A DNA stretch of 30,836 nucleotides, taken from IMG/VR virus record IMGVR_UViG_3300044610_000022, positions 1 through 30,836 of that record; one strand, 5' to 3'. Source of the DNA: a virus. A program made the translations under genes and the position numbers. Positions 1 through 30,836 of this stretch are shown in pieces. Under the pieces are notes generated by a model, which saw only the letters and a list, made by a program, of their open reading frames with translations, searched no databases and was not told where the DNA came from. Numbering within the stretch: the stretch's first letter is position 1; each line of letters begins with the position of its first letter.

Positions 1-1131
1 ATTGTTTAATCCTAAAGTTTCCATTTCGTGATACCGTAGCGCATCTATAATGTGGTCGTTGCCACCTGCAGGTTTATTTAATCTCACTCCTGTTTTATCC
101 GTGTCCCAGCAGTAGCTTCTAAGTTCTTTGATTAGATTAATGCTATCAGACGTTACTAAATACTCCTGACGTTGCATTACATCTATTCCGTAATTAATCG
201 AGTCCTTACCCTTCGTAACACCCTTAATCGTTATTCCTTGTCTGCGTATTTCTTCTATACTTTTAGGTTCAGCACTATCAGCATATACTACTACGTTTTT
301 TTGTAGTTCTTTAGCTATGTCAGAATTAAGCATACCTGTTCGATATACCTTTTCTCTTACTATTCTTTGTCCGTTGTATTGATATATTTCGACTATCGCA
401 GTAGGGTCAACTGAATAACCAAAGTCTAAGCCTATGCCAATTAATCGTGCCTCAATCGGAATAGTGTCGATTATCTTCCAATTATTAAACACTACTCCTT
501 CTAAGCTACCTACTAAGCCAAGTCCGTAAACATTCCACCAATTTCTCCAATATTCAGAAGTCTTAGCCTTTTCCTTGTTCTTTTCTATTTGGTCTATTAT
601 GGATTGGTCTAAGGCTTCGTTATCCTTGTAGGTTAGAATTATGAAGTCGCTATCTGGTTCGTCTTTTAGTTCCGTGTGTACCCAAAACTCATTTGCAGGG
701 TTAAAGTCTAAAAATACCTCTCTCTTCGTTCTAATCGATAACTCATTGTACGCTTCAAAAGTGACATTATTGCACTCATTGATATATAATATATCCCTAC
801 GAGCGCCACGCAGCTTAGACGCATCGTCAGCACTAAAGAATTCCATAACGCTGCCATTCGCAAATTCATATCTTAAAAGTGATTTATTAAAGTTTGCATC
901 TACATATCTATTTGTCCACCTCATTATCTTTAAGAAGTCTTTTAATGCACCTCTTCTTAAATGTGGTATTGTTTCAGCTACTATACTTATTTCAGTAGTA
1001 TTCTTTAATGCTTTGTCTATTAATACTGCTAAAATAGAATACGTTTTTGAAGCAGAAGTTCCGCCTTGAATTATTTTAGTTCGTCTTTTTAAAGATAAAA
1101 CTTTATTCGTTGCTGTGGTCCTCTGAAACAT
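1..1131 (-). CDS. terL: Terminase large subunit (3' end cut by window edge)
   Basis: This is the ATPase-nuclease motor that packages phage DNA into the prohead. The reading frame is open from the ATG at 1131 to the window edge (377 codons), so only the last part of the C-terminus is missing. Near the N-terminus is a Walker A loop GGTSASKT (residues about 23-30). A Walker B-like ILYINE (about 115-120) ends in the catalytic Glu. The RNase H-fold nuclease shows its acidic residues in GLDFGYSVDPTA (about 235), VYADSAEP (about 285) and GGNDHIIDALRY (about 360). The start overlaps the end of the upstream terminase small subunit candidate by 29 bases, a usual pairing. No ribosome binding site is obvious. 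Family assignment is firm; the packaging type (cos or pac) cannot be told. Confidence 0.96.
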   Translation of the reverse strand, partial: MFQRTTATNKVLSLKRRTKIIQGGTSASKTYSILAVLIDKALKNTTEISIVAETIPHLRRGALKDFLKIMRWTNRYVDANFNKSLLRYEFANGSVMEFFSADDASKLRGARRDILYINECNNVTFEAYNELSIRTKREVFLDFNPANEFWVHTELKDEPDSDFIILTYKDNEALDQSIIDQIEKNKEKAKTSEYWRNWWNVYGLGLVGSLEGVVFNNWKIIDTIPIEARLIGIGLDFGYSVDPTAIVEIYQYNGQRIVREKVYRTGMLNSDIAKELQKNVVVYADSAEPKSIEEIRRQGITIKGVTKGKDSINYGIDVMQRQEYLVTSDSINLIKELRSYCWDTDKTGVRLNKPAGGNDHIIDALRYHEMETLGLNN

Positions 1132-1441
1132 CTGGGAATAAAGGTATTTCAATATTATGCTGCTCTATCTGCTGAACAGGTGCGCCATATCCTGAATCCA
1201 TCAAAGCCTTGTATGCTGCTACATCTCCTTCACGTGCTTTCTTAATCAGCGCCAAAGTCATTAAGTCCTCTTGGCTCATTGTTTCGTTTTCGCCTGTCAA
1301 AGGATTCTTTAGGTTTTGATTAACTTCTAACCATTGCCGTGCTATTGTGCTTCTATTACGGCTCCCTTTAGGTCTTCCGTTAGGGTTTCCGCTTTCGCCT
1401 TGTTCAAATGGTTTTAATGTTCCTCCGTTTCTTCCTTCCAT
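1103..1441 (-). CDS. Terminase small subunit candidate, DUF5681-like
   Basis: A small basic-to-acidic protein of 112 residues, directly upstream of and overlapping the large terminase. Its N-terminus holds the pattern FEQGESGNPNGRPKGSRN, typical of DUF5681-type proteins that sit next to phage terminases, followed by a predicted helical segment and an acidic tail. By position it probably recognises DNA for packaging; nothing in the sequence proves this. I start it at the ATG at 1441, 10 bases after the stop of the methyltransferase. An in-frame ATG at 1468 would add nine residues and overlap that gene by 17 bases, which also occurs elsewhere in this genome, so the start is uncertain. Confidence 0.75.
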   Translation of the reverse strand: MEGRNGGTLKPFEQGESGNPNGRPKGSRNRSTIARQWLEVNQNLKNPLTGENETMSQEDLMTLALIKKAREGDVAAYKALMDSGYGAPVQQIEQHNIEIPLFPDVSEDHSNE

Positions 1442-1451
1442 AACTCTGTTT

Positions 1452-2669
1452 TTACATTGTAATTCCATTGCGTTTAATCACTAAACTTGGGTCTAGCTTT
1501 TTCATTCGGTCAATTATTACTTGGCAATATTTCGGGTCTAATTCCATTCCGTAACATTTGCGTTTAAGTTGGTGTGAAGCTACCATTGTTGAACCTGAAC
1601 CCAAGAATAAATCCAATACTCCCATACCTTCTTTGCTTGAATTGTTTAACGCATTTTCAATTAATGGAATTGGCTTCATAGTTGGGTGTAAATCATTTTT
1701 TAATGTTCTTTGAAACTGCCAAATATCTTCTTGTTTATATCGTTCGCCATAAAAGTTACCTCCTTTTTGTCCATAAATTATTGGTTCATACCTGCTTTTA
1801 TAATCCATATTTGAAAGTGCTGCTTGATTTTTCATCCATATAATGATATTTTTCCATTTATGGCCTGAATCAATTAAACTATTTAATAATAAATGTAATT
1901 CCGAATAAGCAAAACATATATACCAAGCCCCTTTATTAAATAAAAATAAATTGCTTAAAACTTCAGCCATAAAATTTTTGAAATCATCTTCACTTAATGA
2001 ATCGTTTTCTATTTCATCGTGTTTAGTATTTGCGCATTTATGTCCGTGAATAACAACACCATCTTTTGTTGTGTTACTTATTCTTTGTCCTTGAAAAGAA
2101 ACTCTATACGGTGGGTCGGTAAATACCATATCCGCCTTTTGTCCGTTCATTAGCTTAGCTACTTGGTCGCTATCCGTACTATCCCCACATAGTAAACGGT
2201 GTTCGCCTATTTCGAATAAGTCTCCTAATACTATATCCGTGTTTATCTCGTTAGGTATTTCGTAATCATCTTCTTCAGCTTCGAGTTCTTCTTGAACGCT
2301 TAAATCAACTGGCAAATCTAATCCCCACTCTTCAAGTTTATCTACTTCCCATTCGTTAGCTAATATATCCCAATCCCATTCTCCAAAGCCTACGTTATCT
2401 TTTACAATAAATTCGTGTTTCTGTTCTTCTGTTAAATTATCCGCCTTTACAATAAACACTTCTTTTAATCCTGCTTCTTTACACGCTTTTAAACGCATAT
2501 TTCCACCAAGTACAATATTGTTTTCATCTACTACGATAGGTCTTAACTCAAGCATCTGTGGAAAGTCCTGTATAGACTTAACCAACTTTTTAAACTTATC
2601 GTCTTTTATTAGACGTGGATTCTTTGGGTTCGTCTTTACCTCGCTTATTTTTACTTTATCTACTTTCAT
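1452..2669 (-). CDS. ParB-like domain fused to an adenine/cytosine-N DNA methyltransferase
   Basis: The N-terminal 90 residues look like a ParB/sulfiredoxin fold: VDKVKISEVKTNPKNPR, then a hydrophobic strand and LGGNMRLKACKEAG. The rest is a class beta amino-methyltransferase with the catalytic TDPPY (about residue 185) before the S-adenosylmethionine-binding LDLFLGSGST (about 350). Such fusions are common orphan methyltransferases of phages and may protect phage DNA from host restriction or mark it. No restriction enzyme gene is adjacent. I use the ATG at 2669: it starts the conserved ParB-like pattern and lies one base after the upstream stop. An in-frame ATG at 2708 would overlap the upstream gene by 38 bases. 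Target site is unknown. Confidence 0.9.
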   Translation of the reverse strand: MKVDKVKISEVKTNPKNPRLIKDDKFKKLVKSIQDFPQMLELRPIVVDENNIVLGGNMRLKACKEAGLKEVFIVKADNLTEEQKHEFIVKDNVGFGEWDWDILANEWEVDKLEEWGLDLPVDLSVQEELEAEEDDYEIPNEINTDIVLGDLFEIGEHRLLCGDSTDSDQVAKLMNGQKADMVFTDPPYRVSFQGQRISNTTKDGVVIHGHKCANTKHDEIENDSLSEDDFKNFMAEVLSNLFLFNKGAWYICFAYSELHLLLNSLIDSGHKWKNIIIWMKNQAALSNMDYKSRYEPIIYGQKGGNFYGERYKQEDIWQFQRTLKNDLHPTMKPIPLIENALNNSSKEGMGVLDLFLGSGSTMVASHQLKRKCYGMELDPKYCQVIIDRMKKLDPSLVIKRNGITM

Positions 2670-2670
2670 A

Positions 2671-2853
2671 TTAGTTGAGTGAGTAATTATAACTTCTATA
2701 CTCTTCATAGTTTACCTCTTCCATATGTATGGTCTTAATGGTGTTATCATAAAACAACACATACTCAGCTTCAGCAATTGCCATAGTGAGTTTTAAGCTA
2801 TTCCATACTTGTCTATGGAGTTCTGGGTTTATAACTACTAAATAATAGTTCAC
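2671..2853 (-). CDS. Small hypothetical protein
   Basis: A 60-residue protein that I do not recognise. It is rich in Tyr and acidic residues, with a central helix (LKLTMAIAEAEYVLFYDN) and no Cys or membrane segment. It ends one base before the methyltransferase start at 2669, which supports both gene boundaries and suggests coupled translation. It begins 11 bases after the stop of the upstream Cys-rich protein. Confidence 0.6.
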   Translation of the reverse strand: MNYYLVVINPELHRQVWNSLKLTMAIAEAEYVLFYDNTIKTIHMEEVNYEEYRSYNYSLN

Positions 2854-2863
2854 TATGCAATCT

Positions 2864-3328
2864 TTAGTCTTCAGTATGTTCGTCTTTATATTGGTTGTAT
2901 ACTTTCTTTAATTGATTAAGAATATCTCTCCAACAACTCGAGCAGCTTGTAGGCTCTCTGTTTATATTTAAAACTCTATTGTAAACTTTGAGTAGTTCGT
3001 GTTGGTCGCTCGGTGCTATTTCAGCAGTATTCTTACCAAAGAAAGTATCTAATACATTATATTCGTCTTCATTTAGGCAGCTAATTTTTCTGTAAGGAAA
3101 TAGTTCGTTTAGCTTCTTCTTACGCTCGTCACATCCGCAGTCCTCTCCAGCTATAAACTTTACTAATTTCTTAATGCCTGTTTTCTTAAATACCTTTTCT
3201 AAAGTATCTCCTAAACCTTCAGCGACATCTTCTTTAATCTCGTTTACTAATTCTTGTGCTTCGTCTTTTAATAGGTCTACCACTTCGGTAACTACCTTTG
3301 GCTGTCTACCTCTTCTTTTCTTTTCCAT
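2864..3328 (-). CDS. Conserved Cys-containing phage protein of unknown role
   Basis: A 154-residue protein. It opens with a basic AT-hook-like stretch (KKRRGRQPK), followed by an amphipathic acidic/Lys helix region, then ageCGCDERKKKLNELFP (about 68-85) and, near the C-terminus, SCSSCWRDILNQLKKVY. The two Cys clusters (GEDCGCDE and SCSSC) may bind a metal. I recall this arrangement as recurring near terminase genes of Bacteroidota phages, but no function is known to me. The start overlaps the small gene ending at 3306 by 23 bases. The basic N-terminus and location next to packaging genes would suit a DNA-contacting role; that is inference. Confidence 0.75.
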   Translation of the reverse strand: MEKKRRGRQPKVVTEVVDLLKDEAQELVNEIKEDVAEGLGDTLEKVFKKTGIKKLVKFIAGEDCGCDERKKKLNELFPYRKISCLNEDEYNVLDTFFGKNTAEIAPSDQHELLKVYNRVLNINREPTSCSSCWRDILNQLKKVYNQYKDEHTED

Positions 3329-3482
3329 TTCCTAATTCTTTAATCATTAATTCTAAATGTACTATTCTTTCTAAAAAGTGTTTTGCATCTAATAAGTTAA
3401 TTTTTTCGCCTTGCATACTATGGGCAAATGATACATAGGCTAACTCCTTTTGGTTTTCTAAATACGCTCGTATCGTTTTCAT
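3306..3482 (-). CDS. Small hypothetical protein (58 aa)
   Basis: Translation from the ATG at 3482 gives 58 codons, starting MKTIRAYLENQKELAYVSFA and ending in a Lys/Arg-rich tail. It is predicted all-helical. The start overlaps the upstream stop in an ATGA arrangement (3479-3482), and its own end overlaps the next gene start by 23 bases, matching the packing seen elsewhere. No family is recognised. Confidence 0.6.
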   Translation of the reverse strand: MKTIRAYLENQKELAYVSFAHSMQGEKINLLDAKHFLERIVHLELMIKELGNGKEKKR

Positions 3483-3640
3483 TTGTTATCTATTAAGTTC
3501 ATATATCTTTCTTTTAGTTGGTCAAATTCTTCCTGTAGCTTTTCGTGTTTCTGTACCAACTGATAATATTTATCAATTAACTCAGCGTAATTATTTCTAA
3601 TCTCACTCAAACTATGGTATGTATTTTCAGATTCGTTCAT
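3479..3640 (-). CDS. Small helical hypothetical protein (53 aa)
   Basis: A 53-residue reading frame from the ATG at 3640, beginning MNESENTYHSLSEIRNNY. It is rich in Glu, Lys, Gln and Tyr, with a heptad-like pattern suggesting one coiled coil. The start overlaps the end of the sigma-like gene by 14 bases and the stop overlaps the next start by 4 bases (ATGA). Function unknown. Confidence 0.6.
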   Translation of the reverse strand: MNESENTYHSLSEIRNNYAELIDKYYQLVQKHEKLQEEFDQLKERYMNLIDNK

Positions 3641-4199
3641 AATCTCCATTCAAATAATCTTCGTAGTCTTCTCCTACATTCTCAATCAAACGTTGCTTAC
3701 AATGCTTTATAGTGTGAAATATAGACGTTACAGATATTTTAGTTAACGCAGATAACTCACGCATAGAATGATTGTTCTCTTTATATAACTTAAACAACAT
3801 CGTATCGTACCAATGCCAAGAATCTATCTCCATATAAATCTTTAGTTCGATATCGTTCTTAGCTTTCTCTATTCCGCTAACCTCAATATCCTTTATATCT
3901 AAGGCATCGTTTACAGTTACTTTTTCAATCTTAGATTTTTGCTTACAATAGTCTACATAAATATTACGAAGTACAAACCATATAAAACCTTGATTTACTT
4001 GTCCGTCTTTTATTATCTTCTCTGGGTTCGTGTATTTGTAGATTCTTAAATACATTTCCTGCACTATGTCTTCTGAGTATCGGTCTTCTCCAAATGATTT
4101 AACCACCGATATAAAGTGCTTGTGGTGTTTTGCTACCGATGCTAACCACTCCGAACTATTTTCAGTTGTCTTCGTTTCTATACAATCGGCTAATAACAT
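3627..4199 (-). CDS. Sigma-70-family (ECF-like) transcription factor
   Basis: A 190-residue protein with the two-domain layout of small sigma factors. Region 2 shows SEDIVQEMYLRIYKY (about 42-56) and FVLRNIYVDYCKQ (about 75-87), where the helices bind core polymerase and the -10 element. Region 4 is a helix-turn-helix, MRELSALTKISVTSIFHTI, followed by HCKQRLIEN. It would redirect host RNA polymerase, probably to a subset of phage promoters. It lies in the same operon as the terminase and is preceded by a 36-base gap with no obvious promoter of the host type. Late regulation is inferred from position; the target promoters are not identified. Confidence 0.82.
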   Translation of the reverse strand: MLLADCIETKTTENSSEWLASVAKHHKHFISVVKSFGEDRYSEDIVQEMYLRIYKYTNPEKIIKDGQVNQGFIWFVLRNIYVDYCKQKSKIEKVTVNDALDIKDIEVSGIEKAKNDIELKIYMEIDSWHWYDTMLFKLYKENNHSMRELSALTKISVTSIFHTIKHCKQRLIENVGEDYEDYLNGDYERI

Positions 4200-4235
4200 A
4201 CACCCAAATTAAATCTATAACCTTATAAACATATT

Positions 4236-4361
4236 TCATTCTTCAGGATTTAGCCTTATAAAAGCCATACCATCATACATATAATTTAAGAACCAATCAG
4301 CAGTACGTCTATTCATACGATACTTCCTGTGCATTTCGTCTTTTACTATCTTCCTACCCAT
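4236..4361 (-). CDS. Very small hypothetical protein (41 aa)
   Basis: Reading frame of 41 codons from the ATG at 4361, beginning MGRKIVKDEMHRKYRMNRRT and ending IRLNPEE. It is strongly basic in the first half and aromatic in the second. Its start overlaps the upstream membrane-protein gene by 16 bases, the same spacing used by its neighbours, which is the main support. No family is recognised. A 36-base gap separates it from the sigma-like gene. Confidence 0.5.
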   Translation of the reverse strand: MGRKIVKDEMHRKYRMNRRTADWFLNYMYDGMAFIRLNPEE

Positions 4362-4522
4362 ATATCATAAATAAAGATGCTCAAAGCTATCAAATTCAAT
4401 GCACCAATTACTAAAAATATTACTGCTAAATTAAAATATTCCATCTTAAATGCCAACATACTTAGTCCTAACATAAAAAATGCTTGAATCAAAAGGTATA
4501 TAAATACTATTTCTCGTTCCAT
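4346..4522 (-). CDS. Small membrane protein, two predicted helices (58 aa)
   Basis: From the ATG at 4522 a 58-codon frame encodes two hydrophobic stretches: IVFIYLLIQAFFMLGLSMLA (about 5-24) and LAVIFLVIGALNLIALSIFI (about 32-51). A short charged loop separates them. It overlaps both neighbours by 16 bases. It may act at the host membrane (for example superinfection exclusion), but that is a guess from topology only. Confidence 0.6.
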   Translation of the reverse strand: MEREIVFIYLLIQAFFMLGLSMLAFKMEYFNLAVIFLVIGALNLIALSIFIYDIWVGR

Positions 4523-4734
4523 AATCTCTCGTAATAATTTTGTTTCTGCAAAGATAGGTTTTCTTTTGCTAAATCAGATGACTTTAAATAAGACGTTTTA
4601 ATCGTACTTCTTTCTATTGGATATACTTTGCTATTACTATCAGTAGAAAGTGCCTTAGAAACGAGTAAAACAAGTATTACGCTAAATATAACAAACATTG
4701 TAGCGTGATAGATTTTTAGTTCTGTGCTTTTCAT
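4507..4734 (-). CDS. Small single-pass membrane protein
   Basis: A 75-residue protein with one N-terminal hydrophobic segment (MFVIFSVILVLLVSKAL, about 13-29) followed by a polar, Ser/Lys-rich tail. This fits an N-in anchored protein with a soluble domain of about 45 residues. Its start overlaps the upstream stop by 4 bases (ATGA). It sits next to another small membrane protein. Function unknown. Confidence 0.65.
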   Translation of the reverse strand: MKSTELKIYHATMFVIFSVILVLLVSKALSTDSNSKVYPIERSTIKTSYLKSSDLAKENLSLQKQNYYERLWNEK

Positions 4735-4949
4735 AGTTCTATTCCTCCATCTTTAGCCATCTCCCACAATTTATCACGCGCATCCTGTAACGCATTATAT
4801 GCATCGTCGGTTATATTGTCTTCGTATTTTAATCTCCCTCTTAAATATTGGTCGAACTCGTGAAGAACTACGCTCATATCTACCGCCTTGTTTACAAGAT
4901 TGTATTCGTGTGCGTCTTCAGGTAGGTTAAATTCTAATATTGCTTTCAT
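4731..4949 (-). CDS. Conserved small phage protein
   Basis: A 72-residue acidic protein opening MKAILEFNLPEDAHEYNLV, with later HEFDQYLRGRLKYED. This pattern (MKAxLEFNLPE, then FDQxLR) is one I recall from many phage early regions of Gram-positive and Bacteroidota hosts, without known function. It starts one base after... the upstream stop at 4951 and ends overlapping the next start by 4 bases, so the whole group is translationally coupled. Confidence 0.7.
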   Translation of the reverse strand: MKAILEFNLPEDAHEYNLVNKAVDMSVVLHEFDQYLRGRLKYEDNITDDAYNALQDARDKLWEMAKDGGIEL

Positions 4950-4950
4950 A

Positions 4951-5259
4951 TCAGTCTCTATTATTCCAATTGTTTAACACATCTATAATCTCTTCCCAAT
5001 CAATTTGGTCTCTCATCTGCGCTTCGATTGCGTTACATTCTTCCTCTGAAAAAACATAAGGGAAATAAATTCCTGTAATGCCGTTCCATTTCGCCCCTTG
5101 AATGCTTTCAAAAATAAACTCTGGGGTGTCAGTTGCTAAATCATAGCTGTATCTGTATTCTGCTTTAGCTGAGAATATCTCTATAACTCCTTGTGCATAG
5201 ATAATTTCTAATTCAAACTCTTTCTGAGTTCCTGTAAAGTTTTGGATTTCTACTTTCAT
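4951..5259 (-). CDS. Hypothetical protein (102 aa)
   Basis: An acidic protein of 102 residues with a predicted beta-rich first two thirds and a helical, Trp-containing end (IDWEEIIDVLNNWNNRD). There is no membrane segment and only one Cys. The start overlaps the preceding small gene by 4 bases (ATGA at 5256-5259). No family recognised. Confidence 0.65.
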   Translation of the reverse strand: MKVEIQNFTGTQKEFELEIIYAQGVIEIFSAKAEYRYSYDLATDTPEFIFESIQGAKWNGITGIYFPYVFSEEECNAIEAQMRDQIDWEEIIDVLNNWNNRD

Positions 5260-5372
5260 AATTTTTTAGTTTTTTCTATAATTGCATTTTTAACAAGTTC
5301 TTTTAGTTCGTCTTTTAATTCAATCGGAACTCTCATATAAAGCACAACATTATTTCGTTTTTTTCTTCCCAT
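5256..5372 (-). CDS. Tiny basic protein, ribbon-helix-helix-like (38 aa)
   Basis: From the ATG at 5372 the product is 38 residues: a basic start MGRKKRNN, then VVLYMRVPIELKDELKELV. A strand followed by a helix with this spacing resembles half of a ribbon-helix-helix DNA-binding protein, though it is too short for a full domain. I reject the longer frame starting at 5471 because it would overlap the zinc-ribbon gene by about 97 bases; the 5372 start lies two bases after that gene's stop. Confidence 0.5.
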   Translation of the reverse strand: MGRKKRNNVVLYMRVPIELKDELKELVKNAIIEKTKKL

Positions 5373-5374
5373 AG

Positions 5375-5731
5375 TTAAAACTTGTAAAATCTTTTTATTT
5401 CGTGTAATTCTAGCCACTCTTCGTGTAATTCTTTTGATAGTGTAGATAAATCGTAACCTTTTAAACTGCATTCATCAATTAAAGGGGTTAAATATTCAAT
5501 TCTTAAATTAACTCTTTGTTGCCAGTATTCGTACTGATGCGCTATTATGGATGATGAAACTTTAGTACTGGGCTCGAGTATCATTTGTAAATGTTCAAAA
5601 TCTTTTTTTTCCATTTGCTTAACTAATTTTATTTTGCATTTGTGCCATTGAGTAGGATGCATTTGTTTGCTTGTATACAAAATCTCTTTATTACATTTTT
5701 TGCACTTGTATAGGTGTGTAGTAAATCCCAT
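5375..5731 (-). CDS. Zinc-ribbon-like hypothetical protein (118 aa)
   Basis: The N-terminus carries a likely zinc site, YKCKKCNKEILYTSKQ then TQWHKCK (Cys at about 9, 12 and 32, with nearby His residues). The rest is a charged helical region rich in Glu and aromatic residues. The start ATG at 5731 shares a base with the stop of a 13-codon mini-frame upstream (TAATG). A nucleic-acid-binding role is plausible from the ribbon but not shown. Confidence 0.65.
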   Translation of the reverse strand: MGFTTHLYKCKKCNKEILYTSKQMHPTQWHKCKIKLVKQMEKKDFEHLQMILEPSTKVSSSIIAHQYEYWQQRVNLRIEYLTPLIDECSLKGYDLSTLSKELHEEWLELHEIKRFYKF

Positions 5732-5772
5732 TACAATTTATTTAATTCTTCTGCTTTTTCTTTTGGTGTCAT
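5731..5772 (-). other. 13-codon mini reading frame, leader peptide or gene remnant
   Basis: The ATG at 5772 opens a 13-codon frame, MTPKEKAEELNKL, whose TAA overlaps the ATG of the next gene (TAATG). The residues look like the start of a normal phage protein that has been cut short. It may be a leader peptide that couples translation, or a decayed gene. Nothing but context supports translation. Confidence 0.35.
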
Positions 5773-5784
5773 ATATAAAAATTT

Positions 5785-5804
5785 AAAAGGGCTAATTAAA
5801 GCCC
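5785..5804 (-). terminator. Weak intrinsic terminator overlapping the stop of the 48-aa gene
   Basis: On the minus strand a GGGCT/AGCCC stem (arms 5800-5804 and 5789-5793) with a six-base loop is followed by TTTT, AAA and another T run. The stem is short and the T tract interrupted, so it may only partly stop transcription from the promoter at 5968-5998. Confidence 0.45.
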
Positions 5805-5942
5805 CTCTGCGATTACATTTAATACACTTGCTTTAACTGGGTCTTTGTACATTTCGATTAATTTCTCAACTGAGATATTTAAAGACTTTGCGAATTCAAC
5901 TAATTTTTGTTGTTTTTCTGTTGTTGTGTTTTGAGTTTTCAT
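5796..5942 (-). CDS. Small helical protein, first gene after a promoter (48 aa)
   Basis: From the ATG at 5942 a 48-codon frame begins MKTQNTTTEKQQKLVEFAKS and ends VIAEGL. Its helical pattern (LVEFAKSLNISVEKLIEMY) recalls a small helix-turn-helix-like domain but is too short to be sure. It is the first gene downstream of a strong Bacteroidota promoter, and a weak terminator overlaps its stop, so it could be made at higher level than the genes beyond. Confidence 0.6.
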   Translation of the reverse strand: MKTQNTTTEKQQKLVEFAKSLNISVEKLIEMYKDPVKASVLNVIAEGL

Positions 5943-5967
5943 AGCATTTATGTTTTTGATTACCTTA

Positions 5968-5998
5968 CAAAGGTAAATAAAGTTTTTATATCTGCAAG
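5968..5998 (-). promoter_or_regulatory. Bacteroidota-type promoter
   Basis: On the minus strand, CTTG (5995-5998), a 19-base spacer and TACCTTTG (5968-5975) fit the Bacteroidota primary sigma consensus TTTG-N19-TAnnTTTG. The first downstream ATG (5942) is 25 bases beyond the -7 element. The bases just after it, TAAGGT, are shared with the promoter at 13507-13537. Confidence 0.75.
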
Positions 5999-6016
5999 CA
6001 TTTATAAAAATATTTT

Positions 6017-6547
6017 TTATTTTTTTTCTATTTCCTTTATTTTACGCTTATATAATTCTATAATCTCTTTTAATTCTTCTCGTGTAAACTTTCGTGTTTT
6101 CATCGCATCAATGCTTAAACGTTCAAATTCTTCATATCCTAACTTAGCTAAAAGATTTTCACGGTAAGGTAAAAGATTGCCAGATAAAAACGAATTACAG
6201 TACTCACATTGAAGATGTACATTGCGCTCATCAAACCTTACGTTGAAGTGTCCACCTGCTGAATACATATGTCCTGCATTCGGTTTTTTAGGTTTTTTAC
6301 CGCAGCTTATGCATAAATTACCTTCATCTCTTAATCTGATATACTTGTTAAATACTTGCTGCGCTACTTTCATTAAATCTTGCACAGTAGTTAATTCGTC
6401 TTTTAATATCTTCTTACGCTCTTTCCACGCTTGGCTTTTCTTCTGGGAAGTTTGTTCAATAGCACAACTTAACGAGCAGGTGCTTTGTGCAGTAGTGTAT
6501 ATCGGTGTAAATTCGTTTTTACATACTTTGCATTTCTTAGCTTTCAT
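6017..6547 (-). CDS. ninG: NinG/Rap-like recombination protein
   Basis: A 176-residue relative of lambda NinG (Rap), a structure-specific endonuclease acting on branched DNA such as Holliday junctions during phage recombination. The N-terminus has zinc-binding pairs CKVC and CSLSC. The core shows CISCGKKPKKPNAGHMYS, then HFNVRFDERNVHLQCEYCN and LSGN, which is the HNH-like zinc-bound heart of the family. The C-terminus is a Lys/Glu helix. It overlaps the upstream PD-(D/E)XK-like gene by 4 bases and is the last gene before the second promoter. Its partners in this operon are the ERF annealing protein and YqaJ-like exonuclease. Confidence 0.92.
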   Translation of the reverse strand: MKAKKCKVCKNEFTPIYTTAQSTCSLSCAIEQTSQKKSQAWKERKKILKDELTTVQDLMKVAQQVFNKYIRLRDEGNLCISCGKKPKKPNAGHMYSAGGHFNVRFDERNVHLQCEYCNSFLSGNLLPYRENLLAKLGYEEFERLSIDAMKTRKFTREELKEIIELYKRKIKEIEKK

Positions 6548-6915
6548 ATTTTTATGGCATTATGTATAGAAATTAATGTATATGTCTTTTCAACCTTGTT
6601 ATTATTTTCAAATTCTGTTTGTTTAGGCATTGAATTATCAGTAATCCAATTTGGTTTTATATCATTTATATTGAAAACAAATATTCCTTCTGGTGTTGAA
6701 TTTATATAAAAAGCCTTGCAATTCATTTTGTTTAAACTATCATATTTAATTTTCTCTAACATCAAATTATCATAATGTTTATTTCTACATTTTAACTCAA
6801 TTACGCATTTATATGTTGAACTAAAACAATCATAACTTGAAAATTTATCTTCGCTTTTTGTTAAATCGTATATATAATATTTTTTTAAATAATTAAATAA
6901 TTGTTCTTCATTCAT
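6544..6915 (-). CDS. Putative PD-(D/E)XK-type nuclease-like protein
   Basis: A 123-residue protein. The middle has an acidic position followed by a strand with VIELKCRNKHYDNLMLEKIK, which matches the D...(E/D)xK catalytic signature and the following basic helix of restriction-endonuclease-fold proteins. A later GIFVFNINDI strand fits the fold. Proteins of this kind in phages are often called resolvase- or VRR-NUC-like, but I cannot confirm activity. It lies between a coiled-coil protein and NinG, overlapping both by 4 bases, which suits a DNA repair/recombination context. Confidence 0.55.
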   Translation of the reverse strand: MNEEQLFNYLKKYYIYDLTKSEDKFSSYDCFSSTYKCVIELKCRNKHYDNLMLEKIKYDSLNKMNCKAFYINSTPEGIFVFNINDIKPNWITDNSMPKQTEFENNNKVEKTYTLISIHNAIKI

Positions 6916-7184
6916 AACAACTCGTTTAATTCATTATTTTCTCGCTTTAATTTTAAATACTCTGTATGATATTGAGCAAGTCTTTTAATTAACTGCTTGT
7001 TCTCATCTTCCATAGCACTTAAAGTATCTCTGGTCTCACTCATCCATATTTCGTATTTCTCTAAGGTTTCTATTAAATCTTTTCTGTGTTCGTGTTTATC
7101 TCGTAAATCGTGTAGAGAAAGTCGGATACTTCCTATAATCGCATTTAAGGAAGTCTTAGCGTGTATTACATCAAATAAGTTCAT
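6912..7184 (-). CDS. Coiled-coil hypothetical protein (90 aa)
   Basis: From the ATG at 7184 the protein begins MNLFDVIHAKTSLNAIIGSI and continues as a long charged helix (LIETLEKYEIWMSETRD, then AMEDENKQLIKRLAQYHTEY) with clear heptads. I prefer 7184 over the upstream in-frame starts near 7241 because it falls 10 bases after the previous stop at 7195. No enzymatic motif; probably a scaffold or partner protein in the replication operon. Confidence 0.65.
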   Translation of the reverse strand: MNLFDVIHAKTSLNAIIGSIRLSLHDLRDKHEHRKDLIETLEKYEIWMSETRDTLSAMEDENKQLIKRLAQYHTEYLKLKRENNELNELL

Positions 7185-7194
7185 CTGTTTTGTT

Positions 7195-8043
7195 TTATAG
7201 TCCGCAATATCCAGAATCGCAATCTTGAAAATCTTCATCAAATAAGTCTAATTGCAATCTGTGATTTTTAATTTTTTCGTAAGTTATTCCGCTTTTAAAA
7301 GTACAGTTGTTTTTTTGTTCTTGCTCAATAAACCAATCAAATTGTTTACTTGCTTTCTCACTCATATATTTTAACATCAATTCGTTTCTATGAAAACAAC
7401 CTACGCAATTGTTTCGGTAAGCAAATCTTACGGGTTTATCTTCCCAATACTTTTCTATTTTATCTTTAAAAATAGCATCCTTAATTAAAGGAAATTCTAC
7501 TTTTCTATATGGAAGTTCTTTCCATTTATTCCTTCCGTTTTTTTCTCCTACCTTAAACTTAAAACTTTCTATTCCATCTACCGCTCTTTCAATCATAGTT
7601 TTTGCTCGGCTCATTTCATTTGCTCTAAATCCAATTCTCATTTCTAAAGGAAGTTCAATATTTTCATAGCACCATTGAGCGATAGGTTTCACTTTCATAT
7701 CTACCGTACAGTATCTTGTCATTTGATTAGGTAAATAATTTTTACCATTTGCCATCTTATAACCTGCTATTACCTCATCGAAAGTATTATCACTTAACCA
7801 TACTATTTCTTTGCCTATAAATTGTTCTAAATCAAGTATTGTATAGATAATAGTATCTTCTTCTAAAGTTCCTATAAAATCGTGTCCTATTTTGTCGCTT
7901 ACAATTTGTCTAATTTTCGCGTCAGGGAATAAACATTTTTTATCGTTCGTTCTTACTAAAGCAAATATATTAAAATCAGCTGGGTAATTAACTGCTATGT
8001 AACTCGATGTTTTACCACCACTTAAACTATTAACTGTCTTCAT
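7195..8043 (-). CDS. PP-loop enzyme, PAPS reductase-like family
   Basis: A 282-residue member of the adenine nucleotide alpha-hydrolase (PP-loop) superfamily. The ATP-pyrophosphatase loop is at the very N-terminus (VNSLSGGKTSSYIA). Further on, RYCTVDMKVKPI (about 110), FRANEMSRAK, NNCVGCFHRNE (about 214) and a C-terminal DCDSGYCGL give paired Cys residues able to hold a metal or Fe-S cluster. The family includes PAPS reductases, tRNA sulfurtransferases and DndC; phage versions of this type are widespread and their substrate is unknown. It is sandwiched between the helicase (4-base overlap) and a coiled-coil protein, so nucleic-acid or nucleotide modification is more likely than sulfate assimilation. 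This last step is inference. Confidence 0.82.
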   Translation of the reverse strand: MKTVNSLSGGKTSSYIAVNYPADFNIFALVRTNDKKCLFPDAKIRQIVSDKIGHDFIGTLEEDTIIYTILDLEQFIGKEIVWLSDNTFDEVIAGYKMANGKNYLPNQMTRYCTVDMKVKPIAQWCYENIELPLEMRIGFRANEMSRAKTMIERAVDGIESFKFKVGEKNGRNKWKELPYRKVEFPLIKDAIFKDKIEKYWEDKPVRFAYRNNCVGCFHRNELMLKYMSEKASKQFDWFIEQEQKNNCTFKSGITYEKIKNHRLQLDLFDEDFQDCDSGYCGL

Positions 8044-8894
8044 ATTCCTAAAGCATTAATTCCTTCGCAGGTAAATTTAGTCCCGTATTCTAATCTAAAC
8101 AATACAGGTTTATTCGCAAATGTAGGCATTCCACCTGTTTCTGTTTCTTTAACTTTCTTAACGTGTATCTCTGTAAACATCCAATGTGATTCGTGTGCTG
8201 GGTATCTGTGTATTACTAAGAAGTCATCTGCTCTATTTCCCCATTTACCTCCACCTTCTGCATCTGCCATACTTGGAGGGATAGGTAAGCCATTATATTC
8301 TCCGTCTTTATGTGTCTTTCTTAAAGCATCTGTAGCAGCGTGAATACATAAATAGATAGTTGTGTTCGTCTTTTTAGCAAATAACCTTAACCTTGTAGCC
8401 ATCTCGTAATCGTAATCGTGTGCATTGCTTCCTTTAGGTCTTAAAAAAGAGTTGTGAGGGTCAATCATTAAGGCATCGTAATTACCTAATTCCTGTACTT
8501 GCTTCATAAACTCATCAATAGTCCACGCTCTCTGAGCATCTATAAAATCAAAGTGAGATTCAATAAAGTTTTTATGGTTGTCTAATTCAGATTCAAACAT
8601 ATCCTTAATCTTTTTACCAGCACACAACTCTATCAAATTACGCTTGATTCCAAACACGGAGTTCTCAGAAGAGTAAATTAGGTGTTTAAGGTTGTATTTA
8701 ACTGACATAGTAAGTAAGTACCATAATACCCAATAAGTCTTACCTACATTAGCGTGTCCCAAAATAATGTTAAACGTACCTTCTTTAAATCTTAAATGGT
8801 TGTCTAAGTCTATACTTATTCCCTTACCCAAAGGAATCTTATCTTGTCTGAGTAACTCCAATAACTCATCTTGGCTTCTATGGTTAACTATCAT
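8040..8894 (-). CDS. DnaB/RecA-type replicative helicase-like ATPase
   Basis: From the ATG at 8894 (284 residues) the protein has Walker A ILGHANVGKT (about 55), a following IYSSEN strand, and Walker B DALMIDPH (about 140), then TIYLCIHAA and a Gly-rich stretch with RADDFLVIHR. This is the RecA-fold core of a DnaB-like or RepA-like helicase without a large N-terminal domain. It probably unwinds DNA at the phage fork. The 8894 start gives an ATGA overlap with the DUF6291-like gene upstream, so I reject the in-frame start at 8942. Its neighbour is probably the initiator or helicase loader. Confidence 0.85.
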   Translation of the reverse strand: MIVNHRSQDELLELLRQDKIPLGKGISIDLDNHLRFKEGTFNIILGHANVGKTYWVLWYLLTMSVKYNLKHLIYSSENSVFGIKRNLIELCAGKKIKDMFESELDNHKNFIESHFDFIDAQRAWTIDEFMKQVQELGNYDALMIDPHNSFLRPKGSNAHDYDYEMATRLRLFAKKTNTTIYLCIHAATDALRKTHKDGEYNGLPIPPSMADAEGGGKWGNRADDFLVIHRYPAHESHWMFTEIHVKKVKETETGGMPTFANKPVLFRLEYGTKFTCEGINALGI

Positions 8895-9280
8895 TTCTTT
8901 TTGTTTATTGAATAACCATCTACTCCTATATCTTGATTCCAATGTCGTACAGGAACTTTCTCTTTCTCTTTTTCTTTCCCTTCTTCTTTCTCTTTCTCTT
9001 TCTCTTCTTCTTGTACCGAAGGGTGTACAGAACCCCCTTGCCTACCCCCTACCGAAGGGTGTACCAAAGGGTCTTTTGTTTTATCTTCATAACCCTTTAC
9101 TTGTCTATCAATAGAATGCTTTTGAGATAGATACGCAAACTTAACCATTCCGTTTAAATTTGGTTCTTCTCCTGTAAATTGTTTAAGCATAACGGCATCA
9201 TAAAATTTGAGCCTATCTGTTTCGCTTAATTGATTTGCTACTTCCCAATAGCTTCGATAAAAATTAAATGCCTTTCTCAT
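8891..9280 (-). CDS. DUF6291-like replication-associated protein with repetitive linker
   Basis: The first 70 residues (MRKAFNFYRSYWEVANQL, SETDRLKFYDAVMLKQFTGE, FAYLSQKHSIDRQ) match the DUF6291-type domain found in phage replication proteins. After it comes a low-complexity linker with VHPSV twice and a long Glu-Lys alternation, then a short C-terminal tail. It is followed, with a 4-base overlap, by the helicase; in related phages such proteins sit in the initiator/loader slot. I start at the ATG at 9280 (MRKAF), which begins the domain; an ATG at 9304 would add eight residues. Origin binding or helicase loading is inferred. Confidence 0.75.
   Translation of the reverse strand: MRKAFNFYRSYWEVANQLSETDRLKFYDAVMLKQFTGEEPNLNGMVKFAYLSQKHSIDRQVKGYEDKTKDPLVHPSVGGRQGGSVHPSVQEEEKEKEKEEGKEKEKEKVPVRHWNQDIGVDGYSINKKK
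9014..9064. repeat. Direct repeat of 15 bp inside the replication gene linker
   Basis: TACCGAAGGGTGTAC occurs at 9014-9028 and again at 9050-9064, 36 bp (12 codons) apart, both encoding VHPSV on the minus strand. It is next to a purine-rich microsatellite (about 8955-9010) that encodes alternating Glu and Lys. These look like a linker expanding by slippage. Confidence 0.8.
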
Positions 9281-9307
9281 ATATTTAAAATTAAAAAACC
9301 CCATCAA

Positions 9308-9386
9308 ATCCAGAGCGTCCTACTTCTCCTTCATTGACAGGGTCAATAACTTTTTTAAGTTCTTATAATGTAGGACGAGAACTATG
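9308..9386 (-). promoter_or_regulatory. Structured leader with interlocking inverted repeats
   Basis: This gap between two genes holds three perfect inverted repeats. AGTTCT/AGAACT (9358-9363, 9378-9383) forms a hairpin with a 14-base loop. ATTGAC/GTCAAT (9333-9338, 9342-9347) forms a tight hairpin. CGTCCTAC (9316-9323) pairs with GTAGGACG (9370-9377), and the latter lies inside the loop of the first hairpin. In RNA from the minus strand this would be a pseudoknot or a switch between two folds. A -7 promoter element lies just upstream (9390-9397). The function is unknown: RNA regulator, operator or part of a replication origin. Confidence 0.6.
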
Positions 9387-9389
9387 TCA

Positions 9390-9397
9390 CAAATATA
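9390..9397 (-). promoter_or_regulatory. Possible promoter, -7 element only
   Basis: TATATTTG on the minus strand fits TAnnTTTG. No TTTG lies exactly 19 bases upstream; a TTG occurs about 22 bases upstream. The predicted start of transcription falls at the edge of the first inverted repeat of the leader. Confidence 0.45.
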
Positions 9398-9410
9398 ATA
9401 AAATTTGGGA

Positions 9411-9647
9411 CTAAAAAGGCAATCCAGAACTTTCGTTTCTAATCTTGTCAGAAGTATTCTCCATCTTTTTAAATGGTTCTTGAATCTTACCGGAGAAAAA
9501 CTTACCAGCTTTACCTTCTTTAATCCATAGGCTTATTTCTAATTCTCTTCCGTCTACGTTAATAGTCCCGCGGTAGTCAGGATGCTTCTCGTTTTCTTTC
9601 TTGTTATTCTTAAAAATAACGGCCGTGTTGGTGTTGTCGTAACTCAT
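9411..9647 (-). CDS. Putative single-stranded DNA-binding-like protein
   Basis: A 78-residue protein with a beta-rich middle (TAVIFKNNKKENEKHPDYRG, TINVDGRELEISLWIKEG, KFFSGKIQEPF) that resembles DUF736-like OB-type small phage proteins. Its end, SSGLPF, resembles the conserved aromatic tip of bacterial SSB, which docks partner proteins. It is in the operon with the ERF protein and exonuclease, where an ssDNA-binding protein would be expected. Both points are suggestive; ssDNA binding is not proved by sequence. A regulatory leader follows its stop. Confidence 0.6.
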   Translation of the reverse strand: MSYDNTNTAVIFKNNKKENEKHPDYRGTINVDGRELEISLWIKEGKAGKFFSGKIQEPFKKMENTSDKIRNESSGLPF

Positions 9648-9649
9648 TT

Positions 9650-9847
9650 TTACTTTTGTTTTTGATTATTATTATTTTTACTTTCTTTTATTTCGTAATA
9701 TAAATCTTCTAATTTATGATTTAATATATACCATTCTTCTTTTGTAATATCTTGAGGAACCATTATTTCAAAAGATAAAGTATAATATTCAATTAATGTA
9801 TCGTGGTTTATATAATGTTCTGATATTTTAAGACTACTTCTACTCAT
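9650..9847 (-). CDS. Small hypothetical protein (65 aa)
   Basis: A 65-residue protein with a beta segment (EYYTLSFEIMVPQDIT) and a helix (EEWYILNHKLEDLYYEI) ending in an Asn/Gln/Lys-rich tail. It is packed two bases from the next gene and 12 bases from the exonuclease. No family recognised; it may be an accessory to the recombination genes around it. Confidence 0.6.
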   Translation of the reverse strand: MSRSSLKISEHYINHDTLIEYYTLSFEIMVPQDITKEEWYILNHKLEDLYYEIKESKNNNNQKQK

Positions 9848-9859
9848 TTTACTTTGTTT

Positions 9860-10531
9860 TTAAATTATACTTTTTAATTGCTCGTAGTAGTTTCTGCAAA
9901 GTTCTACCTTCTCTTTAATCTGTTCGATAGCTTGTTCGTCTCTTTCTACGATGAATCTTTTAATACGTAGGTTGTTAGGAATATGGTCAAACGTGTGCTG
10001 AGATTGTACCGCTTCACGCAAATCTAAATCCTCATCTATTAATCCTGCTTTCCAATGCGCTCTACGTACCTCATCTTCTACGATTTGGTGCGGTGTATTC
10101 ATTAAGCAGTAAACTAATTCAGCTTTATCTAATCCTGTAAGCATCATATAACCTTGCAGTTGCCAAAAATAATCTTTATTCTTTAACTCAGTATCGAATA
10201 ATGGAAACGTAGAACCATCCCAAGAACATTTTATATCAGCAAGTAAGTCTTTTGTAATTACATCGGGTTCTCCTGTGAGCCATTCGTTATTATATCGTTC
10301 CGTGTTTTTAACTACAAACTCCCACCCTAAGACTTGACCTGCAAACTCTATCGCCTCATCTTCCATCTGTAAACCTTTATCTGTATATCTACTCCAAAAC
10401 TCTTTAGCGATTCCTAACTCCTTTTCTTTAAAGTAATCTTGAATATAAGTCTTTGCAGTTTCAGATAGAACCTCTCCCTTTGTTCTGGGAGAAGTTAGTA
10501 TCTTACCTATTGCGCTACATCTAATTTTCAT
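9860..10531 (-). CDS. YqaJ-like recombination exonuclease (PD-(D/E)XK)
   Basis: A 223-residue nuclease. Motifs: an N-terminal RCSAIGKILTSPR, a conserved E in GLQMEDEAIEFA, the catalytic TGEPDVI followed by LLADIKCSW (about 88-104, the D-x(n)-DxK pattern), and the helix YFWQLQGYMMLTG with the conserved Gln. This is the fold of YqaJ/lambda exonuclease, which resects double-strand ends to give 3' overhangs. It stands in one operon with an ERF annealing protein (11050-11589) and an ssDNA-binding-like protein, forming a two-component recombination system. Confidence 0.88.
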   Translation of the reverse strand: MKIRCSAIGKILTSPRTKGEVLSETAKTYIQDYFKEKELGIAKEFWSRYTDKGLQMEDEAIEFAGQVLGWEFVVKNTERYNNEWLTGEPDVITKDLLADIKCSWDGSTFPLFDTELKNKDYFWQLQGYMMLTGLDKAELVYCLMNTPHQIVEDEVRRAHWKAGLIDEDLDLREAVQSQHTFDHIPNNLRIKRFIVERDEQAIEQIKEKVELCRNYYEQLKSII

Positions 10532-10710
10532 ACTAACTTTCTTAATGCTTGTTCAACTAATTCTTTTCTATTCTCTTCAGCAAATTCTTTAGTTATATGT
10601 CCGTTTCTAATCATATCTCTAATTGCTTTATTAATCAATCTAACTTTAATAGTTTCTTCGCTATTTCTTTTAGGTTGCTTATCTCGTGTAATTCTTATGT
10701 TCTTACTCAT
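10528..10710 (-). CDS. Small basic hypothetical protein (60 aa)
   Basis: A basic helical protein (KNIRITRDKQPKRNSEETI, then VRLINKAIRDMIRNGHITKE). It overlaps the exonuclease gene by 4 bases and the GIY-YIG-like gene by 8 bases. The charge suggests contact with DNA or RNA; no family recognised. Confidence 0.6.
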   Translation of the reverse strand: MSKNIRITRDKQPKRNSEETIKVRLINKAIRDMIRNGHITKEFAEENRKELVEQALRKLV

Positions 10711-11053
10711 AACAATATCCTGTTTTAGTTTTTTTAATTTTTAATTCCGCTGCCTCTTTTAAATCTTTATACATTTTTTTAAAATATCCTTTCTCATATT
10801 CAATATGTTCTGAACGAGATATTCTAGACCAATCTGAAAAATAACTATGCTCTTTAAAATAATCTTCTCTTTCTTTTAAATAAATACTTGCGCAAGGGAA
10901 AAAAGCAATTAATTTATAACATTGTCCATTTTTATTATAATAATAAAGCCTTGTATTTATATTTTTTGTCATTCCAAATTTTAAAACAGGAAACATTTCT
11001 TTCGTACGGGTATTTGTCCAATAACATTTACAAATATATAAACCTGAATTCAT
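10703..11053 (-). CDS. GIY-YIG-like (T5orf172/MUG113-type) protein
   Basis: A 116-residue protein. It opens with SGLYICKCYW, has the strand-helix unit VLKFGMTKNINTRLYYYNK (about 24-42), then a central KLIAFFPCASIYLKEREDYF. The K-x-G-x-T...R arrangement and the later Glu in the helix fit the T5orf172/MUG113 branch of the GIY-YIG nuclease superfamily. It could be a nuclease acting in recombination or host DNA degradation. Codon use looks even more AT-rich than in the neighbouring ERF gene, hinting at later acquisition; I judged this by eye. Confidence 0.55.
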   Translation of the reverse strand: MNSGLYICKCYWTNTRTKEMFPVLKFGMTKNINTRLYYYNKNGQCYKLIAFFPCASIYLKEREDYFKEHSYFSDWSRISRSEHIEYEKGYFKKMYKDLKEAAELKIKKTKTGYCYE

Positions 11054-11589
11054 AACAATAACATTGCTTTGGTTTGTAACTCAGTTAATTCATATCCTTT
11101 CAAAGCATTCTTAAATTGTTCAGTAGTTAATTCTCCGTTTGATACTTTAGCAAGTCCAGATTCAAAACGTTCCTGAGGAAATAATTTGCTTACCGCTTCT
11201 CGTGCCGTGTTTCCATCGTCATCCACCGCCTGTAAACTTAAAAGCGTTTGTAAACTTCCTCTTCGGTAGTAAGTAATCGAAGCAATTAATTTTTGTGGGT
11301 CGGTAATCATTGGAAGAACTAAACTGCTTTCTATCTTGTCTCCGTTTTCTATGTCTATTATCTGAGTGCATACTTTGCCGTCTAAGATGGGTTGTAAGAG
11401 TATTAAACCGTGTTTTAATAGGATTGGTTCAGTAGCTTCTAAAATAGCGTTTAAATCAGCGTATTTCGATTTAAAGAAAGGATTGTTAGAACCTTTAGTA
11501 ACTTTACCTATCTCTTGCTTTGCTTTCCATAGCTTAGTGTAGATAGTTTCGCTTTTCGGTAGAACGTCTACCACTTCTTCTTTTTTCAT
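11050..11589 (-). CDS. erf: ERF-family single-strand annealing protein
   Basis: A 179-residue ERF superfamily protein that anneals complementary single strands during phage recombination. The signature NPFFKSKYADLNAILEA is at about 35-51, followed by a strand-rich core and SITYYRRGSLQTLLSL (about 104) and DDDGN. The C-terminal third (ELTTEQFKNALKGYELTE) is a helical tail. It pairs with the YqaJ-like exonuclease two genes downstream. It is preceded by a 43-base gap with a TAnnTTTG element at 11613-11620, so it may have an extra promoter. Confidence 0.9.
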   Translation of the reverse strand: MKKEEVVDVLPKSETIYTKLWKAKQEIGKVTKGSNNPFFKSKYADLNAILEATEPILLKHGLILLQPILDGKVCTQIIDIENGDKIESSLVLPMITDPQKLIASITYYRRGSLQTLLSLQAVDDDGNTAREAVSKLFPQERFESGLAKVSNGELTTEQFKNALKGYELTELQTKAMLLL

Positions 11590-11612
11590 AGTTATCTGTT
11601 TTTAATTGTTTA

Positions 11613-11620
11613 CAAATATA
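11613..11620 (-). promoter_or_regulatory. Possible promoter, -7 element only
   Basis: TATATTTG on the minus strand fits TAnnTTTG, 23 bases before the ERF start codon at 11589. No TTTG or TTG is present at the right distance upstream, so it is a weak candidate for an internal promoter. Confidence 0.35.
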
Positions 11621-11632
11621 GTGTTTATTAAC

Positions 11633-12061
11633 TTATAGCATACCTTCAGCAGCTAATTTTTTTTTAATTAATCGTTCTAAATAAATTAAAGAGTTCTTTT
11701 CGTTCTCGCTTGAATCGTTTGAGTAAGGTACGCTCAAGTCTATGCAGTTCATTATCTTGTCAATCTTTTCTTTTAGCACATAATCAAATCCGTTATTTGC
11801 TTGTCTAACTACTTTTAAAGCGTGAATAACTGTGCTATGGTCTTTGTCAAAGAATCTTCCTGCTTTGCTCAGGTGCATATTTTCTATTGCTAACCAAACC
11901 ATACCTAACTGCCGCCATTGCATTACTTCTCGTTTGCGTGATACTTGGCGCATATACTCCAGAGAAAAAGGACAAGCTATTAGAAAATCCTCAAAAACGA
12001 ATCTTGTATTTTTAGGAAATGATTTCTTTGTGTCTGTAATTGATTGTATGTTATAATTCAT
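11633..12061 (-). CDS. DnaA domain IV-like DNA-binding protein
   Basis: A 142-residue protein whose centre matches the C-terminal DNA-binding domain of DnaA. VSRKREVMQWRQLGMVW (about 40-56) corresponds to the helix with the basic loop. AGRFFDKDHSTVIHALKVV (about 67-85) carries the DHSTV signature that reads the DnaA box. There is no Walker motif or AAA+ domain. It may bind DnaA-box-like sites at a phage origin, compete with host DnaA, or act as a transcription regulator. It overlaps the following Cys-rich gene region by 4 bases and lies mid-operon. Confidence 0.85.
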   Translation of the reverse strand: MNYNIQSITDTKKSFPKNTRFVFEDFLIACPFSLEYMRQVSRKREVMQWRQLGMVWLAIENMHLSKAGRFFDKDHSTVIHALKVVRQANNGFDYVLKEKIDKIMNCIDLSVPYSNDSSENEKNSLIYLERLIKKKLAAEGML

Positions 12062-12222
12062 TTTTTTGGTTTTATATATTTGATAAAGTAATCACATTCG
12101 CCTTTTTCGTTAGGGTTTATATCTGCGTATGTTTGCCAATATTTAGATGGTTCTGCCATATATCGGTAACACTCTTTTTTTAGTTTGCAAGTTTCATTTT
12201 TGCACATTGCTATATCTGGCAT
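12058..12222 (-). CDS. Small Cys-rich protein (54 aa)
   Basis: From the ATG at 12222 the product begins MPDIAMCKNETCKLKKECYR, with a fourth Cys near GECDYFIKY. Four Cys in this spacing suggest a small zinc or Fe-S site. I prefer 12222 because it lies one base after the upstream stop and begins at the conserved-looking part; an in-frame start at 12276 would overlap the upstream gene by 53 bases. Known to me only as a hypothetical phage/Bacteroidota family. Confidence 0.65.
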   Translation of the reverse strand: MPDIAMCKNETCKLKKECYRYMAEPSKYWQTYADINPNEKGECDYFIKYIKPKK

Positions 12223-12223
12223 C

Positions 12224-12442
12224 TTACTCTGATTTAAAGGTTTCGTTGTAGTATTGTTCGGCATCTGCTGCTCCAATTCTTAAAGAACCGCTAATAACAC
12301 CACTTGCAAATGCTAATTTTATATTCTCTTTCTCCATTTCTTTGGCTTGTTGAATAATAGCTTCTCTATCTGTTTTATCAGCAAATTTCCATTTAGCTGT
12401 ATTGACCTGATCTATAAGCCATTCTACTGCTGTCTGTTTCAT
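12224..12442 (-). CDS. Conserved small helical protein (72 aa)
   Basis: Starting at the ATG at 12442 (MKQTAVEWLIDQV) the product is a helical, Lys/Glu-rich protein with AIIQQAKEMEKENIKLAFAS. This MKQTAVEWL start is very common in Bacteroidota phages and mobile elements, with no known function. The start overlaps the upstream stop as ATGA (12439-12442), which decides against the in-frame start at 12475. Confidence 0.7.
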   Translation of the reverse strand: MKQTAVEWLIDQVNTAKWKFADKTDREAIIQQAKEMEKENIKLAFASGVISGSLRIGAADAEQYYNETFKSE

Positions 12443-12582
12443 ATCTCGTTTATATCTGTTATTAAACCTTTCCATAATTGGAATTTATCTTTAGCATCTG
12501 ACTGAGTGTATGCACTTACAATTAAGTAACGTTCCTCCCATCTCTTTAGCTTTACCTTGTATGTTATTTTAAATCGTTTCAT
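12439..12582 (-). CDS. Small hypothetical protein (47 aa)
   Basis: From the ATG at 12582 a 47-codon frame begins MKRFKITYKVKLKRWEERYL and continues IVSAYTQSDAKDKF. Basic strand-strand-helix pattern. It overlaps the next gene by 4 bases (ATGA) and the previous by 14. No family recognised. Confidence 0.6.
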   Translation of the reverse strand: MKRFKITYKVKLKRWEERYLIVSAYTQSDAKDKFQLWKGLITDINEI

Positions 12583-12757
12583 AGCTTTTTATTTCTGAGA
12601 TTCTGTTAACTAATTGAGCGTTGTAATTATCCCAATATCTTTTTAAGTCTCCGTGTCTTACTCCGTTGTTAGGGATGAACTCGTTTTCTAATGTAGTAGG
12701 CTTTACGTGTTGGTTAAATGCCTCTGTTACTTTCTTAAATACATTCCGTGTTTTCAT
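12569..12757 (-). CDS. Small hypothetical protein (62 aa)
   Basis: A 62-residue polar protein (MKTRNVFKKVTEAFNQHV, then NGVRHGDLKRYWDNYNAQLV). Its start shares an ATGA with the stop of the upstream 45-aa gene. No motif recognised. Confidence 0.6.
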   Translation of the reverse strand: MKTRNVFKKVTEAFNQHVKPTTLENEFIPNNGVRHGDLKRYWDNYNAQLVNRISEIKSYETI

Positions 12758-12891
12758 AATGACAATATTAGTTTGTGGTACTCTTTAATTAAATTATCTA
12801 ATCTGTTTAGTGTTTCTTCTGAATAAACATCCGTGTTTGCTTGTCGCTCAATCTCCAATTGCTCAACGTACTTTGTTAATTCCTCTTTCAT
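12754..12891 (-). CDS. Small helical protein (45 aa)
   Basis: The ATG at 12891 opens a 45-codon frame (MKEELTKYVEQLEIERQANT) predicted as one long helix. ATGA overlaps at both ends (12888-12891 and 12754-12757) tie it firmly into the operon. Function unknown. Confidence 0.6.
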   Translation of the reverse strand: MKEELTKYVEQLEIERQANTDVYSEETLNRLDNLIKEYHKLILSL

Positions 12892-13130
12892 ATCTCATCA
12901 AGGCTTTTAAGTTTATCAATAACTATCTGGTAGCTTCTCCATAATCTACCTAATCCACGTTGGCAGGTATCAATAACATTCTCTGAATGCTCGTGAAAGT
13001 TGTTAGGAATAGCTATTTCTGCATTGTACCGTAGCATATTATCTATTCGGTTCTGCATTCCTTCGCATAAGTAAAGCAATTCGTTTGCTTTTGCGTGAAG
13101 TTCTAAGGCTTCTTTAATCTGTTTTTTCAT
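12888..13130 (-). CDS. Hypothetical helical protein (80 aa)
   Basis: An 80-residue protein, helical, with two Cys and ELHAKANELLYLCEGMQNRI near the start. It is preceded by a 49-base gap that holds a small perfect hairpin (13146-13164). It overlaps the next gene by 4 bases. No family recognised. Confidence 0.6.
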   Translation of the reverse strand: MKKQIKEALELHAKANELLYLCEGMQNRIDNMLRYNAEIAIPNNFHEHSENVIDTCQRGLGRLWRSYQIVIDKLKSLDEI

Positions 13131-13145
13131 CTGTTTTGTATTAGT

Positions 13146-13164
13146 GTGCGTTACCGAGACGCAC
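13146..13164. promoter_or_regulatory. Perfect 6-bp stem hairpin or operator
   Basis: GTGCGT (13146-13151) and ACGCAC (13159-13164) flank a seven-base loop in an otherwise AT-rich gap between the first two genes of the early operon. No T tract follows on the minus strand, so it is not an intrinsic terminator. It could be an operator, or an RNA hairpin affecting the gene starting at 13130. Confidence 0.5.
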
Positions 13165-13208
13165 CCCTGATTGTTTATATTACTTTATTAATCCTAAATC
13201 TTGTTTCA

Positions 13209-13469
13209 CTAAATATTGAATCGCGTCAACGTTAATTTCACTTGAAAAATTTTTGTTTCGAAAATTTCCATTTTTACAAGCGATTTTTTAAATTTTAAAT
13301 TGTTATTCAATGCAATGATATAAACATTATCCCCGTTAACATCGAATTTCAATTTTTCAACTACCGCCCGCCCGCATATTGATTTATAATACTGAACGTT
13401 TTGTGACGTGTAAACCGCAGCAGTATTGATAATTAAGTTTGTTTGCAATAAATGTAATCTCGTTTTCAT
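13209..13469 (-). CDS. First gene of early operon, possibly frameshifted near its end
   Basis: The frame from the ATG at 13469 gives 86 residues (MKTRLHLLQTNLIINTAAVY..., NGDNVYIIALNNNLKF). After a run of six A (minus strand; 13284-13289) the reading frame ends in an unremarkable Lys/Phe-rich tail. One base back, another frame continues as IACKNGNFRNKNFSSEINVD and IQYLVKQDLGLIK, stopping at 13180; it looks more protein-like. So the intact product may be about 97 residues and end at 13180, through a natural or programmed frameshift or a homopolymer error. It is the first gene after the promoter at 13507-13537, where phages often place regulators or host takeover genes. No family recognised. 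Confidence 0.55.
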   Translation of the reverse strand: MKTRLHLLQTNLIINTAAVYTSQNVQYYKSICGRAVVEKLKFDVNGDNVYIIALNNNLKFKKSLVKMEIFETKIFQVKLTLTRFNI

Positions 13470-13506
13470 AACCTTTTTTTTAAATTTTTGCGCCTTATTG
13501 ACCTTA

Positions 13507-13537
13507 CAAATGTACGCAATTGTTTATAACTACCAAA
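13507..13537 (-). promoter_or_regulatory. Bacteroidota-type promoter of the early/replication operon
   Basis: Minus strand TTTG (13534-13537), 19 bases, TACATTTG (13507-13514): a full match to TTTG-N19-TAnnTTTG. The gene start at 13469 lies 37 bases beyond. It follows the terminator at 13612-13647, so it begins a new transcription unit. Confidence 0.82.
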
Positions 13538-13611
13538 CTTTTACACAATTATTTTTACTTTTTTTTTTGATTTATTTTTGAAAGCCTTATAAACAAAGGG
13601 AAGTAGGATGT

Positions 13612-13647
13612 AAAAAAACAAAGGGAGAACATCTCTGAACTCCCTTT
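13612..13647 (-). terminator. Strong intrinsic terminator after the exonuclease gene
   Basis: On the minus strand AAAGGGAG/CTCCCTTT (arms 13640-13647 and 13620-13627) form a perfect 8-bp stem with a 12-base loop, followed by G and seven T. It separates the late/lysis side from the early operon promoter. Confidence 0.88.
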
Positions 13648-13698
13648 CTTACCTAAACAAAACAGATTGACTTTACGAAAAAAGTTTTACTAAGGTAG

Positions 13699-14475
13699 CT
13701 ATTTTATATTACTACGAAGTTTAAATTGTAAATAACCAATGTAAGTTTTGTTATTAATAGTAAACTTCTTATTGCAAATCTTTCTATCTGAGCATTGCAT
13801 TCTGTGTTGAATAGTTCCTGCGGCAGTTGTGTACATACTTTTATAGTGTGGTAGATTTCCACAGTTAGGGCATTCAAACTTTTCTCCACCTCTCAATACC
13901 GCATAATTTACTTTTTGCTTTGTATATGGTTCTAATTTGTGGTAAACCTTTTCAAGTACAATAACATCCATATCGCAATACTCTACCATTCGTTTTAAAG
14001 CATCAGCATCTTTATTAAAAATAATAGCTTTCCACATATCCATACCTTCGTGCTTCAGCTTCGCACCAACTCCGAGAAATTTAGCAATATAATCTAACTT
14101 GTTTGAATTGAAATTAAACTGACTTTTAGCGTGTTTAAGAGTGTCTATAGATTGGTATTGAGGAAACATATCAATCTTATGTTTTAAGCATCTTGTACGC
14201 AGCCATTTTATATCGAATCTATCTCCATTATGCGCTACTATTTCATCTGCTTGATTTAATATTTTAACAAAATCTTTTAAAAGTTTTTTATCGCATTGGT
14301 TTTTATCCCAAGTTAAATTATGAACTTCATCTTTACCTTCCCATTTCCAACTCACGCAAATTATAGCACGTTCTTTTATAATGTCTTCTGGTTGTATTGT
14401 AAGATTGTAACCACTTCTCCAAAATATACCAATATTAAACGATGTTTCTATGTCAAAAAACAGACGTCTTCTCAT
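13699..14475 (-). CDS. DEDD-family 3'-5' exonuclease (DnaQ/RNase H-like)
   Basis: A 258-residue nuclease. Exo I: RLFFDIETSF at the N-terminus with the Asp-Glu pair. Exo II: VAHNGDRFDIKWL (about 81-93). Exo III: VEYCDMDVIVLEKVY (about 165) with the final Asp. The C-terminal 60 residues hold a zinc-ribbon-like set, FECPNCGN and later Cys in MQCSDRKICNKKF, an unusual appendage probably binding DNA. It may act as proofreading or repair nuclease or degrade host DNA. It is a single-gene unit between two intrinsic terminators (14488-14511 and 13612-13647), so a promoter probably lies inside or just after the endolysin gene, but I could not find a consensus one. Confidence 0.9.
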   Translation of the reverse strand: MRRRLFFDIETSFNIGIFWRSGYNLTIQPEDIIKERAIICVSWKWEGKDEVHNLTWDKNQCDKKLLKDFVKILNQADEIVAHNGDRFDIKWLRTRCLKHKIDMFPQYQSIDTLKHAKSQFNFNSNKLDYIAKFLGVGAKLKHEGMDMWKAIIFNKDADALKRMVEYCDMDVIVLEKVYHKLEPYTKQKVNYAVLRGGEKFECPNCGNLPHYKSMYTTAAGTIQHRMQCSDRKICNKKFTINNKTYIGYLQFKLRSNIK

Positions 14476-14487
14476 AATAAGTTTGAA

Positions 14488-14511
14488 TAAAAAAACCGAT
14501 GTTACTCGGTT
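14488..14511 (-). terminator. Intrinsic terminator after the endolysin
   Basis: Minus strand AACCGA/TCGGTT stem (arms 14506-14511 and 14494-14499) with a six-base loop, followed by T-rich sequence (14488-14493 and the end of the arm). It begins directly at the endolysin stop codon (14512) and ends the late operon. Confidence 0.85.
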
Positions 14512-14967
14512 CTATTTGCGTTTGTAAGGTATATAGGTAGATTTTCCGCCTTTCTTTATCATTCGTAAGACTTGCTTACGATTGTGTCCTTCTCGGTAGG
14601 ATATGTGAAACCACGCTGCCTCAGTATCATTTCCTGCTTCGTAAATCAATTGGTCGAAAACAACGTTGTCTATAATCCACTCGAACAAATCTCTATCGTG
14701 TAAATCTAAATCTATTGCTGCTCCATTCAATGCACAATGTTGTGAATTTAATGCCCCACCAATACGCTTATTTAAAGCAACAGAACGATAACCACTATTA
14801 ACTCTAATTGGCTTTCCTAAATGCTCTCTAATAGGCTCAAAACAATTAATAGCCAATGCCATAGCTTTAGCAAGTTGCCCAGAGTTCATCGAGTTGCTTA
14901 TTCCGTAGTTTGTAGCAGCATCTGAACGCTCAAACTCTGCTCTACTTAAATGCTTACTTAACTGCAT
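14512..14967 (-). CDS. Endolysin: M15-family peptidase
   Basis: From the ATG at 14967 the protein has 151 residues and the layout of phage M15 (D-Ala-D-Ala carboxypeptidase-like, VanY/M15A) lysins: LSRAEFERSDAA, IRVNSGYRSVALNKRIGG, SQHCALNGAAIDLDL and WFHISY. The His in SQH, Asp in AIDLD and His in WFHIS are the zinc ligands. It cleaves peptidoglycan cross-links at lysis. There is no signal peptide, so it needs the holin candidates encoded just upstream. The 14967 start is 16 bases after the upstream stop and matches the usual N-terminus; an in-frame ATG at 15024 would overlap that gene by 41 bases. Confidence 0.9.
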   Translation of the reverse strand: MQLSKHLSRAEFERSDAATNYGISNSMNSGQLAKAMALAINCFEPIREHLGKPIRVNSGYRSVALNKRIGGALNSQHCALNGAAIDLDLHDRDLFEWIIDNVVFDQLIYEAGNDTEAAWFHISYREGHNRKQVLRMIKKGGKSTYIPYKRK

Positions 14968-14983
14968 ATTACTATTAGGTAAG

Positions 14984-15184
14984 TTACTCTTTAGTAAGTT
15001 GTGATAGTGTAGCCGTAACTCCACCGATTGCTAACAAATAACTACTCGCCGTAATTAATGCTGCGGGTAAAGCTACAGGTGCTGCGATTATAGCTGCTCC
15101 TACTGCTCCTGCAATGATACCTACTCTTTGTACTTTCTTCCAAAACTTAGGAGTTTTAGACTGCCATCTTTCTTTTAGTTCCAT
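14984..15184 (-). CDS. Holin candidate (66 aa)
   Basis: A 66-residue protein with a basic N-terminus (MELKERWQSKTPKFWKKVQR) and two hydrophobic segments, VGIIAGAVGAAIIAAPVAL and LITASSYLLAIGGVTATL, separated by a Pro-containing turn. Small size, two helices and position immediately before the endolysin fit a holin that opens the inner membrane. The overlap with the upstream membrane gene is 29 bases. Assignment rests on topology and context. Confidence 0.75.
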   Translation of the reverse strand: MELKERWQSKTPKFWKKVQRVGIIAGAVGAAIIAAPVALPAALITASSYLLAIGGVTATLSQLTKE

Positions 15185-15431
15185 ATTTCTTTTTATCAGG
15201 TAAAATACCTACCATTAATTCGCTAAATTGTATATGTTTATCTAATTGTCTTTTGCTTGTTTGTATTCTATCTTCTAAGCAATCGTACAACTTTAACTCT
15301 ACTCTTTCAAGTTTAGATTCTAAAACCTCAAACCTTTTAGTAAAAAAGCTATACATTAAGAATATTACTAATACTAAAACACCTATTACTCCGTGTTTCT
15401 TTATAGCTTCTATTATAGGTATTAGTGCCAT
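15156..15431 (-). CDS. Small membrane/coiled-coil lysis protein (XhlA/BhlA-like)
   Basis: A 91-residue protein with one N-terminal membrane helix (GVIGVLVLVIFLMYSFF, about 14-30) followed by a coiled coil (KRFEVLESKLERVELKLYD). This is the shape of XhlA/BhlA-type holin accessory proteins or an inner-membrane spanin, though no lipoprotein partner is visible. It is the first of three lysis-type genes in a row. Whether it or the next gene is the true holin cannot be told. Confidence 0.65.
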   Translation of the reverse strand: MALIPIIEAIKKHGVIGVLVLVIFLMYSFFTKRFEVLESKLERVELKLYDCLEDRIQTSKRQLDKHIQFSELMVGILPDKKKYGTKRKMAV

Positions 15432-15439
15432 TTGTAAAA

Positions 15440-15685
15440 TTAATTTATTAGTGGGAATGGTGGTGTAGTAACTTCAAAATCTGTAGGATTCCCTAATACT
15501 ACCTTCAATGATTCATCAAATCTGATGTAGTAAAAGATAGGTGTATCTAATTCAGCAGTCTGATATTCTACCCAATTCTGTGTAATATCATTAGGTGAAA
15601 CAGGAATCCCATAGTAACTATCACAAGCCTCTCTCGCATCAATTGCTTCTTGCTCTGTCGTGTATTTATATCCGTTTACTTCCAT
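15440..15685 (-). CDS. Small hypothetical virion-associated protein (81 aa)
   Basis: An 81-residue acidic, Tyr-rich protein (YKYTTEQEAIDAREACDSYY) resembling small proteins that accompany tail fibre genes in flavobacterial phages. Its ATG shares one base with the stop of the larger adhesin-like gene. No enzymatic motif. A role in the tail tip or fibre assembly is inferred from position only. Confidence 0.6.
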   Translation of the reverse strand: MEVNGYKYTTEQEAIDAREACDSYYGIPVSPNDITQNWVEYQTAELDTPIFYYIRFDESLKVVLGNPTDFEVTTPPFPLIN

Positions 15686-16515
15686 TAGTATATTGAATAG
15701 AATGTATTGATGTTAGTAGATATTCCAGAATTGTCAGATAACTTAGAAGTGCCTGAATATATAATCACCTCAGACATACCCCATCCTGAAGGAAGATTAT
15801 TCCCAGCAGTCCTTGCAAGTAAATACAATCCAGTTGAATTTGTTGTATTATGCGGCTCATTAGACATTAACAAAACATTATTTTCATATACGGTATTTCC
15901 GCTTGAAGTTTCGTGAATATTGACTAAGTTCAAACCATTTGGCAAAGCAGATGCAGTTGTAGTTGCCGTTGTATCATAATATCTATTAGTTCCATCTCCA
16001 GCCCTTGATGGAAAATGTTGATTTGTATCAGAACCACCTGACATCATAGCGATAACCCCTTTAGTTGTATCTACTTTTAAAGTGACAAAAATACTATTTG
16101 TAGTTCCATTTAAAGACAAAGTATTATTGAATAAAAATGAACTACCATCTGTTTCAAAATATGGTTTAGTATTAACTTTTAATACAGTGCCCGAATTAAC
16201 TATTTTAGGCTGACTTAGTGCTGTACTTTGAGCAATATCTATAGTATTACCACTTTGGTCGTATAGCTTAGTTATAAATCCATTCCCTGCCCCTACAAAT
16301 GTAGTAAGTGCAGATTCATCTAATACATTGCTTCCGTCATATCCTATGTCTTGCTCAGTATTATCACTTGAACGTCTTACTCTAATAAGTGAGCCAGTGT
16401 ATGTAGAAGATAATCTTCTTGCAGCAGAATAACCTGCCGCAGCACCTGAGTAGGTGTCAAGCAATCCTGTGAATGCAGGAATACTTGGCTGCACTAAATA
16501 TGGATTGATTATCAT
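15685..16515 (-). CDS. Arabinofuranosidase B-like / LamG-type adhesin domain protein
   Basis: A 276-residue protein. The N-terminal half (LLDTYSGAAAGYSAARRLSS, GSLIRVRRSSDNTEQDIGYD, FVGAGNGFITKLYDQSGN) closely follows the catalytic-domain fold of alpha-L-arabinofuranosidase B. The C-terminal half is a concanavalin-like beta sandwich rich in Thr, Ser, Asn and Gly. In phages of this host group such proteins are virion parts that probably bind, and perhaps trim, surface glycans. It lies between fibre-like and lysis genes. I cannot say whether it is catalytically active. Confidence 0.72.
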   Translation of the reverse strand: MIINPYLVQPSIPAFTGLLDTYSGAAAGYSAARRLSSTYTGSLIRVRRSSDNTEQDIGYDGSNVLDESALTTFVGAGNGFITKLYDQSGNTIDIAQSTALSQPKIVNSGTVLKVNTKPYFETDGSSFLFNNTLSLNGTTNSIFVTLKVDTTKGVIAMMSGGSDTNQHFPSRAGDGTNRYYDTTATTTASALPNGLNLVNIHETSSGNTVYENNVLLMSNEPHNTTNSTGLYLLARTAGNNLPSGWGMSEVIIYSGTSKLSDNSGISTNINTFYSIY

Positions 16516-17018
16516 ACTCTTGTCCCTATGATAGTAACTTTCAAACCTTTCGCAGTTCCATCACCAATTTGGTCGATATCAATAGTTATCTCAGCATCAT
16601 CTGCTAGTGCAGTGTCAGAAATAACCGCTGGTGTTGCAGCAGTTGTAGATGTCTTTTCAGTATTGTCAATTGTCAGCTTTGTAGATAGGATAGTTGTACC
16701 ACCTTCATTGATGTCAACCGTGAAGATACTACCTGATGCTTGAGCAGTTGAAAGAGATGCACGAACCGCAGTAACCGTCATAGCGTAAGGCATTCTGAAA
16801 GTAACTTTTGCAGTACCCGTTGTAAGTGCTGTAGTTTCATCTGATGCAGCTACTTGCACCTCAGTAGGCAAACCACTCTGAGCAAATGTCTTAACGTTTG
16901 CACCTGTAACTCTTTTAGTAACGTACGATGCACCGCTAACCTCAGATATAACCATTAAATCCGTAGCTGCAAGTGCTGCGCCTTTAGCCGTTAGTTCACT
17001 TATTTTCTTTTCTGCCAT
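16512..17018 (-). CDS. Tail fibre or decoration-like structural protein
   Basis: A 168-residue protein beginning AEKKISELTAKGAALAATD and YVTKRVTGANVKTF, the common N-terminal pattern of phage fibre or minor structural proteins (kISELt...dl...i...). The C-terminal 110 residues form a Thr/Ala-rich beta sandwich (VTFRMPYAMTVTAVRASLST, GTTILSTKLTID). It overlaps the arabinofuranosidase-like gene by 4 bases, so the two may be parts of one receptor-binding device. The lack of Cys and the composition fit an exposed virion protein. Confidence 0.65.
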   Translation of the reverse strand: MAEKKISELTAKGAALAATDLMVISEVSGASYVTKRVTGANVKTFAQSGLPTEVQVAASDETTALTTGTAKVTFRMPYAMTVTAVRASLSTAQASGSIFTVDINEGGTTILSTKLTIDNTEKTSTTAATPAVISDTALADDAEITIDIDQIGDGTAKGLKVTIIGTRV

Positions 17019-17028
17019 TTTGTATTTT

Positions 17029-17253
17029 TTATCGTTCTAGTAATGTTTCGCCTGAATAAGAAACGTCGTAAACTGCTCCAAATCCACCGCTATTAAATAA
17101 TGTCTCGTCTATAAGAAAGTCCTCTGCTTCTGTAACAAAGAAATCAGAATTCTCAGCAATTAGGTTTGTAGTCTCTAAACCACCGCTGCTTCCATCTGCA
17201 CCCCAACTAATCGTGTTAAGAACGCCTTGTCCCCATCCTATTGTGTTCGCCAT
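17029..17253 (-). CDS. Small Gly-rich structural protein (74 aa)
   Basis: A 74-residue protein starting MANTIGWGQGVLNTISWGAD and containing acidic Phe-rich stretches (FFVTEAEDFLIDETLF). The Trp-Gly repeat start is one I recall from flavobacterial phage genes next to fibre proteins. No function known; probably a virion or assembly component. Upstream it overlaps a 35-codon frame. Confidence 0.6.
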   Translation of the reverse strand: MANTIGWGQGVLNTISWGADGSSGGLETTNLIAENSDFFVTEAEDFLIDETLFNSGGFGAVYDVSYSGETLLER

Positions 17254-17323
17254 CTTTCTCTACTTTCTTTAAGTATAACTTTAACTTTTGTATATTGTTT
17301 TCTTTTACCTTGTACTTCTTCAT
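17216..17323 (-). CDS. Very small basic protein (35 aa)
   Basis: The ATG at 17323 overlaps the stop of the connector gene as ATGA and opens 35 codons: MKKYKVKENNIQKLKLYLKK then a basic tail. It fills an otherwise empty 66-base gap but overlaps the next gene by 38 bases. The overlap arrangement is the main support. Confidence 0.45.
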   Translation of the reverse strand: MKKYKVKENNIQKLKLYLKKVEKDGEHNRMGTRRS

Positions 17324-18054
17324 AAATACCACCCATTTAAGTTATTCTCTCCTCGTGGGTACATATCACCGTTTGAATTAGAATTATACTCTGGGAAAGA
17401 TGCCGTGTTAAAATTAATGTAGTCAACAAATCTTTGCGTATAGTGTTGTGCTATTTGTCTTTGCTTTTCTACTAAGAAATCTACTTCGTTTTTTTCTACT
17501 GTAGTAGCGTTTTCGGAATCGTGTTTATATACTCCTTTGTTAGCGATTGTATAAGCTGCAAAAGGCAAATATTCTACCATTGCCCAATGTATAAGCATAG
17601 GCTTTATATAGTCAATTAAAAGATTGTTATACGCACTTGGTATTGTATAGATTGAACTGATTGTTACCGCTCCATTTGTACCACCTGCTACCGTTGCAGT
17701 ATTTCCAACTTTATAACCCGTTCCTGCCGTGTTTATTGTAGCGTTTGTAATTAACCCTGCCGCAGCAGTAATATTTAATTTTAAACCCGTTCCCGTTGCG
17801 CTTGTTGTACTTCTGTCTGTTCCCGTTGTATAGCCTGTTCCTTGATTTGTTACAGTTATTGCCGTTGGAATTCCTGACGTAGCTAAAGTAATTTCAGCTT
17901 TGATTCTATTCAACAAGTCTGTACCTAACATAGTTTGTATGTGTACATCCTGAGATATTTTGATAAACTGAATAAATTTATCTGTATCTACATTACCATT
18001 TACCGCAGTAAATTTAACTAAGTCTGTTCTTGATATTAAAAGTGCTTCCGCCAT
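17320..18054 (-). CDS. Head-tail connector-like protein with an inserted GTGY-repeat domain
   Basis: A 244-residue protein. Residues 1-55 (LLISRTDLVKFTAVNGNVDT, FIKISQDVHIQTMLGTDLL) and 138-244 (AYNNLLIDYIKPMLIHWAMV, then YTIANKGVYKH and a long helix) form the helical adaptor of DUF6712-like connector proteins. Between them sits a beta-rich insert of about 80 residues with two copies of a GTGY motif (VTNQGTGYTTG and NTAGTGYKVGNTATV). It binds below the portal to join the head to the tail, judging by its place right after the portal gene (one-base overlap). The insert may decorate the neck. Confidence 0.72.
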   Translation of the reverse strand: MAEALLISRTDLVKFTAVNGNVDTDKFIQFIKISQDVHIQTMLGTDLLNRIKAEITLATSGIPTAITVTNQGTGYTTGTDRSTTSATGTGLKLNITAAAGLITNATINTAGTGYKVGNTATVAGGTNGAVTISSIYTIPSAYNNLLIDYIKPMLIHWAMVEYLPFAAYTIANKGVYKHDSENATTVEKNEVDFLVEKQRQIAQHYTQRFVDYINFNTASFPEYNSNSNGDMYPRGENNLNGWYL

Positions 18055-19928
18055 TATTTTCCGTAATTAGGGTGGTGTCCGTTGTTAGGCATATCTATAG
18101 GTGCTACTTTGCTTTGTGCGTTTCCTGTAGGTCGTGGGGTGTATGATTTAGGAATAGAGTTTACTTCCTCAGATGAACTTAAAGACTTATCCTCTACATA
18201 CTTTCCGTCTTTTTGCTTAAGTTTATAAAGAACCTCATTCCAATAGTGAGAACAATTAACTCCACCTTTGAATTTAAACAAATCGTAAGGCTGCCCTTTA
18301 TGTCCTAACTCTTTATTTACTCCAGCTCTACTTGCTTTGTCGATGTCTTCTAAACGATATACTACTCCGTTTGCAGTACGTGCCATCATTTTCTTACAGA
18401 AATCCCTTGAATTAGGCTTGGAATAACGCTCTGAATATTCATATCGAACCTTGTAAACAGATTTGTCTAAGTTAGATTCTCTACTTGGCTCTGATTTAAT
18501 TACAGATGCTAAACGTGCTAATACGCTTTTCTTTGGATTTAAAGCATTATTTACCCATTCCTCTGTACTTATGTTATCCGCCTTTACTTCACGCTCTGTA
18601 ACGCGCTCCCATTCGTCTCCTAATACTTCTCCTGCTAAGTCGTTTAATAGAACTTCTAACTCTTCATCCGTAGCTTCTGAACTTAAAGCAGCAGGTGTTA
18701 AATCAGAACCGCCTGATTCAGCAGGTAAACCAACTAAAGAACGAATCTCGTTAGGTGTCATAGATTCTAATACCTTATTTGCTACCAATGGAGAAAGTGA
18801 ATTGATACCTTCGATAACTTTATTAGATGTTTCGCTATTAGTTAAATCTCCATCTACATCTAAAGGGTTTAATCCTACAAATTCTAAGTCTAAAGAGACA
18901 TCGTTATAAGCTAAAATCTTATCTATAGAATTTAATAACGTTTCTTGCTTTGGTCGAATAACCATATTTTCAAATAAGATAGCTGAATTTCTCAACTCAT
19001 CCGCATTTGAACTAAAGCCATTTGTTGAAGCAATACCAAAAAGTAGAGGGCTTGTAACGTTATGTGATAACATAATCTTACGCATACATTCCTCACTTAA
19101 CTGATTGTATAAATCGGGAGCATTGTCTACCGGTATAGAGTCTATTGTAGTCTTACTTTCAGCGTTGTTATTAAATGCTACGATTACTCGTTGACCATTT
19201 GCGCCTGTAAGTTTAGACATAACCTTAGAAGAGATAATATCTTGCTCCTCTGGGGTTGGTTGTCCATTATTGAAGTTTACTACCGTGCGAGAACTAAAAG
19301 AAGACTGAACCTCAGAAATTAAATAACTTGATATCTCTTCTTCTAATACTGCGTAAGGTATACCACCTTGATAATCTACATAGCTAAAGTATTTCATCCC
19401 TACCGAATAAGGCTGAATGAACATTATTTCTACTTGCTCATTACCGAATCCAAATGCAGGAATTCTTTTAGGTGCGTAGTTTCTTAAATCTTCCCAATTA
19501 TCTGAATAATAGTAGGCTTCGATTTGTCCGTCTTTATTGCACTTCTCAGGTGCTAAAAGATGTACAGGAATATGATATGCCTTTAATACTTTGCTTCTAT
19601 CCTTAGAATAATGTACTTGAAACGCTGCTTGTCCTAACATCTCAAAATCTAATACTACTTTACGCATATCATCTGCGTTAATCATAGCCATCATTTGAGC
19701 GTACTCGTTAGGCTTTCTTGAAGCATCTACTGCGCTTAAACCTTTGCCATATACCAAACGGCTAATATTGTTTATAATAGCATTGTTGGTAGTTGAGTTT
19801 TTATATCTATCAATTAAGAACTGATAGTAAGAGTTATTTTCTCCATACGTTACCCACTCATTCTTCTTTGATTCCTCAATGACTGGCGCTTCGTATTTTG
19901 CTAAATTTAAGATGTGTAGATTACTCAT
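18054..19928 (-). CDS. Portal protein with MuF-like C-terminal region
   Basis: A 624-residue portal: WVTYGENNSYYQFLIDRYKN and NAIINNISRLVYGKGL at the start, and PLLFGIASTNGFSSNADELR with LLNSIDKILAYN in the stem/crown part (about 300-350), typical of siphophage portals. After about residue 400 there is an acidic linker, then a domain with SRDFCKKMMAR (about 515), DIDKASRAGVN and FKGGVNCSHYW (about 560). This pattern resembles the C-terminus of Mu gpF-like minor head proteins. The fusion would place a MuF-like part on the portal ring. The end is Pro/Asn-rich and disordered. It overlaps the upstream gene by 8 bases. Confidence 0.9.
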   Translation of the reverse strand: MSNLHILNLAKYEAPVIEESKKNEWVTYGENNSYYQFLIDRYKNSTTNNAIINNISRLVYGKGLSAVDASRKPNEYAQMMAMINADDMRKVVLDFEMLGQAAFQVHYSKDRSKVLKAYHIPVHLLAPEKCNKDGQIEAYYYSDNWEDLRNYAPKRIPAFGFGNEQVEIMFIQPYSVGMKYFSYVDYQGGIPYAVLEEEISSYLISEVQSSFSSRTVVNFNNGQPTPEEQDIISSKVMSKLTGANGQRVIVAFNNNAESKTTIDSIPVDNAPDLYNQLSEECMRKIMLSHNVTSPLLFGIASTNGFSSNADELRNSAILFENMVIRPKQETLLNSIDKILAYNDVSLDLEFVGLNPLDVDGDLTNSETSNKVIEGINSLSPLVANKVLESMTPNEIRSLVGLPAESGGSDLTPAALSSEATDEELEVLLNDLAGEVLGDEWERVTEREVKADNISTEEWVNNALNPKKSVLARLASVIKSEPSRESNLDKSVYKVRYEYSERYSKPNSRDFCKKMMARTANGVVYRLEDIDKASRAGVNKELGHKGQPYDLFKFKGGVNCSHYWNEVLYKLKQKDGKYVEDKSLSSSEEVNSIPKSYTPRPTGNAQSKVAPIDMPNNGHHPNYGK

Positions 19929-20253
19929 AAATTATAAAGTCGTTTGTTGTGGTCGAACTTACATACTGACCATTGTTTACGCTAAATGATACCAAAGGCT
20001 GATTAGTACAAAATATCTTGTCTTTAAATACTATATCACTTCCGTTTTTTAATACCAACATATAGAAATGATTTTCAACTAAATCAAATATAGCCTCTAT
20101 AGTGTGGTAATATTCACCTACCGTAGAATCGATTATAGTTACAACCTGCGTATCATTTGTTTGCTCGTCAGTTAACTCCAAAGTATCATAGCTTTCCTCT
20201 CGTGGAATGAAGCTAATAATTTGGCTTGTAGCTGATACATTTAATACTATCAT
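19921..20253 (-). CDS. Small beta-rich structural protein (110 aa)
   Basis: A 110-residue all-beta protein (LELTDEQTNDTQVVTIIDST, FYMLVLKNGSDIVFKDKIFC). I recall similar proteins between the tail tube and portal genes of flavobacterial phages; function unknown, perhaps a virion decoration or tail component. It follows a terminator (20287-20315), so it and the portal may be transcribed at a lower level by read-through. It overlaps the portal start by 8 bases. Confidence 0.65.
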   Translation of the reverse strand: MIVLNVSATSQIISFIPREESYDTLELTDEQTNDTQVVTIIDSTVGEYYHTIEAIFDLVENHFYMLVLKNGSDIVFKDKIFCTNQPLVSFSVNNGQYVSSTTTNDFIIYE

Positions 20254-20286
20254 ACTATATTAACTTAAACACTTCGATATTGTTTT

Positions 20287-20315
20287 AAAAAAGAAAAGGG
20301 TAACCGAAGCTACCC
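20287..20315 (-). terminator. Intrinsic terminator with UUCG tetraloop
   Basis: Minus strand GGGTAGC, TTCG, GTTACCC (arms 20309-20315 and 20298-20304, one G-U pair) is capped by the very stable UUCG tetraloop and followed by TTTTCTTTTTT. It lies just after the tail-tube-like gene. Confidence 0.88.
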
Positions 20316-20340
20316 TAATCCAACTATTATGAAAGAAAAA

Positions 20341-20892
20341 CTATACTGTTACAATGTTCGCGTTAGAAAGAACTGTTTTAAGTCCTACCTCAGTTGAACA
20401 ATTCAAGAAGTTTGCAGGGATATTCTCCATTCCTGTGAACGTCAAAGTGTACCCAGAAAAATCTCCAAGCGCCGTTCCGTTAGAGATAGTACCTGCAGTT
20501 ACATCCATTCCTCTCTCTACACCTGCAAGAAAGAACTGATTGTTTCTGTTTCTTACGATAATGTGAGGTCTTCCGTAAGCAAGTAACTTAACCATTTTAT
20601 GGGTAGCTACATCTTGCTTTTTCAAGTTAGCAACTAAAACCTGCTCCACAAAAGTGGTTCCGTTGTCTCTTGAAGAGTTTATCGTTTGCTCAAAAGAATT
20701 AGTTCCTTTAAGTTCGAATTTATACACGTTTGTTACGTTGTTAATGTCATCAATAACATCCGTGTTGGTAGCGTTATACGTTAAATCTACTGGGTAAGAA
20801 TAGTCTCCGTAATTGATAATGTAGATAGCATCTAAACCACCTACCGCATCTTTACAAGGCTCTATTCTTCCGTTTGCAATATCACAGCTCAT
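20341..20892 (-). CDS. Major tail tube protein candidate
   Basis: A 183-residue beta-rich protein starting MSCDIANGRIEPCKDAVGGL and containing YIINYGDYSYPVDLTYN, RPHIIVRNRNNQFFLAGVER and LGDFSGYTLTFTGMENIPA. The size, fold pattern and strong expression context (own terminators on both sides) fit a siphophage tail tube subunit. I recall this start as typical for that gene in flavobacterial phages. It lies directly after the major capsid protein gene, which is unusual but not unknown. The alternative is another abundant virion protein such as a head decoration. Confidence 0.65.
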   Translation of the reverse strand: MSCDIANGRIEPCKDAVGGLDAIYIINYGDYSYPVDLTYNATNTDVIDDINNVTNVYKFELKGTNSFEQTINSSRDNGTTFVEQVLVANLKKQDVATHKMVKLLAYGRPHIIVRNRNNQFFLAGVERGMDVTAGTISNGTALGDFSGYTLTFTGMENIPANFLNCSTEVGLKTVLSNANIVTV

Positions 20893-20913
20893 TTTTTTAA
20901 GTTTTAAATATTA

Positions 20914-20945
20914 TAAAAAAAGGGTGGTAGATATTCCACCACCCT
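20914..20945 (-). terminator. Strong intrinsic terminator after the major capsid gene
   Basis: Minus strand AGGGTGGT/ACCACCCT (arms 20938-20945 and 20921-20928), extendable by two more pairs to a five-base loop, is followed by seven T. It lies 21 bases after the capsid stop and would limit expression of genes downstream. Confidence 0.9.
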
Positions 20946-20965
20946 CGTTATTTTATTGGTTAAGA

Positions 20966-21919
20966 TTAGTTAGCTGAGTTAGTTACACCATAAGTAACAC
21001 AATCTCCTGCAAATCCGTATTTAGCATCTGCAGTAAAACGCATAATTACTCGTACGTTTTGAGAACCATCAAGGTCTGCCATATCGATAACTTTAACTTC
21101 ATTCAAGTCAGAAAGAAGACCCGTAGCGAAGTGTAGGTTAGAAGACTGAGTTAAAAGACCTCTGTTGTCATCAAGACCATAAGCCAAGAAGATTGGAATA
21201 CCATCGAAAGAAAGTGAACCGTTAGTATACCACTGAGTACCTTGTGCGTTAACACCATTAGCACCCAAACCTGATGCACCAAATCCACCCAAAGCACGGA
21301 TATAAGCACGTACGATGTTAGAAGAAAGATACAATTTCAAATCTGGTTGTCCGTACAAACGTGATGGACAAGCGTCTACGATTTTACCAAGTTCAGCTAT
21401 AACGTCACCTGCATCTACTGTAGTACCTGCTACCTCTTGTGCGGATGGTAAAGCAGAATCAGCTGCAAGTTGGCGCATAATACCTGAGAACTCACCTGCA
21501 GAAGCGTTGTTACCTTCCCAAATAACACCTTCCATATGAGAAGCAACTTTCTCAGCTACGTGAGCAATAAGGAAATCAGCGAAAGATTTAGGTAGAACAT
21601 CGAATGCTCCATACCCCATCTCAGCCGCCTGCCAAGTTTGGTGGAAATCTTTTTTACAAAGTTGTAGGTTAACTTGGAACTCTTCAGGATTCAATACTCT
21701 TTCAGTAAGAGTTAAAGTTGAAGTAGCGTCAAAATCACAAGTAGCGTTCTTAACGATTCCATCAGTAGCAACACGTTGGATAACTTGTTTGTACTTAACA
21801 TTTGGGTGGATAGTTAAACCACCTTGCTCTAAAGTTGGTGCAGACAAAAGTGCTGCAGCAATGTACTTACCTGCGAACTCCCCAGCGTAAGTAGTTGTAA
21901 TTGATGTTGTAGTAGCCAT
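20966..21919 (-). CDS. Major capsid protein (HK97-like fold)
   Basis: A 317-residue protein with high Ala/Gly/Thr content and no membrane segment. MATTTSITTTYAGEFAGKYI at the start, LTERVLNPEEFQVNLQLCKK, then a long helix KSFADFLIAHVAEKVASHME (the spine helix) and later strands with KLYLSSNIVRAYIRALGG and VKVIDMADLDGSQNVRVIMR fit an HK97-like shell subunit. It follows a scaffold-like protein and an XkdF-type protease, as usual, and has a strong terminator right after it. Codon use is smooth and GC-richer than in the small early genes, as for highly expressed genes (by eye). Confidence 0.88.
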   Translation of the reverse strand: MATTTSITTTYAGEFAGKYIAAALLSAPTLEQGGLTIHPNVKYKQVIQRVATDGIVKNATCDFDATSTLTLTERVLNPEEFQVNLQLCKKDFHQTWQAAEMGYGAFDVLPKSFADFLIAHVAEKVASHMEGVIWEGNNASAGEFSGIMRQLAADSALPSAQEVAGTTVDAGDVIAELGKIVDACPSRLYGQPDLKLYLSSNIVRAYIRALGGFGASGLGANGVNAQGTQWYTNGSLSFDGIPIFLAYGLDDNRGLLTQSSNLHFATGLLSDLNEVKVIDMADLDGSQNVRVIMRFTADAKYGFAGDCVTYGVTNSAN

Positions 21920-21942
21920 CTTTTTTTTAAATTATTAGTTAA

Positions 21943-22554
21943 TTATTTATTTAATTTTTCAAGGATAGAATCCATTGTAGTTCTTGCTCTTTTAGAAGCA
22001 AATTTGAATCCTTCTGCTTTATTTACATTCTCAGGGTTGAAAGTGATAGGAGATACTTCCTCTAATTCAACCTTATTTTCTTTAGTAGTTTCTTCAGTAG
22101 CAATTTCTGTAGTAGGCTCAACTTTTGAAAACATTTCTAACTTAGCTTTCAACTCTTCGTTTTCAATTTTAAGTGCTTCCATTTCTGAGAAGAACGTTTC
22201 TTTAACGATAGATTCAACCGTCTTTTTAATGTCTTTAGGTGCTTCTGCTTCTGCCTCAACTTCTACCTCTGCTTCTGCTTCTGGCTCTTGCATCGGCATT
22301 TCCTCTTCAGCTTCCATTTCTTTAATTTCAGCAATAATACCTTCTTCGATTACTACCAACATTTTAGAATCTTCCAATTCATACTCTCCTACAGGCAAAG
22401 CAATTTTTTGGTCTTCAGCAACTATAAAAACTTCTGCTCCTGCTTCAAACACTTCAGCTTCTAGGATAGTCATTCCATCGGAAAGTTTCATAGTAGCCAA
22501 TTTAACTTCCATCCCAAGAAGTTCTTTAATTTGATTGATTACGTTCTTTTTCAT
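21943..22554 (-). CDS. Capsid scaffold-like acidic protein
   Basis: A protein of about 203 residues, starting MKKNVINQIKELLGMEVKL; an ATG at 22563 adds three residues. The first 80 residues hold a small beta domain (LSDGMTILEAEVFEAGAEVF, IALPVGEYELEDSKMLVVIE). A Glu/Ala/Val repeat tract follows (PEAEAEVEVEAEAEAPK), then a coiled coil (SEMEALKIENEELKAKLEMF) and a basic C-terminal helix (FKFASKRARTTMDSILEKL). An acidic coiled coil with a basic capsid-binding tail just before the capsid gene is the layout of a scaffolding protein. Confidence 0.75.
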   Translation of the reverse strand: MKKNVINQIKELLGMEVKLATMKLSDGMTILEAEVFEAGAEVFIVAEDQKIALPVGEYELEDSKMLVVIEEGIIAEIKEMEAEEEMPMQEPEAEAEVEVEAEAEAPKDIKKTVESIVKETFFSEMEALKIENEELKAKLEMFSKVEPTTEIATEETTKENKVELEEVSPITFNPENVNKAEGFKFASKRARTTMDSILEKLNK

Positions 22555-22605
22555 ATTTAACATTTATAACTTAATAACTTTCGTGTTTTTATTCTGTTGT
22601 ATTTT

Positions 22606-22791
22606 TTAATTAATCTGTCTTTCCGTGTTCGTGTTTACAACGTTACTTACGACTTGATTTACCGTACTACCAACTCCTTGATTTTGCAGTTCTCCTGTGC
22701 AGCATTTTGAGTTATACGTACCATCGTCACAAAGGCATCCTCTTTTACCGCCCTTAGGACTTGTCTTACTTAGTGTTTTTTGTTTTGCCAT
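22606..22791 (-). CDS. Small Cys-rich protein of the head module (61 aa)
   Basis: A 61-residue protein. A basic, Gly-rich start (SKTSPKGGKRGCLCDDGTYN) leads to SKCCTGELQNQGVGSTVNQV. Four Cys (CLC and CC) suggest a metal or disulfide site. I recall this short pattern as common in flavobacterial phage head or tail operons, without known function. One base separates it from the protease stop. Confidence 0.65.
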   Translation of the reverse strand: MAKQKTLSKTSPKGGKRGCLCDDGTYNSKCCTGELQNQGVGSTVNQVVSNVVNTNTERQIN

Positions 22792-22792
22792 C

Positions 22793-23854
22793 TTATTTGT
22801 TTTTTATTTGTTCTAATTTACGTTGTGCCCATTCTACTCCTTCATCTCCACCCCACGCTAACCACATCAATCTACCGCATCCATCTCCTAACTCCTTGTC
22901 AGAGTTTTGACGTTGACGTTCAAACGATGCCATTCGTGCAATAGTTTCTTCGCTTATAGGTTCGCCATTTGCTAACTGATTTGCTCGTGCTTTACCTACA
23001 GGTGTTCCGCAGTCTCCCCATCCGTTTTCTTCTGCATATCTTAAAGCTATCTTAGCGTTTTCTTTAGCTGCTTCTGGATAGTCTGTGTAGCTTTCAAGTT
23101 GTAAGGGTAGTTCGTCTTTATGATATAAATACTCGCTATCTTCTGTGTGAACTGCACCCGTCATTAAACGACCTGAAGCGTCTTTGTGCGTTGGTCCTGT
23201 ATATACCTTTCCGTCTTTTGTGTAATGCTCTACTCCCTCTTCTAATTCCTCTTGTTCAGCTTTTAAAATAAGTGCTTTTAACTTCTCAATTAATTCCTCT
23301 TCTGTTTCTGGCTCAGTAACTGCGGGTTTAAGGCTCATTTCGTATTTGTCTGCAAAGTAACCTTCTATAGAAAATCCTTTTACTTTACCTTCTTTTACGT
23401 CTTTCCATACCTCATCATTGTTTACCTTCATAGAAATCATCCACGTTCCTACAGGTAGACTGAATCCGTATTTTGCAGACTTATCTTTTTTCTCATCTTC
23501 GATAATCCACGATTCTACCACACTCATTCCACTTAATTTTTTATCGTGTTCGTATGTAGCGTTATTTTGGTTTGCTCTCATTAAGAATAACTCAGATGCT
23601 TTTCTAACCGTGTCCTTACTAAAATAGATATGATACTCTTCATTCTTGTCGTTACGTCTGTAGATTTGTTTATTAGGCACTAAAGCAGCACCCATTAAGA
23701 TACGCTTCTCAGTATCTATTTCTTTCAACTCTACTTCGTGTTTATGTAACGCAATAAAATTCTCTTCTATCGCAGGAGAACTAACAACTGAAACGGCATC
23801 TATTCCGCTCATCTCATCGTTCTCGTCTATCACTAATTCTATTATCTTATTCAT
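22793..23854 (-). CDS. XkdF-type prohead protease with extra C-terminal domain
   Basis: A 353-residue protein. Residues about 50-185 match the XkdF/S78-like putative serine protease domain: RILMGAALVPNKQIYRR, YHIYFSKDTVRKASELFL, a conserved His in NATYEHDKK, VVESWIIEDEKKD, GTWMISMKVNNDEVW and VKGFSIEGYF. It would cleave scaffold and capsid during maturation. A short middle segment, HYTKDGKVYTGPTHKDASGR, is followed by a C-terminal domain of about 90 residues (YPEAAKENAKIALRYAEENG, GTPVGKARANQLANGE, RMASFERQR, LMWLAWGGDEG) that I know as a fusion partner of phage proteases and portals, with no known function. Confidence 0.85.
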   Translation of the reverse strand: MNKIIELVIDENDEMSGIDAVSVVSSPAIEENFIALHKHEVELKEIDTEKRILMGAALVPNKQIYRRNDKNEEYHIYFSKDTVRKASELFLMRANQNNATYEHDKKLSGMSVVESWIIEDEKKDKSAKYGFSLPVGTWMISMKVNNDEVWKDVKEGKVKGFSIEGYFADKYEMSLKPAVTEPETEEELIEKLKALILKAEQEELEEGVEHYTKDGKVYTGPTHKDASGRLMTGAVHTEDSEYLYHKDELPLQLESYTDYPEAAKENAKIALRYAEENGWGDCGTPVGKARANQLANGEPISEETIARMASFERQRQNSDKELGDGCGRLMWLAWGGDEGVEWAQRKLEQIKNK

Positions 23855-23872
23855 ATCCTAATAACTTTATAA

Positions 23873-25732
23873 TTAACCAAACGTTGCGTTATTCACTCTA
23901 TTCCTATCTAAAGACTGAGCAGTCGTTACATCTCCACTTACTACATAGGCTTGAATTAATCCCTCTCCTAATCCTGCTAATGGATTAGTTGCTTGAGCGT
24001 TTCCTACTAAGTTAAAGTTAGGAGTGATAACTGAACCACCGCCGCCGCCACCGCCGCCGCCACTTGGTGTAGCTGAAGCACTAATAGAACCGCTACCTTC
24101 AAACTTTTGTGATGCTATTTTAGCTACGTTCCCTAATCCTGCTGCTACGGCTATACCTGCTGCGATAGCACCTCTAATAGGCGATGTAGGGTCAGGCAAT
24201 GGCAAGAACTGAGATTGATACGCACTAACCGCACTCTGGTAAGTTGTAATTACTGCTGCCGCTATACTTGCTGCCTTTTGTATCTCAAATGCTCTCTTAG
24301 CTTGTTTCTCTCCTTTCTTAGCAAAGACTTCGGATAAGTCAGAGATTAATGTTAAACCTTGTAAAACTGCTGCGTATTTTAATTCTTGAAGTTTTGCTAT
24401 TCCTTCTTGTTCTCTTGCCCACGCTTCCTCTTGTCTTATTTCATCTGCTTGTTCTGCTGCTAATCGTTCTGCTCGTAAAGCATCTTCCATAGCCTTCTCT
24501 TCTTCTGCGGCTTTTGCTGCTGCATCTAACTTTCTTTGGTAGGCTTGTTCTTGTCTAATTTCATCAAGTTCAATCTGCTCTAAATCAAATTTAGCTTTGT
24601 CTTCAGCAAGTTCTTTTAGCTTATCATTCTTTTCTTTTTCGTCTGCTACTCGTTTATCGTTTGCTTCTTTCTGTGCTTGTCTACGAGCATCCGCAGCTTG
24701 TTTATCTATAGCTTGTATTTGTAGCTGGAATCCTGCTTGTTGGTTCTTTAATTCTGCTAAAGCCTTTTTAGATTCTGCAATAGCCTTCATTCCTTCTTCT
24801 TCTACTTCTTTAGGGTCAAAGATTAATGAAGCAGTCCAATCCATTACTTGGTCTTGCAAGTTCCAATCCTTACCTAAAAATGCGCCTATCTCGTCTACGG
24901 TTTTTAAGAGTAGGTTTATAGGTGCTAAAATAAATTGAAGTATTCCTTTAAGTATCTCTTTATTTCGCTGCTCGGCTTGTATCTGTGCTTTTAAAGTTTG
25001 CTCCTGATTCTTAATAGATATTTCATAAGCCTTTATAGCTTCATCTGTTTGCTTTATTTTAAGCTGAAGTATTTGCTTTTCGGTAAGTCCTTGTAGCTTT
25101 AAGATGTTATCTTGAGAATCTAAACTCTCTAATTTTTCTTTCTGTAGGTCTACGTCTTTTTGTGATTTAACATTTAACGCTTCCTGCTCTGCGCTAACTC
25201 CACTAATAGCACTTTTAATGTCATCCCAATAAGCAACTAAAGTACCTACCGCCACAACTAATAAACCTATTCCTGTAGCTGCAATACCTGTCCGAATTCC
25301 TTTTAACGCATCCGCTGCTACTGCTCCTAATTGCTTAAAGCTATCTTTAGCTTCCAACAATCCTTGAACACCTTGAGATAGTGCCATAGCACTCTGTACC
25401 TTAAGCAAAGTCTTCTGTACGCTTTCAGATTCTACACCTATTAAACCTAAAGCACCTTCAAAGGCTTGAAACCCATTTAACGCACCGCCAATAGAAGCAG
25501 ATAACGCATTGAATTTAGCATCTGGATTAAAGGCATCTGTTAAGGCTTTAGCATCTCCAATAGCATCTTTTAATTCCGCTGCTTTCTTCGCTGCTTTAAC
25601 GGCTTGTTCAGAAGTTGCACCGAACTTTTCTGCCATAGCAGTAACTTCATTCTGTGCTGCTCTTAGTTGCGATTTAAGACTTCCTAACGAGTCACTCTTA
25701 ACCTCTAATTCTATTACTTTCTTTTCAGCCAT
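23873..25732 (-). CDS. Tape measure protein
   Basis: A 619-residue protein built of helices and coiled coils: LKSQLRAAQNEVTAMAEKFG at the start, a hydrophobic stretch GIRTGIAATGIGLLVVAVGT (about 143-162), a long Glu/Lys/Ala/Gln helix (about 330-450), then QKAASIAAAVITTYQSAVSA, and GAIAAGIAVAAGLGNVAKIA. This is the standard layout of tape measure proteins that set tail length and fill the tail tube. A nine-Gly run (about 557-565) precedes the C-terminal part. The modest length suggests a short siphophage tail. Its ATG shares one base with the stop of the 51-aa gene upstream. Confidence 0.88.
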   Translation of the reverse strand: MAEKKVIELEVKSDSLGSLKSQLRAAQNEVTAMAEKFGATSEQAVKAAKKAAELKDAIGDAKALTDAFNPDAKFNALSASIGGALNGFQAFEGALGLIGVESESVQKTLLKVQSAMALSQGVQGLLEAKDSFKQLGAVAADALKGIRTGIAATGIGLLVVAVGTLVAYWDDIKSAISGVSAEQEALNVKSQKDVDLQKEKLESLDSQDNILKLQGLTEKQILQLKIKQTDEAIKAYEISIKNQEQTLKAQIQAEQRNKEILKGILQFILAPINLLLKTVDEIGAFLGKDWNLQDQVMDWTASLIFDPKEVEEEGMKAIAESKKALAELKNQQAGFQLQIQAIDKQAADARRQAQKEANDKRVADEKEKNDKLKELAEDKAKFDLEQIELDEIRQEQAYQRKLDAAAKAAEEEKAMEDALRAERLAAEQADEIRQEEAWAREQEGIAKLQELKYAAVLQGLTLISDLSEVFAKKGEKQAKRAFEIQKAASIAAAVITTYQSAVSAYQSQFLPLPDPTSPIRGAIAAGIAVAAGLGNVAKIASQKFEGSGSISASATPSGGGGGGGGGSVITPNFNLVGNAQATNPLAGLGEGLIQAYVVSGDVTTAQSLDRNRVNNATFG

Positions 25733-25887
25733 TACTTAAGTCTTTTACTCTTTAACTCTCTTTTACCTTGTTTGTATGCTTCACGTACGCTTGTAGGTAT
25801 TTTATACTTACCTTTTGCTATGTCGATGAACTCCGCCTTTCCGTAGAAATCGTCTATCTTAAGCAGTTCTAAAATATTCTTAATCAT
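25732..25887 (-). CDS. Small basic protein before the tape measure gene (51 aa)
   Basis: From the ATG at 25887 a 51-codon frame begins MIKNILELLKIDDFYGKAEF and ends in a Lys/Arg-rich tail. It overlaps the tail-tip gene upstream by 4 bases (ATGA) and the tape measure gene by one base (TAATG), so it is surely placed for translation. It fills the whole gap. Function unknown; a tail assembly factor is possible. Confidence 0.7.
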   Translation of the reverse strand: MIKNILELLKIDDFYGKAEFIDIAKGKYKIPTSVREAYKQGKRELKSKRLK

Positions 25888-28229
25888 ACTTCTTGTGTTA
25901 GTGTTAGGATGTCTACCTCTGTGCTTCCGTCCTCGTTTGTATAAGTTAATTCTATATCGTAAACGTTAGTGTTTCCTTCTTCTCCTCTTAGGTATTGGTT
26001 AAACTCCGTTATTAAATCGTTTGAGTTTTCTGCGATAATTGTATAACTTGGAGTTACTACAGGATAAGTAAATACAACATCCGTGTCTGTAGTAATTGTA
26101 GCAGCACTTGCCGTTACACCTGTAGCACCCATATCTAAAGCAACCTCAGTTACTCCAGTAGGTAGCAATACACCCACCGTTACAGTTAATACTCCCTTTC
26201 CTGTCTTAGGGGCATTTAATGCCTTTATAGAACGAAAATCATTTAACAAAACTAAATCCACATCTCCTGTGGTTGTTTCCGTTTTTATCTCGTTTATGAT
26301 ATACCTTTTGTCCCTAATTAATATCCTATCATTCATCTTTAGGCTTGTAAGAATAGGAGTGGGAAATAATCCTTTGCAACTTACTAACCTTTGTTTCTTA
26401 GAGTATAAATTAGCTAAGTAGTTATAGTAATATACTTTAAAGATATTTCTTTCAATAGGCTCTAAAAAGAATGTGCTATTATCTTGACCAAAGTTTAAGG
26501 TATATTTTGAAGAGTTATAAATTAAATCCTGACCGAAAGGCATATAGCTTGTTATATGATTTGTAGACGTTCCATTATTAAAGTAGAATGATACCGTCTT
26601 TTGCTCATTCATATACAATAAAATAGGCTGCGGAATAATAGGTGCTAAAGTTTTGTCTAAAGAGTAACCTACTTGTAAATCCGTTCCTGTAAACTTTTGG
26701 TGGCAAAGATTCTCAAAAGGTAATTGTATTACATATTCACCGCCATCGTAATCATATACCTGCTCTAAATCTCCATATTCACGATTATTATTAGCTGCAA
26801 ATTGCGTGTTTAAAATAGTAGCACTTTTTAAATGCTTAAATCCTATCTTTTTATACAACTTTACACGCTCGTAATCTATGCTATTTATATCAATATGTTT
26901 TGTTACGTCTATTATTCTTCCTTTGCTATACCAATCCTCTAAAGGTTCAATCTGAAATATAGTAGGAGATAAACCATAACAAGTTAAATTAAACTGCTTT
27001 AATATACCTGCTACGAAATCGCTTATCTTCATATCTGGAAAATTGCCAGAAATATCTAAATCTTTTGTAAATGTGTTTTGAGCAACCGTTACTACTGCGT
27101 AATCGTTAAAGTTTCCGTTTTGGTCTGTAGGAGAACCATTAATTAATAGCGTTAAATCACACCAATAATCTATAATTACATCACCTTCCGCTCTACCTAC
27201 AAAAGAATACTCAGTATCTAAAGATAAGTCCCAATCAACAAGCGTAGTGTATTCTGCTGCCGTACCAAAAAAACCACTAACCGTAGCTATAAGATTATCG
27301 TTTTCGTATACGTCTATAAAAATATCACTCGTTGTAACATCTGCTCCACCTACTCCGTAAGCATTTACATAAATCTGAATCTGCTTAAGTATTCCAGGCA
27401 CCGTGCCGCCTATTGAGTTTTCAGGGTCGTAATTAAACTTTAAAACATTCCTATCTAATATAGCTGCCGTACCTACTCCCGTTGCCTGACTTACCGCAGT
27501 AAAATCTAACGCTTTCCTATCTGAGTAAAAAGCAAACGTATCTTTATTCTTTAGCCATAAGTAACAATTCGTAAACCTCTTGTCATTTAGAAATAACCCT
27601 TGAAAATCTATATCGTATTTCGTTTCTATAGCTTCAAATACTTTGCTTATTCTTACCGCAGGAAACAACTCGTAGTAATGCATATGGTGGCTATTCTGGC
27701 TTATATCTTGCGCTCCACCACCGCCATACTGCCAAACTCTACTACTTGAGATTAAAGGATAGCGTATGTCATAACTTGAACTTGATGTTATTCGTGTTTG
27801 AACTTCTGCACCGTTGTATTCGTGTGTGTAGGGGGACATATCTAACGTGTTTAGCTTGTCTTCTCCGAAGTAATCTTGTAACGTTCTTAAATCGCCGTAA
27901 AACGTAATGCTATAGCTTTGTGCTAAACCCTTTTTTACATTCGCCTTTTCGAGTTGTATCTTACCTGTTCTAAATGGAATTAAATCTATCTCTATCCTTG
28001 CATCCCTTCTTACTTGATAGTCGTAGCTATTATCTATAGCATTCTCGTAAAAGTGTTTAAATATAGCGTTGTTATGCTCACTTGCAGGTACGGTAAAACT
28101 CTGTGATAAATCAGTAAATGTTTTAGCAATATCTTGTACGTTTTGAATGCTCGATGTTATAGAAATCTTTTCGTCATCGAATAACTCTAAACGCTCACCT
28201 TCAATATATATCTGTACTTTTCTTTTCAT
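25884..28229 (-). CDS. Tail tip / baseplate-like protein
   Basis: A 781-residue protein beginning KRKVQIYIEGERLELFDDEK, with ITSSIQNVQDIAKTFTDLSQ and FTVPASEHNNAIFKHFYENA, a pattern I know from large tail proteins of Bacteroidota phages. The bulk is beta-rich with inserts, and a region near 670-720 looks like a small Ig-like fold (VLTVTVGVLLPTGVTEVALD). Position upstream of the tape measure gene and size suggest a distal tail or baseplate hub protein. The exact role is inferred. Confidence 0.75.
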   Translation of the reverse strand: MKRKVQIYIEGERLELFDDEKISITSSIQNVQDIAKTFTDLSQSFTVPASEHNNAIFKHFYENAIDNSYDYQVRRDARIEIDLIPFRTGKIQLEKANVKKGLAQSYSITFYGDLRTLQDYFGEDKLNTLDMSPYTHEYNGAEVQTRITSSSSYDIRYPLISSSRVWQYGGGGAQDISQNSHHMHYYELFPAVRISKVFEAIETKYDIDFQGLFLNDKRFTNCYLWLKNKDTFAFYSDRKALDFTAVSQATGVGTAAILDRNVLKFNYDPENSIGGTVPGILKQIQIYVNAYGVGGADVTTSDIFIDVYENDNLIATVSGFFGTAAEYTTLVDWDLSLDTEYSFVGRAEGDVIIDYWCDLTLLINGSPTDQNGNFNDYAVVTVAQNTFTKDLDISGNFPDMKISDFVAGILKQFNLTCYGLSPTIFQIEPLEDWYSKGRIIDVTKHIDINSIDYERVKLYKKIGFKHLKSATILNTQFAANNNREYGDLEQVYDYDGGEYVIQLPFENLCHQKFTGTDLQVGYSLDKTLAPIIPQPILLYMNEQKTVSFYFNNGTSTNHITSYMPFGQDLIYNSSKYTLNFGQDNSTFFLEPIERNIFKVYYYNYLANLYSKKQRLVSCKGLFPTPILTSLKMNDRILIRDKRYIINEIKTETTTGDVDLVLLNDFRSIKALNAPKTGKGVLTVTVGVLLPTGVTEVALDMGATGVTASAATITTDTDVVFTYPVVTPSYTIIAENSNDLITEFNQYLRGEEGNTNVYDIELTYTNEDGSTEVDILTLTQEV

Positions 28230-29308
28230 TATACTACGTTGTTAATGATGTCACTTGCATACTGAAATTCTAAAGTATAGTTTATCATTTTCGTGTTTAT
28301 CTGTTTAAATAACTCCGTGCTTTTCGTGTTTAGTTTAACAGGTCTATTGTCTAACAATATTCTTTCACTTGTCATTAACTCACGTAGATTCTCGCTGAAG
28401 TCCTCAGATACCCAATCCGTATTCACCGTAATAGTTTCTGAGTAGTTCGTGTTGAACGTTTTTCTTTGTCCTTCCAATACGCTATAATTAACAAGATTGG
28501 ACTGAAGCAAATTATACTCTGAGTTTTCAACGTTAATACTATTCTTAGATGCCTTAAAGAAGAACTCTCTTTGCCACGCTCCGTATCTATTGATAAAGTC
28601 GCAGCAAACAGGCTCATATTTACATTCTGTTTTTGGCTTAAAGGTAGCACTCCAAAGAACATTATTTGAAGCATCTAAAATCTCCATTAAGTTCCCGTTG
28701 TCGTAGAAAGAAGTGCTTACCCTAAAAGATGTTATTACATCGCTTGTAGGTATTGTCGCATTAAATATTGTTCCTGTGCCTAACTCGGTGTATCTTAGCT
28801 TTTGCCCTGCAGTAGCATTCCACGTTACACTACCTGCCCTTTTTAAAGTATCTGTAGCTAAATTTGCGTTAGCATCGTATAAATAATAATACGTCTTTTC
28901 ATATAATAATACTTCGCCTAAGTCCTCATTATAACCTTCCGTATATAATCCGTAACCATCAAAAGCAGTATATAACTCCGTGCTACCTACCTGCGTAAAA
29001 GTTGTAGTTAATTTCTTAAATCTTTTTACTTGTACGTTGCAGCTTTCCGCATTAGTTAAAGCCGTATTGGTAACATTATAGTTGTTTTGAAACGATGCGT
29101 GCGTTATATATTCTTTTATGTACGGACTAATATTATAAGTTGTTTTTGTAACCGTTGGCGCAGGTATAAGCTTGCTTAAAGTATACGTTGCTGAAGCTGG
29201 TACAGAAGCAGGTGACCCGTTCCATATTCTTAATTCTACTTTCGTTTCTATTTGCCCTGCTTCATCTATCTCTACTATAAATGGAGAACGTGCTGATATA
29301 TTAGCCAT
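28229..29308 (-). CDS. Tail structural protein (359 aa)
   Basis: A beta-rich 359-residue protein starting ANISARSPFIVEIDEAGQIE and TKVELRIWNGS, with TECKYEPVCCDFINRYGAWQ (about 230-250) holding three Cys, and a C-terminal NYTLEFQYASDIINNV. It shares single-base overlaps with both neighbours, so it belongs to the tail operon between the gp10-like and tail-tip genes. I recall homologues in flavobacterial phages as undefined tail proteins; distal tail-like function is possible. Confidence 0.7.
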   Translation of the reverse strand: MANISARSPFIVEIDEAGQIETKVELRIWNGSPASVPASATYTLSKLIPAPTVTKTTYNISPYIKEYITHASFQNNYNVTNTALTNAESCNVQVKRFKKLTTTFTQVGSTELYTAFDGYGLYTEGYNEDLGEVLLYEKTYYYLYDANANLATDTLKRAGSVTWNATAGQKLRYTELGTGTIFNATIPTSDVITSFRVSTSFYDNGNLMEILDASNNVLWSATFKPKTECKYEPVCCDFINRYGAWQREFFFKASKNSINVENSEYNLLQSNLVNYSVLEGQRKTFNTNYSETITVNTDWVSEDFSENLRELMTSERILLDNRPVKLNTKSTELFKQINTKMINYTLEFQYASDIINNVV

Positions 29309-29841
29309 TATTTAGGTTGTTTTATTATGTCGTTAAATAGTTTACTTGCTTCAAGTCCGTATTTATCTATTAACTCGTTTGGTAGGTTTTTGTATGCTGC
29401 CTCAAATGGCTTCGTGAAAAATAAACTCGGTTTAATTCCTTTAGAGTATATACTTCTGGTCATTAACCACGCAGTAGATTTGTAACTCATAAACTTACCG
29501 CTCTTTCTATCTTTGAATTGGATTCGTCTTTGTGTAACCCACTTCTCCATAGCTGCCGTTAAGCCGCCTTTCTTACCTGTACCGCTTCCAAATCTAAACG
29601 GAGATTGTGGTGCCTTGCTTGCACTTTTCTTTCCTTTAACTCCTAAGTCCTGATACGCTCCGTATTCTTCCATACTAAAGTACATACCTATGGAATTAGG
29701 AAATACTTTTACTTCTCCTTCGATAGAGTTGTATAGCTTCTTACTAACGTTCTTATCCTTGTTCGTAAGGTTACGTTTAGCTTGTGCTATTATATGGTCT
29801 TTAAACCTATCTAAAGCCTTTTGTACTTCGTCTTTCTGCAT
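29308..29841 (-). CDS. HK97 gp10-like tail-joining protein
   Basis: A 177-residue basic protein. VQKALDRFKDHIIAQAKRNL, KKLYNSIEGEVKVFPNSIGM and YFSMEEYGAYQDLGVKGKK follow the HK97 gp10-like family (the strand before EYGxYxDxG is characteristic), with a long basic insert and LFFTKPFEAAYKNLPNELID at the end. These proteins form part of the neck joining head and tail. It starts one base after the tail-completion gene's stop region. Confidence 0.78.
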   Translation of the reverse strand: MQKDEVQKALDRFKDHIIAQAKRNLTNKDKNVSKKLYNSIEGEVKVFPNSIGMYFSMEEYGAYQDLGVKGKKSASKAPQSPFRFGSGTGKKGGLTAAMEKWVTQRRIQFKDRKSGKFMSYKSTAWLMTRSIYSKGIKPSLFFTKPFEAAYKNLPNELIDKYGLEASKLFNDIIKQPK

Positions 29842-29842
29842 C

Positions 29843-30298
29843 TTAACAGATACTCATTTCGTTTTTAACCAACACATCGAATGTCATTGTCCACCCTGCT
29901 AAAAGATTCTCAAAGCGTTCTGTGAATGGTTCGCAATTAGGAACACCATCTATCTGAAATAAATCCGTGTATAACGTGCCTCGTCTCATTACTTCATATA
30001 CTCGTTGAAGAACTGCTAACTGAGTATTCAATACATCTTGTTCGTTATCGTTGCCTGTAAATACATCTGTAGTTTCGTCTTTTGATATATCGACAATATC
30101 CATTGCAATGATGCTTACGTTAAACCTCAACACGTTTTCCTCAAACGATGCCGAGTTAACCATAATGTGAGACAAAGGAAATATAGTCTGTTTAGCTAAG
30201 TCAACATTAAAGATGCTCCCCTCTGTAACTGAATTAACAAACGGAGAACTATTTAACTCCGTCTTTAACTTATCTATAATCGTGTAGAATCCTACCAT
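29843..30298 (-). CDS. Tail terminator/completion-like protein
   Basis: A 151-residue protein (FYTIIDKLKTELNSSPFVNS, SHIMVNSASFEENVLRFNVS, LNTQLAVLQRVYEVMRRG) with alpha-beta pattern and no Cys in the core. The position next to a gp10-like protein and the fold-like pattern of an N-terminal helix and four strands fit a tail terminator of siphophages. It overlaps the end of the minus-one-frame chaperone-like gene by 7 bases. Moderate confidence; no decisive motif. Confidence 0.6.
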   Translation of the reverse strand: MVGFYTIIDKLKTELNSSPFVNSVTEGSIFNVDLAKQTIFPLSHIMVNSASFEENVLRFNVSIIAMDIVDISKDETTDVFTGNDNEQDVLNTQLAVLQRVYEVMRRGTLYTDLFQIDGVPNCEPFTERFENLLAGWTMTFDVLVKNEMSIC

Positions 30299-30564
30299 TT
30301 TTGTTGTTGCTTTTTAATTTGTCTAATTTCTATTTCCGTCTTTTGCTTCTCGAATGTTAGTAAGGTCAAACACTTAACCAATGGTTCTCTGGTAACTGCG
30401 TCAAATCTTGTAATGTCTCCTTTAGCGAGTGCATATATGCTTTGATACCATCCCCATTGTTTTCCAAATTGAGTTTGCTCTGAATAGTCGTTAAGTCCAT
30501 CCCCTTCATCTCCTTCTCCAAATAGTCCATCAAAGCCGTCAACAATTCGCTTCCTAAAGTCCAA
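30292..30564 (-). CDS. Tail-assembly-chaperone-like product, minus-one frame (GT-like)
   Basis: This frame encodes FGKQWGWYQSIYALAKGD, ITRFDAVTREPLVKCL and FEKQKTEIEIRQIKKQQ, clearly protein-like. It has no ATG; it opens upstream through a run of nine T (30563-30571), where the frame is minus one relative to the gene it overlaps. A TTG at 30564 is the only plausible separate start. I infer that it is made as a frameshift extension, as in the G/GT pair of lambda-type tail chaperones. The overlap of about 200 bases in two coding frames is longer than usual. A separate TTG start or a homopolymer error are the alternatives. Confidence 0.7.
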   Translation of the reverse strand: MDFRKRIVDGFDGLFGEGDEGDGLNDYSEQTQFGKQWGWYQSIYALAKGDITRFDAVTREPLVKCLTLLTFEKQKTEIEIRQIKKQQQKW

Positions 30565-30836
30565 AAAAAAACCGATGCACCAAACACTACATTTAAAGGT
30601 GCATACTTCATTACTTCCGAATAGTTAGCAGTTCCGTTGTACTCTTCTATTTCGTATTTTTCTCCTTTACGCTTTGTGATAGGTCTATACATTGCTGCCA
30701 TAGCTTTATGCATCGTGTCCCAATCTGTAAGATTGCGTTCTATATCGATATACTCACCCCAAGATATATTCTCTAAGTCAGGTACAAATCCGAACTCTAA
30801 ATCTCCTATCTTAAATCTGTGTTCAAACTTTTGCTT
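30366..30836 (-). CDS. Tail-assembly-chaperone-like protein (5' end cut by window edge)
   Basis: The open frame runs from the window edge to the stop at 30366 (156 codons seen). It contains KFEHRFKIGDLEFGFVPDLE, ISWGEYIDIERNLTDWDT, HKAMAAMYRPITKRKGEKYE and VFFWTLGSELLTALMDYLEK. The pattern WGEYIDIE...MYRPI and the helix after SVFF match tail assembly or virion proteins of flavobacterial phages as I recall them. At GTTTTTTTTTGG (30561-30572) the minus-one frame leads into the product at 30292. By analogy with lambda G and GT this protein would chaperone the tape measure protein. Its N-terminus lies outside the window. Confidence 0.68.
   Translation of the reverse strand, partial: KQKFEHRFKIGDLEFGFVPDLENISWGEYIDIERNLTDWDTMHKAMAAMYRPITKRKGEKYEIEEYNGTANYSEVMKYAPLNVVFGASVFFWTLGSELLTALMDYLEKEMKGMDLTTIQSKLNLENNGDGIKAYMHSLKETLQDLTQLPENHWLSV
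30563..30571 (-). other. Run of nine T: candidate ribosomal slippage site
   Basis: In the frame of the longer gene the codons read GTT TTT TTT TGG. Phe tRNAs can re-pair perfectly one base back, so a minus-one slip enters the frame that runs to 30292. No strong stem was checked for beyond the run; the G-rich stretch at about 30500-30520 may help pausing. Confidence 0.6.

Follow-up and report, generated by a model that had tools for sequence, protein, structure and literature searches.

Gene layout at the end of the record

The stretch of DNA analyzed here, referred to as the window, is a linear virus record of 30.8 kb with a G+C content of 34.6%. Two overlapping open reading frames are located at its end, both on the minus strand. 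The zero-frame ORF (30369..30836, stop codon at 30366-30368) is open from the record edge down to its stop and encodes a shared N-terminal domain followed by a zero-frame C-terminal tail. The intact protein in relatives is 228 aa long, as in the complete homologue at L008:2785-3471, which has an ATG start; the window thus contains the last 156 of 228 codons and lacks the first 72, which lie beyond the record end. The second ORF, in the -1 frame (30295..30564, stop at 30292-30294), encodes the C-terminal domain of a predicted transframe product.

The two frames meet at a putative slippery run of nine Ts on the minus strand (30563-30571; A9 on the plus strand), which is read GTT TTT TTT TGG in the zero frame. 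The 197 nt that follow the run, up to the zero-frame stop, are dual-coded (30366..30562, minus strand), and in the third (+1) frame of this strand a TAG at 30554..30556 ends 9 nt past the run. A preliminary description of this DNA had reported the meeting of the frames at a nine-T run, the unusual length of the dual-coding stretch and a -1 frame devoid of ATG. All three observations were reproduced, and the -1 ORF offers no start-like codon other than a TTG that overlaps the run.

The next gene (29843..30298, minus strand, 151 aa) matches phrog_30964 and is called tail-terminator-like from gene order only; its ATG overlaps the stop of the -1 ORF. The tape measure protein gene (23873..25732, minus strand; phrog_9483, E 2e-14) is found five genes downstream of the pair, the distance given in the preliminary description, and the genes in between encode proteins of 151, 177, 359, 781 and about 50 aa. 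The smallest of these is an unlisted lysine-rich gene at about 25734-25890 on the minus strand, directly preceding the tape measure gene. In relatives, the gene order is methyltransferase, small terminase, large terminase, the two-frame gene and the tail-terminator-like gene (named from order only), followed by three larger genes, a small one encoding about 50 aa and finally that of the tape measure protein.

Conservation of the T run

Several hundred loci were gathered with the proteins of both frames, distant members and motifs upstream of the run as queries. Among 248 unique related sequences the run consists of T9 in 229 and T10 in 19, and is shorter in none. The T9 sites mostly share the phase of the window (218 sequences), with 11 in a second phase, and the T10 sites are spread over any of the three phases. 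Of the 248 sites, 77 were found via the upstream motifs and are therefore not selected on the run. Elsewhere in the coding sequence of the same loci, a T run of at least nine occurs a single time in 190 kb. The second ORF is in the -1 frame relative to the first in all 248 sequences, as expected for the -1 fusion proposed in the preliminary description. In 226 of the 248 relatives the third frame reaches a stop 9 nt past the run. This stop would terminate the product of a one-base deletion, but may simply result from the F-[RK] codons of the -1 frame.

The only cultured phages with the run are one pair, P12024S/L, the remaining members being uncultured. Nonlabens phage P12024S carries the same T9 between its genes 38 and 39, and a further set of P12024S relatives showed T9 or T10 in 45 of 45 cases. 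The run is also present in three metagenome-assembled genomes classified as Bacteroidota. T9 is uniform among about 24 near-identical contigs that come from different metagenomes, which speaks against a misread run length, named in the preliminary description as a possible refutation. No indel within the run that fuses the frames at the DNA level was seen among the relatives surveyed, and based on this result and the uniform T9 of the near-identical contigs, DNA-level phase variation was rejected.

Selection on both frames

Selection was analyzed by a four-way substitution count in 40 independent pairs of relatives. In the overlap, the zero frame displayed a dNN/dSN of 0.62 [0.55-0.70] and a dNS/dSS of 0.31 [0.23-0.42], and the -1 frame a dNN/dNS of 0.37 and a dSN/dSS of 0.18. 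Before the run, constraint is absent from the -1 frame (dNN/dNS 1.39) and the zero-frame dNN/dSN is 0.29; past its stop, the zero frame is likewise unconstrained (1.38). The controls ranged from 0.84 to 1.51 overall, with 1.51 for the third frame and 0.84-0.96 for the unused frame of the downstream gene. Zero-frame synonymous change, which the preliminary description had proposed as a check, decreased from 0.385 to 0.114 in the overlap. Thus, purifying selection acts on the overlap in both frames, both of which are coding as first described; selection on the -1 frame starts at the run, and that on the zero frame ends at the zero-frame stop.

The openness of the zero frame was also compared with that of simulated sequences. 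For the window, none of 2000 draws of synonymous codons for the -1 protein matched the observed openness, and permuting the codons of this protein left the zero frame open as far in 1.2% of cases. Across the family the zero frame continues for about 50-266 nt past the run. In the most distant lineages the tails are short, about 50-133 nt past the run, and not significantly open, so the long overlap is a feature of part of the family. Taken together, the conserved run, the constant -1 frame of the second ORF and the selection on both frames make it very likely that a transframe fusion is produced along with an independently selected zero-frame tail.

Other readings of the overlap were weighed against these data. 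Homopolymers are error-prone in sequencing, but 248 unique sequences obtained in many projects share the same run, as do P12024S/L, and a decayed gene is at odds with selection in both frames; the probability of either is negligible, and sequencing error was rejected on the basis of the survey. It is highly improbable that the -1 ORF is a separate, internally started gene. This is how gene 39 of P12024S has been annotated, from an internal ATG, and BFVD holds short stand-alone entries; however, a -1 frame ATG of any kind is present in only 18 of 248 sequences, no lineage has a conserved start of the kind that would have marked two separate genes, conservation starts at the run itself (FFLxFRxR), and both domains are matched by single-ORF proteins. 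An independent start was thus rejected from the start codons and the point where selection begins. A zero-frame tail that is not a functional protein, the frame merely avoiding stops or mirroring -1 constraint, is a better candidate, although still improbable. It would account for the short tails of the most distant relatives (77 and 50 nt in the P12024S-like L234 and L236), for an openness that is not significant in L064, L149, L223 and P12024S, and for the conserved NGDGI, which follows from QWGWY in the -1 frame. Against it stand the zero-frame ratios of the overlap, both of which fall below the range of the controls.

In P12024S (L147 9339-9506), gene 39 corresponds to the -1 domain called as a 55-aa gene, and is probably a mis-annotated transframe product.

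Predicted protein products and relatives

The AlphaFold2 model of the zero-frame product has a confident N-domain of mixed structure and a poorly predicted tail (mean pLDDT 78.9), and the -1 domain is predicted to be helical with moderate confidence (71.2). Searches of the PDB by fold and by sequence gave no match, Pfam gave a credible match to neither product, and the phage collection queried with the -1 protein gave no match. BFVD viral models of the same family include single proteins that match both domains. Members of the Duneviridae (Flavobacterium phage laban gp017, phage 2A and Cellulophaga phage Ingeline_5) have a homologous N-domain (hhalign probability 97.5, E 7e-12), and their C-terminal part matches the -1 domain weakly (probability 39, E 3e-4). 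Unlike in the window, both parts are encoded in one uninterrupted frame in these phages, without T9. These natural one-ORF fusions, together with the BFVD models, support a single transframe polypeptide.

The homologous gene of Flavobacterium phage 6H (L232 1501-2380) is broken, and is one ORF in phage 2A (L233). The break was considered as a second case of frameshifting and rejected, since a local segment that differs between the two phages accounts for it, and not a T run.

Probable mechanism joining the frames

The preliminary description attributed the joining of the frames to Phe-tRNAs slipping back by one base. In this reading, tandem Phe-tRNAs would slip on U_UUU_UUU; programmed -1 ribosomal frameshifting is used by lambda-type tail chaperones (PMC5009743). 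An in-frame T_TTT_TTT heptamer is present inside every run, in all phases, so ribosomal slippage is possible. The remaining Ts might be held by amino-acid needs, namely V/L/I before Phe-Phe in the zero frame and L/F in the -1 frame, and such needs could fix T1 and T9. However, neither a shorter run nor another heptamer was found among the 248 sequences, and a length of at least nine is kept in three phases with compensating flanks. The stimulators that usually, if not always, accompany such sites were not found either: no 3' RNA structure was detected (mean z -0.21 over 101 representatives), conserved RNA structure was absent on both sides of the run, and Shine-Dalgarno-like motifs occurred in just 2 of the 101 representatives. 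We therefore regard the ribosomal explanation as rather unlikely.

The conserved quantity appears instead to be the total length of the run, which is kept at 9-10 in all three reading phases. On a tree of the N-domain there are about 10 changes of run phase or length, at least seven of which, to or from the common state, are forced by well-supported branches. Sequences in which the two Phe codons are preceded by a single T have 2-3 Ts after them in 16 of 16 cases, representing 5 origins, and those with two Ts before have one T after in 218 of 222. A post hoc estimate for this compensation between the flanks is about 2e-7 (baseline 4-of-87). The residue following Phe-Phe is Y, W, S, C, F or L, which is the exact set with T-initial codons. 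On a run of 9 As or Ts, slippage of bacterial RNA polymerase is efficient, and the hybrid of this polymerase spans 9-10 bp (PMC5009743); transcriptional realignment uses a Tn class with n > 8 (PMC3711429). The family shares with known sites an A/T run of at least nine, kept independently of phase. A point against this mechanism is that T9 is close to the minimum for polymerase slippage. Given the conserved total length, the compensating flanks and the stimulators that were not found, polymerase slippage is preferred over ribosomal slippage, and the sequence evidence suggests that the frames are probably joined by RNA polymerase slipping on T9 with the insertion of one U.

According to the proposed mechanism, one gene would yield two proteins with a common N-terminal domain of about 163 residues. 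Normal U9 transcripts would encode the 228-aa protein with its zero-frame tail of about 65 residues. Slippage of RNA polymerase on T9 would add one U to a fraction of the transcripts, and ordinary translation of the U10 transcripts would continue in the -1 frame, giving a protein of about 253 aa with the conserved helical C-terminal domain (FFLxFRxR...WGWYxSIYxLAxGD...CLxxLxFEKxK). A transcript one U short would run into a stop about 3 codons past the run. Both products would then probably serve tail assembly much as lambda gpG and gpGT do. We infer all three elements, the production of the fusion, RNA polymerase as the agent and the tail-chaperone role.

Known slippage sites such as those of Thermus dnaX, Shigella mxiE and spa13 and some IS elements likewise contain a conserved A/T run of at least nine, and the run here, like those sites, fits the 9-10 bp RNA-DNA hybrid. 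Unlike the known cases, the present putative site is in a gene of a phage structural module, is shared by a large group of phages and has both frames under selection downstream of it. A search of open-access papers yielded none that describes a tail chaperone with transcriptional slippage, which is not proof of absence.

Possible function in tail assembly

The preliminary description also proposed that the pair encodes a lambda-type tail chaperone. The functional analogy to gpG/gpGT stands: in both systems one gene of the tail module provides a shared N-terminal domain, to which a -1 fusion adds a C-terminal domain, as indicated here by sequence and selection evidence. The homology to known chaperones turned out to be weak, and the position of the gene speaks against the assignment. 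The gene follows the terminase and is not located between the major tail protein and the tape measure, it has no clear homology to gpG/gpGT in sequence or PDB fold, its T9/T10 run differs from the heptamers of varied sequence in that group, and its zero frame runs on for some 50-266 nt, under selection in most lineages.

A two-product tail or neck protein with a function other than tail-assembly chaperone is a serious, though less probable, reading. It fits the location directly after the terminase large subunit and five genes from the tape measure, and solved chaperone structures give no match. On the other hand, there are weak links to tail and chaperone proteins, with phrog_166, a tail protein, matched at E 4e-4 in 13 of 36 members and BFVD chaperone entries at E 0.28-0.75, and no other chaperone candidate was seen in the module. 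From these links and the analogy, a tail-chaperone-like identity is plausible. With all elements combined, we consider it somewhat better than an even chance that this large phage group, whose known hosts are Bacteroidota, makes its tail-assembly products via programmed RNA-polymerase slippage on T9/T10, with 130-260 nt dual-coded in most lineages and both C-termini selected.

If so, the ratio of two structural assembly products would be set during transcription in a large phage group, so that the host polymerase and nucleotide pools, rather than the ribosome, could influence it. The slippage site would be one of deep conservation in DNA viruses, and the structural gene that contains it would have a long overlap under selection. 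In many phage genomes this gene would be mis-annotated, its -1 domain being either overlooked or listed as a gene of its own.

Other homopolymer runs in the window

Two further long runs were noted in the window. An A9 run on the coding strand (11657-11665) is located 24 nt from the end of a gene for 142 aa (11633-12061, minus strand). Judged by eye, the product of this gene resembles the C-terminal DNA-binding domain of DnaA; slippage at the run would alter only the last residues of the protein. The gap between the genes at 13469 and 13699 contains a T10/A10 run (13559-13568), and a GGGAG/CTCCC stretch resembling an inverted repeat is close by.
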